Origin: an uncultured Planctomycetales bacterium
GTDB taxonomy: Bacteria > Planctomycetota > Planctomycetia > Isosphaerales > Isosphaeraceae
Assembly: GCA_903926465.1 (NCBI GenBank)
Contig: CAIYJE010000160.1
Coordinates: 1-64,000, forward strand
Direction of reading: 5' to 3'
Length of the DNA stretch: 64,000 bases
The position numbers and the translations under genes were made by a program. The notes beneath the pieces were generated by a model, which was not told the origin of the DNA, ran no database searches, and saw only the letters and a list, made by a program, of their open reading frames with translations. This document shows positions 1-64,000 of this stretch, piece after piece (the first letter of the stretch is position 1; each line of letters begins with the position of its first letter).

Positions 1-40
1 CAGACGTGTGTCATCCCCGATCGGGGATGACACACGTCTG
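1..40. repeat. Perfect 40-bp palindrome
   Basis: The first 40 bases equal their own reverse complement, with a central GATC. As RNA this would be an 18-bp stem closed by a 4-base loop. It sits at the window edge, so the gene it may terminate is not visible. It resembles the long hairpins found after many genes here, so a terminator is the simplest reading. No T-run follows it on the plus strand. Confidence 0.8.
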
Positions 41-583
41 TTGCCGTTCCCGGCCCTCCCTGCGCCAGGGCTGCATGTTTTTGGCCAGGCTTCTCTCCAG
101 CTCAAACTCGAAAATGCCCGGCGAGAGCTCTCGTTCCACGCTGACCTCTGGGGCAAATGCGGGAAATGGCAAATCTGGGCGGTGTCCAGTCCGTGGATAA
201 TCCTCGGAATTGTTGACGTTTCCGTGAAACTGCCGTGGGAATTCAAAATTTCCTGAGATTTTCTTTAACTGAGATTCTATTGAGGGTTAGGTCATGCGCT
301 CATAAGGTTTGAGGGTAGGATTCGTACCGAATGTGATCAAAGTGATAAGCAAACCGAACAGCCGAACGGATTCCCGTGTCGTATATTTGAACGATGCGAG
401 ATCGAGCTTCGTAACGAATAACATCGAGAACATGGACTGCCATGAAGTGGCCCGCCTTTGCGGGGTACGTGGTAAGCAAGCAGAGCTAAGACGCGTTGAG
501 CAAGTCAGACGCATCGACTTGTGGATGATTGATGTCGCCATGAGATTCAAGAACGACGACAACGAAAAGGGTGGAGTTTTCCG
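41..583. other. Intergenic, no supported gene
   Basis: Two overlapping opposite-strand open frames of about 90 codons lie at 287-562 (minus) and 309-593 (plus). Neither resembles a known family or has a convincing start, and the plus-strand frame uses TTG and runs into the kinase start. I treat the stretch as leader or intergenic DNA for the kinase gene downstream. Confidence 0.4.
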
Positions 584-2044
584 GTGGAGCTAACAGCAAA
601 AGCCAAAGTCAGCCGGTATCGGCGGCGTGGCCAGAGCCAAGACCGCTTGGTCAAATCCGGGGCAAATTCCTTGTCCGATTGCTCATTTATGGGAGAATTC
701 AACAAGCCTGTGGAATCTGAGCCGATCGCACTTGCCAGTTCTCGGACCATGGATGAAACCCTGGCGTTCCGGCATGAACTCCCGAAAGTTTCGATTGATA
801 CCGATGCGCCTGATGATTTGATTCATGGTGTGTTGTCCCAGTATCGGATCGTTGAAATGCTTGGGCAGGGCTCGATGGGGCGAGTCTACAAAGGGTTCCA
901 CGTTGGGCTGGGTCGTATTTGCGCGCTCAAGGTTTTGCACCCTGAACTCGTAAAGCAGCAGCCCCGGGTTGTGGAATGGTTTGAGCGAGAGGCCAGGGCT
1001 GTTGCCGGCCTGATCCACCCGAACGTGGTTACCGTTCACAACCTTGGGCAAGAACGGGGCTATCACTTCGTTGAGATGGAGTATGTCCGCGGCGGTCACA
1101 GCCTGCAGTCTAGGGTGGCAAGAGACGGCGCGTTTGACCCGCTGAGCGCGACGTTGCTGCTCAGGCAAATCACTCAGGCGTTGCAGGCTGCTCATTCCGC
1201 AGGCTTGATTCATCGAGACATCAAACCCGCCAACGTGCTTCTGACGCATGATGAGCAGGCAAAGCTGGCCGACTTTGGGCTGGTCCGCCGACTCGACGAT
1301 GTGGATACCACGGCTGGCGGCAATATCGCGGGCACTCCAGCTTTCATGGCCCCAGAGTTGTTTGCTGGTGAGCCGCCAAGCGTGCAGACCGATCTGTACG
1401 CCCTTGGGGTGACATTCTTTTACTTGCTGACGGCGCGTCGTCCATTTGCCGCTGACAAGCTGAACCAGTTAATTTCCCTGCACAAAACGGCTCCGGTGCC
1501 TGATCCCCGGTTGCTCAACTCGGACATTCCAGACGAGCTGGCCGGCTTGCTGATGCGGTTACTGGCCAAAGATCCTGAAATTCGTCCTGCCTCCGCGGAT
1601 GTGCTGATCGCGGAACTGGACGTCATTGTGGGGCATCTGCGAGATACCGAAAGTCTGGTGAGCGAGAGCTTGCAGGGGCTTGATTGCCTGGTGCAACAGG
1701 GGGCAAGGGACCAGTTCCGGGTTATCGTTCCTGTGCCTGGCGACCGACTTCATGAGGTTTACATTGAAGTGGTGGAAGGGCGCAAGCGAGAACGGCTCTT
1801 GGTGGTTTATGCCGTTTGCGCACCGGCCGATCCCAAACATTACGAGTTCGCGCTCCGGCTGAACGCCGAGTTGACGTACGGATCTCTTTCGATCCGCAAG
1901 GTCGCTGAAAAACCAATGTTCGTGATGGCACGTACCTATTCACGAGGACTGGTTACAGCTGCCGATGTTCGGGGGACGGTCCTGGAAATCGCCCGCCGTG
2001 GTGACTGGGTTGAGCAGCAATTGACCAGTACCGACCTCTACTGA
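584..2044 (+). CDS. Ser/Thr protein kinase with extra C-terminal domain
   Basis: Hanks-type protein kinase of 486 residues if the GTG at 584 is used; ATG codons at 689 or 749 are alternatives, since the N-terminal ~80 residues are low in conserved features. The kinase domain spans about residues 87-350. It has the glycine loop GQGSMG (about 94-99), the ATP-binding Lys in CALKVL (116), HRDIKPAN (210-217), DFG (230-232) and APE (256-258), so it should be active. There is no transmembrane segment, unlike many bacterial kinases of this type. Residues about 370-486 form a separate alpha/beta domain that resembles the YbjN/type III chaperone-like fold. A small membrane protein gene follows 101 bases downstream. 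The substrate is unknown. Confidence 0.9.
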   Translation: MELTAKAKVSRYRRRGQSQDRLVKSGANSLSDCSFMGEFNKPVESEPIALASSRTMDETLAFRHELPKVSIDTDAPDDLIHGVLSQYRIVEMLGQGSMGRVYKGFHVGLGRICALKVLHPELVKQQPRVVEWFEREARAVAGLIHPNVVTVHNLGQERGYHFVEMEYVRGGHSLQSRVARDGAFDPLSATLLLRQITQALQAAHSAGLIHRDIKPANVLLTHDEQAKLADFGLVRRLDDVDTTAGGNIAGTPAFMAPELFAGEPPSVQTDLYALGVTFFYLLTARRPFAADKLNQLISLHKTAPVPDPRLLNSDIPDELAGLLMRLLAKDPEIRPASADVLIAELDVIVGHLRDTESLVSESLQGLDCLVQQGARDQFRVIVPVPGDRLHEVYIEVVEGRKRERLLVVYAVCAPADPKHYEFALRLNAELTYGSLSIRKVAEKPMFVMARTYSRGLVTAADVRGTVLEIARRGDWVEQQLTSTDLY

Positions 2045-2145
2045 GATGACACCGCTCGGCATCTGTCTTAGCATGGGTGGGTCTGATGGCCAAGTAGGGG
2101 GCCATCCCTTGCTTAAAGATTTCCTTGATCACGACCGGTGCGGCA

Positions 2146-2610
2146 ATGGCGGGCTCAACACTAACTGGGTCGCTTGGGCTGGGCCTGATCGGCCTTGCGT
2201 TTGTCTCGGTCTACTTCATTTACCGCGAGCGTTCCTCGCGTGATGAGCTTTCAGACCTTGATGAACGTTACTACCGGGCGCGAGATGTACGCCGAACCAT
2301 CTGTTCGGCTCTGATGATGGTCATCGGTGGATTGATGGTGTTTGGATCCCAGATCAACGTCCAGGCGGGTCGGTCTCAGGTCAGGCTCTGGACCCTGACC
2401 TGGCTGGCCGTACTGGGGTTACTGGCTGGACTGCTTTTGCTAGCCGGCCTGGACTGGGCTGCGAACCATCGATTTGCACGCAGAAATCGTCGCGAGTTAT
2501 TACTGGAACAACGCAAGTTGCTCGCAGATCTTGCCAGGGAACGGAAGCGGGAAAGTACCGGGCAGAATAGCCGGAAAAGCCCCCGCTTCCATGATCCGTC
2601 TCTGAACTGA
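2146..2610 (+). CDS. Small membrane protein, unknown function
   Basis: A 154-residue protein from ATG 2146; a TTG at 2125 would add seven residues. Three hydrophobic segments are visible: near the N-terminus (about 5-23), in the middle (about 55-70) and at about 90-110. A strongly basic, Arg-rich C-terminal tail (LLLEQRKLLADLARERKRE) is probably cytoplasmic and helical. It lies just downstream of the kinase on the same strand, so it may be co-transcribed and could be a membrane partner, but nothing in the sequence proves this. No family was recognised. Confidence 0.6.
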   Translation: MAGSTLTGSLGLGLIGLAFVSVYFIYRERSSRDELSDLDERYYRARDVRRTICSALMMVIGGLMVFGSQINVQAGRSQVRLWTLTWLAVLGLLAGLLLLAGLDWAANHRFARRNRRELLLEQRKLLADLARERKRESTGQNSRKSPRFHDPSLN

Positions 2611-2669
2611 TCCCTCTCGCAAAATCCATTGGCAACGTTAAGCGATCCATCCCGTCCAGGGTTCGCTCA

Positions 2670-2703
2670 GATCCTGAGAGTCGAGATCTTAACTCCCAGG
2701 ATC
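2670..2703. terminator. Hairpin between convergent genes
   Basis: Outer 7-bp arms (GATCCTG/CAGGATC) and inner 4-bp arms (GAGT/ACTC) are separated by a single mismatch and close a 10-base loop. It lies between the end of the plus-strand membrane protein gene and the end of the minus-strand CAP gene, so it could terminate both. There is no T-run. Confidence 0.5.
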
Positions 2704-2750
2704 ATGGCTCTGTCTGTCTAGAGTGCAGGCTTTAGGCCCACGCTCAACGC

Positions 2751-3725
2751 TCAGGCCGGTTGTCCGAATTCCATGGACACGTAGACCTGGCCGTATTGAT
2801 TGGAAACCGCTCCAATTCCAAACTCGGTAAAAGAACCGAAAAGCATGTTGCTACGGTGTTCGGGTGAGTTCATCCAGGCTGTCACAACGCTTGCGGGGTC
2901 TCGCAGGTTGAAGGCTAGATTCTCGCCTAGCCAGTGGAACGAATAGCCAACCGCATCGGCCCGATTTTGCATGGTCGGGTAATTGGTACCGGTCATGTCA
3001 TGGCTGACAACCTTGGTCTGAAACATCTGATCGGATGCCAGTTGGGCCAGCGCTGTCAATTTGGGATTGATGGTCAGGGGACTCAACCCGGCCGCCACCC
3101 GCTGCTGGTTCGTGAGATTGGCGATGGCCGCAGCCCAGGAACTCACATCCACCTTGAGGATCGGGTCTGGCAGAACGGAGTATCCACCAGTCGGCTGAGT
3201 TGATGTCGGAGTGGAGGTCACCGGCGTGGGGGTTGGTGTCGGCGTGGGGGTTGGTGTGATTGGCTGAGACGCAGGTGTGGTCACCCACTTGCCGTTGATC
3301 AAGTTCCGCCCTGTGCCTGCGTGGATCTGGTCCTGTCCACCTCGGCCAAAAATCACACTGTTGCCCGATCCCAGTGAGATGGTGTCTGACCCCGGTGTCC
3401 CGAGGATGACCTGGTTACCGTTACCAGCGACAATTTCCGTCTTCAGGCCCGGCTTGCGAACATTGACGTCGATGTAGTCATTTCCGCCATCGCCCAAAAC
3501 GCTGATCGACTGGACCTGACTCAGGGGGAACCGACCGATCCCCTGAACTTGAATGAAGGCGCCGACTGATTTTCGGCTGACCACGTTCAGCACGATCCGG
3601 TCATTACCGTTCGTACCGTCGATGACAAGCTGTCCATTCTGAAGCAAGGCGGTAAGGCCAGACGCCGATGGCAGAGCGCGAGCGTCCAGACTTTCGACGA
3701 CCGGACGAAGGGGCTGTTTTGACAT
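2751..3725 (-). CDS. Secreted CAP (SCP/PR1)-domain protein with calcium-binding-like repeats
   Basis: A 324-residue protein in three parts. Residues 1-20 carry the planctomycete-type motif VESLDARALPS in place of an ordinary signal peptide. Residues about 25-150 are beta-rich with glycine-aspartate repeats (GNDRI, GNDYI, GSDTI, GQDQI) like degenerate RTX/hemolysin-type calcium-binding repeats. A TPTPTPTP linker (about 158-175) leads to a CAP domain (about 190-324), recognised by HDM, GENLA, WMNSPEHRSNM and FGIGA. The CAP domain has the two His and the Glu expected for the family cavity. It is probably exported and stands alone. CAP proteins have varied roles in bacteria, so no specific activity can be assigned. 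Confidence 0.85.
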   Translation of the reverse strand: MSKQPLRPVVESLDARALPSASGLTALLQNGQLVIDGTNGNDRIVLNVVSRKSVGAFIQVQGIGRFPLSQVQSISVLGDGGNDYIDVNVRKPGLKTEIVAGNGNQVILGTPGSDTISLGSGNSVIFGRGGQDQIHAGTGRNLINGKWVTTPASQPITPTPTPTPTPTPVTSTPTSTQPTGGYSVLPDPILKVDVSSWAAAIANLTNQQRVAAGLSPLTINPKLTALAQLASDQMFQTKVVSHDMTGTNYPTMQNRADAVGYSFHWLGENLAFNLRDPASVVTAWMNSPEHRSNMLFGSFTEFGIGAVSNQYGQVYVSMEFGQPA

Positions 3726-4203
3726 GCGGGGTGCGAACCAATCAGTGGTGTGGATTCGGAATGAGCCCGTTCGATCGAGGCGATGCCCGACTTTTCGGAG
3801 ATTCCCTCAAGAAGTGTGTAGCTCACGACCGATGAAACTGGAGACGGAGTCATCCGTTCCAGAACCACGCGGTGGCGACACCAACTTGAATCCTTTCCAA
3901 GCCCGGACTGCGAACTTGTATCGCCTGGTCTGAGCTTGCTGAGTGCGTCCGTACCGATTCATCTCGGGGATCTAAATAGTCCAACCGAGCCGACTAGGAA
4001 AGAAAATCTCAACTTGAGTAAAAAACCACGGAATATGGCCGATTATGCCGGTTATAACGGGGCCTCTTTAGCCGTTGCTTGACCCTGGGCGTTCAGCCAC
4101 AATAGGATGCAGTTCTCGGATGCTGAGAAATGGCGAATTCTCCATAATGCCAGGACGCCATTCCCAAGGCGTTCTTGCCAGAGTCAATGAAAAGGCCTGA
4201 TAC
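3726..4203. other. Intergenic region between divergent genes
   Basis: This 478-base stretch separates the CAP gene and the thiazole synthase gene and must hold both promoters. I looked for a TPP riboswitch before the thiamine gene and did not find the conserved CTGAGA and ACCTGATC blocks in order. No other RNA or gene is supported. Confidence 0.4.
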
Positions 4204-5256
4204 GTGACGATTCTGTTGAATGGCCGACCGCATCAGTTGACAGCGATCGGAACCGTTGCCGACCTGATCAAACAACTCAACCTTCGCCCCGAACATGTGG
4301 CCGTTGAGCGCAACCGAGAGCTTGTTCCCAGAGCAAGACACGAGGATACGCCCGTGGTCGAAGGTGACGAGCTGGAAGTGGTAACGCTAGTGGGCGGCGG
4401 ATCCGGAGCGACCGAATCTGCAAGGCCGGAACCCCCTGCTCTCCGGATTGGCAGTCACGAGTTCAGGAGCCGGCTTCTGGTTGGTACCGGCAAATATTCC
4501 ACGCTCGAACAGATGAAAGACTGCCTTGATGCGAGCGGTTGCGAAGTGGTCACGGTCGCGGTAAGACGCGAACGCCTGTTCGATAAGCAGGGCCGGAGCT
4601 TGCTCGATTATCTTGACCTGGCTCGGTACACCATCTTGCCGAACACGGCCGGCTGCTTCTCTGCGGAAGATGCGCTCAGACATGCGCGGCTTGGACGAGA
4701 GTTGCTTTCCAACATGGGCAATGCGGGAGCCGACTGGGTCAAGCTTGAGGTGCTGGCCGATACCAGAACCCTGCTGCCAGACCCGGTAGCGACCCTGGAA
4801 GCCACCAAAGTTCTTGTGGCCGAAGGATTTCAGGTTCTTTGCTACACCAGTGACGACCCCATCATGGCCAGACGCTTGAAAGAAGCCGGCGCAGCCAGCG
4901 TAATGCCCGCAGGAAGCCCCATTGGCAGTGGCCAAGGTGTGCTTAACCCCAACGCCATCAGGATCATTCTTGAAGACCTCAAGCGCGATGATCCCAACTA
5001 CCCGGTCATCATTGACGCCGGCGTGGGTACCGCCAGTGATGTTTGCCAGGCTATGGAACTGGGCTGCGACGGCGTGCTGCTGAACACCGGAATTGCCAGT
5101 GCCACCGATCCTCTGCGCATGGCTCATGCCATGCGGTTGGCATGCGAGGCTGGCTACCTGGCAGGCGGTGCCGGCCGAATTCCCAAGAAGCTTTACGCCA
5201 CGGCGTCCAGTCCCACCGAGGGTTTAGTGGGCGAAGGAACAAAACCTCGGTCCTGA
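4204..5256 (+). CDS. thiG: ThiS-ThiG fusion: sulfur carrier and thiazole synthase
   Basis: A 350-residue fusion beginning at GTG 4204. Residues 1-66 are ThiS, the ubiquitin-like sulfur carrier, ending in a Gly-Gly-Gly at 64-66. Residues about 79-350 are ThiG, the TIM-barrel enzyme that joins deoxyxylulose phosphate, the glycine-derived imine and sulfur from ThiS thiocarboxylate to form the thiazole of thiamine. The Schiff-base lysine is in DWVKLEVL (K180), and the phosphate-binding GSPIGSG and GVGTASD motifs are present. ThiS normally works through a free C-terminal glycine, which is blocked here unless the linker ([13 protein letters not shown]) is cut. Fused forms are known in other bacteria. 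No other thiamine gene is nearby. Confidence 0.93.
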
Positions 5257-5317
5257 TCTCGGCGTTACTGGTATCCTGATACGAACGCTGCACACTCCCC
5301 CGCTTGCACGCCTTGGT

Positions 5318-5372
5318 CCGGGTGAACCCGGCCAGGCGCGCTGGGTGGGCAACACACGGAAAGCCCAGCGCG
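5318..5372 (+). terminator. Two hairpins after thiSG
   Basis: Two adjacent dyads lie between the fusion gene and the helicase gene. The first (5318-5331) is CCGGGT-GA-ACCCGG. The second has perfect 9-bp arms CGCGCTGGG (5337-5345) and CCCAGCGCG (5364-5372). They probably separate the two transcripts. No T-run follows. Confidence 0.45.
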
Positions 5373-5509
5373 AGCCACGCGCGGTGGCGGCCAGGTTTTT
5401 CATCGCTGAAGCGTTGCCCGGAGAAAGCCGATCGTGTGGTGGTCCGCCGCCTCAGGCGATCCGAATCTGGCGTGAATCGACCACTTTGACCTGGAGTCCT
5501 GAATCAGTC

Positions 5510-7516
5510 ATGTCGGCACTCGACCCCAACGCAATCCTTGGTCCCGATGGTGCGGTTTCACGCCGATTGCGCGGGTACGAGCCAAGAGATGAACAGCTCA
5601 GGATGTCCAACGCGGTCTCCGATGCCATCACCAGCAAGTCTCACCTGATGGTGGAGGCGGGGACCGGAGTTGGTAAAAGCTTTGCCTATCTGGTGCCTGC
5701 GATTTTGGCGGCGGCCGAACATGGGCTCAAGGTGGTCATCTCCACCCATACCATCAGCCTGCAGGAACAGCTTCTGAACAAGGATATCCCGTTCCTGAGA
5801 GCAGTACTTCCGTTCGAATTCACGGCCGTGCTTGTGAAGGGGCGTGGGAACTACATGAGCCTGAGGCGGCTCGATGCCGCTTACAAGCGTGCCGGGGCGA
5901 CCTTCTTTGAAGATCAAGAACACGAAGAACTGGATCAGTTGAGGGGCTGGGCCACCGAGACCACCGACGGCTCCCTGTCCGACCTTGATTTTCGCCCCAA
6001 GCGATCGGTCTGGGAACAGGTTGGCAGTGACCATGGCAACTGCCTGGGCCGGAAGTGCCCGACTCATCGAGATTGCTTTTATTTCAAGGCAAGACGGCGT
6101 GCGACCACGGCCAACCTGCTGATTGTGAATCACGCCCTGTACATGACCGATCTGGCCGTGAGAGAAAGTGGTGCGTCTGTACTGCCAGACCACGACGTTG
6201 CCATCTTTGATGAGGCGCACACTCTGGAAGAGGTGGCCGGCGAGCATCTGGGCCTGCGGGTTTCCAGCGTTGGCGTGGATCTGACATTGGCCAGACTTTT
6301 CAACGAACGGACCAACAAGGGCTTGCTCGCGTTTTTTCAGATGCAAGCGTCCATTGATCAGGCAAGGCGTACCCGGGTGGCTGCCCGCACCTTCTTTGAC
6401 GACCTTACCGAGTGGCAAGCTCGATCTGGCGCTTCCAACGGCCGATTGCGTAAGGCGGTGCCGGTTGCCGATCCGCTCAGTGAAGAACTGCACAAGCTCG
6501 CAACCCGGATCAAGTCAGAATCTGAACAGATTGAGAGCGAGGAGGAACGGATCGAACTGATCTCAGCCAGCGACCGCTGCGAATCGCTTGCGAACTCGCT
6601 CACTCGCTGGAAGGAGCAAGATCAGTCCGACGACAGTGTTTACTGGATTGATGTCGAATCCTCTCCCAAGCGAGTGCAACTGGCCGCCGCCCCACTTGAA
6701 GTTGGCCCATCGCTTCGAAAAATGCTTTTCGAGCGAGTGCCGACCTGTGTGCTGACCTCCGCCACACTGTGCACGAGCGTGGGGGCGGAAGGGAGCGCAG
6801 CGGCGAGCCGCGGCTTCACCTATCAGAAATCCAGGCTCGGGCTGACCAAATGCGAGACCCTGCAACTGGGCAGCCCCTACGATTATCAGAGCCAGGTCAC
6901 TCTACACATTCCGAGGAATCAGCCCGACCCAACCCAGGAACCCGAGCGATTCGCCAGAAGTACAACCGAGGCGATCCGCCACTTCCTGGGCGTGACGCAC
7001 GGCAAAGCCTTTGTCCTGTTCACCTCTTACCGACTGATGCAAGACACCGCGCGTGATCTTGGGCCCTGGCTTGCCGAGCGCAATATCGCCATGTTCGTGC
7101 AGGGTGGCAGCCTGAACCGCAGCAAGATGCTTGAGGCGTTCAAGGCCGACATTGATAGCGTGATCTTTGGCGTCGATAGTTTCTGGCAAGGGGTGGATGT
7201 GCCTGGCGAATCCCTTTCCAACGTAATCATCACCCGCTTGCCCTTCAGTGTTCCGGACCGACCGCTGGTTGAAGCCAGGATGGAAGCGATCAAACAGCGG
7301 GGCGGGAACCCATTCGCCGAATTCCAGGTGCCCGAGGCAATCCTCAAGCTCAAGCAAGGATTCGGGCGCCTGATCCGTTCTCGGTCCGACAAGGGAATTG
7401 TGGTGATTCTTGACCCCCGAGTTCTGACCAAGCCCTACGGCAAGCAGTTCCTGGCCGCCCTGCCCGACTGCCCACGAGTTCTTGACCCGATTCAGCCTAA
7501 GCCTGCTCGCGACTGA
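5510..7516 (+). CDS. dinG: DinG/XPD-family DNA helicase
   Basis: Superfamily 2 helicase of the DinG/YoaA (XPD-like) family, which unwinds DNA 5'-3' in repair. I place the start at ATG 5510 (668 residues), where the family homology begins; the frame stays open upstream to 5345 but that part looks non-coding. Visible are Walker A EAGTGVGKS (about 49-57), the DEAH box IFDEAH (about 232-237) and motif VI QGFGRLIRS near the C-terminus. Three cysteines of the Fe-S domain are at about 178, 183 and 189. The first ligand, usually in GRxNYxC, is replaced: the sequence reads GRGNYMSLRR. The cluster may therefore be incomplete or use another ligand. Confidence 0.9.
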   Translation: MSALDPNAILGPDGAVSRRLRGYEPRDEQLRMSNAVSDAITSKSHLMVEAGTGVGKSFAYLVPAILAAAEHGLKVVISTHTISLQEQLLNKDIPFLRAVLPFEFTAVLVKGRGNYMSLRRLDAAYKRAGATFFEDQEHEELDQLRGWATETTDGSLSDLDFRPKRSVWEQVGSDHGNCLGRKCPTHRDCFYFKARRRATTANLLIVNHALYMTDLAVRESGASVLPDHDVAIFDEAHTLEEVAGEHLGLRVSSVGVDLTLARLFNERTNKGLLAFFQMQASIDQARRTRVAARTFFDDLTEWQARSGASNGRLRKAVPVADPLSEELHKLATRIKSESEQIESEEERIELISASDRCESLANSLTRWKEQDQSDDSVYWIDVESSPKRVQLAAAPLEVGPSLRKMLFERVPTCVLTSATLCTSVGAEGSAAASRGFTYQKSRLGLTKCETLQLGSPYDYQSQVTLHIPRNQPDPTQEPERFARSTTEAIRHFLGVTHGKAFVLFTSYRLMQDTARDLGPWLAERNIAMFVQGGSLNRSKMLEAFKADIDSVIFGVDSFWQGVDVPGESLSNVIITRLPFSVPDRPLVEARMEAIKQRGGNPFAEFQVPEAILKLKQGFGRLIRSRSDKGIVVILDPRVLTKPYGKQFLAALPDCPRVLDPIQPKPARD

Positions 7517-7578
7517 TCGTTTTTTGGGTGGGGGATCGCAAGCGGCATTGGCTTCGCTGGGCTGTTCAGGGTTTCTCG

Positions 7579-8190
7579 ATGGCTCAGAAGGGGAATCTCG
7601 AAACGAAGGGGATTCTGCCGGTGAGCGATTCAGGACAAGCTTCGATGCGCCGATTGGATCATTCCCAGGCTGACGACGGGCTCGATACCGCCTTGAGCAC
7701 GCCCGACCAACTTGTGCGAATTGCCAAAGATTCCAGCCGCGACGCGACGGAGCGATGCGAGGCGATTCAGGGGCTGATTCGCCAACTGAAGACCGAGCAC
7801 CGGTTGACGGCCTTGCTGCTGCCACTGCTGGACGACGCGGTGGGTTCGGTTTGTAAGGCGGCTATCCGAGGAATTCCTGTTTTTGATGCACGTGGAGCCA
7901 TCGAATTATGGGAACGACTGCTTGACCCTGGCTATCGCCACCGGGGGGTGGTGGTCCAGGAACTGGCCAGACGCAAGGACGATCGGCTTTTGCCTTATCT
8001 GGTTGGCTGGCTTCGGGGGAGCGATTATGCCCAGGCAGAGTGGGCGCTGGATGGTTTGAAATGGCTTTGCCGTCCAGATTCCGAGGTCGAACTGCTCAAT
8101 CCTATTCTTGAGTCTCGACCGCCCGATGAAATCTCGCTCCAGATCGCGATTCGGATTGATCAACTGGAAGCTCTGCTCGACCAAGATTGA
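7579..8190 (+). CDS. HEAT-like repeat protein, unknown function
   Basis: A 203-residue protein from ATG 7579; a GTG at 7528 would add 17 residues. After a polar N-terminus (~50 residues) it consists of paired amphipathic helices of the HEAT/PBS type, for example LLLPLLDDAVGSVCKAAIRG and VVVQELARRKDDRLLPYLVGWL, and then a helix pair with EWALDGLKWL. No catalytic motif or signal peptide is present, so it is probably a cytoplasmic binding or scaffold protein. It starts 63 bases after the helicase gene and may share its transcript. A GC-rich hairpin follows the stop. Confidence 0.7.
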   Translation: MAQKGNLETKGILPVSDSGQASMRRLDHSQADDGLDTALSTPDQLVRIAKDSSRDATERCEAIQGLIRQLKTEHRLTALLLPLLDDAVGSVCKAAIRGIPVFDARGAIELWERLLDPGYRHRGVVVQELARRKDDRLLPYLVGWLRGSDYAQAEWALDGLKWLCRPDSEVELLNPILESRPPDEISLQIAIRIDQLEALLDQD

Positions 8191-8191
8191 G

Positions 8192-8214
8192 GCCCGGCCG
8201 GCCCTTGGCCGGGC
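8192..8214 (+). terminator. GC-rich hairpin after HEAT-like gene
   Basis: Perfect 8-bp arms GCCCGGCC and GGCCGGGC flank a 7-base loop directly after the stop codon. A short T-rich stretch (CTTTTG) follows about 10 bases later. A good terminator candidate. Confidence 0.65.
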
Positions 8215-8362
8215 TGACCGAGCTTTTGTGAGGAAATTGCCCTTCAGAAGCATGATGCACGTTCTTGAGGTGCGCTCACTGGCGAGAACCGAGAACTCCA
8301 GACTACAATGTGAGTTTATGGCTTGATTCTTGTCTTGGACCAGCCCGAGCCCGCTTACCCGC

Positions 8363-9178
8363 ATGCTTGCAAAACGTATCATTCCGTGCCTTGACGTCAA
8401 AGCCGGCCGAGTGGTCAAGGGTACCAATTTCCTTGAACTCAGGGACGCCGGAGATCCGGTTGAAATCGCTGCGCGTTATGACCGCGAGGGAGCCGACGAG
8501 ATCGTTTTCCTTGATATCACCGCCAGCCATGAAGGGCGTGGAATCTTTCTGGATGTGGTCCGCAGAACGGCCGAGGTCTGCTTCATGCCACTGACCGTTG
8601 GGGGCGGCATTCGTGAACTCGACGATATTCGGGCACTCCTGAATGCCGGCGCCGACAAGGTTTCCATCAATTCCTCGGCAGTCAAAGATCCAGACCTCGT
8701 CAAGCGGGCGGCTCGCCGCTTTGGCCGACAATGCATTGTGGTGAACATTGATCCCAAACGGGTCCAGCGCGATGGGCAAGAAGTTTGGGAAGTGCATATC
8801 CACGGTGGTCGTCTTTCCACTGGTCTTGAGGCCGTTGCCTGGGCCCAACGCGTCGAAGAGTTGGGTGCCGGTGAGATTGTTCTGACGAGCATGGATGCGG
8901 ACGGCACCAAGGCGGGTTACGATTTGCCCATGACCAGGGCGATTACCAACGCGGTCAACGTGCCGGTTGTGGCTTCAGGTGGAGCCGGTTGTCCCGAACA
9001 TTTGCGAGAAGTGCTGATGGACGCCGGTGCCTCTGCCGCACTGGCGGCCAGTATTTTCCATTACGGCGAATACCCCATCGCCGAAACCAAGACCTACCTT
9101 GCCGAACACGGCGTTCCCGTTCGCATGCCCTTGCTGACTCATGTTCCCACCCTGTCCAGGCCGACTGGTTCAGCCTGA
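8363..9178 (+). CDS. hisF: Imidazole glycerol phosphate synthase cyclase subunit
   Basis: HisF closes the imidazole ring in histidine synthesis, using ammonia supplied by HisH, and releases AICAR. From ATG 8363 the protein has 271 residues, near the family norm of about 255, and starts with the typical [20 protein letters not shown]; Asp11 is the expected catalytic residue. Both half-barrel phosphate sites are visible (GGGIRELDD and [10 protein letters not shown]). The second catalytic Asp lies in VVNIDPKR, where many homologues read AIDA. No hisH or other his gene is adjacent, so the pathway genes are dispersed. pilT begins 32 bases downstream. Confidence 0.95.
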
Positions 9179-9210
9179 CCTTTCTCCTTGGTAACTGGAT
9201 TGACCGCCCC

Positions 9211-10374
9211 ATGGCTAATCTGCTTGAGACCGAACGACTGGAGGGCAGCTCGCCTTCCGAGCCCGAAGCCAACAAGCTGTTCCGGATGGTGATGAAGTTC
9301 AAAGGCTCTGATCTTCACCTGAAGGTTGGACGTGCACCGGCGATGCGGCTTACCGGTGTGATCCGGGAAATGCAACTGCCAGAACTGACCTCGGCAGACA
9401 TGGAACGGCTGATGTATCCGCTGCTGACGGCCCGCCAGCGAACCATTCTGGACGAAGAGGGTGGAGTCGACTTCGCGCATATCGTATACGACCCGGGCGG
9501 CCTTCAGACCCGATTCCGTGTGAACCTGTTCAAGCAACGGGGATTCTTGAGCCTGGTTGCCAGACGGGTGAACGCCACCGTTCCGAGCTTTGAAGGACTG
9601 GGCTTACCACCGGTCCTGGGTGAAATTGCAACCGATGATCAGGGGATCATCATCCTGGCGGGTGTGACGGGTTCAGGCAAATCGACCACGATTGCCTCCA
9701 TGCTCAATTATGTGAACGCCCGCGAACGCTGCCATATTATGACGATCGAAGATCCGATCGAGTTCACATTTGTGGACGATAAGTGCCTGATCAATCAGCG
9801 TGAGGTCGGCATCGACGTCATTAACTGGGAAGTTGCGCTTAAGCACGCGGTGCGGCAAGACCCCGATATCATCTTGGTGGGTGAAATGCGTGACCGAGAA
9901 ACCTTCTCGGCCGCGCTTCACGCTGCGGAAACCGGTCACCTGGTGTTTGGAACGATTCACGCCTCAAGCGCTCCTTCCACCATCAGCCGTATTTTGGACC
10001 TCTTCCCCCAAGACATGCACCATGCCATGCGGCAAAACCTGGCGTTCAACCTGAAAGCAATCATTGCTCAGAAGTTGTTGCCAACCAACAAGGATTGGTC
10101 TGCAAAAACCGGCCAGACCCGTATTCCGACGTGCGAGATCATGCGTATGAACCCCACAGTACGCAAGCTGATCTTGAACGAAGAAGACATCAAACTGGCC
10201 CAGGCGATCCGGATGGGCAAAGATGAAGGTATGCAGGACTTCACCATGAGTCTTTGCGGCCTGGTGCAGGCCGAGAAGGTTGACCGGTCGGTTGCCTTTG
10301 AAGTTGCGCCCAACCCTGAGGCCTTGAAGATGGTCCTCAAGGGGATTAATCTGTCCGAACCTGGTATCCTTTGA
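9211..10374 (+). CDS. pilT: PilT-type twitching/retraction ATPase
   Basis: Hexameric secretion ATPase of the PilT/PilU group, which powers retraction of type IV pili. From ATG 9211 it has 387 residues. Walker A GVTGSGKS is at 151-158, the Asp box MTIEDPIEF follows, Walker B reads IILVGEMRDRET (about 220) and the His box TGHLVFGTIHASS is at about 240-250. The N-terminal PAS-like region contains SDLHLKVG, typical of the family. PilT's C-terminal AIRxGK-type retraction motif appears as AIRMGKDEGM. Next to it are the GspE/PilB-type gene and a CvpA-like membrane gene, so the block likely forms a pilus or secretion module, although no pilin or secretin gene lies in the window. Confidence 0.93.
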   Translation: MANLLETERLEGSSPSEPEANKLFRMVMKFKGSDLHLKVGRAPAMRLTGVIREMQLPELTSADMERLMYPLLTARQRTILDEEGGVDFAHIVYDPGGLQTRFRVNLFKQRGFLSLVARRVNATVPSFEGLGLPPVLGEIATDDQGIIILAGVTGSGKSTTIASMLNYVNARERCHIMTIEDPIEFTFVDDKCLINQREVGIDVINWEVALKHAVRQDPDIILVGEMRDRETFSAALHAAETGHLVFGTIHASSAPSTISRILDLFPQDMHHAMRQNLAFNLKAIIAQKLLPTNKDWSAKTGQTRIPTCEIMRMNPTVRKLILNEEDIKLAQAIRMGKDEGMQDFTMSLCGLVQAEKVDRSVAFEVAPNPEALKMVLKGINLSEPGIL

Positions 10375-10470
10375 CCAGTTCGGACGTGCCGTTGCCATGG
10401 GCTGCCCGGGGAGACCTCGCGTTCCCGAGCGGCCTTCCTCGATCGCCGATCTTTCAGGATCCTGTTGCCG

Positions 10471-12225
10471 ATGAATCGTCGCCTGTCGCTGATCGTACTT
10501 GGTTTGCTGGCCGCCTTCGGTTTGCCAGGCTTTGCCTCCGCCGCTGAGGGCATGCTACTGCCCTTGGCCCAGTCGGCAACGCTGGTCCGGGGCCCCGGGC
10601 TTTATATCAATCTTTTCAAATTCGTACCGGTCGTCATCATCTACGTGCTCTGGGTCTGGACCACGCACTGGATTGAAAAAGATACGATCTCGATCCGAAA
10701 CGCGTTCTACACCATCTGGAATACGATCGCGTTCTTCACGGGTATTCTTGGGTTTGCATTGCTCTGGATTGTTCCCAATTACTACCTGGGTCTTGTCTTG
10801 TTGCTGGCGGCCTACTTCGGCCCCCTGTTCGCCTACATCTACAATCGCAACCAACTTGTGGATGAATTTGATCAGGTGATGACCAGCTATCATCTGGGCG
10901 AAGTGGCCAATGATGTGCTCGGTAAAGTTGGCCTTGGTCCGATGTTCAACAAAGATGTTGATACCGAGGACAAACTGGGGCCGCCGATCACGTTCATCGG
11001 GAAATCCCTGGGTGGTGCCAAGGAAGATAGTTCCCGGGTGAGCCGGGCCGAGGAATCGCCCGAATACTACAACGCCAAAGAACTGTTTTATGACGCTATT
11101 CAGCGTCGAGCCACCGATATTGCCATCGAGCCAACGGCCGAGGCAACCTCGATTCGGTATCGCATTGATGGGGTCTGGGCCAATGCCGAGCCGTTTGAAC
11201 GGGCGATTGGCGATTCCGTGACCAATATCATCAAGGTTCTTTCTGCCCTTGATATCGCAGAACATCGCAAGCCGCAGGATGGTTCGTTCTCACTGAAGGC
11301 CGAGGGTCGAGATATCGACGTCCGAGTGGCTACCTCAGGGACCAAGGCTGGCGAGAAAGTTGCGATCCGGATCCTCGATAAAACGCAAAACGTTTCCAAG
11401 CTTGAAGAAACGGGAATGCGTCCCAAAATGGTTCAGCAACTCAAAGAGTTGCTTGCCCAACCGAATGGTTTGCTGCTGTGCACCGGGCCAACTGGGGCCG
11501 GAAAAAGTACCACTGTTTATGCCTGTCTTCGAGATATCGACCGTTTTCTGAAGAACGTGGTCACGGTTGAAGAACCGATTGAGTTTCATGTTGATAACGT
11601 CAGTCAGATGGAGATCAATACCAAGACTGGCCAAGACTACGCCAACACACTGCGGTCATTGTTGCGCCAGCAACCAGACGTTGTGATGATTGGTGAAATC
11701 CGCGACAAGGAAACGGCGGGGGTTGCTTCTCAGGCGGCTTCTGCGGGCAACATGGTCATTTCCACGCTTCACGCGACCGACGCGATCACAGCCGTGAATC
11801 GGATGCTTCATGAGATGGATGTCGAGCCGAACATCCTGGCGGCAGGGCTTTCCGCGGTGCTCTCTCAGCGGCTTGTTCGCAAGCTCTGTGAAACCTGCAA
11901 AGAGCCCTACAAGCCCAAGCCCGAGTTCCTGAAGAAAGCGAATTTGCCAGCCGATAAGGTTGACGTATTTTACAAGCCGCCCACGGCTCCTGAGCAGGTT
12001 TGCCCGGATTGCGGTGGCAATGGATATATTGGCCGCACGGGAATCTTCGAACTGCTGATTGTTGACGAGCCAATCAGAGATCTGATTCGCACTGGCAATC
12101 CTTCTGAGAATGCCATCAAGGCTGCGGCCCGCAAGAATGGCATGGTTTACCTGACCGAAGATGGCCTGCGGCAGGTCATTCAGGGAAATACCTCGATTGA
12201 CGAACTGATGCGTGTGGTCAAGTAA
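10471..12225 (+). CDS. GspE/PilB-type secretion ATPase with N-terminal membrane domain
   Basis: A 584-residue protein from ATG 10471. The C-terminal two-thirds is a complete GspE/PilB/TadA ATPase: Walker A GPTGAGKST at about 339, Asp box TVEEPIEF, Walker B DVVMIGEIRDKET, His box NMVISTLHATD, and a four-cysteine zinc motif (CETC at 473, CPDC at 511). The N-terminal ~130 residues are unusual. There is a signal-like hydrophobic segment (about 5-25) and then three or more hydrophobic helices around 45-65 and 80-125, where PilB normally has a soluble N1 domain. The ATPase would thus be anchored in the membrane. It is preceded by pilT and followed by a membrane protein gene. Confidence 0.88.
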   Translation: MNRRLSLIVLGLLAAFGLPGFASAAEGMLLPLAQSATLVRGPGLYINLFKFVPVVIIYVLWVWTTHWIEKDTISIRNAFYTIWNTIAFFTGILGFALLWIVPNYYLGLVLLLAAYFGPLFAYIYNRNQLVDEFDQVMTSYHLGEVANDVLGKVGLGPMFNKDVDTEDKLGPPITFIGKSLGGAKEDSSRVSRAEESPEYYNAKELFYDAIQRRATDIAIEPTAEATSIRYRIDGVWANAEPFERAIGDSVTNIIKVLSALDIAEHRKPQDGSFSLKAEGRDIDVRVATSGTKAGEKVAIRILDKTQNVSKLEETGMRPKMVQQLKELLAQPNGLLLCTGPTGAGKSTTVYACLRDIDRFLKNVVTVEEPIEFHVDNVSQMEINTKTGQDYANTLRSLLRQQPDVVMIGEIRDKETAGVASQAASAGNMVISTLHATDAITAVNRMLHEMDVEPNILAAGLSAVLSQRLVRKLCETCKEPYKPKPEFLKKANLPADKVDVFYKPPTAPEQVCPDCGGNGYIGRTGIFELLIVDEPIRDLIRTGNPSENAIKAAARKNGMVYLTEDGLRQVIQGNTSIDELMRVVK

Positions 12226-12296
12226 GCCAGATCAAATCCCAGCCTCAACATAAGCCAGATTAAGACCCAGGCCACAACTTTTGGAGCCAGGACCCG

Positions 12297-12953
12297 ATGA
12301 GTTGGATTGCAGACGCGGTGGTGAGCCTTGCTATTCTTGGAATCACCTATGCGCTGGCCAGCGAGGGGTGTTTTGGGGCTGCCGTGGCTGCCCTGAATAT
12401 TCTTTTCTCGATCTTGATTGCGCTGAATTTTTATGAGCCGCTGGCTGATCTTGTTGTGAAGAACGCGGACTTCCTGTCGGGTTGGGCCGATCTCCTCTGC
12501 CTGGGGCTGCTTTTTCTGGTCTCGTTTGCCGCCTTCAAGTTTGGCACAGAGTCATTCACGCCGAACCAGCTTAGGTTACCGGCTCTCCCAGATATGCTGG
12601 GGCGGCTTGCATTTTCGTTGTTTGGGGCCACGCTCTGCGTGGGGTTTCTGCTGATCTTGCTGTACACCGCCCCCATTACACGGATCATCGGAGGCATGGG
12701 CTATGACCACCAGCCTCCCTTCAAGATGGGGATCGACCGCAAGCTTCTGGCCTTCATGCAGTACACTACAGGGACCACGTTTCCCTGGTACGAAAAAGAT
12801 GGCGTGGATGACCCCGTGTACGGCAAGGCCAAGATTTTTGATCGCAAGGGGGGCTGGTTGATCGATCACCAGAACGCTCGCCCCTACCCCACAAGCGGAT
12901 TTGGCAAGGTTCCTGCCCCAGAAACTCCAGCCGATATCCCCGTCACTCAGTGA
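12297..12953 (+). CDS. CvpA-like membrane protein
   Basis: A 218-residue protein with four hydrophobic segments in the first ~125 residues (about 8-25, 27-45, 60-80 and 100-122), followed by a ~90-residue hydrophilic tail. The arrangement and the opening segments (WIADAVVSLAILGITYALASEG) resemble the CvpA family, named for a colicin V production protein, but the match is by eye. It begins 71 bases after the GspE-type gene and is followed by a strong terminator, so it is probably the last gene of the hisF-pilT-gspE transcript. Its role in that module is unknown. Confidence 0.6.
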   Translation: MSWIADAVVSLAILGITYALASEGCFGAAVAALNILFSILIALNFYEPLADLVVKNADFLSGWADLLCLGLLFLVSFAAFKFGTESFTPNQLRLPALPDMLGRLAFSLFGATLCVGFLLILLYTAPITRIIGGMGYDHQPPFKMGIDRKLLAFMQYTTGTTFPWYEKDGVDDPVYGKAKIFDRKGGWLIDHQNARPYPTSGFGKVPAPETPADIPVTQ

Positions 12954-13000
12954 ACCGCCCTTCCAGGCGGTACGGCCAAACAGATATTGGCGATCGAACC

Positions 13001-13030
13001 AAACAGCCCAGGATTTCTCCTGGGCTGTTT
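13001..13030 (+). terminator. Terminator after CvpA-like gene
   Basis: Perfect 13-bp arms (AAACAGCCCAGGA and TCCTGGGCTGTTT) flank a TTTC loop, followed by CATTTT. This closes the plus-strand block that starts with hisF. The opposite-strand gene ending at 13073 may also use it. Confidence 0.85.
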
Positions 13031-13072
13031 CATTTTCCGGATTGTCTGTGCGTCTTGCTGTTGCAAACAGGC

Positions 13073-13624
13073 TTAGTGGTTCGAATCCTGGACCGAAGAG
13101 GCAACGGAACGGGCCAGGCGGGGGTCGGTCCTGCGGTCCACAAGCTGGAAGAGGGGACGGTTTGAACCTTGTGTGGTCTGAGCCTGCACTTTATACGTGA
13201 GTACCTGGCCAGATTCTGTTTCCACGACAAGCAGTGGTGACCATCCTTGCCCTTGCGTTCCGATATCGAGCGCCGTCATCAGGAAGTGGGGATTTGATCC
13301 TGGCGTGAGGCCAAAGTCTTTGGCCAGATCTCGTTCCGCAAAATCCGATAAGATCTGAGTGGTGCTGACGGTTTTTTTGTAGTCTGGAACCGCGGCGAGT
13401 AACTGGGCCGTACTCTTGTTCAAGATGTAAACGGCCTCTTGGGTCCAGACGCCCCCTTTTTGGTCACGATCCACCGATACCGACCCTGTGACCATCACGC
13501 GTTCGTTCCAGCGATCGCTACCGACCGCTCCGAGCCTTGGCAAGCGGGAGGTCCCGATTAGCCAACCGGTGAGAACACCACCCAACATCCCGATCGTCAA
13601 CCAATTCGATGCCGACAGGCGCAT
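13073..13624 (-). CDS. Membrane-anchored protein, unknown function
   Basis: A 183-residue protein from ATG at 13624; the frame stays open upstream but the MRLSASNWLTIGMLGG segment gives the natural start. Residues about 8-25 form one hydrophobic N-terminal helix (signal anchor). The rest is polar and probably outside the cytoplasm. It has an internal region GGVWTQEAVYILNKSTAQLLAAVP that may bind nucleic acid or protein, though no known fold was recognised. It faces the DUF1570-like gene head to head, 147 bases apart, so the two may share a control region. Confidence 0.6.
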   Translation of the reverse strand: MRLSASNWLTIGMLGGVLTGWLIGTSRLPRLGAVGSDRWNERVMVTGSVSVDRDQKGGVWTQEAVYILNKSTAQLLAAVPDYKKTVSTTQILSDFAERDLAKDFGLTPGSNPHFLMTALDIGTQGQGWSPLLVVETESGQVLTYKVQAQTTQGSNRPLFQLVDRRTDPRLARSVASSVQDSNH

Positions 13625-13771
13625 TTGACTCCTCCGCAGGATCCTGGTGCTGGCCGGTTGTGCGTGCAGGATTCTGGCCTGTCCTCCCCGGTCCGTCCAG
13701 AGCGAATATGGCGTGGGGCCCTGGCGTCTATCTTCGATCAAACCGGTCGGATCGTCCTGGAGAGCGTTTGA

Positions 13772-15316
13772 ATGATCAATTTCTTGGTGCTGTCTCTGGC
13801 AAGTTTGGGGTTCTTGCAAGTGCCGCCCGCGCCAATCTCCAGGTTCGAGCAAGGGCTGGAACTCAGACGCGAACTGACGGCAATCGAAAATCATGAGACC
13901 CAGGCCCTGAGCAAACTGGTTGAATCTTTGAGGAACGCTGGAGATAAGCCCGAAGCGGATGAGGTTACTCAGCGGATCTTGCCTCCTTATTCAGCCTCTG
14001 CGCCGGAATCCTTTGCCCCTCTCCTGGAAATTGTCTCCAGGTTTGAAAAGCCTGAACCTGCTCAGCGCTCCGAAGAGATCCAGATCCGTGAGCAGACCCT
14101 GGCTCAGTTACTAACTCTGGCGAACAAGGCGGCTGCTCCAGGAGTGGGCTGTTACTCACTGGCCGATCGTTGTCTCAGAGAGATCTTGATCCGGGACCCC
14201 GATCACGCGGAAGCTCGCCGTCTGCTCGGTTTTGTTCCAACCAAGAGTGGTTGGGCCACGCCATTTGCAATTGAGCAGCAGAAAGCCGGCAAAGTGCGGC
14301 ATCCCATCTATGGATGGGTCCCAACCTCGTGGGTCGAGCACCTGGATCGAGATGAGCTTCCAGGGCTGGTCATCACGCGTGACGAGCCAAGCCAGTGGCT
14401 GGAGGCAGACAAGGCCGACGCCTTGAGGGCCGAATTTTTCGGTCGGCCCTGGATGATCACCACACCCCATTTCAAGATACGAGCCAACACCGCGCTCCGC
14501 AAAGCGATTGCCTTCGAGCGCCGCCTTGAGCAATTTCATGACCTGTTCTTCTCGCTACTCGGCGATGTGATTGGTCGCGAGAGATTGCCACTCGCCCAGC
14601 GGTTTGCCAAAACCAAGACCGGCAGTCCTTCGGCCGTCCACCGTTATGAGGTCTGGTTTTTTGCTGATCGTGCAGACTATTCAGACTATTTCAAACGCAC
14701 CTTCCGAAAGGATGAGCTGATCAGCCTTGGCTATTTCATGCCCCCAAGTGAGGCAAAACTCTTCAAAACAACCCCTCGGTCTTATTTCTACGACGACCCG
14801 AATCCGGCGATTGACACCGAGTCCACCCTGTTTCATGAGGCCTCACATCAGTTGCTTTTCGAGTCTGCTGGGGCATCGAAGTTTGAACGAAACTCGGGCC
14901 ACCACTGGGTCTGGGAAGGACTGGGAACCTACTTTGAAACCGTCCAGGTTGATGCAGAGTCAGGGGTGATGGAGATCGGCTCCGCGAACGGCCCGCGGAT
15001 GGCTCAGGCTCGCTTGAGGCTTGTGGAGCGTAATGAGTACATTCCCATTCGCAGCCTGATTTCCCTGGACCGCTCTCAGTTTGAAGCCAATCCCGCAATC
15101 TACCTGCACTATGCAGAGTCCATGGCTTTGACTCTGTTCCTCATGCATGGAGAGAACGGCCGTTATCGCGAGGGCTTCCTGGACTATGTTCGGACTGGCT
15201 ATGAGGGTCGGCTTGGAGGGAGCCGAGGACTGGATCAGTTTCTGGGTGTGACTTACAACCAGCTTGATGCTGAATTCAAGACGTACCTCCAGAACTTACC
15301 CCGATCTCCCGAATGA
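13772..15316 (+). CDS. Exported DUF1570-like putative metallopeptidase
   Basis: A 514-residue protein from ATG 13772. A hydrophobic N-terminus (FLVLSLASLGFLQVPPAPIS) is a likely signal peptide. Residues about 25-190 are helical and TPR-like. The C-terminal half has an HExxH zinc-protease motif (FHEASHQL, first His at residue 355), followed about 25 residues later by WEGLGTYFE, which could supply the third metal ligand. This layout is common in planctomycete DUF1570 proteins of unknown substrate. The presence of HExxH supports a hydrolase, but activity is inferred. It stands alone between a divergent small gene and rpsR. Confidence 0.75.
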   Translation: MINFLVLSLASLGFLQVPPAPISRFEQGLELRRELTAIENHETQALSKLVESLRNAGDKPEADEVTQRILPPYSASAPESFAPLLEIVSRFEKPEPAQRSEEIQIREQTLAQLLTLANKAAAPGVGCYSLADRCLREILIRDPDHAEARRLLGFVPTKSGWATPFAIEQQKAGKVRHPIYGWVPTSWVEHLDRDELPGLVITRDEPSQWLEADKADALRAEFFGRPWMITTPHFKIRANTALRKAIAFERRLEQFHDLFFSLLGDVIGRERLPLAQRFAKTKTGSPSAVHRYEVWFFADRADYSDYFKRTFRKDELISLGYFMPPSEAKLFKTTPRSYFYDDPNPAIDTESTLFHEASHQLLFESAGASKFERNSGHHWVWEGLGTYFETVQVDAESGVMEIGSANGPRMAQARLRLVERNEYIPIRSLISLDRSQFEANPAIYLHYAESMALTLFLMHGENGRYREGFLDYVRTGYEGRLGGSRGLDQFLGVTYNQLDAEFKTYLQNLPRSPE

Positions 15317-15493
15317 ATGAACTTTCGTGGGAAGCCCGTGGTAGGTCGTTTCATCCTGCTCAGGCCAGGGGTATGGGCTCCCCCAGTGTTTGTAGACCAT
15401 GATTGGGTTGCACGGGTGGGAGAGCCGCCTTCGGCTGTCTTTTGGGGTTGTTAGTCTGTGCAATCCATCGTGAACCAATCTCGATTCAGTCAA

Positions 15494-15521
15494 TAAAAAA
15501 AGGCGACCGCTGGGGCCGCCT
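15494..15521 (-). terminator. rpsR terminator
   Basis: On the minus strand a hairpin with 5-bp arms (AGGCG/CGCCT) and an inner 2-bp extension is followed by a run of seven T residues. It lies 31 bases after the rpsR stop codon. Confidence 0.75.
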
Positions 15522-15551
15522 CTCGAAAAAAATGGGAATCGACCGGGTCGA

Positions 15552-15794
15552 TTATTCACCAACATATGGCAGCAGGGCCATGTAGCGCGCACGCTTGATG
15601 GCGGCGCTGGATGCCCGCTGGAACGCGGCGCAGTTACCGCTTCGCTTACGCGAAAACATCTTGCTCTGGTTGGTGCAGAGCTTCTTGAGCAGGCCAACGT
15701 CTTTGTAATCGACGTATGCAGGACGTGGACATCCGTCCGACGTGCAGAAGCGACAACGGTTCTTTCGGTTACGGCCAAATCGTTTACGGGGCAT
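15552..15794 (-). CDS. rpsR: 30S ribosomal protein bS18, zinc-type
   Basis: An 80-residue bS18 starting MPRKRFGRNRKNRCRFC at ATG 15794. S18 binds the platform of the 30S subunit next to S6. It has the CxxC pair in CRFC and later Cys in GCPRP, KLC and GNC, consistent with the cysteine-containing (C+) paralogue type. The conserved RARYMALLPY end is present. In many bacteria rpsR lies between rpsF, ssb and rplI; here it is alone, with its own terminator. The open frame extends upstream to 15968 but that part is not ribosomal-protein-like. Confidence 0.96.
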   Translation of the reverse strand: MPRKRFGRNRKNRCRFCTSDGCPRPAYVDYKDVGLLKKLCTNQSKMFSRKRSGNCAAFQRASSAAIKRARYMALLPYVGE

Positions 15795-15995
15795 GAAACT
15801 CAGTCCTCGACCCTGAATCCTGGATCGTCCAGAAGCAGATCCCTGTATTTCCCGATCCACGGAAAGCCTATAGCTTACAGAGGCTTGCAGATCCTCGTCA
15901 AGCGAAGCTGACCAGTGTCCGGGAATGATGTACCATCCCTCACCAGCTAGATTTCCATTTTTAGCCATGCACCCAGTGCCCGTCCAGGAGCGACC

Positions 15996-16601
15996 ATGGT
16001 CTCCCCCAAGCCATCAGCCGAGCGAACCTTCGAGGTCGAATTGAAATTCAAGGTGGAAGATCCCGAGATATTTCGGGCTCGGGTTCTGGAACTCACCGCA
16101 CGGGAACTCGGTATGGAATCCCAGGAAGACCTGTACCTGGCCCATCCCTCGCGAGATTTTGCCCAAACCGGAGAGGCGTTCCGGATCCGACGGATTGAGT
16201 CGCTTAATCGAATCACCTACAAAGGGCCCAGGCAGCCAGGGCCAACCAAGACACGGGAAGAGATTGAGATTGGCTTCGATTCTGGTCCCGAGGCATTCCA
16301 GGGGCTCCAGAAGGTTCTCTTCTCACTGGGTTTCCGGCCAGTCGCCACGGTTCGTAAGCAAAGAATCTCGTTCGAGGTCCAGAAACTTGGTCGAACGATT
16401 CTGGTTGTGATCGACGAAGTCGAGGGGCTTGGAACGTTTTCCGAGATCGAAACCATCGTTGAGGGGGCCTCGGAACTCGCTGGATCTCAGGCCGCGATTC
16501 AAAACCTGGCAATTCAGTTAGGACTTGACCCCCAGGCGGCCGAGCCTCGTTCGTATTTGAGAATGTTACTGGAAACCCATAAGCCGTCTGGCCCGATTTG
16601 A
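15996..16601 (+). CDS. CYTH-domain protein (class IV adenylate cyclase-like)
   Basis: A 201-residue protein in the CYTH (CyaB/thiamine triphosphatase) superfamily, a tunnel-shaped fold that binds triphosphates with metal. The signature ExExK appears as EVELKFKV (residues 13-20). Further family features are the FRIRRIE strand, the ITYKGPR strand and the acidic motif EVEGLGTFSEIE near residue 150. The length matches CyaB-type proteins. In other bacteria such enzymes act as adenylate cyclases or triphosphatases; which applies here cannot be told. The start at ATG 15996 is 201 bases from the divergent rpsR. Confidence 0.88.
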   Translation: MVSPKPSAERTFEVELKFKVEDPEIFRARVLELTARELGMESQEDLYLAHPSRDFAQTGEAFRIRRIESLNRITYKGPRQPGPTKTREEIEIGFDSGPEAFQGLQKVLFSLGFRPVATVRKQRISFEVQKLGRTILVVIDEVEGLGTFSEIETIVEGASELAGSQAAIQNLAIQLGLDPQAAEPRSYLRMLLETHKPSGPI

Positions 16602-16712
16602 GAAGACGTGGTAAAACCCGCCCCAGTCACCCGGACGGGTTGCGCCAGGAGCGTGCTTTCAAAGGGTTCCGAAGTCGTTTATTTGAAGCAAGTTAGCGCA
16701 GGGAGCACCGCC

Positions 16713-17564
16713 ATGGATCGGCCAAAATTCATCCCTAATAATGATACGCTGGAACCTCGTCTGCTGATGAGCGGCTTCAATCTCTTCAAGCCCTCAACCT
16801 CCTACAACGCCACCGCCGCCCAGCTTTCCACCTATCAGCAACGGCAGCAACGGATTAATAACCTGCCGTATTTTCTGGAAACCGTTTCGCCAGGCCGTCC
16901 ACTGCCAGCGAGCGTTGTCACCAGTATCCAGAACGACCTCCGATCCGTGGTCGGTAGGCTTGGCACCGCAAGTTCCAGCGGTTTGTACACTTACAATCGG
17001 AATCTGCGGACGTTAATCGCGGCTTCCTCGGTTAACAACGGCAATTACCAGCCGGTGCTGACCATGTTCAGCAAAAATTTGCAGTCAACCGGAATGCCAT
17101 CTGCAACCGTGCAATCGCTCACAAATTCCGTTCGGCAGCTTGCTCAGGTGGGCGTAAATACCACCACCAACTCAACATCGGTGGTGGCCAACGATACCTC
17201 GCTGATCTTGGAACTTTCCCTGGCTGTCGGCAAGCCGCTCGCTGCCCCCAAGTTACCGCATCTGGCTCAGGCCGATGTGGTTTCGGGCCATCCCGGCTAC
17301 ACCCGGAACCCCTTGCCTACGTTGATCGGGACCTACGAAGCCAACATGACTATGCTGATTACGAATTATCAAGGGACACACATCTTTGGGGCAGGCACCA
17401 CCGACTCCAAAGGCAACTACCAAATCACTTTGAAACAGGCTCTTCAGGTTGGCCATAACCGGCTTCAGGTCGTTGCCGTGGGCCCAGGTGGTATTGGTAG
17501 CCTTGGAAGCCCACCGCTGGGGCTGGTACTCATGCAAAGTACGCCTCGTGGACCGACCCGCTGA
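16713..17564 (+). CDS. Secreted LEPR-motif protein
   Basis: A 283-residue protein. ATG 16713 is chosen because AGGGAG lies 8-13 bases upstream and the planctomycete N-terminal motif LEPRLLMSG then falls at residues 11-19; a GTG at 16608 is in frame but unconvincing. The remainder is Ser/Thr/Asn-rich, with a low-charge central part and a C-terminal beta-sandwich-like section (VGHNRLQVVAVGPGGIGS) that resembles a bacterial Ig-like domain. It is probably exported to the surface. Function is unknown. The same type of N-terminal motif occurs in two other proteins of the window. Confidence 0.75.
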   Translation: MDRPKFIPNNDTLEPRLLMSGFNLFKPSTSYNATAAQLSTYQQRQQRINNLPYFLETVSPGRPLPASVVTSIQNDLRSVVGRLGTASSSGLYTYNRNLRTLIAASSVNNGNYQPVLTMFSKNLQSTGMPSATVQSLTNSVRQLAQVGVNTTTNSTSVVANDTSLILELSLAVGKPLAAPKLPHLAQADVVSGHPGYTRNPLPTLIGTYEANMTMLITNYQGTHIFGAGTTDSKGNYQITLKQALQVGHNRLQVVAVGPGGIGSLGSPPLGLVLMQSTPRGPTR

Positions 17565-17642
17565 TTTTCTGCCCTGGCGCGGCTGTAGACAAGGGATTGC
17601 AGCGGCGTTGGTAAGAATGGTTGACTTTTTTTAAAAATATGC

Positions 17643-17671
17643 TTGAGTCACGTAAAGAGTGATAGCATAGT
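17643..17671 (+). promoter_or_regulatory. Possible sigma70-type promoter of the RRM gene
   Basis: TTGAGT and CATAGT are separated by 17 bases in an AT-rich stretch unlike the surrounding DNA. This would leave a leader of about 130 bases before the RRM gene start. The match is partial and found by eye. Confidence 0.3.
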
Positions 17672-17806
17672 AGTATTGGCTAGATAGGTTTGCCTGCGTT
17701 TCCTGTGCCTCGTGGCACTCAGTGGACGATTTAGCCAACCCTCGACGGCAGCGTGAATTTGAGAGGACGCGGTCGCAGGACGGTTTCCGGAGAGAGCAAT
17801 CGGATC

Positions 17807-18337
17807 ATGGCGAAGAACATTTACGTCGGGAATCTCCCCTACTCCACCACTGGCGACGATCTGGTGGAGCTCTTTTCCACGTACGGGACCGTCACGACGG
17901 GCCAAGTGATCATCGACAAATTCAGCGGCCGGAGCCGTGGCTTCGGCTTCGTCGAGATGGCGAGCGACAATGAGGCCGACGCGGCCATTTCTGGCCTCAA
18001 TGGCCAGCAGTACGGTGCTCGACCCCTGACCGTCAACGAAGCTCGTCCTCGTGAAGAGCGTCCTGACGGCGGTGGTGGTGGCGGCGGTCGCGGTGGATTT
18101 GGTGGCGGTGGTGGTGGCGGCGGCTACGGGGGCGGCGGTGGCGGCGGCCGCGGCTTCAGTGGTGGCGGTGACCGTGGTTACGGCGGCGGTGGTGGAGACC
18201 GTGGTTTTGGTGGTGGTGGCGGCGGCGGTGGTTACGGTGGCGGCGGCGGCGGTCGAAGCGACCGTGGCGGCGGCTACGGTGGTGGCCGAAGCGACCGCGG
18301 TGGCGGTGGTTACGGTGGCGGTGGCGGCGGTTATTGA
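17807..18337 (+). CDS. Glycine-rich RRM RNA-binding protein
   Basis: A 176-residue protein from ATG 17807, with CGGAGAG upstream as ribosome-binding site. Residues 1-80 form a single RNA recognition motif with RNP2 (IYVGNL) and RNP1 (RGFGFVEM). Residues about 90-176 are almost pure glycine, broken by Arg, Tyr, Phe and Ser-Asp-Arg in GYGGG, GRSDRGG and similar repeats. Such proteins resemble plant and cyanobacterial cold-induced RNA-binding proteins and act as RNA chaperones. The glycine tract is encoded by GGTGGCGGC-type repeats that may be unstable. A terminator hairpin follows. Confidence 0.93.
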   Translation: MAKNIYVGNLPYSTTGDDLVELFSTYGTVTTGQVIIDKFSGRSRGFGFVEMASDNEADAAISGLNGQQYGARPLTVNEARPREERPDGGGGGGGRGGFGGGGGGGGYGGGGGGGRGFSGGGDRGYGGGGGDRGFGGGGGGGGYGGGGGGRSDRGGGYGGGRSDRGGGGYGGGGGGY

Positions 18338-18381
18338 TCGTCCGGCCTAGCCTTCAGATTCCTTGGAATCATCCATCCAGG

Positions 18382-18403
18382 GCGGTTGGCATTTGCTAAC
18401 CGC
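18382..18403 (+). terminator. Terminator after RRM gene
   Basis: A 9-bp stem GCGGTTGGC/GCTAACCGC (one G-U pair) encloses an ATTT loop, 44 bases after the stop codon, followed by CACCTTTGTTT. Confidence 0.65.
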
Positions 18404-18681
18404 TCACCTTTGTTTACGTCAGACTGAACCTCATGCCCAATTGCCCTCGAACGGCGATCTTGCATTCCACTGAGAATTCGGTCATCGGCTCGTTTTCCGG
18501 TCTTATCGCTTGTTCTTATCTAGCCCCACCTTGGACCCGAGTGGGTTTTTGGTTAAAGTGGGTAGATACTCAAGTCGAATCTTGTTTGACCGGTTTCGAC
18601 GAGCAACTCCGGGCCTTGTGTCACACTTGCCCGGCAGAGCGATCAATTACCTGACGGGGTCATATTCGAGGAGTTTTTGTT

Positions 18682-18870
18682 GTGGTGAAGCTCAGGGTCC
18701 GAGCCGGTGAGTCGATTCAGGATGCAGTCCGCCGCTTCCGCAAACTGTGCGAGCGCAGTGGACTTCGCAAAGAAATGCGTCGTAAGGCGTACTACGAAAA
18801 ACCCAGTGAACGCCGACGTCGCGAAGAGCTGAAGCGACTCCGCAAGGCCCGCCAAGCCTCTCGCGTTTGA
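18682..18870 (+). CDS. rpsU: 30S ribosomal protein bS21
   Basis: A 62-residue bS21 starting at GTG 18682 ([19 protein letters not shown]), with GAGGAG upstream. S21 helps the 30S subunit engage mRNA. The protein is strongly basic, with the usual helix of Arg and Lys ending in [14 protein letters not shown]. The gene is alone, without dnaG or rpoD, and has its own terminator. Confidence 0.95.
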
Positions 18871-18924
18871 GCTATTCGGAATGGCCCTGAGCTATTCTGC
18901 TTTTGAGATAGCTATGGATCTTAT

Positions 18925-18970
18925 GAAGAGGACATGAGCGGCTTGATGCCCCTCATGTCTTCTTTTTTTT
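18925..18970 (+). terminator. rpsU terminator
   Basis: Arms at 18925-18938 and 18952-18965 pair over 14 positions, including G-U pairs, and run directly into eight T residues. This is a textbook intrinsic terminator between convergent rpsU and purB. Confidence 0.9.
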
Positions 18971-18986
18971 GGTTAGCTTACGTTCG

Positions 18987-20417
18987 TTAAACGTGCACAT
19001 CACGCGACTGGCCAAGCAGTTCCGGATATTTTTTCCGGATGGGCTCGACCTCTCGGTTCAAAAAATCGTGCACTTGTTCGGGTGACCGTCCCACGAAGTT
19101 TGCGGGCTGGAGCACAGCACCCAGGTCAACGCCTGAGAAGTTTGGGTCGGTTGAAAGTCGCTGGGGGAGGTCATTAGGGAGCCCCTGCTCCACCATTTGC
19201 TTACGCGCGGCCAGGGAGTGCTTGCGGATATGCTCGTGCAACTCCTGGCGATCTCCGCCGGCCCGTACGGCGGCCATCATCAGATTCTCTGTTGCCATGA
19301 AAGGCAACTCCTGGTCCACATGCTGGGCCACAACCGCCTGGTTAACAACCAAGCCCGGAACCATGTTCAAGTACAGGTTCAGCACAGCGTCAACACCAAG
19401 GAATGCCTGGGGCAACGTGAGGCGTCGGATCGCACTATCGTCGAGTGTTCGCTCAAGCCACTGAGTTGCCCCGGTCTGGGCGGTTGGAGCATGGAGCGCC
19501 ATAACAAAGCGGGCCAATGAGCACATGCGCTCAGCACGCATGGGGTTTCGCTTGTAGGCCATGGCCGAAGAGCCAATTTGTTCCGATTCGAATGGTTCCT
19601 CGATCTCTCGTTCGTGGGCCAGTAAACGAAGGTCGCTTCCAAACCGATGCGCCGATTCCGCGATACCACCGAGAGCAGAGACCACCTGAGTATCGATTTT
19701 TCGAGAGTATGTTTGGCCGGAAACGGGAACCGTGGCCGAAAACTGGAAGGCGGCCGCAACCCGATGGTCGAGTTCTTCGACTTTGGCGTGGTCACCATCA
19801 AAAAGTGCCAGGAACGAAGCCTGGGTACCTGTGGTTCCTTTCACGCCCAGAAATGGCAGTTTTTCAATTCGGTGCTCGATATCCTGCAGGTCGAGAATCA
19901 GTTCCTGACACCAAAGTGTGGCCCGTTTGCCTACGGTTACTAGCTGGGCTGGCTGGAAATGCGTGTAGCCCAGGCAAGGCAAGGTGCTCCACTGTTCTGC
20001 AAAACGGGCCAGGGCATCAATTGAGCCTACAAGGCTCGCCCGGACCTGATGCAGTGCTTCTCGAATCAAGATCAGGTCGGCGTTGTCGGTCACGTAGCAA
20101 CTGGTGGCCCCCAGGTGAATGATCGCGCGTGCCTTTGGAGCAACCTCTCCATAGGTATGCACGTGAGCCATCACGTCATGCCGGAGGCGTTTTTCATGAT
20201 AAGCGGCACGTTCAAAGTCAATGGTTTCGACGTTCGCTTTCAATTCGGCAATCTGGTCCTCGTCAATGTTCAGGCCCAGTTCCCGTTCAACTTCTGCCAG
20301 AACAACCCACAGCTTGCGCCAGGTTGACACACGCCGGTGCGACGACCAGAGTTCGGCCATCTTGCGCGTGGCGTAGCGTGTGATCAGTGGATTCTCATAA
20401 ACGTGTGCGGTCATCAT
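18987..20417 (-). CDS. purB: Adenylosuccinate lyase
   Basis: PurB removes fumarate from SAICAR and from adenylosuccinate in purine synthesis. The protein has 476 residues from ATG 20417. The fumarase/aspartase-family signature is SSAMAYKRNPMRAERM, and the general-base region is around GTTGTQASF. The catalytic His is in the HDVMAHVHTYG stretch. It lies 80 bases downstream of the glutamate dehydrogenase gene on the same strand and may be co-transcribed with it. Confidence 0.96.
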   Translation of the reverse strand: MMTAHVYENPLITRYATRKMAELWSSHRRVSTWRKLWVVLAEVERELGLNIDEDQIAELKANVETIDFERAAYHEKRLRHDVMAHVHTYGEVAPKARAIIHLGATSCYVTDNADLILIREALHQVRASLVGSIDALARFAEQWSTLPCLGYTHFQPAQLVTVGKRATLWCQELILDLQDIEHRIEKLPFLGVKGTTGTQASFLALFDGDHAKVEELDHRVAAAFQFSATVPVSGQTYSRKIDTQVVSALGGIAESAHRFGSDLRLLAHEREIEEPFESEQIGSSAMAYKRNPMRAERMCSLARFVMALHAPTAQTGATQWLERTLDDSAIRRLTLPQAFLGVDAVLNLYLNMVPGLVVNQAVVAQHVDQELPFMATENLMMAAVRAGGDRQELHEHIRKHSLAARKQMVEQGLPNDLPQRLSTDPNFSGVDLGAVLQPANFVGRSPEQVHDFLNREVEPIRKKYPELLGQSRDVHV

Positions 20418-20497
20418 TGCTCGATCCAGGTCCCAGGAAAAAATCGATGCAGAAACTTCGGTATTAAGATCAGTTCAGGCGAACAACGTTGTTCGGA

Positions 20498-21727
20498 TCA
20501 GATGCCACCCAGAACCCTGGCCCGACCAACCCGACTAATTCCAAGCATGTACGCAGCCGTCCGCATGGGAATCGACTTCTTCTGGGAGAGTTCATAAACC
20601 TTGTGGAATGCAGATACCATGCGTTCTTCTTCTTCACGCCTGACCTGGTCAAGGTTCCAGCGGAAGTGCTGCTGGTTTTGAACCCACTCAAAGTAACTCA
20701 CAACCACGCCACCGGCATTTGCAAGGATATCGGGGATCACGGGAATCCCACGTTGCTGAAAAATCTCGTCGGCCTCTGGCCAGGTTGGACCGTTTGCACC
20801 CTCGACAATCATTTTCGCTTCCACCTCGGCGGCATTCGAGGCATCAAAAACGCCCCCAAGCGCGGCCGGAATGAGCACATCCACAGGCGACCTCAGCAAT
20901 TGCTCATTGCTGCCAGAATCTCCACCGGTGAATCCCACAATTTTTCCATGCGTGGCAACGTACTTATCAAGGGCGGCCAGGTCGATTCCCTCCTGATTGA
21001 AGATTGCGCCAAAGGCATCGGAAATTGCCACAATTATGCCTCCCTTTTCGGCCAGGAAGCGGGCAGTATAACTACCGACATTGCCATACCCTTGAATAGC
21101 AAAGGTCGACTTCTGGATGGTTTTGCCGAGTTTAGCCAGCGCCTCTCTTGTAACAAGCATCACACCGTAGCCGGTGGCCGCCTCACGCCCAGCCGAACCA
21201 TGCAATTCCACCGGTTTTCCAGTCACAACCGCAGGCTGGAATCCGTGAAACTTGGAATACTCGTTCATAATCCAGGCCATCACCTGGGCATCTGTTCCCA
21301 TGTCGGGTGCTGGAATATCTTTATCAGGACCAATGAAGTCGTGGATTTTTTCGACGAATTTCCGGGTCAGGCGTTCGAGCTCACTTCTTGAGAGTTGCTT
21401 GGGATCGCAATTAATCCCCCCTTTACTTCCTCCAAAAGGAAGGTCAACGACCGCAGTTTTCCAGGTCATGAGACTGGCCAGAGACCGTGCTTCATCCTGG
21501 TCGACGTGAGGGTGGTACCGCAGCCCCCCCTTGAACGGTCCCCGCGCATTGTCATGCTGGACTCGGTAGCCAATAAAATTCCCAATCTGGCCGGAATCCA
21601 TCTCAATTGCGACTTCCACCCGCAATTCTCGGTCTGGGACAACCATGAGAGTCTTGATATTTGAGGAGAGATCGAGCAGCGAGGCCGCTTTCTCGAAATA
21701 ATAGTTGGTTGCCTCGAATGCTTGCAT
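20498..21727 (-). CDS. gdhA: Glutamate dehydrogenase (Glu/Leu/Phe/Val family)
   Basis: NAD(P)-dependent amino acid dehydrogenase linking glutamate and 2-oxoglutarate. I start it at ATG 21727 (409 residues, MQAFEATNYYFEKA), where the family similarity begins; the frame extends to 21817. Catalytic Lys lies in LPFGGSKGGI and substrate Lys in FKGGLRYH; PAPDMGTDAQ is also conserved. The nucleotide-binding motif is FAIQGYGNVGS. The length is that of hexameric GDH. Family members can prefer leucine or other substrates, so the exact specificity is inferred. The divergent creatininase-type gene starts 118 bases away. Confidence 0.92.
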   Translation of the reverse strand: MQAFEATNYYFEKAASLLDLSSNIKTLMVVPDRELRVEVAIEMDSGQIGNFIGYRVQHDNARGPFKGGLRYHPHVDQDEARSLASLMTWKTAVVDLPFGGSKGGINCDPKQLSRSELERLTRKFVEKIHDFIGPDKDIPAPDMGTDAQVMAWIMNEYSKFHGFQPAVVTGKPVELHGSAGREAATGYGVMLVTREALAKLGKTIQKSTFAIQGYGNVGSYTARFLAEKGGIIVAISDAFGAIFNQEGIDLAALDKYVATHGKIVGFTGGDSGSNEQLLRSPVDVLIPAALGGVFDASNAAEVEAKMIVEGANGPTWPEADEIFQQRGIPVIPDILANAGGVVVSYFEWVQNQQHFRWNLDQVRREEEERMVSAFHKVYELSQKKSIPMRTAAYMLGISRVGRARVLGGI

Positions 21728-21845
21728 TTTTGGGTTGCTCGGTCGGAGCCTGAACTGGCGTTGGAATTGTTGACAACAAGGCTCATGATCGTACCGAATG
21801 CATCCTTGGCTAGGCAACCGAGCCCGCCCTTCCCCGGAGAAATCG

Positions 21846-22637
21846 ATGAAGCCCTGGTTACTTCGAGAATTATCGCTGGAAGCGTTCCAGAACGCCGCCC
21901 CTTACGAAGTTGCGGTGCTCCCGCTTGGAGCCACCGAGCCTCATAACCTTCACCTGCCATACGGCACCGATACCTATCAGGTTGAGGCGATCGGAGAAGC
22001 GGCCTGCGCCCGAGCCTGGGCCCAGGGCCAGCGCGTGGTATTGCTTCCCGCCCTGCCATACGGAACAGAGACAAATCAAAACCAGTTTCCATGGTCGATG
22101 AATCTGAATCCGACCACGGTTGCGGCCGTCATTACCGATCTCGTTGAATCGCTCACTCCGCACGGTGTCAGAAAAATTGTTTTGCTCAATGGCCATGGTG
22201 GAAATGATCTGAAGTGGGTTCTCCGTCAGCTTTACGGCAAAACCCCAGCCCACCTGTTTCTTTGCAACTGGTGGAAAACCGCCTTGGATCGATTCCCTGA
22301 GATTTTTTCTGACCCTGGTGATCACGGTGGTGATCTCGAAACCAGCCTCATGATGGCGATCGAACCAGACCTGGTTCGCCTGGAACGTGCCGATGCCGGG
22401 ACCATGGCCCCCTCACGTTTTGAAGCCGTGAATCGGGGATGGGTCGATATCACACGCCCCTGGCATCTGCTGACCACCAACTCTGGAGCTGGTGATCCAA
22501 GGGCGGCAACCGCCGAGAAGGGTCATGCGGCCATGGAAATCGTCGTCGAGCGATTCTCCAAATTTCTGGTGGAACTTGCTCGTACGCCACTGGATCAGAC
22601 ATTTCCACTGGTTCCGCATCCGGAAGTTTCAGTTTGA
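21846..22637 (+). CDS. Creatininase-family amidohydrolase
   Basis: A 263-residue protein of the creatininase family (PF02633), metal-dependent hydrolases that act on creatinine, formamides or related cyclic amides. ATG 21846 has CGGAGAA upstream. Expected metal ligands are visible: Glu and His in GATEPHNLHLPYGTD, the Asp after it, NGHGGN, and a Glu in DHGGDLETS. The family also includes MftE-type peptidases and formamide hydrolases for riboflavin/F420 synthesis. No neighbour indicates which. The active-site set looks complete. Confidence 0.88.
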   Translation: MKPWLLRELSLEAFQNAAPYEVAVLPLGATEPHNLHLPYGTDTYQVEAIGEAACARAWAQGQRVVLLPALPYGTETNQNQFPWSMNLNPTTVAAVITDLVESLTPHGVRKIVLLNGHGGNDLKWVLRQLYGKTPAHLFLCNWWKTALDRFPEIFSDPGDHGGDLETSLMMAIEPDLVRLERADAGTMAPSRFEAVNRGWVDITRPWHLLTTNSGAGDPRAATAEKGHAAMEIVVERFSKFLVELARTPLDQTFPLVPHPEVSV

Positions 22638-22918
22638 GTCAAAGCACGGGCGAGGGTGCGACGTAGATCGTCATTGACGGGCAACAAAAATGACCGTCGT
22701 ACCCTCTTTCGGTGCAAAGACGTTCCCTGGATTGGTCAGCTTGAAATTGCCCTTTGCAGATCGCCGGCTTGATGCTCGGGAATTCATGAGCAATTGCTGG
22801 CGTGATGGCCAAGCTGTTTGCTTCAACTCTTCAGGCCAGGATACTTGCCATGGTTGGACTCTGTCTCAGAACCAGTTCGAACACCAAGTCCTCGGCAGAT
22901 CTGCACCACCCTCTGAGT

Positions 22919-23866
22919 ATGGCTTTCAGAACGGCTGGGCTGATCCGGATAAGCGTGATTCCCTTCTTGCTGCTGACAGGCTGTGCCCCTTCGGAACCAG
23001 CTCCGAAGCCGGTTGTCGTGCCGCCTTCCTTGAACGGAAAGTTGGTCTACCCACTCACCGGTGTGGTTCGAAAGATTGACAGAGCGTCTGGAGTGGTCAT
23101 GATCCAGCATGATGAAATTCCTGGTTACATGACCAAAATGACCATGCCGTTCAATCTCAAGAATGAGTCTGTTCTGGAGGAACTGGAACCAGGAGACCAG
23201 GTTGTGGGATCCTTGGTGGTGAACGATGAACACTCACGTCTGACAGATGTCTATGTTACACGCCCCGCTGAACCAGAAGATCGGTCCTCACCCGTTGAGG
23301 CGCTTCCCGATCAACGAATCGCTCTCGGAACGCTCGTACCTGACTTTCTCATGACCACACAGGAAGGAAAGCCCTTACGATTGTCAGAATACAAGGGCCA
23401 TCCAGTTGTGCTTACATTTATCTACACACGATGCCCGTTGCCTGACTATTGCCCGCTTCTGGATCGCAAGTTTTCTGAGCTCTCCCGCCGGTTAGCAAAG
23501 GATGGGCCATCTTCAGTTCAGACACGTTTGCTTTCGATTAGTTTTGATCCAGAGCACGATACGGCCGCGGTGCTGGCAAAGCATGCCAAGCTTTTGGGAG
23601 CCCTCCCACCTGAATGGACTTTTGCGGTTGCAAGCCATGAGGAATTGAAGAAAGTGGCAGAGCCTCTTGGGCTTTCCTATGTGGCTCGGACTCAAGAAAT
23701 TGCACACACTTTAAGCACCGCGGTGATCGCTCCCGATGGAACCCTGCTGGGGCTGTTTCAGGGGAATCAATGGTCATCCGAAGATGTATTGGCGCTTCTT
23801 GCACTATACCGAACAGGCCAGAACACGATCCAGAAGCCCGATCCAGATACTGCGGTTAGCCCATGA
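22919..23866 (+). CDS. CusF-like domain fused to SCO1/SenC lipoprotein
   Basis: A 315-residue lipoprotein from ATG 22919: a hydrophobic segment ending in LLTGC (lipobox). Residues about 45-110 resemble the CusF/PcoE-type copper-binding domain (VVRKIDRASGVVMIQHDEIPGYM, then MTMPF). Residues about 140-300 form a SCO1/SenC thioredoxin fold, used to deliver copper to cytochrome oxidase. The usual metal motif CxxxC is replaced by a C-x5-C variant (TRCPLPDYCP), with a later His (AHTLST). Met and His in GYMTKMTM could bind copper. Neighbours do not include a cytochrome oxidase gene. The upstream part of the frame (22802-22918) lacks a clear start. Confidence 0.85.
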   Translation: MAFRTAGLIRISVIPFLLLTGCAPSEPAPKPVVVPPSLNGKLVYPLTGVVRKIDRASGVVMIQHDEIPGYMTKMTMPFNLKNESVLEELEPGDQVVGSLVVNDEHSRLTDVYVTRPAEPEDRSSPVEALPDQRIALGTLVPDFLMTTQEGKPLRLSEYKGHPVVLTFIYTRCPLPDYCPLLDRKFSELSRRLAKDGPSSVQTRLLSISFDPEHDTAAVLAKHAKLLGALPPEWTFAVASHEELKKVAEPLGLSYVARTQEIAHTLSTAVIAPDGTLLGLFQGNQWSSEDVLALLALYRTGQNTIQKPDPDTAVSP

Positions 23867-23980
23867 AATCAGGGGGAAACCATTCCCACTCGTGTGAGAT
23901 AAGCACAAGAGTAATACAGTATTTGTTGTTTTTCTATTGTTAGGGTCAAGATTCAGAAAAAGATGTTGTCAGAAATCTAG

Positions 23981-24010
23981 ATCATGTTACATTAGGCAAA
24001 GTAACATGAT
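23981..24010. promoter_or_regulatory. 10-10-10 inverted repeat upstream of arsR-type gene
   Basis: Perfect 10-bp arms ATCATGTTAC and GTAACATGAT flank a 10-base spacer in an AT-rich region. It lies 169 bases before the regulator's start and 115 bases after the SCO gene. The symmetry suits a dimeric repressor operator, but a terminator for the SCO gene is also possible; no T-run follows. Confidence 0.45.
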
Positions 24011-24111
24011 TGGACGTGAAGCTTAAAATCCAGTCCCTGTGCGGCTGGACACCTGAGCACCTTTTGTGATTCAAGTGTAGTCACTCATTGTAACGGTCTT
24101 CGCGTCTCTTG

Positions 24112-24160
24112 CTGGTCGAGGCTTTGCCACGGCTGCAAGGTTATTTATCCTCTCGACCAG
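24112..24160 (+). promoter_or_regulatory. Structured 5' leader of the arsR-type gene
   Basis: Arms CTGGTCGAG (24112-24120) and CTCGACCAG (24152-24160) pair perfectly over 9 bp and contain an inner 6-bp stem (CTTTGC/GCAAGG). The structure ends about 5 bases before the AGGAG ribosome-binding site and could affect translation. Confidence 0.4.
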
Positions 24161-24178
24161 AATTCAGGAGTCCGGCTA

Positions 24179-24580
24179 ATGCCTCCAGCCAAGACACCCA
24201 CCAAGGCTTCAAAAGTTAAGAAGGTTACGAAAGTTACCAAAGCCACTAAAGCCACCAAAGTGGTCGCCAAGGTAACCAAGACGAAAGCCGTTAAAGAAGC
24301 GGATCTGCGTCTGAGCCATGCTCGTAAGGCTTCGACCCTGCTGAAGCACGTGAGTGATCCAACCCGACTTCAGGTCATCCTGATTCTGGACGACGGCGAG
24401 CAGCATGTTGGCGCACTCTGCGACCAGCTTAGCCAGAGCCAGCCCGCAGTGAGCCACCACCTTGCACTGCTGCGACACGGTGGCATTATTGCCCCTCGCC
24501 GCCAGGGCAAGAACAACTTCTACAGCCTGACCGATACGGGCTCGCAACTTGCCAAGGTTGTTCGTGGGCTTGGTAACTAA
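24179..24580 (+). CDS. ArsR-family regulator with Lys/Thr-rich N-terminal tail
   Basis: A 133-residue protein from ATG 24179 with AGGAG 8 bases upstream. Residues about 45-130 are a winged-helix ArsR-type domain: KHVSDPTRLQVILIL, QLSQSQPAVSHHLALLRH as the recognition helix, and the wing FYSLTDTG. There is no clear cysteine metal-binding motif (the only Cys is in ALCDQL), so it is probably not a metal sensor. Residues 1-40 are rich in Lys, Thr and Ala (KKVTKVTKATKAT), like histone H1-type tails. A terminator follows, and two dyads precede it. Confidence 0.85.
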   Translation: MPPAKTPTKASKVKKVTKVTKATKATKVVAKVTKTKAVKEADLRLSHARKASTLLKHVSDPTRLQVILILDDGEQHVGALCDQLSQSQPAVSHHLALLRHGGIIAPRRQGKNNFYSLTDTGSQLAKVVRGLGN

Positions 24581-24640
24581 GATTGTGAGCCCAGCCGGCT
24601 CAGCCAGTGATCTCACCCTGGGTGACCCTGGCCATCTAAA

Positions 24641-24676
24641 CCGCAGCTTCTGGATTCCAGTAGCTGCGGTTTTTTT
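24641..24676. terminator. Terminator after arsR-type gene
   Basis: CCGCAGCT and AGCTGCGG arms, with an inner CTGGA/TCCAG stem, are followed by seven T residues. The tolC-like gene on the other strand also ends here and could use the same structure. Confidence 0.9.
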
Positions 24677-24694
24677 ATGCGCATAATTAGAGGA

Positions 24695-26272
24695 TCAGGG
24701 TAGGAGCCGACGACCAACCGCCTGATTCAGATTCAGCATATTGAGCCGGAATCGGATCAAGGTATCCAGGTACTGCCTTACCACTTGATTATATTCTTGT
24801 CTTGCTGAAATATAGCTGATCACGTCAATTGAACCTTCGTCATATTGTCGTTTGATCGTCTGCAGAACCTGTTCTGCAGCCGGTCTCAGGCGTGTATCAA
24901 TCCGTTCCAGTGCGGCACGGCTAACGTGGTAGTCTCGTTCAGCTTGTTGAACCTCGTTCACGACTTGTCTGGCAAGTGCATCGATTTCGATCTGCGTTTG
25001 AGACACGTTAATTCTTGCGCGCTGAATATTTCCCTGGTTCCGGTTGTAAATGGGCAAAGGAACGGTCACTCCTAACGCCCAGGAACTTGCGCTTTTGAGG
25101 CCGAATGGAGAATTGTCCTGAAACGTATAGGGCTGGTAAAGCAGGTAGACGTCGCTGAGCCTGTTTGCATGAGCGAGTCGAACTTCGGCTTCGGCGCGCT
25201 GAAGGCCTGATCGGTAAGCCATCAGATCTGGCCGCTCGGCCAGTGCAATCTGGATCAGGCTGTCGATGGGTGGAGGAGGGGCGGTTTCTACGCGAATGGA
25301 AGCCCGGACCTCAAGATCGCTCGATTCCTCGGCGGGTACATTCAGTAATGTTCCCAGGTCTCGTTTGGCCTGTCGTAATGCCTCTTCCGCATCATTGACC
25401 AGCAGCCCAGTGGTTTCACGCTGGAGCCGCACCCGATTCACATCCGCGGCGGTGATTCGCCCGACTGTCTCCTGCTCGCCCAGTGGTTTCAGAACTTGAT
25501 CCAGACCATCCAGGCTGGCCTCAGCGAACCGAAGCCGCTGCCTGGCGGCCACCACGCTAACGTAGGCCGTAGATAAATTTCCGATTTGCTTACGCACTTC
25601 GTTCTGATACTGATGTTCTATGGTGTGCTTGGCTCGTTGAGCAACCGCAGTTCTTGCCCCTCGTTTGCGTGTAACATCAATGGGATAGGATATATTCAGG
25701 TCGTACTGGGTCGGTCCGCCTGGCCGGTCTCGACTGTACTTTCCATAAGGTGCGAGTTGCGTGTCGGCATACAGGATGGGGTTGGCTCGCAGGCTCGCGG
25801 TCAGCACGTCGGCTTCGGCCTGGGGAATCTCAAGGAACTGTCCTTTGAGCTGCAAATTATCATGAATCAACCGTTCGATCGCTTCATCCAGCGTCAGGCC
25901 ATCGGGCGGGCCAACATCCTCGGAGAGTGATGGGAAATCGAGAGTGCCATATGCGGGCGGAGCTGGCAGGTGCAATGGAGTGGGGATCTGCATCGCCTCC
26001 ATTGGCTGAATCACTTGACTGGGCGGAACCGAAATCGACGCCGGCACCCGAGGTCCGGTCGGTCCAACAGCGCCACTGAGCGGCTGATTGGATTGTGTTC
26101 CCTGATTGGTGAAATCAAGACCGCCCATAGCGCCTGGCGGTCGACCCAGGGATGATTCCAGACCAGGTGCTTCCCGGGGACCGGTATCCACCGTTGGTCC
26201 CTGCGCCCTTGCCAAGGCGGGTATAGCCACCAACACGGCGAGCGTAGAGAACCAGATTACTCTCAAGCTCAT
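24695..26272 (-). CDS. TolC-like outer membrane efflux protein
   Basis: A 525-residue protein with an N-terminal signal peptide (LAVLVAIPALARAQ). Residues about 25-120 are Pro- and Gly-rich and of low complexity. From about 125 two repeats of the outer membrane efflux (OEP) family follow, with long coiled helices (EAEVRLAHAN, QQAERDYHVSRAALERI) and a C-terminal LNQAVGRRLLP. It would form the outer membrane duct of a tripartite exporter; no inner-membrane pump or adaptor is next to it. The N-terminal linker is unusually long. Confidence 0.85.
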   Translation of the reverse strand: MSLRVIWFSTLAVLVAIPALARAQGPTVDTGPREAPGLESSLGRPPGAMGGLDFTNQGTQSNQPLSGAVGPTGPRVPASISVPPSQVIQPMEAMQIPTPLHLPAPPAYGTLDFPSLSEDVGPPDGLTLDEAIERLIHDNLQLKGQFLEIPQAEADVLTASLRANPILYADTQLAPYGKYSRDRPGGPTQYDLNISYPIDVTRKRGARTAVAQRAKHTIEHQYQNEVRKQIGNLSTAYVSVVAARQRLRFAEASLDGLDQVLKPLGEQETVGRITAADVNRVRLQRETTGLLVNDAEEALRQAKRDLGTLLNVPAEESSDLEVRASIRVETAPPPPIDSLIQIALAERPDLMAYRSGLQRAEAEVRLAHANRLSDVYLLYQPYTFQDNSPFGLKSASSWALGVTVPLPIYNRNQGNIQRARINVSQTQIEIDALARQVVNEVQQAERDYHVSRAALERIDTRLRPAAEQVLQTIKRQYDEGSIDVISYISARQEYNQVVRQYLDTLIRFRLNMLNLNQAVGRRLLP

Positions 26273-26586
26273 CGTCTCACCTTCCTGGTGAATCCACGCA
26301 TCCAGCGTGTGCCTGCAGATCTCGCAAAGACCATTTCTGGTAATCGGCTAGATCCTCAGCGGGATTGATCGCGTTATTGACCTGGCGGTTGCCCTACCCA
26401 TTTAATCGGTACCACCCCTATCCTTATGATTGGAATAGGGCTCAGAATCAGTCGATCGGCAGAACCTGCCATAGAATCCAGGCTCACCTCCCCACCAACC
26501 CCGGGGCGGATCACGCTTGCCGACTGTTACAAGTCGTGATCAGATGAAGCCCTGTTCACTCCAATGGATCACGAGCGGAGGATCTG
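26273..26586. other. Intergenic region between divergent genes
   Basis: This separates the tolC-like and DUF1501 genes and must hold both promoters. It contains an imperfect hairpin at about 26416-26440 (CCCTATCC and GGAATAGGG). No gene is supported. Confidence 0.35.
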
Positions 26587-27786
26587 ATGAACATCCAGAA
26601 CCGGTTTGCAGAAACTCAGAATCGTGAAGACGGCCTCTCCCGTCGCCAGTTTGTGGAGTCTTGCCTGTTTGGTGCCAGCCTGCCGCTGCTCTCCACGTCG
26701 AGCATTGTCCCCGCAACTTCTTCCAGTCACGAAACTGCGGTCATCCTTCTCGTGATGCTGGGCGGACCCAGTACCCAAGAAACGTTTGATCCCAAGCCGG
26801 ATGCTCCATCCCACGTTCGTGGACCTTTTTCCGCAATTCCCACCCGGTTGCCCGGCGTCAGTCTTTCTGAGCATTTTCCCAGGCTCGCCCAGCGGATGCA
26901 TCGGCTCTGCCTGGTTCGTTCCCTTCATCACGACGCCGCGCCCATCCATGAAACCGGGCTCCAGTTGCTCCAGACCGGCCGCTTGATCCGATCCGATCAG
27001 CCTGGAATTCCCGATGTTGGCATGCCTGCGAACTTCCGGACAGAATCGGCTGCTCCACCGTTTGCGGTACTGCCCAGCCTGCTCGGATCCACGGGGGTTG
27101 CCGTTTCGCGTGGACAAGAGATGGGAGCCCTGGGTATGCCCGGTTTCCCTCGGGCTGCTGTCATCCAAGATCCTGAATCTGCATCAGATGCACAGTTCTT
27201 GAAATTGCGATCCAACCTGACCGACCTTTCCAGTGAATCACGCCTGACACGTGATCTTTATGGCCCTACACGGTTTGGCAGAGATTGCCTGCGAGCGCGG
27301 CGGATGGTGGAGGCTGGATCTCGGCTGGTCATTGTGAACATGTACTCCACGGTGTTTGGAACCCCAAGCTGGGATGTGCATGGGAAAGCCCCCTTCTCCA
27401 GCTTTGAGGATTACCAAAACACGGTCTGCCCTGCCTTTGACCACGCTTTCACCGCGCTGGTGGATGACCTTCAAAGTCGCGGGCTTCTGAGCAAGACCCT
27501 TGTGGTTGCCGCCGGAGAATTTGGCCGCACGCCCGTAATGAACGAGTCGGGCGGCCGCGATCACTGGCCGCGGGCCGCTTGTGCCTTGCTTGCTGGCGGG
27601 CCCGCGCCCGCAGGGCTTGTGATCGGCGAGACCGATCCGTGGGGCGGGGAACCAACTTCGAACCCCGTGCATTTCGGCTCGCTCTACCGCACCATGGCCA
27701 GTCATCTGGGTGTGAACGGCCCTGAGGCAGCACTCTCAGACGCGTTCAAACCAACCCTGGCCACCGCTTCTGGCGTTTCTGGATGA
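26587..27786 (+). CDS. DUF1501 protein with Tat signal
   Basis: A 399-residue protein of the DUF1501 family, abundant in planctomycetes and related to the alkaline phosphatase/sulfatase superfamily. The start ATG 26587 has GCGGAGGATCTG upstream. The N-terminus holds a twin-arginine motif (SRRQFVESCLFGASLPLL), so it should be exported folded. Family motifs include LLVMLGGPSTQETFDPKP, SLHHDAAPIHETG, EFGRTP and GGRDHWP. It overlaps the end of the opposite-strand HNH gene by 41 bases. The substrate is unknown. Confidence 0.92.
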   Translation: MNIQNRFAETQNREDGLSRRQFVESCLFGASLPLLSTSSIVPATSSSHETAVILLVMLGGPSTQETFDPKPDAPSHVRGPFSAIPTRLPGVSLSEHFPRLAQRMHRLCLVRSLHHDAAPIHETGLQLLQTGRLIRSDQPGIPDVGMPANFRTESAAPPFAVLPSLLGSTGVAVSRGQEMGALGMPGFPRAAVIQDPESASDAQFLKLRSNLTDLSSESRLTRDLYGPTRFGRDCLRARRMVEAGSRLVIVNMYSTVFGTPSWDVHGKAPFSSFEDYQNTVCPAFDHAFTALVDDLQSRGLLSKTLVVAAGEFGRTPVMNESGGRDHWPRAACALLAGGPAPAGLVIGETDPWGGEPTSNPVHFGSLYRTMASHLGVNGPEAALSDAFKPTLATASGVSG

Positions 27787-28075
27787 GCAATTCCACGAAA
27801 CGCTCATACTCTGCCTCACTTTTCTTGCGCTTGGAGTCCCAGCGTCTCCCTTTCTCGGAGTTGCAGGCGGCATGCACAATTCCCAGATTATCAGGGGCGT
27901 TGGTTCCTCCGCGGCTTGTGGCCCTTATGTGCTCTAGCGTGGCTCCCTCGCCCGTCATTCCATCAAAAGCCACGGGGCCATTGCAAATCAGGCACTTGCC
28001 GACCCAGAGTACCCCTTTTTTCTCGAACGTCTTATCAGTCTGTGCTGTAGATATAAGCAGAGAAAGCCGACTCAT
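27746..28075 (-). CDS. HNH nuclease-like protein
   Basis: A 109-residue protein starting at ATG 28075 (MSRLSLLIS). It contains an HNH motif: CLIC as the first zinc pair, LEHIRATSRGGTNAPDNLG with the first His and the Asn, and VHAACNSEKG with the second His and the later Cys. The basic C-terminal tail (KRKKSEAEYERF, KRQKRW) may bind DNA. Such small HNH proteins can be restriction-like or homing nucleases. The open frame extends upstream to 28192 but that part overlaps the tRNA and its terminator. Its neighbour is tRNA-Ala. Confidence 0.8.
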   Translation of the reverse strand: MSRLSLLISTAQTDKTFEKKGVLWVGKCLICNGPVAFDGMTGEGATLEHIRATSRGGTNAPDNLGIVHAACNSEKGRRWDSKRKKSEAEYERFVELLIQKRQKRWPGLV

Positions 28076-28099
28076 GGAGAATAACCCAGAGCCAACACA

Positions 28100-28135
28100 A
28101 AACGCCAGATTCCACATGAGATGGAACTGGCGTTT
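28100..28135 (-). terminator. Terminator after tRNA-Ala
   Basis: AAACGCCAG/CTGGCGTTT with an inner TTCCA/TGGAA stem and one bulged base, followed on the minus strand by TTTTGTG. It lies 15 bases after the tRNA 3' end and before the HNH start. Confidence 0.75.
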
Positions 28136-28150
28136 ATTTCGAAAATGAAG

Positions 28151-28223
<73 letters not shown>

Positions 28224-28391
28224 TCGACTGGTACAAATCTTAACCGCTCACCCGAGGCGTGTCAATGAGTGACTCAGTTATTCTGTCTCTGCTGAGTTTC
28301 GATCGGGTGTGAAGCCAATGGAAAGCACTGTTTTTCCTGGAGTTTGTGACCGATCAATTCTTTGTCTTTTTTTACCCGGAGTGATTACTCA

Positions 28392-29090
28392 GTGGCCAAT
28401 GCTTCCCGCCTTCTGCTAACGAACGACGACGGAATTGGTGCCCCTGGTCTTGAGGCGTTGCGGCTGGCGATCGCGCCTTTGGGGAGCGCACGGGTGATTG
28501 CGCCCTCTGGCCCGCAGTCGGGATGTGGTCATGCGGTGACCACGCACCAGCCGATCGATTTCTCGATTCGGGACGACGGCCAGGTTGCCATTGGTGGAAC
28601 GCCCGCAGATTGTGTTCGTCTGGCGCTGGCTCGCCTGGAATCCGCCCCAGACTGGGTGATCTCTGGCATCAATGCCGGTGGAAATCTGGGTGTAGACGTT
28701 TACCACTCTGGTACCGTGGCTGCCGCTCGGGAAGCTGCAATCCGGGGTGTGAGAGCGATCTCCATTTCTCACTACATTCGGAAAGGGGTTCCGCTCGACT
28801 GGAATCGGGCCGGTTCTCTGGCTCGCCAGGTGATTAGTTTCCTGCTTGAGCAGCCTACTGAGCCGCTGACCTTCTGGAATGTCAACCTTCCCCACCTGGA
28901 GCCTCTGGATCCTGATCCCGAGTGGAAGTTTTGCCCGGTCGATCCTTCTCCCCTGCCCCTGGATTATGACTGGGACGGAGAACGAGTGATTTACTCAGGC
29001 GTTTACTCTCAGCGGCCCAGGCGCTCAGAATCCGATATCTCGGTTTGCTTTTCCGGTTCCATTGCCGTCTCCCTGATCAGGATCATCTGA
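28392..29090 (+). CDS. surE: 5'-nucleotidase SurE
   Basis: SurE dephosphorylates nucleoside 5'-monophosphates and is linked to survival in stationary phase. I choose GTG 28392 (232 residues), because it follows CCGGAG and makes the conserved LLTNDDG motif begin at residue 7; a TTG at 28362 would add ten residues. Metal ligands are in TNDDG and in the SGINAGGNLGVDVYHSGT stretch, with GTPADCV between. The C-terminal region (YDWDGERVIYSG) is shorter than in some homologues. It follows the tRNA gene on the other strand. Confidence 0.92.
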   Translation: MANASRLLLTNDDGIGAPGLEALRLAIAPLGSARVIAPSGPQSGCGHAVTTHQPIDFSIRDDGQVAIGGTPADCVRLALARLESAPDWVISGINAGGNLGVDVYHSGTVAAAREAAIRGVRAISISHYIRKGVPLDWNRAGSLARQVISFLLEQPTEPLTFWNVNLPHLEPLDPDPEWKFCPVDPSPLPLDYDWDGERVIYSGVYSQRPRRSESDISVCFSGSIAVSLIRII

Positions 29091-29238
29091 AGTCGGCTTC
29101 ATCCCAAGAAACAGAGGCTGGCCGAACTGAGCCGTCTTACCTTAATATTGATCTAGGAATCATCCATCTACGATTCATGTCATCGCGTTCGAACCGGTCG
29201 TTCTTGGACGACCGGTGTTCATCCAGAAGAGGTCTTTA

Positions 29239-29808
29239 ATGCGTGCATGGAAATTCGCATATTCGGCCGTTTTTTCGGTGTGGTTATCGGGCTGCGCTGA
29301 CCCTCTGGTGGTACCGGTGGTGATGCCGGGTACCAAGCCGGTGTTTGAAGTTGCAGAGGCCGATGCCGCTGAGGCCAACGGAGAACAGAATGCGGGCGGA
29401 AGCGTTGCCGTTCCGAGCAGCAAGGTGGATATGAGTATTTTCCCGGCCTCGCCTTCGAAGCCTGGAGAAACACTGACGACGGCCACGACTCTCCGTTACA
29501 CCACGCTTCAGCCGGGAACTGGGGCTGCTGCCGCACCTGGGCAGCGAGCTGTGGTGCATTATGTGGGTATGTTGCCTAACGGCACGAAGTTCGACAGCTC
29601 TCGGGACCGAGGCAAGCCTTTTTCATTCACGATTGGGGCTGGAGAAGTGATTCGCGGCTGGGACATGGGCATTACCGGAATGCTTGTGGGTGAGACCCGG
29701 CGTATGCAAATTCCTCCAGAACTTGGCTACGGTGCGCAGGGTAGCCCACCGGTGATCCCGCCTAACTCCCCTCTTATCTTTGAGGTTGAATTGCTGGAGG
29801 CGCAATAA
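29239..29808 (+). CDS. FKBP-type peptidyl-prolyl isomerase, lipoprotein
   Basis: A 189-residue lipoprotein. ATG 29239 has GAGGTC upstream and opens a hydrophobic signal ending in the lipobox LSGC. Residues about 25-85 are an Ala/Pro-rich linker. Residues about 85-189 are a complete FKBP domain that catalyses cis-trans proline isomerisation (VVHYVGMLPNGTKFDSS, VIRGWDMGITGM, IPPELGYGAQG, LIFEVELLE). It would act in the periplasm on folding proteins. A hairpin follows the gene. Confidence 0.93.
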   Translation: MRAWKFAYSAVFSVWLSGCADPLVVPVVMPGTKPVFEVAEADAAEANGEQNAGGSVAVPSSKVDMSIFPASPSKPGETLTTATTLRYTTLQPGTGAAAAPGQRAVVHYVGMLPNGTKFDSSRDRGKPFSFTIGAGEVIRGWDMGITGMLVGETRRMQIPPELGYGAQGSPPVIPPNSPLIFEVELLEAQ

Positions 29809-29827
29809 GTTGTTGGTTTGTGAGACT

Positions 29828-29848
29828 GGGAAGGCGTAGAGCCTTCCC
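29828..29848 (+). terminator. Hairpin after FKBP gene
   Basis: Perfect 8-bp arms GGGAAGGC and GCCTTCCC flank a GTAGA loop, 20 bases after the stop codon. Confidence 0.6.
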
Positions 29849-29954
29849 TGCTTAACAGTTGCAAAGGGCGGCTTGCCTCAAGGTCATCGCTTGGTTACTG
29901 TTCCCGGGCATGGGTCAAGGATGACCTTTTGCATTCCCAGGGAGCGGGATTGCC

Positions 29955-31202
29955 ATGTCTGGCCAACTTCGTGCGGATTCACCGGGTCATTTCCCATCTG
30001 AATGGCCAGATCGCCTGAGTGGTCTCAGGGTGGCGCTGGTCCATGACTGGCTGACTGGGCGGCGTGGCGGTGAGAAGTGCCTTGAAATCTTGTGCGAGGC
30101 GTTTCCGGATGCAAAACTGTTCACGCTGCTGCATCAGCCCGGTTCGGCCGGGCCTACGATTGAGCAACTGGACATTCGCACCTCTCCGCTACAGCGGATC
30201 CCAGGAATTCATCGCCGTTATCGGTCTTTGTTGCCACTCATGCCTGCGGCGGCACGCGCCTGGAAAGTGCGAGACGTTGACCTGGTGGTGAGCTTCAGTC
30301 ACTGCGTGGCCAAGGCGGTACGAGTTCCCGCGGACGTGCCCCACGTTTGTTATTGCTTTACCCCCATGCGCTACGCCTGGGAAGGGCGGCAAGCCTATCT
30401 GGATAGCTGGTCTCATAAGCCGGTCAGACGCGCCCTTGCAGGCTGGACGCTTGATCGGCTCCAGTCCTGGGACCGCCAGACTGCCGATCGAGTCTCTCAC
30501 TTTATTGCGATTTCAGAAACCGTAAAGCGGCGGATCCAGCACAGTTATGGGCGAGAGAGTCAGGTTCTTCAGCCCCCCGTTGATACGGTGTTTTACCGCC
30601 CGGCTCCGGTGGAACGAGAATCCTTTTACCTGGTGGTCTCTGCGCTCGTTCCATATAAACGGATTGACCAGGCCATTCTGGCTTGCCAGGCCGCCAATCG
30701 CCGGTTGATTGTGATTGGCGAAGGCCCAGACCGTGCCCGGCTCCAGGCTCTGGCAGGCCCGGGAACCCAGTTCTTGGGCTGGCAGTCAGACGAGGCCATT
30801 CGAGATCACCTGCAACGCTGCCGGGCGTTGCTGTTCCCAGGGGTCGAAGACTTTGGCATCGTTCCCATGGAAGCGCTTGGCTGCGGGGCACCAGTTATTG
30901 CCCTCAATGATGGCGGCGTCGCGGAAACCGTCGACAATTCGGTGGGTCGGCTTTATGAACAACCGACCTCGGATGGTCTTCAGGCTGCCATCGAATCCTG
31001 GGAATCGGAAGGATGTCCCAATAATCCTTTGGTTGGGCGAAGCCGAGCCGAAGCGTTCTCCTGTGCCAGCTTTCGCGCCCGGCTGTTGAACAGCTTGGCC
31101 GATATTCTGAAGCAACCGCTGGATTGTGCCACGTTGCCCGTGGGAGGTGCCCATCGACCACCCTGGCAGCCGCGCACGGTTCGGTCTAAAAACCCCCGCT
31201 AA
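29955..31202 (+). CDS. GT4-family glycosyltransferase
   Basis: A 415-residue glycosyltransferase of GT-B fold. The N-terminal part (HDWLTGRRGGEKCLEILCEAFPDA) matches GT4 enzymes acting in surface polysaccharide synthesis. The donor-binding part has VVSALVPYKRIDQAI, VIGEGPDRARLQALAG and the signature EDFGIVPMEALGCGAPVIAL. The C-terminal tail is Arg/Pro-rich. The frame begins at ATG 29955 with GGGAGCGGG upstream. Sugar and acceptor are not known. It stands alone, with the MMPL transporter 335 bases downstream. Confidence 0.9.
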   Translation: MSGQLRADSPGHFPSEWPDRLSGLRVALVHDWLTGRRGGEKCLEILCEAFPDAKLFTLLHQPGSAGPTIEQLDIRTSPLQRIPGIHRRYRSLLPLMPAAARAWKVRDVDLVVSFSHCVAKAVRVPADVPHVCYCFTPMRYAWEGRQAYLDSWSHKPVRRALAGWTLDRLQSWDRQTADRVSHFIAISETVKRRIQHSYGRESQVLQPPVDTVFYRPAPVERESFYLVVSALVPYKRIDQAILACQAANRRLIVIGEGPDRARLQALAGPGTQFLGWQSDEAIRDHLQRCRALLFPGVEDFGIVPMEALGCGAPVIALNDGGVAETVDNSVGRLYEQPTSDGLQAAIESWESEGCPNNPLVGRSRAEAFSCASFRARLLNSLADILKQPLDCATLPVGGAHRPPWQPRTVRSKNPR

Positions 31203-31537
31203 GATCTCAGGCGGTGATCAAGAATAGCCTTTTGGCTTGATCGTTCTTGGCTTCTTGGTCCAGGGAATCAGACTCTTCGGCTGGTTGATTGACCTGAACT
31301 GGCTACCCCCAACCAGAACCAAGTACGGCCTAGACACACGCCTTGAAAGCCCATGGCCGTGAATCTGGCCGCTGGGCCCAGGCCGTTTTTTGCCTGGCTG
31401 AGCAGCCTGGTACGGCTTTGCACCATGGCTTTTGATTGTTGAATTGGCACCGAGTGATTGGACGATCGGCGCATTTCGTCGATACTGAGTAGATCTCGAA
31501 CGGGCCCGGCCATGAGCGTTGGCCCGTGTACTCAACC
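31203..31537. other. Intergenic before the MMPL gene
   Basis: This stretch holds only weak open frames without family features. It probably carries the promoter of the transporter block that follows. Confidence 0.3.
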
Positions 31538-34018
31538 ATGGAAAGTAATTGCGCTGTGACGGATTTCGTTTTACGTTGGCGGTACGTCTTTTTCGGCGGG
31601 GTACTTCTGTGTCTCGCCGGTCTGTTGCTGGCGAATCGCCATGTGCGGTACGAGCAGTCGTTGACCTCCTTCTTTCCAGAAGGGGCTCCGGATGTGCTGG
31701 CTTACCAGAAGGCGGCGAACACCTTCGGTAGTGACAACATCATTTTCGTGACTTATGACGACCCAGACTTGCTCACGCCCGCCGGCATGGACCGGGTTGC
31801 TGAGCTTGCCGAGGCACTTGCACCCGAGCAGATTCCCGCGGTTCGTGAAGTTCAGTCCATTGACCGCATGCCCTTGTTCTGGCAGGTCGATGACCGGCTG
31901 GCAGACCTTGTCCGACTCCCTTCGCTGGTCCGGAAAACGGCGGTCAAGGTGCTGGGTGACAATATGGCCAGCCTGGGCCAGGGAAATAGTGCCTTCACCG
32001 TGGCGGGGGCCATCCGCCATTCCACGGGGCCAGCCCTGGAGGATCTCAGGCGTAAGATTGTCCAGCACCCTTTGTTTGTCGGCACCCTGATCGATCAGAC
32101 CGGGAACACCTGTTCTTTGGTGGTCCGGTTGGTGCCGATGGAAGACCAAGACCCCAAAGAGACGGTCTCTTTGTTGCGGTTAGCAACGGACCGGTTTGCC
32201 CTGCGTCATGATTTACCCAGGCCCGCGCTGGTTGGTCCGCCTGTACTCTTGGCGGATGGCTTTTCTGCCATTGATCTGGATAGTCGCCGACTTGCGATTG
32301 CGGGCTTGGCATTGATCGGGCTGGTCATGCTCACGGTCACGCGTAGTCTTTGGTGGGCCATAATTCCCATCTTGGCCGGCTGGACCGTGTGGCGGGCGGC
32401 AGAAACGGCCATGGGCATGCTGGGCCTCAAGCTATCGCTTTCTGGCGGCCCGTTGGTGGCACAAATTATTGTGCTGACCATGCCGGCGGCCAGCCATCTG
32501 GCGGTCCACTTTCGGGACGCTTTGCGGCATGGCGAAGATCGGTACTCTGCGGCGAAAAATGCGATGAGATCGGTTGCTCGGCCCATCTTCTGGACGTCGG
32601 CCACCGGCGCTGTGGGTTACGCGGCCCTGCTCACCAGCAACGTGGTTCCGGTGCTGCAGTTTGGAGCCATTCTGGCAACCTGTACTCTGTTTGCATCGCT
32701 GCTGACCTTGTTGATTGCCCCCATGGCGATGCTGCCACCGTTTTCGCTGGAAATTCCGGTGCGAGCCGGCACAACCTCGCCGTTCACCCGCCCGCTCAAT
32801 CAACTGACCCTTTGGGCCGTAGATCACCCCGCAAAGGTCGTTCTTGCCGTTCTGGCGCTGGTCATTCCTATCGCGTTCGGGATTCAGCGACTGGAGTACG
32901 AGTCTAACTATATCAATGCGTTCAAACCGAAAACGAGGGTGGTTCGAGACTACCATTCCACGGAGGCAAAGCTTGGTGGAATTGGCGTGGTCTCGCTGGT
33001 TGTGCCCATTGGCTCCAAGCTCACCATGGAGGTGTTGGCCGCGCAGCGTGATCTTGAGAACCAGATTCGTGACCTGAACCGTGGTGGTGAATCCGAGGTT
33101 TCTCAGGTCCTTTCACTGGCCACCGTGCTGGACCCAGAGGGAAAGCTTGCCAAGCTGCCCCAAGCCCAGGCCGCGGCCGCGCTTGAAACGAAACTGGACC
33201 TCATCTCACGGGCACCCCAGGCCAATCTTCTGAAGAATTTTTGGTCGCCCCTGGATCCTGCAAAACCGGAAACAGGCTGGGCCCGGCTCGTGATCCGAAT
33301 CCAGGAACAAATTCCTGCCCCGGCCAAGGCTGCCGTGTTCCAGAGTGCCATACAGCTTGCCGGCTCGATGCCGGCCTTTCAGGTTCCAGGTCGAGCCCCT
33401 TATTTGACTGGCCTTTCTTACTTGCTCACGCAAACCACGCGCGGAGTGATGGACTCTTCCTGGATCACGTTTCTTTCTTCGGCCGCCGGAATCATCTTCA
33501 TGCTGACCTGTGCGTTTCGAGGACCAAAGCTCGCCACGCTGGCGATCTTACCGACCTTGCTGGCTGTGGCTCTGGTTCTGGGTTTCACCGGCTGGAGTGG
33601 CGTGAAGCTAGACCTGGCCACGGCGCTGGTTGCCAGCGTGGCCCTGGGTCTTTCGGTTGATGATACGTTTCATTGTCTCTTGCAGTTCCGCCGTCATCGT
33701 GAAACCGAACCGTTCCGGCAGAGCCTGCTGGCCAGCTATCATGTAACGGGTGCGGGTGTGCTGCTCTCGAGCCTGGCGGTGGCTGCCGGGTTCGGGGTCC
33801 TGCGATTCGGGCAATTCCTTCCATTCTCGAACTTCGGGACCATGGTGGGTGTGGCAACACTCGGCAGTTCGATTGGCAACCTGATTCTGCTCCCCGCCTG
33901 CCTGGCGCTCGGGCATCGGTTCAGCCGCGCAGCAGATGAGACCTTGCCCGTTCTGAATACCAGCCTGACAACGGAAGCGGTTCCGGAATCGGCTTCCACC
34001 CCATTGGAAGGTGTTTGA
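31538..34018 (+). CDS. MMPL/RND-family exporter
   Basis: An 826-residue transporter of the RND superfamily, MMPL/HpnN type. ATG 31538 is chosen; GTG 31526 or 31556 are alternatives. The layout is typical: one N-terminal helix (about 14-34), a large extracytoplasmic loop, about five helices around 250-400 (AIAGLALIGLVMLTV, FGAILATCTLFASLL), then a second helix at about 425-445, a second loop, and five more helices from about 645. Such pumps move lipids or hydrophobic compounds; in other bacteria HpnN moves hopanoids. The ABC ATPase gene begins at the next base after its stop codon, so translation is probably coupled. Confidence 0.88.
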   Translation: MESNCAVTDFVLRWRYVFFGGVLLCLAGLLLANRHVRYEQSLTSFFPEGAPDVLAYQKAANTFGSDNIIFVTYDDPDLLTPAGMDRVAELAEALAPEQIPAVREVQSIDRMPLFWQVDDRLADLVRLPSLVRKTAVKVLGDNMASLGQGNSAFTVAGAIRHSTGPALEDLRRKIVQHPLFVGTLIDQTGNTCSLVVRLVPMEDQDPKETVSLLRLATDRFALRHDLPRPALVGPPVLLADGFSAIDLDSRRLAIAGLALIGLVMLTVTRSLWWAIIPILAGWTVWRAAETAMGMLGLKLSLSGGPLVAQIIVLTMPAASHLAVHFRDALRHGEDRYSAAKNAMRSVARPIFWTSATGAVGYAALLTSNVVPVLQFGAILATCTLFASLLTLLIAPMAMLPPFSLEIPVRAGTTSPFTRPLNQLTLWAVDHPAKVVLAVLALVIPIAFGIQRLEYESNYINAFKPKTRVVRDYHSTEAKLGGIGVVSLVVPIGSKLTMEVLAAQRDLENQIRDLNRGGESEVSQVLSLATVLDPEGKLAKLPQAQAAAALETKLDLISRAPQANLLKNFWSPLDPAKPETGWARLVIRIQEQIPAPAKAAVFQSAIQLAGSMPAFQVPGRAPYLTGLSYLLTQTTRGVMDSSWITFLSSAAGIIFMLTCAFRGPKLATLAILPTLLAVALVLGFTGWSGVKLDLATALVASVALGLSVDDTFHCLLQFRRHRETEPFRQSLLASYHVTGAGVLLSSLAVAAGFGVLRFGQFLPFSNFGTMVGVATLGSSIGNLILLPACLALGHRFSRAADETLPVLNTSLTTEAVPESASTPLEGV

Positions 34019-35023
34019 ATGAGTGATCGAGCGATTCGCGTTCTGGATCTCGTCAAGATCTACCCTGGTCGCGATGGCCCCGTGAATGCGGTGAACGGGC
34101 TCAGCCTGGATGTGATGCGGGGCGAGTGCTTTGGCTTGCTGGGTCCAAACGGCGCAGGTAAGACCACAACAATTGAGATCCTGGAGGGACTGAATACACC
34201 GACCTCCGGTGACGTGGAAGTGCTGGGGCTTCGCTGGCAAACCCACGCCCAGGCCATTCGTGAGCGAATTGGCGTGACTCTTCAGGAAACCAAATTTCCT
34301 GAGAAATCCACGGTGCGTGAAACCGTCCAGCTTTTTCGGAGCTTCTACAGCGACGGTTCTGGAACGGATGAGGTTCTGGCCAAGGTTTCTCTGGAGACCA
34401 AGGCCAATGCGCTTGTAGAAACGCTTTCGGGCGGTCAGCAGCGCCGACTTGCCGTGGCACTGGCGCTGGTGGGTGCGCCTGAATTAATTTTCCTGGATGA
34501 GCCCACGACCGGTCTGGATCCTCAGTCTCGACTTCAGCTTCAAGACGTGGTGCGTGACCTGCAAAAGCAGGGGCGAACCGTGTTGCTGACCACGCATTAT
34601 ATGGACGAGGCGGAAAAGCTGTGCGACCGTATTGCCATTGTTGATCATGGGCGGGTGATTGCACTCGACACCCCCCGCCAGCTCATTGCCCAGCACGTGG
34701 GTGAGCACATTCTGGAGCTGGACCTTGATGAGCAAGGGGTGACCCCAGACCCTGAGCGGTTCAGGACGATGTCTGGGGTAATCAATGCGTCGACTGACGG
34801 TTCGATTTATCGCCTGAGCGTAACAGAACCGCACCGCGTGCTGCCGGCAGTTCTGGCCCGGATCGAGGAACAAGGGCTTGCGCTCACAAAACTCTCGACT
34901 CGGCACGGCACTCTGGAAGATGTTTTCGTACATCTTACGGGACGTCACCTTCGCGAGGGTGAAGAGAACGCAGCGGAAGCCAGCACCGGTCGACGGCGGC
35001 GTGGTCGGCGGCGGGCCGGCTAG
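34019..35023 (+). CDS. ABC transporter ATP-binding protein
   Basis: A 334-residue ABC ATPase of the ABC-2/CcmA drug-exporter type. It has Walker A GPNGAGKTTT, the Q-loop (TLQET), signature LSGGQQRR, Walker B LIFLDEPTTGLDP and the switch His in TTHYMDEAE. The C-terminal ~90 residues form a regulatory domain, ending in an arginine-rich tail (GRRRRGRRRAG). Its start codon abuts the stop of the MMPL gene, and the permease gene begins 99 bases after it. The three genes probably form one export operon. Confidence 0.95.
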   Translation: MSDRAIRVLDLVKIYPGRDGPVNAVNGLSLDVMRGECFGLLGPNGAGKTTTIEILEGLNTPTSGDVEVLGLRWQTHAQAIRERIGVTLQETKFPEKSTVRETVQLFRSFYSDGSGTDEVLAKVSLETKANALVETLSGGQQRRLAVALALVGAPELIFLDEPTTGLDPQSRLQLQDVVRDLQKQGRTVLLTTHYMDEAEKLCDRIAIVDHGRVIALDTPRQLIAQHVGEHILELDLDEQGVTPDPERFRTMSGVINASTDGSIYRLSVTEPHRVLPAVLARIEEQGLALTKLSTRHGTLEDVFVHLTGRHLREGEENAAEASTGRRRRGRRRAG

Positions 35024-35122
35024 TGCCACTGCCCCGCTTGATCAGTTGAATCATCTTCTCTCACCTGACTGAACCAGGTATCACCGCTTCCATCCAGGTC
35101 GGATGAGTTTCCGAGACGATCC

Positions 35123-36193
35123 ATGGCCAATTTCGAATCGCTGAAACAGCTTTACCTGACGCGTTTGCGGGAGTTTTACCGCGAGCCGGCTCGGATTTTC
35201 TGGGTCTATGCCTTTCCCACCATTCTGGCGGTGGTGCTGGCGCTTGCCTTCACCAATCGGCGTCCAGACCCGGCCGTGGTCACGGTGGTGGATGTTCCGG
35301 GAGCTGAACAGATCAAGCTGGCCCTGGATAGCGCGGAGGCCAAGCTCGAAAGGCCTGGGCGTCCTCCGCTTTCGTATCGGCTGTTGCCGAGAGAGCAGGC
35401 GATTCGCCAGCTTGAGACCGGTGATACCCCACTGGTTGTTGAGCCGGGGACTGGTGGTGCCGGCGTCACTTACCGGTATGACCCAACCCGGCCCGAGTCC
35501 AGTTTGGCCCGCGCCACAGTAGACGACGTGCTCCAACGCGCGGCCGGTCGATCGGATCCACTCTCTGTGACCGAAGAGACCGAAACCAAGCCTGGCAACC
35601 GTTACATCGACTGGCTGATCCCTGGGCTAATTGGCATGAACGCCATGGGTGGCGGGCTCTGGGGGATTGGCTTTCTGATCGTCAACATGCGCATTGGGAA
35701 ACTGCTGAAGCGGTTCGCGGCCACCCCCATGCTTCGCCAGAACTTCTTGCTCGCAATACTTGGGGCACGGCTAACCTTCTTGCTGCCCGACATCATTGTT
35801 TTACTGGGGCTGGGAGTTTTTGGCTTCGGCATGCCCGTACGTGGGAATCTGCTGCTCATTGTGCTGGTGGTTGTAATTGGAGCGCTGGCGTTTGCAGGAA
35901 TTGGGCTGCTGGTGGCCAGTCGCGCACAAACCACCGAAAAAGTGAGTGGCCTGATGAATCTGGTCATGATTCCGATGTGGCTGTTCTCCGGCGTCTTCTT
36001 CTCGTCGAGCCGGTTTCCCTCGCAAATGCAGGGGTTTATCCAGGCTTTGCCGCTGACCCAACTGGTTCACGCCTTGAGAGAGGTCATTCTCAAGGGGGCT
36101 GGAATTATTGAGGTTGCGCCGTCACTGCTCATTCTGATCGCCTGGGCTGGCATCACCTTCTTGCTCGCCTTGCGGAACTTCCGCTGGAGTTGA
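35123..36193 (+). CDS. ABC-2 type permease
   Basis: A 356-residue membrane protein that completes the exporter with the preceding ATPase. One helix lies near residues 30-48 (YAFPTILAVVLALAF). A soluble domain of about 120 residues follows, then five helices from about 165 to 345, including GLIGMNAMGGGLWGIGFLI and ILIAWAGITFLLAL. The layout matches ABC-2 permeases. Its 3' end overlaps the opposite-strand GT2-like gene by 72 bases. Substrate unknown. Confidence 0.9.
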   Translation: MANFESLKQLYLTRLREFYREPARIFWVYAFPTILAVVLALAFTNRRPDPAVVTVVDVPGAEQIKLALDSAEAKLERPGRPPLSYRLLPREQAIRQLETGDTPLVVEPGTGGAGVTYRYDPTRPESSLARATVDDVLQRAAGRSDPLSVTEETETKPGNRYIDWLIPGLIGMNAMGGGLWGIGFLIVNMRIGKLLKRFAATPMLRQNFLLAILGARLTFLLPDIIVLLGLGVFGFGMPVRGNLLLIVLVVVIGALAFAGIGLLVASRAQTTEKVSGLMNLVMIPMWLFSGVFFSSSRFPSQMQGFIQALPLTQLVHALREVILKGAGIIEVAPSLLILIAWAGITFLLALRNFRWS

Positions 36194-36874
36194 GGGGGTA
36201 GGCGTGGGTCTGCGAAAGATGGTCTTGCGCCAGAGATCGCTGCGATCGTGCCGCCAGAGTGCCCAGCGGCGGCTATCTTCGTCGGCCTGAAGGTCGGGTA
36301 CTGGAACTTCAATCAGCAGGCGACTCAGAAACGTGGCCTTGGCAAGCAGTTCCAGATCTGCAAAGGCTGATTCCGACTGGAGCGGAATCGATTGGAGCGA
36401 GTCACGCCGGTGCAAGGTACAGGGCGAATGGATGTCGTGAATGGGGACCGCGTACACGGTCGATCGGATTCCCCAGCCAAGCCATCTTTTGAGCCCCAGA
36501 GGAAACCCAACCGGGCGCCGGCCAATCACGTGGTCGGCAGACTCAATGGCGGCAAGCAGCGGATCGAGATGTTCGGGTCTCCAAAAATCGACAGCTGTGG
36601 TTACAAGCAGCAGGTCTTGCGTGGTTGAGGCGATGGCCGCCTCAAGAACCACCGCCATTCCCGTGGACGTCGACGAATCCAGCACGCGAGCTTCCGCGTA
36701 CCGATTTCGCTTGCGGAGTAACTGGACCAGCCCCTCGCCAATCGCCTGGGCCTTCTCTGGATTCAAGGCATCGAAGACAAGTACATCGACCCCGGAACCA
36801 GAAACTGTTGTGCGTTTTGAGGCTGCCAGAAATGGGTCATCCTCAATCTCTTCAACCGCTAGCTGGGAAAACAC
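36122..36874 (-). CDS. GT2-like glycosyltransferase fragment or variant
   Basis: A 250-residue protein from GTG 36874. It looks like the core of a GT-A glycosyltransferase: a nucleotide-sugar region with DLLLVTTAVDFWRPEHLDPLLAAIESADHVIG... (shortened here: TTAVDFWRPEHLDPLL), then GLKRWLGWGIRS, HDIHSPCTLHRRD and the acceptor-loop-like FADLELLAKA. The canonical DxD reads as AVD, so metal binding is uncertain. The C-terminal tail is polar (STPAEVPQGEQEGDASPGD). It overlaps the permease gene tail to tail. The start is poorly defined; no good ribosome-binding site was seen. Confidence 0.6.
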   Translation of the reverse strand: MFSQLAVEEIEDDPFLAASKRTTVSGSGVDVLVFDALNPEKAQAIGEGLVQLLRKRNRYAEARVLDSSTSTGMAVVLEAAIASTTQDLLLVTTAVDFWRPEHLDPLLAAIESADHVIGRRPVGFPLGLKRWLGWGIRSTVYAVPIHDIHSPCTLHRRDSLQSIPLQSESAFADLELLAKATFLSRLLIEVPVPDLQADEDSRRWALWRHDRSDLWRKTIFRRPTPTPSTPAEVPQGEQEGDASPGDQNEQ

Positions 36875-36895
36875 GGAGGTACGGGCCCCTTCTGT

Positions 36896-37774
36896 TCAAG
36901 AACAATTGTCAGTTCCAGTCGAAAGCCAATGCTGGACCGACCGGCGGTATGCAGCCTGGAGAGCCCGGCCCACCGGTCCGGGTTCGCCCCCATTCACGGG
37001 TTGACCATCAATTCGAATGACCGGCAGGACCTCAATGGTGGTTCCCGCAAGAAGAACCTCATTGGCGGCCTGAAGTGTGGGAAGGCCGATTCGTTCCTCG
37101 CGGAATGAGAGCCCGGTGTCTTGGATCAGGCTGAGTACGGTACGCCGGGTTGTTCCTGGCAGGATTTCATTCCCCTCGGGCGAGCCGCATACCACCCCAT
37201 CACGCACCCACAGAACCGAGGAATGAGTGGCCTCGGTCACCCGACCGTCCCGATCAATCAGCACCGCCTCAAATGCCCCTGCCTCATGGGCCGCCTCGTT
37301 GGCCAGAACATTCGCCAGCAGGTTGGTCGATTTGATATCGCAACGGCCCCAGCGCGTGTCGGGCCGAGAGATCATGGCCACGCCGTTCTCGCGAAGATTT
37401 GCCGTCGCGGCATCATCGTACGGCAGGGCCACAATCAGAATGGTTGGCTCAACCGGTGGACTTGGGAACGCATGTTTCCGGGGCGCAACCCCGCGCGTGA
37501 TCTGGACGTAGATGGTTGCTTCCTGCAGGCCGCTTTTGGTCAGGGTTTCCAGCACGGCCTGCCGAACGGCAATCAGATCGACTGCCGGGTTGCGAACCGC
37601 TTTCAGGCTTCGCTCAAGCCGGTCAAAGTGGATCTGTTCTAGCCAGATACGTCCCAGATAAACCCGAACAACCTCGTAAACCGCATCGCCGAACATGAAG
37701 CCGCGATCCCAGATCGGTACGCGTGCGGCCTCTGGGGCCATCCATTCACCATTCAGGTAAGCCAGTGCGGGCAT
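36896..37774 (-). CDS. Class IV aminotransferase (D-amino acid type)
   Basis: A 292-residue PLP enzyme of fold type IV. The lysine that carries PLP is in CDIKSTNLLANVLA, preceded by R in RWGR, and the phosphate-binding end is LAGTTIEVLPV. The Arg-Gly-Val-Ala-Pro-Arg stretch (QITRGVAPRKHAFP) is typical of D-alanine aminotransferases, which supply D-Glu or D-Ala for peptidoglycan. Branched-chain aminotransferase and aminodeoxychorismate lyase are related alternatives. It ends 22 bases before the GT2-like gene on the same strand, so the two may be co-transcribed. Confidence 0.88.
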   Translation of the reverse strand: MPALAYLNGEWMAPEAARVPIWDRGFMFGDAVYEVVRVYLGRIWLEQIHFDRLERSLKAVRNPAVDLIAVRQAVLETLTKSGLQEATIYVQITRGVAPRKHAFPSPPVEPTILIVALPYDDAATANLRENGVAMISRPDTRWGRCDIKSTNLLANVLANEAAHEAGAFEAVLIDRDGRVTEATHSSVLWVRDGVVCGSPEGNEILPGTTRRTVLSLIQDTGLSFREERIGLPTLQAANEVLLAGTTIEVLPVIRIDGQPVNGGEPGPVGRALQAAYRRSVQHWLSTGTDNCS

Positions 37775-38033
37775 ATGATCGGCTTTCGAAAGTGCCCAAG
37801 GGGATCAGGCTTTCACAATAACGCTGAGAAACAAGCGTTAGCAACTCCCCTGGCTTCGTTGCTTCAAGAATCTTGGAATGGATGTTCGTTGGCTCCGAAT
37901 CACCCATCGCCGGTTAAGCTTTTGGTGGAGACAGGACGACCACGGAGTCTACAGAGGAGCAACCTGAAGTTTCCACTGAAACGCGGCCGTGGCCGCCGCC
38001 TATCCCAGTGCACAATTGGGCAACACAGGTGAC

Positions 38034-38499
38034 ACAGCCGCCCTCGGCTGTCTCTTGTTTTCAATTCATTGAGCCGAATTTCGAAAAACCCCGGAAATGG
38101 ATGGTCTTGAGCCCTGGAGGGGCGCGTCAAGAAAGCCCAGAGCGCAACCCTTGTTGTACTACATAAGCCCAAGAACTGAGTCGAGAGCCTGTGTCCCATG
38201 CAGGCAATAGATTTTTCACAGGCGCGGATCCGAAAGCCCTGAAGGGGCTATCTGTAGTCCTCTTATTCTTAGATGTTTTTGGCTCCATGGGCGATCCAAT
38301 GGAATTGGATCGCCCATGGAGCCCAAGAGTTTTTTTGGGAATCAGCTTACCCGGCCCGTTGGGCTGGGCTCTCTTGAATCGGGCCTTCAGCCCTCAGGAG
38401 ACCACATGCCCAAAGCCATGCCTTTTTGAGGCGACTCCGGACTTGTTTAGACCAACGAGGGCTTCGCCCTTGGGCGGCCTTGAAACAGGCCTTCAGCCT
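38034..38499. repeat. Cluster of short GC hairpins
   Basis: Small stem-loops recur here: ACAGCCG-CCCT-CGGCTGT (38034-38051), GCCC-TGGAG-GGGC (38111), AGCCC-TGAAG-GGGCT (38234), GCCC-GTT-GGGC (38354), GGGC-CTTCA-GCCC (38381), GCCT-TTTTG-AGGC (38420), AGGGC-TTC-GCCCT (38458) and AGGC-CTTCA-GCCT (38487). Loops TGAAG and CTTCA are reverse complements, so three of them look like one family in both orientations. The rest are looser relatives. Confidence 0.6.
38281..38323. repeat. Perfect inverted repeat, 20-bp arms, 3-base loop
   Basis: The arms (38281-38300 and 38304-38323) begin GGCTCCATGG and are exact reverse complements around GGA. A run of seven T residues follows at 38330-38336, so on the plus strand it reads like an intrinsic terminator, though no plus-strand gene precedes it. 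Confidence 0.85.
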
Positions 38500-38580
38500 T
38501 TAAAAACAGACCTTTTCCTTCATTCACTGAATTGGGCTGAATGGTTGCGTTTTTTTAGTGCAACCCAATTGTGAACCCCG

Positions 38581-38625
38581 ATGTCCTGACCGGAAAACGG
38601 CCTTGCCGTTTTCCGGTCAGGACAT
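38581..38625 (-). terminator. Perfect 20-bp-arm hairpin after the NHL gene
   Basis: Arms 38581-38600 and 38606-38625 pair without mismatch around CCTTG. It lies 17 bases beyond the stop codon of the minus-strand NHL-repeat gene. There is no T-run, so it may also serve to protect the 3' end. Confidence 0.75.
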
Positions 38626-38642
38626 GGAATGCTCAAATAGAA

Positions 38643-41603
38643 TCACTGCTTCTGATGCGGTGGCCGGCCGCCTCGCGAGGTCAGATTCGCCGTGGCTGTG
38701 GCGGTGGTGTTCACCGAGTAATTTTCGGCATCGAGGCCTGCCAGAGTCAGACCGATGGTAGTCACCAGCTTGTTATTCTGAACGACCACGTTTGCAAAGG
38801 ACGCAGTTCCCCCCACGTACGACACGTCGTCGCCAAAAATTGCCCCGCTCAGGTTGCGAGCGGTGATGGTTGCCGCGGTGGTTCCGTCGTACTCTTTATT
38901 TGCAACTGTGATGGTTCCGATCAGGGCCCGTTTTGTGATGGAAGCGGCCCCGGAGGCCAGTGTCGGCAAAATGTAATTGCTGGGCAGTGTGCCAACGCCG
39001 GCTGCGAAATCTTGCGCGACGAGGTACGCGGTCATGTGAGTGGCCTGTGATACGTTCTTGCTGTTATAAGTGCCAGATGTCTGAGTGACCTGGAACGAAT
39101 CCGTTCCGACTAAGCCGGTAATCGCAAAGTTCCCGGGCAAAAGAGCGCCAGCGGTGCTGCTGTTATAAACCTTGGTGGGGTGGCCGACTATCGAAACCTC
39201 TAGCTGTTTTGCAGTCACGAAGTGGGTCAGGCTTGTTGACTGGCTGGCGGAAGAATTCTGCCCATCGCCGCTATACCTGGCGGAAACGTTGTGAAATCCG
39301 GCGTTCAGTTGCGAAATATCCAGGCTTGCAACTCCGTTCACAACTACAACCGGTTCACCAAAGGGATAGCTATCGACCATAAACTGGATTGTTCCGCCAT
39401 CAGGAGCAGACGCGTTTGCGAATTCCGATCTGACGGTGGCCGTGTAGGTGACGGACTCACCGTAAACGGATGACGCGGAGGAAGCATTGACTGTGGTCTG
39501 CGTGGGAACCGAGGCAATGAACAGGGTCTGAGTTTCTGATTCACTCGCCAGAAAATTCTGGGCGTCTCCCAAGTAAATTGCCTGAACCGTGTGTGGGCCG
39601 GCGTTGAGCGTGGCGGTATCCAGGCTCGCGACACCGTTGGAAACCGGAACCGGATCGCCGTAGCTGAAACCATCAACCGTGAACTGGACAGCACCGCTGC
39701 TGATCATGGCCTGACTTGGCTCACGGGAAAGCACAGAGGCTTCCAGCGTAATTGGCTGACCATACAGGTTGCCGGACCCCAGGATGGAGAGCGAGGTTTG
39801 TGACTGGGCCTGAATCACGGAAAGATTGAGTGGCGCTGAAACGTCCCCCTCAAAGTTCACGCCGTCGCCACGGAATATGGCTGTCAGAATGTGAGGGCCG
39901 ACGTTCAAGTTCAAGTAACCGAGCGGGTCCGGTTCACCGGCCCAAGGTAGTAATGCCGTACCCTGCACCACCGATACCGGGCTTCCTACATCCAGGCCAT
40001 CAACCTGGAACTGCACCGTGGCACCATCAGGAATTGCCAAACTTGGTGGGTTCGCGGTGATGCTCGCTGTGTAAATCAGGTCGCCTACAGCCTGGCCATA
40101 GACCAGTGGATTCGATGACGTGGCAACGATGACCGTGGTGCTTGCAGGCAAGATCGTCTGGGTTACCGGATTGGAGTCACAGGCGAGGTAGTCGATTCCG
40201 TCTCCACTGTAAGAGGCAAAGATCGTGTGGTCACCTCCTGGGCAGGAAACCACGTCCAGGACTGCCTGCCCAGCCGTCATAAGAACGGGATCGCCGATGC
40301 TCAACCCATCGAGAAAAAACTGGACCGTACCACCGTTCGGCACGCCTGCGCCTGGGGTCTCTGCGCTCACGTTCGCCAACAGTGTCAGGGGCTGACCAAA
40401 CACCGTGGGATTGGCCGTGGTTGTCACGGTCATCGATGTTGCATAGGTGAACGCAACCTGCCGAATTCGCTGATTCTGCATATCAGCAAGAATCAGGTTG
40501 CCGCTGGCGTCCACGGCCAAACCTGCACCATTTTGAATTCCAAGTAAGGCGGCGGTGGCTGGCCCGCCATCGCCTGCAAAACCGACCAGTTGCGGTTGGC
40601 CTGCAATCGTCTGAATTTGACCCGTTGCGTCAACTTTTCGGATCACATCATTCGCCGTATCCGCGATGTAAATGTTTCCCATTCCATCAAAGGCCACGCC
40701 GTCTGGGTGTGCCAGAGATGCCTGCGTTGCCACACCGCCATCTCCGCTGAACCCATTTTTGCCGTTCCCCGCAACGGTACTCATTATGCCGGTGGACTGA
40801 TCAATCTTGCGGATCGTATTGTCGAATGTATCGGAAAAGTAGAGGTTGCCGATCTCGTCCAGACTGACCGAGGCCGGAAATTTTAACGTGGCCTCGGTTG
40901 CTAAAATTCCATCCCCAGAATGGCCGTAGGTTCCGTTGCCGGCAACCGTCATGATGTCGCCTGTGAAACCTGAGACTTCACGAACACGCGAGTTTCCAGC
41001 ATCGCAGATCAAGAGGTTGCCCTGGGGATCCACCGCCAGCCCCAGTGGATGATTCAGGCTCGCAGAAGTGGCAGGGCCACCGTCTCCACTAAACCCCTCT
41101 GTGTCCAGCGCGCCTGCCACGGTGATGATCGTTCCCGACGAGACCAGAATTTCACGGACAACGTTTTCAACCGAATCACTGAAGTAAACATTTCCCTGCA
41201 GATCCACGGCAAGGCCAGATGGGCTGTTGATCTGGGCATTCGTGGCTGGCCCACCGTCACCCGTAAATCCCGGGGTGCCATTGCCGGCGATGGTAATAAT
41301 TTCGCCAGTCGTGCTCAGAACTTCTCGAACGCGATGATTGGATTGATCGGCAATATAGAGATTGCCCGCTAAGTCAACCGCCACGGCCGCGGGAGACCAG
41401 AGTTGTGCGTCACTCGCCTGTCCGCCGTCGCCACCAAAGCCAGCAGTCCCAGCGCCCGCCACGGTATTGATCAGACCAAGGCTAAGAAGTGTGCGCCCTT
41501 CCAGAACTTCCCAGCCTGGAAACCATGTGAGGCTGCGCGAAATTCTGGGTGCAGGCTTACGGGGCTTCATGACCTTACGCAAGCTCCGGGTAATCGACTT
41601 CAT
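38643..41603 (-). CDS. Secreted NHL-repeat protein with Ig-like and YDG domains
   Basis: A 986-residue protein from ATG 41603, which has TTGGAG upstream. The N-terminus carries a basic region and the motif WEVLEGRTLLS, like the other exported planctomycete-type proteins here. Residues about 45-385 hold six NHL-type repeats that share GFxGDGGPAT and GNLYIADxxNxxIRKV. About 390-800 hold four bacterial Ig-like domains with the pattern GxTVQFxVDGxxxG and GxHTxxAxYxGDxxN. The C-terminal ~170 residues look like two YDG/MBG-type domains (KVYNSST, KEYDGTTAA). It is likely a surface adhesin or matrix protein. Confidence 0.88.
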   Translation of the reverse strand: MKSITRSLRKVMKPRKPAPRISRSLTWFPGWEVLEGRTLLSLGLINTVAGAGTAGFGGDGGQASDAQLWSPAAVAVDLAGNLYIADQSNHRVREVLSTTGEIITIAGNGTPGFTGDGGPATNAQINSPSGLAVDLQGNVYFSDSVENVVREILVSSGTIITVAGALDTEGFSGDGGPATSASLNHPLGLAVDPQGNLLICDAGNSRVREVSGFTGDIMTVAGNGTYGHSGDGILATEATLKFPASVSLDEIGNLYFSDTFDNTIRKIDQSTGIMSTVAGNGKNGFSGDGGVATQASLAHPDGVAFDGMGNIYIADTANDVIRKVDATGQIQTIAGQPQLVGFAGDGGPATAALLGIQNGAGLAVDASGNLILADMQNQRIRQVAFTYATSMTVTTTANPTVFGQPLTLLANVSAETPGAGVPNGGTVQFFLDGLSIGDPVLMTAGQAVLDVVSCPGGDHTIFASYSGDGIDYLACDSNPVTQTILPASTTVIVATSSNPLVYGQAVGDLIYTASITANPPSLAIPDGATVQFQVDGLDVGSPVSVVQGTALLPWAGEPDPLGYLNLNVGPHILTAIFRGDGVNFEGDVSAPLNLSVIQAQSQTSLSILGSGNLYGQPITLEASVLSREPSQAMISSGAVQFTVDGFSYGDPVPVSNGVASLDTATLNAGPHTVQAIYLGDAQNFLASESETQTLFIASVPTQTTVNASSASSVYGESVTYTATVRSEFANASAPDGGTIQFMVDSYPFGEPVVVVNGVASLDISQLNAGFHNVSARYSGDGQNSSASQSTSLTHFVTAKQLEVSIVGHPTKVYNSSTAGALLPGNFAITGLVGTDSFQVTQTSGTYNSKNVSQATHMTAYLVAQDFAAGVGTLPSNYILPTLASGAASITKRALIGTITVANKEYDGTTAATITARNLSGAIFGDDVSYVGGTASFANVVVQNNKLVTTIGLTLAGLDAENYSVNTTATATANLTSRGGRPPHQKQ

Positions 41604-42221
41604 CGCAAACTCCAAATCGTTGGGCGGAATCCGGCTGTGTCGATGCTCCGCTGATGGGGCTCATCGACCGGATACTGGTCAAACCGGGCCTGGAGGTTGG
41701 CCCTGAAACCCCTGTGTGCTCAGAGATTGACGGACCAGTTCACAATCTTTCCGGCTGAAAGCTCAACCGTTTCCGCGAGAGCGAACACCGGCTTCATAGA
41801 GCGCAAATTGGGCCGGGGCTGAAAACGAAATGGCTTTTTTTGCTAAGTCGAACACGATGAACCGCATCAATACCATGCCGTACTTGGTTCAAGTTCGGAT
41901 CAGATTAACGTTCACAACCAGATTAGATTCATGCCACACGTTCATACCGGCAGAAGTTGAGATTTTCCATGATGAGAAAAGCTCGCACGCTTATCAGGTG
42001 CAGGCGTAGTCAACGGCTTCGAAAAGTCTGACATTCCCAAGAACCCCGCAGAAGCCGTGCGCTTGGCTGTATGAGCATAAGAAACAGGTTATTGTTCAAG
42101 CCATTCGTGAACCACCGTCATGCAAAACGGCCGTCTGCTCCATGGCTGGAACAGACGGCCGCTGTGTGATCCGATTGCGTTTATAGGGACGGCCTGAATT
42201 GAGCCAGGCCAGACTGACGGC
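41604..42221. other. Intergenic region upstream of the NHL gene
   Basis: 618 bases with no supported gene. It contains the terminator of the thioredoxin-fold gene (42128-42161) and, nearer the NHL gene, its probable promoter and leader. Part is AT-rich (around 41880-41990). No riboswitch was recognised. Confidence 0.4.
42128..42161 (-). terminator. Terminator after thioredoxin-fold gene
   Basis: Fourteen-base arms (CGGCCGTCTGCTCC and GGAACAGACGGCCG) pair with one wobble around ATGGCT, then TTTTG on the minus strand. It lies 60 bases after the stop codon. Confidence 0.75.
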
Positions 42222-44210
42222 TTACTTATTGTTCGTTTCGAACTTGAGGCCGGCCGAACTCGAAGCCAGGGGCTTCTCAAGATATTTCTCGACCTCGGAC
42301 GCTTTGCGGATCCGATGGCTCACCACCTTGCCCTGGGGATCGACCAGGAACATCGTGGGGGTTGAGATGATGCCAAACTGGTTGGCCAGCTTGCTATCGA
42401 GTCCACCGGTCTCGGTAATCACGGCCCAAGGAAGGCTTTTCCCCTTGAGATAATCATCCAGTAGCGCACGCTCGGGGTCGAGGTTCACGCTCAGGATGTC
42501 AAACTCTTTATCACTGAACCGCTTGTGGAGGTCCAGCAGTTCGGTGATCTCACGCTTATCAGGCTCGGCCAGAGACATCCAGAACAGCACAAGAACACTT
42601 TTGCCCTTGTAGTCGGCAATGCTCGCCGTTTTGCCTGTCAGGCTGGTACCAGAAAGCGAGAGCGGCTTGCCGTCCAGCTCCAGACGTGTGAGCGCGCCCT
42701 GGGCTTTTTTGCCAACATCCGTGCCGGGGTAATCTTTGGCAAGCTGACCGAAGTACTTGCGAGCCTGATCTTCATTCGCGTTGAAGTCATTCACGTTCGC
42801 GATCTGGAAGAGGACGTCTGGTACTTCGTCGGCTTTGGGGTTGGCGTCCAGGAACTCCTCAAGCTTCTTCAGAGTTGATTCCTGGGCTTCCAGCAGGTTG
42901 GCACCTGGCTTGTCGGCCTCCAGATCGAACTCGGCCAAAATCTTGCGATACTCGGCGAACGAGCCAACCTTGCCCCCCTGCTTGATCAGGCGATCAAAAA
43001 CCTGAACGCCCTGCGGGTAAAGGCCAGACTTGTAGGCTTCGGCCAGGTCATGGATCACCTGCTTGTAGTAGCCAAGCCGCTCATCGTCTCCCTTGGCCTT
43101 GCCGATCACTTCACGCAGAATCTCGATCCTGTCGAGATGCCACTGGGCCAGCACCTTGGCCGAAGCCTCCGCGCCTGGCATCTTAGAATCGTGATCCGCC
43201 AGCTTCTTGAGCACTTCGGCCGGCACGGTCACGCCACCCTCGCTGCCGTTGCCCGCCACAGACTCGGTTCGTCCGAAGATCGAAGATCTCAGACTCCCCT
43301 GCTCTGCATCGGCCACCACCGGTTCGGTGGGATCAACGGCCTTGGGCAATGTCACGAACTTCCAGGTCTCACCAATCTTCACGATCTCGGGAACCTGAAG
43401 ATACGTCACGCCGCGCGGGTCTGCCTTACCGCCAGGATTTACAAACACCACGCCGTTTTCATAAAGCAGCACTTCTTGCGCAAGCCCGGACGCCGAATCA
43501 GACGGGATCACGTGCGGCATGAGCCCATCAAATCGTGACCAGGTGGTCTGGGCATCCCATCCCTTGAGGGTGCCCTGAAGCGCCTTCAGAGCCGCTGCTC
43601 GCGCGGCCACGGCTTCGGTCGTTTTCTCAACCAGGTCACTTGGTACGCCCAAGGCTTTCATCTCGGCCGGGCTTGCCATCACGCTTTCAACCAGGGCTCC
43701 GTCGCCGGCAACCAACGCCTGGACGAGTACCCGGGTGGCTTCCTCGGCCGACAGCCGCTTCCAGGCGATAATCTTCCCCGCTTTGACCTGCGCAATCCGG
43801 GTGCCGCCACTGTTCAGCCAGCGAACTTCGTCGAGGCTTCCGTCTTCGTTCGTATCGTTTTCTCGATAAACCTCAAAACCGTCGTGGAAATAGCTCCACT
43901 GGTCGAGGTGGGTTGCGGCCTTGGCTTCACCTTCACGCTGGCTGCTTGTGCCATTGGTGTCGATGAACCGCCTCAGTAATTTCCCCTGACTATCTCGCAC
44001 CGCGAAGCCGGTTACGCCCCCTTTGGAGTCGGTAACCCGCTCAACCTTGCAGGCCTCAACCTCGTCCTTGGTCGAGGGCGTATCGAATTCGACGCCCTTG
44101 AGGCTGGGCTTGAACCGCGTCAAAATTTCTTCTGCCTTCTGAGCCTGCACCCACGCCGGTGCGATGCCAAGCACTGACGCGACGACCAGTGAGGTCCGAA
44201 ACGCCCGCAT
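42222..44210 (-). CDS. Exported thioredoxin-fold protein lacking CxxC
   Basis: A 662-residue protein from ATG 44210, with AAAGGAG upstream and a clear signal peptide (TSLVVASVLGIAPAWVQAQ). The first ~370 residues have no recognised domain but include conserved-looking acidic stretches and an EF-hand-like NDTNEDGSLDEV. The middle (about 380-510) is helical and TPR-like. The last ~150 residues are a TlpA/AhpC-type thioredoxin fold: KSVLVLFWMSLAEPDK, ILSVNLDPE, STPTMFLVDPQGKVV. The active-site WCxxC reads WMSLA (W544), so it cannot act as a classic redox thioredoxin. It may be a structural or binding domain. Confidence 0.85.
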   Translation of the reverse strand: MRAFRTSLVVASVLGIAPAWVQAQKAEEILTRFKPSLKGVEFDTPSTKDEVEACKVERVTDSKGGVTGFAVRDSQGKLLRRFIDTNGTSSQREGEAKAATHLDQWSYFHDGFEVYRENDTNEDGSLDEVRWLNSGGTRIAQVKAGKIIAWKRLSAEEATRVLVQALVAGDGALVESVMASPAEMKALGVPSDLVEKTTEAVAARAAALKALQGTLKGWDAQTTWSRFDGLMPHVIPSDSASGLAQEVLLYENGVVFVNPGGKADPRGVTYLQVPEIVKIGETWKFVTLPKAVDPTEPVVADAEQGSLRSSIFGRTESVAGNGSEGGVTVPAEVLKKLADHDSKMPGAEASAKVLAQWHLDRIEILREVIGKAKGDDERLGYYKQVIHDLAEAYKSGLYPQGVQVFDRLIKQGGKVGSFAEYRKILAEFDLEADKPGANLLEAQESTLKKLEEFLDANPKADEVPDVLFQIANVNDFNANEDQARKYFGQLAKDYPGTDVGKKAQGALTRLELDGKPLSLSGTSLTGKTASIADYKGKSVLVLFWMSLAEPDKREITELLDLHKRFSDKEFDILSVNLDPERALLDDYLKGKSLPWAVITETGGLDSKLANQFGIISTPTMFLVDPQGKVVSHRIRKASEVEKYLEKPLASSSAGLKFETNNK

Positions 44211-44665
44211 TGTCGACTCCTTTCGCCCCAGCAAGACTGAGGCCCTACCTTTGCCTTCCCTGGCCGAACCGGCTCCTACCGGCAGACTGCGATGACCTTT
44301 TGACAGATCACCACCGCTGCCTGTGGACCAGCGTTGCTCACGTTCTCAACTCTAGTCGATTTCCCGTCAAGGTCGATCCAGCCCGGAACTCCTGCCTGAT
44401 CGCTCCAGATCATGGCAACCTGTGGCCAGATTCACAAGCGGCTCAGGCAACCGGTTCAGTTTCAGAATCCCCTTGCTACATAAGGAAATAGGATGGCAAA
44501 TCCCGGCTTCAACGGCCGGTAATCCTGGACTCTTTGGGGGTGTACAAAGCCGGCCAACCCTTGATGTGTGGACCCTGATCCTCTACCTTTACGTGCGACT
44601 TGTTTTGAGTGAGGCCTTCCAAGACCCAGGAAGTACTCATACCCCCCCAAGAGACTGTTCGTGTG
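44211..44665. other. Intergenic region between divergent genes
   Basis: About 455 bases separate the thioredoxin-fold gene and the NtrC-like gene, and hold their promoters. A short weak frame (44609-44665) extends the NtrC-like gene upstream but is unlikely to be translated. No other gene or RNA is supported. Confidence 0.35.
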
Positions 44666-46147
44666 ATGGACCACACCAAGCTCCTCATCGTGAGTGCAGA
44701 TCGTGCTGCCGCCGGCACGCTTGCACGCCCGCTGGCTGAGAGCAACTTTCATGTACGAGTGGCACTAAACGGCACCGATGCCCTTGAGTGGCTCGTTCAG
44801 GGACGGTTTCAGGCCGTGATTCTGGATGCGAGCCTGCCAGACCTCGATCCGTTTCAGATCGCCGAAGAGATTCGCCTGAAGCGGTTGCCGGTGGCCATGA
44901 TTATTGCTGCGACTGAGGAAGCTCTGGCCAAGCTTCCAGACCCGCTACCATTCTGGATTGCAGGGCTGGTTCAAATTCCTGGAGAGCCGCTGATCCTGCC
45001 CTTCCAGGTTGAGCAGGCACTCAAGGAATCCAAGGTCAGGGCACAGAATCGGCTCCTGGCAAAATCTGTACGTCGGGCTACGGATCTTCGGGGCCTGATT
45101 ACCCAAGGGCCGCCCATGGACCGGATTGCAAGGGTGGCCAAACGCTTGGCGAACCTTCAGGCACCGGTGCTGATCACCGGGGAGGCAGGCACTGGGCGGA
45201 AACGAATTGCCAGGGCAATCCATGCCACCAGTCTCACCAGCGGGCCCCTGATTCACGTGTCGTGCAAGGCCCTGCCTGAGTTCTTGCTAGACCTGGAACT
45301 GTTCGGGCATCCCACCGACCATCTCGATTTTGATGGAGCGCATGGCCTTGGAGCCGTTGACGCGGCGCGTGGTGGAACCCTGCTGCTGACCGACGTTGAC
45401 TTGCTGCCCGCACGCATTCAGGCCAAGTTGATCGCCTGGTATTCCAGCAATCGCAAAGCGCCTTGTGCAAAAACCGGCAAAGACGGTGGCCGAAAAGCGC
45501 AAGTGAGGCTGATTGCAACCGCAGGCCTGGAACTTGTGGATCGGGTCGCAAAAGGAAGCTTCAAGAAAGAACTTTACGAACTGCTGACGGCGGAATCGAT
45601 CGAGGTTCCACCGCTTCGTAAACGATCCAGGAAGCATCTGGCCAAGCTCATTCGCCTGTTCGCGGAACGGTTGAAACAAACCGGAGAAGCCGTGAGTCCG
45701 ATCTCTCGTTCCGAGATGAGTCGATTACTGGAACGCTCATGGCCTGGCAACCTTCCAGAACTCCGGCAGGCGGTGGAGTCGGTGGTGCGAGCCGCCCCAG
45801 GAGATCCCAGTCTACCCGCGCCTCATCCGGGGCTTGATGAGCCAGCCAACTCGTTCTTGAATGATTTTCACCCTGATGAACAACTCAATATCATTGTCAA
45901 TCGCGTGAAGCAACAGGTTGAGAAAGCCTATATCTGCCAGGTCATGGCTGCCTACGGCGGCAGGATCGACCGCTCGGCCGATCATTGCAATCTCTCGCGC
46001 AAGAGTATGGGGACCAAGGTTAAGCAGCACGGAATTGACAAGGCGCTATTCAAGGGACAAATGCCGGCCGCCCAATCTCCCAATATGCCGCTCCCGTTGC
46101 CGGGCCGCAAGAAAACCGAAGCCGTGCTCGAACCCTCGGAAGCCTGA
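44666..46147 (+). CDS. Degenerate NtrC-type response regulator
   Basis: A 493-residue protein with the layout of NtrC-type enhancer-binding proteins: receiver domain (about 1-120), AAA+ domain (about 150-380) and a Fis-like DNA-binding helix-turn-helix (about 415-470, QVMAAYGGRIDRSADHCN). The phospho-acceptor Asp is present in VILDASLPDLD. The AAA+ part is eroded. The Walker A lysine is Arg (GEAGTGRK at 172-179), the sigma-54 contact loop GAFTGA is gone (FGHPTDHLDFDGAHG), and Walker B reads LLLTDVDLLP without the Asp-Glu pair. It therefore should not drive sigma-54 transcription and may act as a plain DNA-binding regulator. No histidine kinase gene is adjacent. Confidence 0.85.
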   Translation: MDHTKLLIVSADRAAAGTLARPLAESNFHVRVALNGTDALEWLVQGRFQAVILDASLPDLDPFQIAEEIRLKRLPVAMIIAATEEALAKLPDPLPFWIAGLVQIPGEPLILPFQVEQALKESKVRAQNRLLAKSVRRATDLRGLITQGPPMDRIARVAKRLANLQAPVLITGEAGTGRKRIARAIHATSLTSGPLIHVSCKALPEFLLDLELFGHPTDHLDFDGAHGLGAVDAARGGTLLLTDVDLLPARIQAKLIAWYSSNRKAPCAKTGKDGGRKAQVRLIATAGLELVDRVAKGSFKKELYELLTAESIEVPPLRKRSRKHLAKLIRLFAERLKQTGEAVSPISRSEMSRLLERSWPGNLPELRQAVESVVRAAPGDPSLPAPHPGLDEPANSFLNDFHPDEQLNIIVNRVKQQVEKAYICQVMAAYGGRIDRSADHCNLSRKSMGTKVKQHGIDKALFKGQMPAAQSPNMPLPLPGRKKTEAVLEPSEA

Positions 46148-46186
46148 ATCCAACGGCTTGATGTGGTCCAAACCGCCCGCGCATCA

Positions 46187-46229
46187 AAAGACCCCGTCGC
46201 CTTAAATGAGGGCGACGGAGTCTTTTTTT
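46187..46229. terminator. Bidirectional terminator between NtrC-like gene and clpB
   Basis: CCGTCGCC/GGCGACGG arms (46194-46201 and 46211-46218), with an outer AGAC/GTCT pair, run into seven T residues on the plus strand. The minus strand gives TCTTTTG, so clpB can use it too. Confidence 0.9.
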
Positions 46230-46263
46230 GGGTCGACCGAATTCGGCAACTTCGTGTCTGGAA

Positions 46264-48918
46264 TCAGGCGGAAGTGCCGGCCGTTGTTGGTTGAAACGTG
46301 AATTCTTGACCATTCCAGTCGATCAAGATCGACACCCCCTTGTCGGGGCCAAGACTGCCATCAAGCAGGGCCGACGCCAGTGGGTTGGCAATTCGCTGCT
46401 GCAAGATCCGCTTGAGCGGCCGGGCTCCGTAGGCTGGGTCAAAGCCTTCGTCGGCAAGCTGGGTCTTGGCGGCCAGAGTGACCTGCACGGCCAACCCTGC
46501 CTCCGTCAACTGGCCCTGTAATCGTCTGAGCTGGATATCAACGATCTGGGTTAGCTCTTTGATCGTCAGCGGGTGGAAGATGATCGTTTCATCGATCCGG
46601 TTGAGGAACTCTGGCAAGAATTCTCGCTTGAGAACTTCCTGAACCGCCTGACGGATTCGGGATTCATCGCCCGTTTCGGCAAGCCGGGCAATTTCCTGAC
46701 TTCCCAGGTTCGAGGTCATGATGATGACGCTGTTCCGGAAATCGACCGTGCGGCCCTGTCCATCCGTCAGCCGGCCATCGTCCAAAACTTGCAGCAAAAC
46801 GTTAAAAACGTCTCGGTGCGCCTTTTCGATTTCGTCCAGCAGAATCACAGAGTAAGGACGACGGCGAACCGCCTCGGTTAGCTTGCCGCCCTCTTCGTAG
46901 CCGACGTAACCGGGAGGTGCGCCGATGAGTCGGCTAACGTTATGCTTCTCGCCAAATTCGCTCATGTCGATACGAACCATGGCCGTTTCGCTATCGAACA
47001 GGAACTCGGCCAGCGCCCTGGCAAGTTCGGTCTTGCCCACGCCGGTGGGGCCCAAGAACAAGAACGATCCAATCGGCTTGTTGGGATCGGCCAGCCCTGC
47101 CCTGCTCCGTCGAACCGCATCAGCCACCGCCCGCACGGCCGCATCTTGATTGACCATGCGAAGGTGAATCTGATCTTCAAGCTTAAGAAGCTTATCACGC
47201 TCGGTGGTGAGCATCTTCGAGACCGGAATACCGGTCCACTGACTCACAACCTCGGCAATCTCTTCGTGATCAACCTCCTGCTTGAGTAATCTTCGAGTGT
47301 CGCTTTTAGGGCCTTCCGCGGCGCTGGCTTCTTCTGTGCTTTCAATCCGTTTTTCGAGCTCAATCCGTTCCTGGTCAAGCCTGGCCAGTTCCTGATATTT
47401 GCGCTCGTCGGGTCGTTCTCCACGCTGCTGCATCAAACGCAGGTCGTCGAAGGCCTGCTTGTACTGCAGTTCGATTTCCGCCTTGCGATCGCGTAGTTTC
47501 TGAACGTCTCCCAGCCCAGATTTTTCCATTTCCCACTGGCGACGCAGGTCTTGCTCTTCCTTCTGAAGTACGGCAATTTCTTCGCGGACCTCGGCCAGTC
47601 GATCCTGGGCATGCTGTTCGGTTTCGGTCTCAAGCATCCGTTCCGCCAGTTGAAGCTGGAGCAACCTGCGTTGGATGACATCAATCTCGGTGGGAACAGA
47701 CTGCAACTCCATGGCCAGGCGGCTGGCGGCCTCATCGACCAGGTCGATCGCCTTGTCGGGCAAGAATCGTTCCGTGATATAGCGAGATGAGAGTTTGGCA
47801 GCCGCAACCAGGGCCGAGTCTTTGATTTTCACCTTATGGTGAACTTCGTACTTGGCCTTGATACCTCTCAGGATTGCAATGGTGTCTTCAACGGTTGGTT
47901 CTCCTACGAACACGGGCTGAAACCGCCGCTCAAGCGCGGGGTCTTTTTCGATATGTTCGCGGAATTCATCGAGGGTTGTTGCGCCGATGGCCCGCAACTC
48001 GCCTCGCGCGAGTGCCGGCTTGAGCAGGTTGGCGGCGTCCATGGCACCATCGGCCTTACCGGCCCCAACCAGCAAGTGAAGTTCGTCGATGAAGAGGATG
48101 ATCCGCCCTTCCGACGTGCTTACCTCTTTGATGACGGCCTTGAGACGTTCCTCGAACTCACCTCGAAACTTGGTGCCGGCTACCAGTGCGCCCATATCCA
48201 GCGCAATCAGCTTCCGGTTCTGAAGGCTTTCCGGCACATCTCCCGAGACGATCCGCTGGGCTAGTCCCTCAACGATGGCCGTTTTGCCCACACCTGGGTC
48301 ACCAATAAGTACGGGATTGTTCTTGGTCCGGCGCGACAGGACCTGAACCACCCGGCGGATCTCGCTATCGCGACCGATGACCGGATCAACCTTCCCCTGG
48401 CGTGCAAGTTCGACCAGATCTCGGCCGTACTTCTCCAGGGCCTGATACTTATCTTCGGCATTCTGGTCCGTGACCCGATGCGAGCCTCGCACCTTCTGAA
48501 CGGCCTTCATCAGGCTGTCGGGAGTGGCCCCAAGAGCGCTTAGCAACTCTTGCACACGTCCCTTCACCCTGGATAAACCCAGGAGCAGGTGCTCGACCGA
48601 GACGAACTGATCTTTCATCCGGTCGGCTTCGGCCTGAGCCTCATCAAAGACCTTATTGAGGTCTGAACTCATGGTCATCTCTCCCCCGCTTACCTGGGGA
48701 AGAGATTTCAAGCCGTCCTCGGCGGCTCGCCTGATCTGATCGGGGTTCAAGCCAAGCTGGCCGACCAGCGATCGAACCACCGTTTGTTCATTATCAAGGA
48801 GCGCAGCCAAGAGGTGTAGCGGTTCCAGCCGCTGGTTCTGATGCTCGCGTGCAATTTCTTGCGCTCTTTGAACGGCTTCTTGACTTTTGAGCGTCAACTT
48901 GTCGAATCGAAATGCCAT
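46264..48918 (-). CDS. clpB: ClpB disaggregase
   Basis: ClpB is a hexameric AAA+ chaperone that pulls proteins out of aggregates with DnaK. From ATG 48918 ([17 protein letters not shown]) it has 884 residues, near the family norm. It has the N-terminal Clp repeat domain (about 1-145), a first AAA+ domain with [13 protein letters not shown], a long coiled-coil middle domain rich in Glu, Arg and Gln ([18 protein letters not shown]), and a second AAA+ domain with [17 protein letters not shown]. The middle domain marks it as ClpB rather than ClpC. dnaK lies 1.4 kb upstream on the same strand. Confidence 0.97.
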
Positions 48919-49011
48919 GATCTGGTTCCCCCCCAAGAACTCCCAGGCCGGGTGAACTGACCCCGATCCGCGGGAGAACGCATGTCGATACTCTTACGAA
49001 ATCCGAGACAT

Positions 49012-49416
49012 TCAAGTTCGATTTTCGGCGGAAGGTCCTGCCATCAAATCACCAGGAACAAAATTCCTGGCCAGGTTGAGCAGTTCGCGTGGAGGCTGCT
49101 TTGGCCAGGCCGCTTGCCAGCATGCGCTTAGTGCCTCTGTCCAGCATAGGTCCAAGTCTGTGCCTGGGCCACTCGCAAAAAAACCACCGCCCGGCCGCCC
49201 ACTGTCCTTGCGCACAACCAAAGCAGCAGGATCAGGCCGCCCAAGCTTTCTGCACATGGCAGAAAGCGGGATCAGCAATTGGCGGTGCAGGTACCTTCGA
49301 TTCAAGGGCGGCCCAACACGGCCAGCGAGTTCCGTGTAGGTGAGTGTGCGGCCCTGGCGGGCCGCTTCTCGAAATATGGGCCACGATCTCTGAATCAGGT
49401 CCGTGAGTGAGTTCAT
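49012..49416 (-). CDS. Small protein, related to the gene at 49773-50180
   Basis: A 134-residue protein from ATG 49416; a TTG at 49440 would add eight residues. The core reads LTYTELAGRVG, then RQLLIPLSAMCRKLGRPDPAALVVRKDSG and GGGF, a pattern shared with the gene 360 bases away (VTYDEFCNRC, VLRPVQTLC, GQPDLASLV). The fold is probably a small alpha/beta winged helix that recurs in single-domain bacterial proteins, but no function is known to me. It ends 93 bases before clpB on the same strand, so it may share its transcript. Confidence 0.65.
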   Translation of the reverse strand: MNSLTDLIQRSWPIFREAARQGRTLTYTELAGRVGPPLNRRYLHRQLLIPLSAMCRKLGRPDPAALVVRKDSGRPGGGFFASGPGTDLDLCWTEALSACWQAAWPKQPPRELLNLARNFVPGDLMAGPSAENRT

Positions 49417-49772
49417 CGGTTGCGGAGAAGTGTTGGCCAACGATGACGTCCCTCACCCCTCTCCATTGTTTTTGAGACTCGAGTGGGGCGGACCATAGCG
49501 TCCACGGTCAGGCTTGCCAGCAAAGATTGAAGTCTCAAAGGAAGCCGCGATGGCTTTTTCTCTCAGGCCTGGGCTCTCAAAGAGCAACTGGGCAAGCCAA
49601 GGAGGTTGATCCGCTGGCAGGGCAAGTCTTCCAATGTCAGCCAGATCTCTCTGGCCATGGTCTTCCCATTGACCAGCGTCTTTTTTTGATAGCCATCAAC
49701 CTTGGGTTGGGATATGCACCCAGCCGGCCCAGATTCCCAGAGGGAATCAGGGCGTTAGCTCTATGCCGTGGC
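49417..49772. other. Intergenic gap between the two related genes
   Basis: 356 bases without a supported gene. Open frames on both strands are short and unlike any family. The length would allow a promoter for the gene ending at 49012. Confidence 0.35.
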
Positions 49773-50180
49773 TCAGAAAAACGGGGCTTCGGTCCAGGAT
49801 TCGTTATCACGTGCTTGGCGGTACTTGGCAAACCAGAAGTCGATATCGCCGGTCTGGGTCTCACCGTTGGCCACGTAGGGATCCCACCAACCGTCTGCCG
49901 GCTTGATCAGAATGCCTGAGTCTGAACGGCTCTTAGGCTTTTGAATCACGAGCGAAGCGAGGTCGGGCTGCCCATGCTCCAGGCAAAGAGTTTGTACCGG
50001 CCGTAACACCCGCCCCATGATGGTTCGAGGCGTTTCCTTCATCCCAATGTTATGGCACCGGTTGCAGAATTCATCGTAGGTCACCCAGGGGACTGGCCTC
50101 CGCTCACGAGCGGCTGCTGCCAGCTCTTGCGCGATTCGGACAAGAAGAGGGTAGGCCAGGCGGGCATTATCAATCGACAT
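49773..50180 (-). CDS. Small protein, related to the gene at 49012-49416
   Basis: A 135-residue protein from ATG 50180. The N-terminal helix (LAYPLLVRIAQELAAAARERRPV) is followed by VTYDEFCNRCHNIG, VLRPVQTLCLEHGQPDLASLVIQK and an acidic-aromatic tail (DGWWDPY, DIDFWFAKYRQARDN). It aligns with its neighbour over TY-E, the conserved Cys and G-x-PD-A-LV. It lies 89 bases after the dnaK hairpin's far side, on the same strand as dnaK and clpB. No known function. Confidence 0.65.
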   Translation of the reverse strand: MSIDNARLAYPLLVRIAQELAAAARERRPVPWVTYDEFCNRCHNIGMKETPRTIMGRVLRPVQTLCLEHGQPDLASLVIQKPKSRSDSGILIKPADGWWDPYVANGETQTGDIDFWFAKYRQARDNESWTEAPFF

Positions 50181-50280
50181 TATTTCACACCAAGGGCTTC
50201 AGGAGTTGGCCCGTCGCGTCGAAGAGGCACACGACAAGATAATTGGATAATACCTTAAATCGCCCTTTTCTGGAAACAGA

Positions 50281-50314
50281 AGGCGGGATGCAACTTTGCA
50301 GAAGCATCCCGCCT
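50281..50314 (-). terminator. dnaK terminator
   Basis: Perfect 11-bp arms AGGCGGGATGC and GCATCCCGCCT flank a 12-base loop, 45 bases after the dnaK stop. A short T-rich tail (TCTGTTTCC) follows on the minus strand. Confidence 0.75.
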
Positions 50315-50358
50315 GGGTCCCATCACTGGGCAAAAATCATAAGTCTGGCGGCCTGAAC

Positions 50359-52290
50359 TTATTTCTTTTCTTCAAACTCAACGTCGATCACATCGTCTCC
50401 CTTGCCGGCAGATTTTCCGGCTTCGGGTTCCGCATGTGCTGCCGCTTCCTCACCAGGGGCTCCGGTGGGGCCCGCCTGGGCCGATGAGGCATAAAGGTGC
50501 TCAGCCATGGCCTGGCTGGCCTTCTGAAGAGACTCAATCCCCTGCTGAATGGCAGCGAGATCGTCGCCCTTCTTGGCCTCAGAAAGAACGGCAATCGCCT
50601 GCTGAATAGCCGATTGGTCGGTTTCGCTCAGCTTGTCCTTGTTCTCTTCGACCAGTTTTTCAAGCTGGTAAATCCGCTGTTCGGCAACGTTTCTGGCTTC
50701 CGCCAGTTCACGCTTCTTCTTGTCTTCAGACGCATGAGATTCGGCGTCTCGCTGCATCCGATCAATTTCGTCCTTGGAAAGGCCGCCAGAAGACTGGATG
50801 GTGATCTTCTGTTCTTTGCCGGTCCCCTTATCACGGGCACCAACGGCCAGAATACCGTTGGCGTCAATGTTGAAAGAAACCTCAATCTGGGGCACCCCCA
50901 TCCGTGCTGGCGGAATCCCTTCAAGGTTGAATTCACCCAGCAGACGGTTGTCGCCGGCCATCGGACGCTCACCCTGGTACACCTTGATGGTGACCGCGGT
51001 CTGCATGTCGTCGGCGGTGGTGAAGGTTTCTTTCTTTTCGGTGGGGATGGTCGTATTGCGGGGCACAAGCACGGTCATCACGCCGCCCTTGGTCTCCAGG
51101 CCCAGAGAAAGCGGCGTCACATCCAGCAGCAGAACGTCTTTCTGCTCGCCTGTGAGGACAGCCCCCTGAATGGCCGCGCCAACCGCCACGACCTCGTCGG
51201 GATTGACCCCCTTGTGGGGTTCTTTGCCGAAGACTTCCTTGACGATCTGCTGCACGCGGGGCATGCGGGTGGAACCACCCACCATCACCACTTCGTCGAT
51301 GTCGGCCGGTTTCAGCTTGGCGTCTTCCAGGGCCCGGATCACGGGTCCACGGCACCGTTCAAACAGCGAATCGGTCAACTTCTCGAACTGAGACCGGGTC
51401 ACGGTCATTGTGAGGTGCTTGGGCGTGCCGCTGGCATCCATGGTCACGAACGGCAGGTTGATGTCCGTTTGAGACTGGAATGAAAGGTCCTTCTTGGCCT
51501 TCTCCGCAGCTTCCTTGAGCCGCTGCAAGGCCATTGGATCCTTGCGCAGATCGACCCCGTGATCTTTCTGGAAGTCGTCGGCGATGTGGTTGATCAACGC
51601 CTCGTCCCAGTCATCGCCACCGAGGTGCGTGTCACCGTTGGTGGAAAGAACTTCGAAAACTCCATCGCCCACGTCGAGGATAGAGATGTCAAAGGTGCCG
51701 CCACCCAGGTCGAACACCGCAATCTTTTCGTTCTTTTTCTTATCAAGCCCATAAGCCAACGCACCTGCCGTTGGTTCATTGATGATTCGGGCGACCTCCA
51801 GGCCGGCAATCAATCCCGCGTCCTTGGTAGCCTGCCGCTGGGCATCATTGAAATACGCAGGAACCGTGATCACGGCCTTGCGTACCTTGTGGCCCAGGTA
51901 ACTTTCGGCAGCCTCTTTCAGCTTGCGAAGGATGAGCGCAGACACCTCGGGAGGTGTCATGTCTTTGCCGCCCACATGAACCTTCACGTACTCGCCGGGT
52001 CCGCCAACCACCTGGTATGGAACCAGTTTTTCCTCGTCGGCCACCTCATTGTGACGACGACCCATGAACCGCTTGATCGAATAAATCGTGTTCTTGGGGT
52101 TGGTCACAATCTGGCGACGGGCCGGTTCACCGACCAAGGTCTCTCCCTTGCTCGTGAACGCCACAACCGAGGGAGTCAGGCGGCTGCCTTCCTGGTTGGG
52201 AATGACGACGGTTTCACCGCCCTCACGAACCGACACAACACTATTCGTGGTGCCCAGGTCGATCCCGATGATCTTTTCACCTTCAGCCAC
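50359..52290 (-). CDS. dnaK: Chaperone DnaK (Hsp70)
   Basis: DnaK binds exposed hydrophobic segments in an ATP-driven cycle with DnaJ and GrpE. I place the start at GTG 52290 (643 residues): GAGGAG lies 7 bases upstream, and an ATG at 52305 lies inside or before this site and would add five residues. Visible are [11 protein letters not shown], the ATPase motif [21 protein letters not shown] and the substrate domain [12 protein letters not shown]. The C-terminal lid ends in the usual [10 protein letters not shown]. No dnaJ or grpE gene is next to it, and no CIRCE element was seen upstream. Confidence 0.97.
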
Positions 52291-52778
52291 GGTTCCGCTC
52301 CTCATCCCAACAGGAATTGACAGTTATGGGTCATGTCCGCATTACTTGGCAACCACCGGCCATCGCAATGGCTCAGTCGGCCTTGGAATGGGACCTCGTT
52401 ATCTCTTCCAAGAAGAGAGCAACCCCGATGCCAGACAGAGCAAAGCTGTCTATTTTTGATTACAAGTCTTTTGGAGAAAAGGAAATAAATTATTGAACGG
52501 ATAAAATTCAGGCTCACTCCATTAGCCTGTGGGTGCCATTGTGGCATGCTCTAAAAATACCCCGAATGCCCGACTGCCAGTATGGCATCATCGGTCGAAA
52601 CCATGAGGTTCAAGGCCGTGAGATGCATTCGATTGGGGAGTCGCTTCCAAACTCGATTCTCGGGCCGTTGACACCGCTGACGGAGCCGGTTATCTCATGA
52701 TAGGTGCATGATCACTCAGACCTTTCAAGATTCGTGTCTGAGACCCTTTGTTTTCTGACACAGTTGCCTGGATATCCG
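52291..52778. other. Intergenic region between dnaK and pheA
   Basis: 488 bases between divergent genes, holding both promoters. I searched for the CIRCE repeat (TTAGCACTC-N9-GAGTGCTAA) and did not find it. A small dyad TGCCA-TTG-TGGCA lies at 52534-52546, and AGGCT/AGCCT flanks 52510-52528; either could be an operator. No gene is supported. Confidence 0.35.
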
Positions 52779-53942
52779 ATGGCTCGCAAACCTTCCCCTT
52801 CTGGATCCGGATCACAAGCAAGCGCTCCAGCCTCACTGGTTCCAGCTCAAGGTGAATCGCTCGAGTCTCTTCGTTCACAAATTGATAACCTCGACCGCGA
52901 ACTGGTGGGGCTCCTCAATCGCCGAGCCGAAATCGCAACCCAGATTGGTCGGATCAAGGCCCTTGAGAATCTGGAGATCTGGTCGCCGGCCCGTGAAGAA
53001 GAGGTGTTGGCTCGTGCCCTCAAAATGCACACGGGGCCCCTACCTACCGAAACTCTCAGGCTGATTTTCCGAGAGTTGATGAGCGGTAGCCGCGCCATTC
53101 AGCAAAACCTGAGAGTGGCATGCTTGGGCCCCAAACATAGTTACAGCTACCTGGCCTCGGTTGCCAAGTTCGGTCATTCGGTTGAGCACGTGCCGGTGGC
53201 CTCAATTGCCGCGGTTTTCGAGGAAGTTCACCGTCGTCACGTTCAGTTCGGCCTGGTTCCGCTAGAGAACTCGACGGACGGACGGATTGCCGACACGCTG
53301 GAGATGTTCGCCCGGCTGCCAGGCCTGAAGATTCGTGCCGAGGTCCGGCTCAGGATTCGCCACTGCCTGATTGGTAAAGGGGAGTGGGGCCAGGTGCGTC
53401 GCGTCTATTCCAAGGCTCAGGCACTTTCTCAGTGCAGGCACTGGCTCAGCAAGAATCTGCCGGATGCCCAGTTGATCGAGGTGGTTTCCACGGGTGCGGC
53501 TGCGGAATTCGCAGAGCGAGAGCCTTACGCCGCCGCAGTTGCAAGCCGGCAGGCCGCAGAGGCGCACGGGTTGCGCTTGCTTGTTGAGAATATTGAAGAT
53601 AGCCGCCACAACGTGACCCGTTTTGCCGTAATTGCGCAGCAGGATGAACAGCCGACCGGGCGTGATAAGACCACGATCATGGTTAGCCTTCCGCATCATT
53701 CAGGATCGCTGGCCAAGGCCATTGAACCGTTCGCCACGTGTGACGTGAACATGACCTGGATCGAGTCATTCCCGACCGCTGAAAATCCGCCAGACCGTGA
53801 CCCGACATACCTGTTCTTCATCGATGTTGATGGTCACGTGCAGGACGAACCGGTCAAGAAAGCACTCGACATCTTACGAAAACGGGCGGACCGGCTCGAA
53901 ATCCTTGGGTCTTACCCTCGCAGTGATTGTGTTGAAGGCTAA
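52779..53942 (+). CDS. pheA: Chorismate mutase/prephenate dehydratase (P-protein)
   Basis: A bifunctional enzyme of phenylalanine synthesis that turns chorismate into prephenate and then phenylpyruvate. From ATG 52779 it has 387 residues. An AroQ-type chorismate mutase helix set lies at about 25-110 (IDNLDRELVGLLNRRAEIA). The dehydratase domain follows, with LVPLENSTDGRI and the catalytic TRF motif (HNVTRFAVI). A C-terminal ACT domain (SGSLAKAIEPFATCDVNMTWIESFP) is expected to bind phenylalanine for feedback inhibition. The first ~22 residues are Ser/Pro-rich. Confidence 0.95.
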   Translation: MARKPSPSGSGSQASAPASLVPAQGESLESLRSQIDNLDRELVGLLNRRAEIATQIGRIKALENLEIWSPAREEEVLARALKMHTGPLPTETLRLIFRELMSGSRAIQQNLRVACLGPKHSYSYLASVAKFGHSVEHVPVASIAAVFEEVHRRHVQFGLVPLENSTDGRIADTLEMFARLPGLKIRAEVRLRIRHCLIGKGEWGQVRRVYSKAQALSQCRHWLSKNLPDAQLIEVVSTGAAAEFAEREPYAAAVASRQAAEAHGLRLLVENIEDSRHNVTRFAVIAQQDEQPTGRDKTTIMVSLPHHSGSLAKAIEPFATCDVNMTWIESFPTAENPPDRDPTYLFFIDVDGHVQDEPVKKALDILRKRADRLEILGSYPRSDCVEG

Positions 53943-53987
53943 ACGTCTGGGCTCTGGGGGCAAGTTCCTTTTCACGAGAAAGATCCC

Positions 53988-54431
53988 ATGAATCTGCTTG
54001 CCCTGACTCTGGCTGCTTGCCTTGTGCAACAGGCACCCGCACCGCCTGATTCAGTCTCCGAGGTTCAAGCCTTACTCAAGGCGCAGGAAACTGCATGGAA
54101 TGCCGGAAACCTTGATGAGTTTCTCGTTGGATACTGGAACAGCCCAGACCTGGTCTTTCAGTCTGGAGGAACCGTTTCACGCGGTTTTGCACGTACGCGA
54201 GATCGTTACTATCAGCGATACAAGGCCGAGGGGAAGGCCATGGGCACGCTGGAGTTCGCCCAGCTTGAGATCGAACCACTTGGGGCAACTGCAACCCTGG
54301 CCCGCGGACGATGGAAGCTTTTAATGCCCGACGGTCAAAAACCGTCGGGGCTTTTCACGTTGGTACTGCGGAAGTTTCCAGAAGGCTGGCGCATCGTTCA
54401 CGACCATACCTCCAGCGATGATCAGCCGTGA
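53988..54431 (+). CDS. Exported DUF4440/SnoaL-like protein
   Basis: A 147-residue protein with an N-terminal hydrophobic signal (LLALTLAACLVQQAPAPP). The rest fits the NTF2-like/DUF4440 cone fold: EVQALLKAQETAWNAGNLDEFL, then the typical YWNSPDLVFQSGG and, at the end, GWRIVHDHTSSD. The catalytic role is unknown; DUF4440 proteins bind small molecules. A terminator-like hairpin lies inside the coding region (54327-54351). The gene begins 45 bases after pheA and may be co-transcribed. Confidence 0.8.
   Translation: MNLLALTLAACLVQQAPAPPDSVSEVQALLKAQETAWNAGNLDEFLVGYWNSPDLVFQSGGTVSRGFARTRDRYYQRYKAEGKAMGTLEFAQLEIEPLGATATLARGRWKLLMPDGQKPSGLFTLVLRKFPEGWRIVHDHTSSDDQP
54327..54351 (+). repeat. Terminator-like hairpin inside the DUF4440-like gene
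   Basis: Nine-base arms CCCGACGGT and ACCGTCGGG flank a CAAAA loop and are followed by GGCTTTT. It encodes ordinary residues (MPDGQKPSGLF), so it is part of the gene. It could attenuate transcription within the gene, or be chance. Confidence 0.45.
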
Positions 54432-54480
54432 ACCGAGCCAGAACGACCTGGCTGGCATCCCTATATGGTTAGTTTGGGTG

Positions 54481-54527
54481 GATGCTGAAACCGCATGGCC
54501 GAACGGAGCCAGGTCGGTTTCAGCATC
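54481..54527 (+). terminator. Hairpin after DUF4440-like gene
   Basis: Perfect 13-bp arms GATGCTGAAACCG and CGGTTTCAGCATC flank a 21-base loop, starting 50 bases after the stop codon. There is no T-run. Confidence 0.6.
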
Positions 54528-54562
54528 ACGGGATCAGACACAACTCCGCGTTGGTCGGCCCT

Positions 54563-54868
54563 TCAATTGAGGCTTGTGGCAGCGAGAGCAGGCGTGCGAC
54601 AAAGCCTGTAAGTTACCGCAAACACAGCGCCGCTGGGGTCGCTATGTTCCTTGATGGTCAATCCCGCCCGGGACGATATGGGGTCACGTCCCTCACGGCA
54701 GTTCTGCCAGTAAAGCGGGTCGGCCAGAGAGTGGAGGGGCATCTGAGTCCCCGCCTGTTTTTGAATATCGCCGAGCATCAGCGTGATCGCTGGCGTCTCG
54801 CTCGGCATGCGGCTCAGGGTATCAACCAGCGACCTCGTGAAACTCGACAGGTTCCCTACTCGTGCCAT
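54563..54868 (-). CDS. Possible small hypothetical protein
   Basis: A 101-residue open frame on the minus strand from ATG 54868, with GAGAGAG about 5 bases upstream. The translated protein looks balanced (SFTRSLVDTLSRMPSE, HSLADPLYWQNC, EGRDPISSRAGLTI) but matches no family I recognise. It lies in an otherwise empty region between the hairpin of the DUF4440-like gene and mtnA. It could be a spurious frame. Confidence 0.4.
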   Translation of the reverse strand: MARVGNLSSFTRSLVDTLSRMPSETPAITLMLGDIQKQAGTQMPLHSLADPLYWQNCREGRDPISSRAGLTIKEHSDPSGAVFAVTYRLCRTPALAATSLN

Positions 54869-55202
54869 GATGCTCTCTCGCTCTGTGGTGCCTGGATCAG
54901 AATTTTATCCGACTTCGCCGCCTCCCGTCCTAGCCTACCTGGCCGACATACTTTTACATGCTTATGTTTTGTCGGCATGAAAGACTATCACTCAGGCGGC
55001 TCCAGTCACGCGGAACCGCTGAAAAAAGTGGAGGGGAAATCCCAGAAACCAGGGTCGCTCCGCCTGGGCGATTTGCGCAAAACAAGAAAGCCGCGCAACG
55101 GATACGTTGGCGGCTTTGCTTCTTGGCCAGTAGGGACGAGCCCCATTTGAGAAGCGGAACGGGAGCCGTGAACCCCATCGTTCCTGCTTCAGATTCCGCG
55201 GA
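54869..55202. other. Intergenic with mtnA terminator
   Basis: No gene is supported here. A hairpin at 55087-55117 has 8-bp arms AAAGCCGC/GCGGCTTT plus a second CAACG/CGTTG stem and one bulged base. On the minus strand it is followed by CTTGTTTTG, and it lies 86 bases after the mtnA stop, so it is the likely mtnA terminator. Confidence 0.6.
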
Positions 55203-56294
55203 TCAGAGCTGCTGGAGTCTGGCCTGGACCGAAGCGGTATTCACCGGCTGAATGAGCCCATGCTCGGTGATAATGGCAGTGATCAGCTCGGCTGGGGTCA
55301 CGTCAAAGGCTGGGTTATAAACGGCAATTCCAGCGGGGGCGGTGACCCGTCCAAATCCATGGGTGATTTCTTTGGGGTCTCGCAACTCGATGGGAATGTG
55401 AGAGCCATCGGGAATTGAGAGGTCGAACGTGCTGGAGGGGGCGGCAACGTAGAAGGGAATGTTGTGGGCGCGAGCGAGAACGGCAACACCGTAAGTGCCA
55501 ATCTTGTTCGCGGCATCGCCGTTGGCGGCAATTCGGTCGGCCCCCACAATCACGCGCTGGATTCGGCCTTCTCTCATGACCTGGGCGGCCATATTGTCGC
55601 AGATCAGGGTGGCTGGGATTCCCCGTTGCTGCAGTTCCCAGGCAGTAAGCCTGGCACCTTGGAGCAAGGGGCGAGTTTCATCCACGAAGACCTGGAGTGG
55701 AATTCCCTGCTCGTGGGCGCTGAAGATACAGGCCAGTGCTGTGCCGTAGTCGGCGGTGGCCAACCCTCCAGCGTTGCAATGGGTCAGGATTCCTTCACCC
55801 GCCTGAATCACGGAAGCTCCGTGCCGACCGATGGAGCGGCACATGTGTCGATCTTCGTCAGCAATGGCATTCGCCTCGGCCAGGAGTCGGTCGAGGAACG
55901 CGTCAGGAGAAAGCTCCAGGGCCAGCACGGCCACTCGTTCCATTCGATCAATGGCCCAGAACAAATTCACGGCGGTCGGCCGGCTGGTCCTGAGATGATC
56001 ACCAGCCTGCTTGAGTTGCTTGAAGCAATCGGCGGTAGAGGCGGCGGCGGCAGGCGTTCGGGCACCAATCACACAGCCGAACGCGGCGGCAATTCCAATG
56101 GCAGGAGCGCCTCGTACCCTGAGCACCTTGATCGCTTCCCAGACGGTATCCACGGTCTGGCAGGCAATGCTTGTTGTCTCGGAAGGTAGCAGCGTTTGAT
56201 CGATGAGAGAGAGATGCCCGGTACGGGCATCCCCCTTCCATTCAAGCGTCTGGAACCCTGGCAAGGTCAATGACCCGATTCCAGGATCACTCAT
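55203..56294 (-). CDS. mtnA: Methylthioribose-1-phosphate isomerase
   Basis: MtnA isomerises methylthioribose 1-phosphate to methylthioribulose 1-phosphate in methionine salvage. From ATG 56294 the protein has 363 residues, the usual size; the frame extends upstream to 56525 but that part overlaps the next gene. The catalytic Cys is in ILTHCNAGGLAT and the catalytic Asp in IVGADRIAANGD. The start codon overlaps the stop of the 88-residue gene upstream (ATGAGTGA), suggesting coupled translation. No other methionine salvage gene is nearby. Confidence 0.93.
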   Translation of the reverse strand: MSDPGIGSLTLPGFQTLEWKGDARTGHLSLIDQTLLPSETTSIACQTVDTVWEAIKVLRVRGAPAIGIAAAFGCVIGARTPAAAASTADCFKQLKQAGDHLRTSRPTAVNLFWAIDRMERVAVLALELSPDAFLDRLLAEANAIADEDRHMCRSIGRHGASVIQAGEGILTHCNAGGLATADYGTALACIFSAHEQGIPLQVFVDETRPLLQGARLTAWELQQRGIPATLICDNMAAQVMREGRIQRVIVGADRIAANGDAANKIGTYGVAVLARAHNIPFYVAAPSSTFDLSIPDGSHIPIELRDPKEITHGFGRVTAPAGIAVYNPAFDVTPAELITAIITEHGLIQPVNTASVQARLQQL

Positions 56295-56553
56295 CGCCTT
56301 CAGCCTCGGTTTCTTCGGGATCAATCCACTCGTAAAACTCGGAGTAGATGTCCCAAATCCGCTCGAGGGCGGCACGCTTATCTTCGGGTTTGATCGGGCT
56401 GGTGCTATTGCCATAGCCAGCAACCTGGGAAGCAATTTTGAGCAGTTCCAGGTTCTGCTGCCGAAGCGCAAGGAAAACTTCGGCTTGGACCGAGTTCTCT
56501 TGCCCGTGATCATGGTCGTGATCATGGTCTTCGTGTTCTTCGTGTTCTGCCAT
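56287..56553 (-). CDS. Small protein with His-rich N-terminus
   Basis: An 88-residue protein from ATG 56553. The N-terminus alternates His, Asp and Glu (EHEEHEDHDHDHDHG), like metal-binding stretches in nickel or zinc chaperones. The rest is a helical region (AEVFLALRQQNLELLKIA, then DKRAALERIWDIYSEFYEW) with an acidic end. It overlaps the mtnA start by eight bases and lies 47 bases after ald, all on one strand. It may have a structural or regulatory role with mtnA, but none is known. It is too short to place in a family by eye. Confidence 0.75.
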   Translation of the reverse strand: MAEHEEHEDHDHDHDHGQENSVQAEVFLALRQQNLELLKIASQVAGYGNSTSPIKPEDKRAALERIWDIYSEFYEWIDPEETEAEGDE

Positions 56554-56600
56554 CGTCGCTCCTCAATTCAAAGGAATGGATTGCTCTTGCGAGCTCACGG

Positions 56601-57707
56601 TTAAAGGGACAGTTCAAAGTAAGGAAGCTGGAATGTACCCGCCACGGCCTGGTTAGTCACACGCCCCTGGTCAATATTCACGCCTTGCGCCACCCCGGGG
56701 TTGGTTTTCGTAACCTCTCGCCAGCCCTTGTTTGCAAACTGCAAAACGTAAGGAAGCGTGACGTTACAGAGAGCATAAGTGCTGGTTCGGCCCACAGCGC
56801 CCGGCATATTGGTCACGCAATAGTGAACAATCCCATCGACCAGATAGGTCGGATGTTGGTGTGTGGTTGGCCGACTGGTCTCAACACAACCCCCCTGATC
56901 AATCGCAATATCGACAATCACCGCCCCCGGCTTCATTCTCTTGAGGTCTTCACGACGCACAAGCATGGGGGCCCTGGCTCCTGTAATGAGCACGGCACCA
57001 ATCACCAGATCGGCTCTCTCGATCGCTTCCCGGATCGTGTGGCGATCTGAGTAAAGGGTGGTGACGTTCGGTGGCATGATATCGTCCAGATACCGAAGTC
57101 GATCCAGATTCACGTCAAGAATCTGAACGTTTGCACCCAGGCCGGCGGCAACACGGGCCGCGTTCGACCCCACCACGCCGCCACCCAGAATGGCAACCTC
57201 GGCGGGTGCCACCCCCGGCACGCCCGCAAGCAGGATTCCACGCCCTTCGGTGGGGCGTTCAAGATACTTTGCCCCTTCCTGAATGCTCATGCGTCCAGCA
57301 ACTTCAGACATCGGCGTCAGCAGGGGTAAACGCCCGGCGGCATCTCGAATGGTCTCGTATGCAATGGCTGTGATTCCACTGGCAATCACAGCGCGTGTCA
57401 GTTTTTCATCGGCGGCAAAGTGAAAGTAAGTGAACAGGACCTGCCCCTTGCGCATCAGGGGCCACTCAGACGATTGAGGTTCCTTGACCTTCACAACCAG
57501 GTCGGCCCGGTCCCAGATCTCCGAGGCATTCTGGACAATGGTTGCCCCTGCCTCTGCGTACTGGGCGTCAGCAATTCCGCTCCCCAGCCCGGCTCCCGCC
57601 TCAAAAAGCAGGGTATGTCCAGACGCGGTCAGCTCTTCGGCTCCCACGGGAAGCATGGCCACGCGGTATTCGTCAGACTTGACCTCGCGTGGAACTCCAA
57701 CGATCAT
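56601..57707 (-). CDS. ald: Alanine dehydrogenase
   Basis: Ald interconverts alanine and pyruvate with NAD. From ATG 57707 it has 368 residues, close to the family size of about 370. It starts MIVGVPREVKSDEYRVAM; the conserved Lys is in KVKEPQ and the catalytic His in FTYFHFA. The NAD site is GGGVVGSNAARVAAGLG. The last gene of the group ahead of it on this strand is unknown; the His-rich gene and mtnA follow downstream with short spacing. Confidence 0.96.
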   Translation of the reverse strand: MIVGVPREVKSDEYRVAMLPVGAEELTASGHTLLFEAGAGLGSGIADAQYAEAGATIVQNASEIWDRADLVVKVKEPQSSEWPLMRKGQVLFTYFHFAADEKLTRAVIASGITAIAYETIRDAAGRLPLLTPMSEVAGRMSIQEGAKYLERPTEGRGILLAGVPGVAPAEVAILGGGVVGSNAARVAAGLGANVQILDVNLDRLRYLDDIMPPNVTTLYSDRHTIREAIERADLVIGAVLITGARAPMLVRREDLKRMKPGAVIVDIAIDQGGCVETSRPTTHQHPTYLVDGIVHYCVTNMPGAVGRTSTYALCNVTLPYVLQFANKGWREVTKTNPGVAQGVNIDQGRVTNQAVAGTFQLPYFELSL

Positions 57708-57843
57708 CGCGGAATCTCCTGGAATGCACTCGGGAACCGGATCATTCGATCAGACTACCCCCAACGATTCAAGGCACGAATCGCAAGAAGCCTTCCACCC
57801 GCCCGCCTTTCTTGGCAAGAAACGCCCTAACTTGCAGGTGTCC

Positions 57844-58341
57844 ATGAAAGCCCCAGCCCCCTCAACCACTCGATTCCTTGTAGATACACCCCATTTGCAA
57901 GCAGCGCTATCCCTGCGCGGTTATGTGAGCGGCGTCGCCGCCAGTTCGCTACTCGACAAAAAAACGGGGGCCCGTGACCTGGGCTTTGGACTGGAGATTG
58001 CCGATTTCCTGCTGGAACAGATCCCTCAGGGGTCCACTCCCGAACCTGGCCAGTACGAATTCGGTAACGCATTTCATGGAAACATTGCCAAGCGGTACGT
58101 TGAGGGGCCGCAAATCTGCACCCAGGCGGGACTGCTTCCCGCAGTGATTTTGCAGGGGCCAAACTTCGTAGCGGTCAAACATCATTTCCGCTGGACCAAG
58201 GCGTACACGCCGCACGCTCAGGCGGGATCGCTCTGGCAGCAAACCTTGATTTTTCCGTTCAATACCCGCTATTTCCTGGCCGCAGAGAAGGTCACAACGG
58301 TCTCTGAGTCAGAAAGCCTGGTGCTCCGGCGACACCTTTGA
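57844..58341 (+). CDS. Hypothetical protein, possibly truncated
   Basis: A 165-residue protein from ATG 57844; the frame stays open upstream to 57484 but overlaps ald on the other strand. It is beta-rich, with LVDTPHLQAALSLRGYVSGVA, DKKTGARDLGFGLEIADFLL and a C-terminal RYFLAAEKVTTVSESESLVLRRHL. The end is abrupt, and the pattern resembles the N-terminal part of longer planctomycete proteins, so a C-terminal loss is possible. Function unknown. Confidence 0.6.
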   Translation: MKAPAPSTTRFLVDTPHLQAALSLRGYVSGVAASSLLDKKTGARDLGFGLEIADFLLEQIPQGSTPEPGQYEFGNAFHGNIAKRYVEGPQICTQAGLLPAVILQGPNFVAVKHHFRWTKAYTPHAQAGSLWQQTLIFPFNTRYFLAAEKVTTVSESESLVLRRHL

Positions 58342-58405
58342 CGCCTGCTCGATCATTGGCTGGTTCGACTCAATTGAGGAAATGCACACCGCCTATATGC
58401 TCACA

Positions 58406-58450
58406 AAGGCTGGTCCGGATTGGTCCTTGAGGGACCACCCGACCAGCCTT
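58406..58450. terminator. Nested hairpin between convergent genes
   Basis: Perfect 10-bp outer arms (AAGGCTGGTC and GACCAGCCTT) enclose an inner 6-bp stem TGGTCC/GGACCA. It lies between two genes that face each other and could serve both. Confidence 0.75.
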
Positions 58451-58550
58451 CAGACTTTCACGGTGTGAGCAGCCAAGAGCTAGAGCCCATTCAGATCGAC
58501 TGAACGGGACTCACGGCAGCATCACGATCCAGAGGAATACGTGCGAAAAC

Positions 58551-58901
58551 TTACTTGACGAGTCCGCTCTTCTTTTCGCGAGAAACACGCCAGTCAGCAA
58601 TCAGTGACTTCAGTTCTTCAAGAGTCACGCTACCGTTATCTTCTTCCGAAGACCAGCGTGCCAGAATCGCCTTGTGGCGATCTCGCAACGGACCTTTGGG
58701 CAGGAAGCGGGCCTTGAGCTTCTTCACAAACTTGAGACGGGGGTCAGCCGGGGTGCGTGGCACCTCAACCTTGGGGGCAGCAGGTTCGACCACTGCGGCA
58801 ACCTCAACCGGCTTCACAGCCTTGGGCTTGGGAGCCTTCACTGGCTTTGCATTGGGATGAGCCGGTTTCTTATCCTTCGACTGAGCTTTGTCGCCCGCCA
58901 T
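58551..58901 (-). CDS. Hypothetical Lys/Pro-rich protein
   Basis: A 116-residue protein from ATG 58901. Residues 1-50 are a low-complexity Lys, Ala, Pro and Val tail (KPVKAPKPKAVKPVEVAAVV), like histone or ribosome-associated tails. Residues about 52-116 form a helical domain, RLKFVKKLKARFLPKGPLR and SVTLEELKSLIADW. Nothing catalytic is visible, and no family was recognised. The lipid A operon begins about 270 bases away on the same strand. Confidence 0.65.
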   Translation of the reverse strand: MAGDKAQSKDKKPAHPNAKPVKAPKPKAVKPVEVAAVVEPAAPKVEVPRTPADPRLKFVKKLKARFLPKGPLRDRHKAILARWSSEEDNGSVTLEELKSLIADWRVSREKKSGLVK

Positions 58902-59166
58902 GATCCGTTACCTTGCAGAGGAGGGAAGCACTCGATTGGGCCCGGCCGATGGGAGAGCTGGCCTCAAGTTGAGCGAGTTCAAAGCGGAAATTTTAGCAAA
59001 CACCCATCAGATTGGCAAGATCACGCCTTGACTGCGCACCAAACTCCATCAGGCTCCTCAGAAGCCCTGCTGGCATTGAGAGTTCGGTTCAAGCCTGCTC
59101 CCCAGCAACCAGAGCGGCTAGAAGCGTGAGCCAAATGTACGGAAAAAGTGTACGCAATGGCAGTTT

Positions 59167-60282
59167 TCATTGCAGGGGGAGGCGGTGAGATTCAGGCTTA
59201 CTAACACGTGGCCGCAGGATATGGGGAGCCGGAATGCCGTTTGCAAGCTGGGGTACGCTGCTTTTTGCTCCGCTCGGAGCCCAAGCATGTTGCTGTAGCC
59301 CTTCAATAATCAGTTCGGCAAGCCTCATATTTCGGAGTCCGTCTGCCCCGGTGACACGTGGTGGAATCCCGGTGCGCACTGCTCGGATGAAGTCTTCCAG
59401 TTCCAGGGCCAGTTGTTCAGCACCGGCGGCCGTTTTCTGATCGACTTTCAGCACCGTGCCGAAAATATGATTTTTGACGTCGTCGGGTTTACTCAGATCC
59501 ACTCCGTCGAGCGAAAGTTCGCCATTCCTGAGCATTTCGGAAGGTGTGACAACCAGGGCTTCACGTGTCTTGAAGTCGACCCCCACATATCCTTCCTGTC
59601 CCCAAACACGCATTTTTCGGGTGGCATGCAAGCTCGCTCGGCTGGCGGAAAGATCGGCAACCGTCCCGTCTTGGAACCACACCCGGGCCGAGGCCACGTC
59701 TTCTGCGCCACCGAAGACCGAGGTTCCGACCGACGAAACCGCACTCACGGGCGAGTCGATCAGTGACAGAACCAGATCGATGTCATGAATCATCAGGTCC
59801 AGGACCACACCGATATCCGTGGATCGAAATGTGTAGGTGCTCAGTCTTTCCGCGGCCAGGTAGCGAGGCCGGATTGGTAAAGCCTGCAAGGTTTCAAAAA
59901 TCGGATTATATCGCTCGATATGCCCGACCTGGAGCACGACTCCCGCTCGATTCGCCAGCGCCACAAGTTCTTCACCCTCCTGAACCGTGGAGGTGAGGGG
60001 CTTTTCTACGAGTGCGGGAATACCCTGTTCCAGAAAGGCGCCAGCGACCGCGCGATGATATTTGGTGGGAACGGCAATGGAAACGGCGTCAACCTTGCCA
60101 ATCAGGTCATGGTAGTTATCAAATGCCTGCACGCCCAGCGGTTCTGCAATTGCGCGGGCCTGTTCGATGCGGGAATCTACAACACCCACGAGTTCCACGC
60201 CGTCGATTGATTTCAAGATCCTGGCATGATGGCGACCCAGGTGGCCAACACCAACCACTCCAACTCGGATTTTGGCCATCAT
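59167..60282 (-). CDS. Gfo/Idh/MocA-family oxidoreductase
   Basis: A 371-residue NAD(P)-dependent sugar oxidoreductase from ATG 60282, or 60279 one codon later. The N-terminal Rossmann fold has VGVVGVGHLGRHHARIL, and the family motif EKPL lies in ALVEKPLTS. The catalytic His is in MIHDIDLVL. It is the last gene of the lipid A operon, 165 bases after lpxA. GnnA of other bacteria, which oxidises UDP-GlcNAc for 3-amino lipid A, belongs to this family and also sits near lpxA, so that role is worth testing. No transaminase partner (GnnB) is in the window. Confidence 0.85.
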   Translation of the reverse strand: MMAKIRVGVVGVGHLGRHHARILKSIDGVELVGVVDSRIEQARAIAEPLGVQAFDNYHDLIGKVDAVSIAVPTKYHRAVAGAFLEQGIPALVEKPLTSTVQEGEELVALANRAGVVLQVGHIERYNPIFETLQALPIRPRYLAAERLSTYTFRSTDIGVVLDLMIHDIDLVLSLIDSPVSAVSSVGTSVFGGAEDVASARVWFQDGTVADLSASRASLHATRKMRVWGQEGYVGVDFKTREALVVTPSEMLRNGELSLDGVDLSKPDDVKNHIFGTVLKVDQKTAAGAEQLALELEDFIRAVRTGIPPRVTGADGLRNMRLAELIIEGLQQHAWAPSGAKSSVPQLANGIPAPHILRPRVSKPESHRLPLQ

Positions 60283-60446
60283 TGCAGTCCTTGCTTTCGT
60301 GGCGACAGGTTCGGGTTGAAACGGACCTAAAAAACCGGGCCCGTTGGAAGATCATATCTGCTGGCAAGACTTGGACCGATTTCCAAACGGGAACTGATCG
60401 CTTGCAGGCTTGTGGAGCGAGTCCCGGTTTTGAATCGGTTTGTGGG

Positions 60447-61280
60447 CTAGATCTCTACGCTCTGGAACGCCTTGGAATCTGGATGGCCGATTTCACGAGC
60501 ACGTCCGTGCCGGCCCAGATTCTGTTCTTCGACCGCTTTCAGGAGATGTTGAACCTCGGGAGTCCAGTGGCCGTGGGCCTTGAGGTTGTCCATGGCCTGG
60601 CCGGGTTGCAAGCGGGCCCGATAGATCAGCCGATGCGCCTCGTGAATGGCCTGGATCGACTCAGACGTCAGTCGCTGTTTACGTAGCCCCACGGCATTGA
60701 TGCACCGAACCCGGGCTGGGTGTCCGTCGACCAGCATGAATGGAGGCACATCGTGATAAATTCGAGATTGGCCGCCGATGAAACTCAACTGGCCAACGGT
60801 TACATCATGATGAACCGAGACGCCAGGCCCCAGGGTTGCGTGATCTTCGACGGCAACGCGAGGGCCTAGAATTGAGGAATTCCCAATGGTGATTCGGTTC
60901 CCGATCAGTCCATCGTGCGCCACGTGAACCCCGGCATGGACCTGGTTATGGCTGCCAATTCGGGTCTCGCCGGTGTCTGCCTTGCCGCCCCGGTTGATGA
61001 CCACCCCTTCATGGAAGATGTTGGCATCACCAATCACGGTCCGAAACGCCATGTCACGCAAGGCGGGTTCCTGTGGATCTCCGCCAATGACGGAGAACGG
61101 GTGAACCACGTTGCCATCGCCCAGAACCGTGATTCCGTACAGGCAAACATGGCCGATCAGGCGAGTGCCACGCCCAAGCACCACGTCTGGTCCTACCATG
61201 CAGAATGGTCCGATTTCAACATCATCGGCCAGTTTGGCACGCGGATCGACCCATGCGGAGTCGGAAATCATGACGGCCAT
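60447..61280 (-). CDS. lpxA: UDP-GlcNAc O-acyltransferase LpxA
   Basis: LpxA adds the first acyl chain to UDP-N-acetylglucosamine in lipid A synthesis. From ATG 61280 it has 277 residues. The left-handed beta helix is seen in hexapeptide repeats such as IGPFCMVGPDVVLGRGTRL and IGNSSILGPRVAVEDHATLG. The catalytic His is in GVHVAHD. The C-terminal helical part (ESIQAIHEAHRLIYRA) is present. It lies 54 bases after the lpxC-fabZ fusion on the same strand. Confidence 0.95.
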   Translation of the reverse strand: MAVMISDSAWVDPRAKLADDVEIGPFCMVGPDVVLGRGTRLIGHVCLYGITVLGDGNVVHPFSVIGGDPQEPALRDMAFRTVIGDANIFHEGVVINRGGKADTGETRIGSHNQVHAGVHVAHDGLIGNRITIGNSSILGPRVAVEDHATLGPGVSVHHDVTVGQLSFIGGQSRIYHDVPPFMLVDGHPARVRCINAVGLRKQRLTSESIQAIHEAHRLIYRARLQPGQAMDNLKAHGHWTPEVQHLLKAVEEQNLGRHGRAREIGHPDSKAFQSVEI

Positions 61281-61334
61281 TGGCAGCCCCTTTGCACACT
61301 CACTGGCTCGAACAGAGCCCGACTTTTCCGTCAA

Positions 61335-62663
61335 TCAGGCCACGCACTGATTCTCTACGAAAACGAAGCGAATTTTCCCTTCGGCAGCGAGTTGACCATC
61401 CACTCGCGCCTGCCCCTGCACTTCCGCCAAGCGGGTGCCAATTCGGCGAGCAACCACATCCAGTTGCAACTGATCACCGGGAGTGACCGGTCGGCGGAGC
61501 TTCACCTGGTCCATCGAAGCAATCAGGGCGTGAAACTTCGTGGAATCGAGACTTTGAGCAATCAGTACACCCGCCGTTTGAGCCAGCGCCTCAAGAATCA
61601 GCACGCCGGGCATGATCGGCCGTTCTGGCCAGTGGCCGGGAAAGAACGGTTCGTTGATCGAAACGTTCTTGATGGCCCGAACGCGGCAGCCAGGTTCGAG
61701 TTCGGTGACTCGATCGATCAATAACAGGGGGTACCGGTGCGGCAAGAGTTTCATGATCGCGCTGACGTCCAGCAGCGTGGGGGCTGCGGTGGGCGGCGCG
61801 GTCGACCCGCCTTGCTCAGCATTTTTCAGCAGTGTTCTGACAAGTTCCGCGTTGAGCATGTGCCCGGAACGATGGGCGATAACATGCCCAACCAGATCCA
61901 CGCCGGCCAGGGCCAGATCGCCCACCATATCCAGCATTTTGTGCCGAACGCATTCGTCGGGAAATCTTAACGTGTTTCGGATGGGACCTTCGGGACCGAA
62001 GATCAGCAGGTCTGACTCATTCAAACGCTTCCCCATCCCAGCCTGCTTCATGGCATTGGCTTCTGCTTCAAGCAAGAAGGTGCGGCAGGGAGAGAGCTGG
62101 TTCCGGAATGAATCTGGATCAACCGCAAGGCACCGGCTTTGTGAGCCGATGGGTGGTTGGTACTCAAGGTGATAAGCCAGGTGAAACCGATCATCATTGG
62201 ATGGGAATGCCGTTACGCTGGCCGGACCATCACTGACGCACACAGGACGATTGATAATCAGGGTTTCGCGAGCACGGTTCTGAGCCGTGGTACCAGCCTC
62301 GCTCAGAGCCTCGGTGAAGTTCAGGCTAGAGCCGTCGCAACCTGGGGTCTCACCCGCATCAATGTCAATAATGCAATTGTCGATCCGCAGGCCATAGAGG
62401 GACGCCATCACGTGCTCGACCATTTCGATGGTCGCTCCCCCCTTCTGGAGGGCGGTGCGTCGCTGGCGTGGGACCACATTCTCGATAAGAGCGGGAACCT
62501 CTGGAGAGCCTGGCAGATCGATCCGGCGAAAGATGATGCCGGTATCTGCTGGTGCCGGCCGGAATATCAGATTGACGTCAGTCTCACTGACGAATCCGAT
62601 CCCGTGAACCCGGGTTTCGCGTGCCAGAGTTTGCTGGGCCCGCCCAGTCGTGGTGTGCGGCAT
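61335..62663 (-). CDS. lpxC: LpxC-FabZ fusion
   Basis: A 442-residue fusion from ATG 62663, with GGAAG upstream. Residues about 1-285 are LpxC, the zinc deacetylase that commits UDP-acyl-GlcNAc to lipid A. Its zinc ligands are the His in [11 protein letters not shown] and the His and Asp in [13 protein letters not shown]. Residues about 300-442 are FabZ, the 3-hydroxyacyl-ACP dehydratase: His309 in [12 protein letters not shown], with [15 protein letters not shown]. Such fusions are known in Bacteroidetes and some planctomycetes. The linker ([17 protein letters not shown]) is short. The skp-like gene lies 117 bases upstream. Confidence 0.95.
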
Positions 62664-62780
62664 TGAGATCTTCCTTGATCGCTCAGGCTGTACTGAACCA
62701 GGCTCGATGAGCAATACCGAAGAAAGCACGGGTGGGCTCTCCACAAGCCGCACCCATGCTTTCCTGCGTAAACCGAGAGT

Positions 62781-63545
62781 TCAACGGGCGGCCTTGGGAT
62801 TACCGGCGGCTCGGGCCGTTGGGGTTGGTGCTTCCGCACCAGCAGGCGCGGCGGTTGTTGTTGCCGAGGCTGGAGCCGTATCGGGATCCGTGGTTCCCTT
62901 CACGCCGCTGGTTTCCTTGTATTTCTTGTTGAGCATTCGGACCACCACCTGGGTAACGTCGGTGGATGGGTCGGAATAGACCACAGACCGTGACATGGCG
63001 GCAAGCACGGAATTGGGATCACCACTGGTGATCGGCTCGCTGGAAATTCGAACCACATAGGTCATGTGGTTATACTTTGCCACGGCTTCCACCATGGCCT
63101 GAATCTCTTTGTGGATCGTACCAAGGGCTTCAGCTTCCCTGGACGCAAACTCCCGCTGGGCCTGTTCACGAGATCCATCCAGCTCAACCCGCATCTTGGT
63201 GAGCTTGGAGTCTCTTTCCTTGAAGTCAGGAGAGCCAGGCTGCAGGCTTTCCATTTCCTTGGCTATCTGCTGGGCCTGGGACATGATCTTCCCAAGTTCT
63301 CCCTTCTTCAAATTGGCCTCGGCTTCGATTTGCTTTCGGATGAAGTCAACCTTCTCATAGCCCTTGAACACGGCGTCCATATCGATGGAGCCAATGACGG
63401 CGGGTGCGAGCGCACGGGCTTGGCCCCCCTGCTGCCCCGACGTCTTCTGGACGGCGCCATCCTGACCGATCGAAACACTGGCCAGACCAGCGAATCCCGC
63501 CACACCTAGACTCAGAGCCATCACAGCCCTCGACGATACTCGCAT
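62781..63545 (-). CDS. OmpH/Skp-like periplasmic chaperone
   Basis: A 254-residue exported protein from ATG 63545 (MRVSSRAVMALSLGV). The signal peptide is at about 1-28. A Gln/Gly-rich stretch precedes the OmpH/Skp-like domain (about 50-200): VIGSIDMDAVFKGYEKVDF, a long coiled region KKGELGKIMSQAQQIAKEM, then VAKYNHMTYVVRI. The last 45 residues are Ala/Pro/Thr-rich. Skp carries outer membrane proteins across the periplasm, and skp-lpx clusters are common, so the gene order supports the call. Confidence 0.82.
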   Translation of the reverse strand: MRVSSRAVMALSLGVAGFAGLASVSIGQDGAVQKTSGQQGGQARALAPAVIGSIDMDAVFKGYEKVDFIRKQIEAEANLKKGELGKIMSQAQQIAKEMESLQPGSPDFKERDSKLTKMRVELDGSREQAQREFASREAEALGTIHKEIQAMVEAVAKYNHMTYVVRISSEPITSGDPNSVLAAMSRSVVYSDPSTDVTQVVVRMLNKKYKETSGVKGTTDPDTAPASATTTAAPAGAEAPTPTARAAGNPKAAR

Positions 63546-64000
63546 CGCTCCATCTCCCATACGCCGGTCGACTTCAGACCGGAAGGCCCGCCTTGGCAAC
63601 CCGGGAACGGCTGGAGATCGCAATTGCTACCCGGTTCAAGGGAAAACCAGGGGACAGACATGACTGCTCTCATCCAGAGAGCGGAACATGCAACGATCTC
63701 GCCGGAGCGGCATTGTGCAAAGCATCGTCAGACTGGTCAAGATGAACCAGCGGTCTGACCGTGTAATGAGCTGGACAAGCTGTTTTCAGCGTCCATTTCG
63801 CAGGAAACGGCTCAAAAATTCAGAACCATTCTCGCCACCATGGCCTGGAAATTCCGCACTTTGTCGGAACTCATCCCAAATTGCATACGGGACGGTATTT
63901 GGCTGAACGATAGGCGGTTATGCGTGGCAATCAATACTCAATCGACACATCAGAACAGTTTTTTATGCGGCAACGTCCCTGGAGTATCAGGGACGTTGCC
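63546..64000. other. Intergenic, no supported gene
   Basis: The last 455 bases hold only short open frames without family features. The region probably contains the promoter of the lipid A operon near 63550-63700. Confidence 0.35.
63969..64000. terminator. Hairpin at the window end
   Basis: Perfect 13-bp arms GGCAACGTCCCTG and CAGGGACGTTGCC flank GAGTAT and reach the window edge. It is probably the terminator of a gene beyond the window. Any T-run would lie outside. Confidence 0.7.

Follow-up and report, generated by a model that had tools for sequence, protein, structure and literature searches.

Two paralogous genes between dnaK and clpB in Isosphaeraceae encode candidate DNA-binding proteins possibly related to alkyltransferase-like proteins

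Introduction

Base flipping by human MGMT is driven by Tyr114 together with an arginine finger, Arg128, and the alkyltransferase-like proteins (ATLs) keep this tyrosine and arginine finger but lose the cysteine, according to the accessible part of PMC10779285. In ATLs the Cys of the PCHR motif is mostly replaced by Trp. A small regulator is also known from the dnaK operons of actinobacteria, namely HspR, whose fold family is MerR.

Here we describe two small genes, P1 and P2, located between dnaK and clpB in a stretch of 64,000 nucleotides (referred to as the window) from an uncultured Planctomycetales bacterium of the family Isosphaeraceae. Both proteins were compared with MGMT, with ATLs and with HspR. 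No paper on the pair or on the wider family to which P1 belongs was found in the open-access PMC literature, and the words MGMT and alkyltransferase are absent from the accessible parts of PMC12839542 and PMC10853773.

Results and Discussion

Arrangement and relatedness of P1 and P2

The genes at the locus are all on the minus strand in the order dnaK-P2-P1-clpB. The dnaK gene (50359..52305) is the upstream neighbour of P2 (49773..50180, 135 aa), while clpB (46264..48918, from ATG, with a TTG start at 48936 also possible) is the downstream neighbour of P1 (49012..49416, 134 aa). A sequence-only reading of the window had proposed two related small genes between clpB and dnaK, and both frames were recovered there on the minus strand. 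P1 has an alternative TTG start at 49440 (frame 49012-49440), but since homologues begin at the internal ATG at 49416, this is probably the start. The P2-P1 interval (49417..49772, minus strand) is the site of a Uma2 gene in some relatives.

The proposed relatedness of the two genes was borne out both by BLASTP (32% identity over 69 aa, E 9e-8) and by comparison of the P1 profile with the P2 profile (E 1.9e-13), and by these matches P1 and P2 are paralogues. A joint alignment of 19 rows contained the invariant columns R23, Y27, R41, L48, C55, P61, D62, L66, G73, P75, W92 and W104 (P1 numbering). The TY-E, Cys and PD-A-LV elements that had been read as common to the pair are mostly family-wide, although the E and the A vary in P2. 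Alignments of P1 and P2 from the genomes of the window's family comprised 14 of 16 P1 sequences (L053 and L057 excluded) and 17 of 20 P2 sequences (L061, L063 and L064 excluded), and those from the GTDB set comprised 10 of the 11 P1 loci (L086 excluded) and, in a further alignment, 8 of 11 loci (L082, L085 and L086 excluded). With respect to selection, dN/dS was 0.04-0.23 for P1 (six of eight pairs, dS not being computable in two) and 0.03-0.19 for P2 (11 pairs). P1 and P2 are therefore real genes under purifying selection, and chance frames were ruled out both by these low ratios and by conservation among the family genomes.

Resemblance to MGMT and ATL proteins

Scans of the window's P1 and P2 against Pfam, NCBIfam, PHROG and PADLOC produced nothing at E 10. 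A search of the PDB by sequence profile gave nothing for P1 and four chance-level rows for P2, and no relatives of P1 or P2 were found in IMG/VR. No match above a curated cut-off placed the pair in a known family of established function, in keeping with the earlier view of it as uncharacterised. Below the cut-off, the MGMT DNA-binding domain (PF01035) matched 9 of 19 P1/P2 members with a best E of 0.0015. In a run over 45 genomes it matched at the P1 place in 10 of the 16 P1 genomes (E 0.004-0.07), 8 of the 18 sub-cut-off rows in that run being non-P1, and it did not match the window's own P1 or P2. The ogt model TIGR00589 matched 4 of 12 rows (best E 0.011). A P1 profile searched against 294 genomes of the phylum gave matches in 11, the window included. 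Two of the matched proteins, L066 (E 1.3e-8) and L067 (E 1.6e-7), are real relatives, and eight are PCHR proteins, that is, true alkyltransferases (E 4e-4 to 1e-3); the remaining matches were L068, which has no clear family, and L078, which was read on one strand. The P2 profile matched only the window across 294 genomes of the phylum, a draw that contained few members of the window's own family.

The resemblance of P1 to the C-terminal domain of MGMT, Ogt and Ada (PF01035) lies in the TYxELA helix and in the Arg of the recognition helix. P1 residues Y27 and R41 align without gaps with the Tyr and Arg of the MGMT helix-turn-helix, and by motif their equivalents in human MGMT are Tyr114 and Arg128; this local match covers 25-29 columns, and the MGMTs in it were chosen by the same P1 profile. 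Both residues are invariant in P1, as are the counterparts Y35 and R52 in P2, so that on alignment evidence the base-flipping Tyr and the Arg finger, a feature of ATLs, appear to be kept in both proteins. The presumed recognition helix of P1 is basic, with a charge of +4 to +6 in 13 of 14 rows, the remaining row (L052) being mis-anchored. The P2 profile did not match the MGMTs (probability 0.4%), and an MGMT/ATL-like helix-turn-helix is tentatively assigned to P2 by its homology to P1.

The catalytic motif of MGMT was absent. PCHR was found in none of 14 P1 rows, 17 P2 rows and seven rows of the wider family (A6, described below), and P[CW]HR and HR[VI] were likewise absent from the P1 and P2 rows, which sets the pair apart from ATLs as well as from MGMT. 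When the LPDLAALVV stretch past the recognition helix was set in ungapped register against PCHR, no offset stood out. An invariant Cys (C55 in P1, C66 in P2) is common to P1, P2 and A6; global profile alignment placed Cys55 near the MGMT Cys, and in the P1 model it is within the helix 40-57. A further difference from MGMT is that 44 of 45 family genomes also possess, as a separate gene, a PF01035 member that exceeds the cut-off. The pair was not filed as MGMT or as ATL, since a test for a defining motif showed it to be missing. P1 and P2 may nevertheless work like an ATL: as in S. pombe Atl1, a single domain without the nucleophile would retain the Tyr and the Arg finger (ATL features as given in the accessible part of PMC10779285).

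Predicted structures

AlphaFold models were obtained with pLDDT values of 87.8 for P1 and 89.7 for P2. Neither model had a Foldseek match in the PDB at E <=0.001; alkyltransferases made up 11 of the 14 listed rows for P1, while the alkyltransferase family accounted for 2 of 31 listed rows for P2. With VIA, 33 of 35 rows for the P1 model were MGMT or ATL (Z 2.8-6.5 over 78-86 residues), DNA-bound Atl1 (3gx4) among them at Z 5.7, and among the listed rows the predicted P1 fold was nearest to MGMT. For the P2 model MGMT was leading with 7 of 20 rows (4wxd, Z 5.3), the winged helices of ORC2 and PhoB being close. All of these Z values are below 8 and middling by the tool's own scale, and those for P1 are given weight because they agree with the sequence evidence. 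The P1 model differed from MGMT in its longer presumed recognition helix. Taken with the alignments, the models support, though they do not prove, an MGMT/ATL-type helix-turn-helix, which is better backed for P1 than for P2.

A wider family of P1-like proteins

The P1 relative L066 led to a wider set of 14 records, on plasmids of other phyla. Seven proteins of this set (A6) represent a family of about 120-190 aa found on plasmids (Nostoc, Enterobacter, Deinococcus, Klebsiella, Caballeronia) and in two planctomycetes, with the signature TYGEL...L...C...LPPL..LVV....PG. The P1 profile matched A6 at E 1.8e-17 over 92 columns, spanning most of P1 with the signature residues in common, and the P2 profile matched at E 1.4e-8 over 48 columns. 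When an A6 profile built without P1 and without P2 was run over 392 genomes, seven of these gave a match, comprising two of its own rows, four new ones and the window's P1 (E 1.1e-8); P2 was not listed at E 1e-4. By profile match, P1 thus belongs to a wider uncurated family. PF01035 matched two of the seven A6 members below the cut-off (best E 0.0045). The R41 column lacks Arg in all seven A6 rows, so the Arg finger would be a feature of P1 and P2 at best; L067 and L112 have an Arg one column further on.

Unlike P1 and P2, the members of this wider family are not at a dnaK-clpB locus, and several are linked or fused to restriction-type genes. One member is directly before an HsdM/N6-methylase gene (L132), another is fused to a stretch that matches an REase fold below the cut-off (L133, E 7e-4), and a partial member match is beside a marginal, sub-cut-off Uma2 frame (L136, E 0.011). 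Helicase, GmrSD-type and EVE genes are near the Nostoc member (L110), dcm and DUF4928 genes are near the Enterobacter members on the other strand (L109, L125), and in Caballeronia (L113) one gene separates the member from a PD-(D/E)XK gene. No restriction-type partner was found in the stretch seen at eight loci, namely Deinococcus L111 (with VapC and AbiEii genes) and L126, Klebsiella L112 and L124, Gordonia phage L127, and L130, L131 and L134. At the loci from the 392-genome search the flanks were about 1.5 kb each, and absent partners there therefore mean little. The restriction-type neighbourhood of the wider family was counted without a null and is regarded as a lead. The annotation of the named records shows no chaperone gene next to the wider relatives taken from them.

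IMG/VR contained one locus each for two wider members. A Klebsiella plasmid member used as query found nothing in E. coli genomes (by a distant DNA search) nor in phages. The Klebsiella plasmid at L124 is a ColRNAI-type plasmid of 4773 bases with a distant A6-family member among its eight annotated features. Taken together, these searches describe an uncurated family with a putative alkyltransferase-type helix-turn-helix and without PCHR, present here in four phyla and on plasmids, of which one branch is fixed at a core chaperone locus in Isosphaeraceae.

Distribution and inheritance of the pair

The distribution of the pair was determined in 45 genomes, which represent the window's order and all come from a single family. 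At E 0.001, P1 or P2 was present in 24 of the 45, P1 in 16 and P2 in 20, with both in 12, P2 alone in eight and P1 alone in four. At this threshold homologues were at this locus only, and at E 0.1 two more weak places were found (contig 344 of G043, and G001). The 11 P1 loci in the GTDB set were labelled Tautonia sociabilis (one), Isosphaeraceae (three), Planctomycetota bacterium (three), bacterium (one) and Candidatus Kuenenia stuttgartiensis (three); the last three are MAGs, and their contigs are of genus g18 of the window's family.

Apart from the window there are 23 carrier loci. At every one of them the P genes are 3' of dnaK on the same strand, and at 22 they are flanked by both chaperone genes. 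The location does not vary freely; free variation was an outcome that the sequence-only reading had named as counting against it. The exception is L058 (G006), where clpB is on another contig, away from the pair. Among the 21 non-carriers, 19 had a clpB match at the threshold. In 15 of these 19 clpB regions dnaK and clpB are adjacent, 143-482 bases apart as measured between match ends rather than annotated starts; in three, all of genus g12, other ORFs separate the two genes, and in one, also of g12, there was no dnaK match in the stretch. None of the 19 regions had a P1/P2 profile match at E 1. Four g12 loci (L090, L091, L102 and L104) have other small ORFs 5' of clpB with P1 and P2 absent, and one marginal HEPN match was seen there. 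The distances of P1 and P2 were correlated with DnaK and ClpB distances (r 0.59-0.85; DnaK versus ClpB gave 0.64), and on a DnaK+ClpB tree P1 needs six changes and P2 four. The pair is resident and vertically inherited with dnaK and clpB, in a synteny that is strict and of long standing.

The Uma2 gene at the locus

A Uma2 gene (PF05685) is present between P2 and P1 or clpB in 9 of the 24 carrier loci. Three were tested against PF05685 and matched at E 1.4e-19 to 7.8e-25. The L051 gene is broken across two frames, and in L048 the match crosses a stop near its end. The remaining 15 carriers, the window included, have no Uma2 gene, and no remnant was found in the P2-P1 gap of the window. Uma2 genes are numerous in some of these genomes (38 in G040, 57 in G008, five in the window's genome). 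However, when the Uma2 from locus L061 was used as query at E 1e-40, it matched in 8 of 45 genomes, as a single copy in each and always at this locus beside P2. The Uma2 gene is therefore a locus-specific third gene.

Proposed role of P1 and P2

The explanation that we favour, tentatively, is that P1 and P2 are nucleophile-less, ATL-like DNA readers which are inherited with the chaperones and sometimes accompanied by a nuclease. They would be paralogous relatives of the DNA-binding half of the O6-alkylguanine-DNA alkyltransferases without the nucleophile, each protein probably consisting of a single winged helix-turn-helix domain, for which both sequence and predicted fold argue, more strongly for P1. 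This domain would grip duplex DNA, and the invariant Tyr and Arg, which align to the base-flipping Tyr and the arginine finger, could allow P1 and P2 to probe or flip a base. As the PCHR motif is missing no base repair would be expected, and the proteins would act as readers. Their likeliest job may be to recognise a base that is modified or damaged, either alone or together with a local nuclease, given the restriction-type neighbours in the wider family and the locus-specific Uma2 beside P2. The sequence-only reading had offered a two-component recognition system as one possibility; the evidence does not establish a two-component system, and a recognition role is plausible in view of the MGMT/ATL-type helix-turn-helix and the restriction-type neighbours. 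If this family does read modified or damaged bases, the ATL idea would be extended beyond O6-alkylguanine repair.

An unlikely alternative is that the gap between dnaK and clpB tolerates the landing of conflict-type genes (the P genes, Uma2, HEPN) and that P1 and P2 are passengers there with no tie to the chaperones. The filling of the gap by other ORFs in genus g12, one with the marginal HEPN match, would fit this, as would the presence of Uma2 in some loci and its breakage in one, and the occurrence of wider members on plasmids. In contrast, passengers would not be expected to track DnaK and ClpB in their distances or to need so few changes on the tree, and purifying selection together with the lack of copies elsewhere in the 45 genomes at E 0.001 also speaks against such a landing site.

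Transcription signals

A sigma54-type element (52418..52433, minus strand) is upstream of dnaK in the window. A -24/-12 element of this type with at least 10 of 12 positions was found in 33 of 37 dnaK upstreams (0.83 expected), that is, in the window and in 32 of 36 other loci (L042-L108), whether or not these carry the P genes. It was found in none of 20 P2 upstreams, none of 16 P1 upstreams and 1 of 42 clpB upstreams. This agrees with sigma54 control of a cluster that includes DnaK and further chaperones in Planctomycetia, as predicted in the accessible part of a 2025 computational study (PMC12316311). Before clpB, an ECF-type element, GAAC-N17-CGTA (48995..49019, minus strand), overlaps the 3' end of P1 and is the probable clpB promoter. 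This pattern preceded clpB in 24 of 42 regions (0.10 expected), or in 27 of 42 with a spacer of N15-18 (0.32 expected), and the N15-18 form was present in 21 of 23 carrier and 6 of 19 non-carrier regions, the six all being of genus g17. The ECF-type pattern was in none of the 20 P2 or 16 P1 upstreams, and its N15-18 form was in 2 of 37 dnaK upstreams. As the sigma54 and ECF shapes were first spotted by eye in the same sequences, the expected counts apply to fixed patterns and not to a blind search.

Just 3' of dnaK there is a terminator-like hairpin (50280..50315, minus strand) without a listed T tail, which was not among the results of a consensus terminator scan; the fold of 50265-50330 has an energy of -33.4 kcal/mol (z -5.4). 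Inverted repeats with arms of at least 11 bases followed dnaK in 28 of 42 loci, whether carriers or not, and occurred in 1 of 37 dnaK upstreams, counted without a shuffle control. A possible sigma70-type P2 promoter, TTTCCA-18-TATTAT (50247..50276, minus strand), is not above chance by itself (one found, 1.2 expected). A single dnaK-P2-P1-clpB operon is unlikely, since dnaK has a sigma54-type promoter and a 3' hairpin and clpB has a probable ECF-type promoter. The P2-P1 pair, although passed on vertically together with the two chaperone genes, probably forms its own transcription unit. Co-transcription may occur in genus g14, in which P2 lies close to clpB and no ECF element is present.

These signals bear on a second, rather unlikely alternative, in which P1 and P2 are local transcription regulators of the chaperone genes that bind the dnaK or clpB promoter in the manner of HspR. 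Like HspR, each would be encoded by a small DNA-binding-type gene adjoining dnaK. The strict dnaK-clpB position and the helix-turn-helix type of fold are consistent with such a role, as are the overlap of the clpB ECF-type element with the end of P1 and the excess of that element in carriers. However, the latter link comes down to three phylogenetically independent pairs and lacks significance, and the sigma54 element of dnaK is the same in carriers and non-carriers. The window contained no CIRCE site, and three HAIR sites with up to 3 mismatches compared with 2.2 expected, none near dnaK. When the best repeat from each of five intergenic regions was inspected by eye, no operator palindrome common to carriers was apparent. 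The fold family of HspR is, moreover, a different one.

A possible nuclease partnership and the chaperone-cofactor alternative

A more specific form of the DNA-reader explanation is that P2-Uma2-P1 constitutes a reader-nuclease-reader module, in which two diverged ATL-fold sensors of a modified or damaged base would direct a dedicated Uma2, the readers having been domesticated at dnaK-clpB in lineages most of which lost the nuclease or never had it. We consider this improbable. Of the 24 carrier loci, 9 have the nuclease gene that such a module calls for, in one case in broken form, and the window does not have it. If true, P2-Uma2-P1 would represent a modified-DNA sensing module of a new kind, linking DNA surveillance with a protein-folding stress locus.

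The sequence-only reading had further suggested a chaperone-linked pair. Its positional part was upheld by the restriction of the pair to this locus among the 45 genomes at E 0.001. Its functional part was not, the transcription signals appearing to be separate and the wider relatives in named records having no annotated chaperone beside them; positional linkage by itself does not imply functional coupling with the chaperones. That P1 and P2 act with the DnaK and ClpB proteins as cofactors or as a two-component recognition system, for which their position speaks, is very improbable given the nucleic-acid-binding type of fold, the chaperone-free surroundings of the wider relatives, the retention of dnaK and clpB in non-carriers and the separate promoter-like signals.

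On the far side of clpB, an NtrC-like regulator gene (44609-46147, plus strand) is convergent with clpB, and homologous matches were found near clpB in five other loci.
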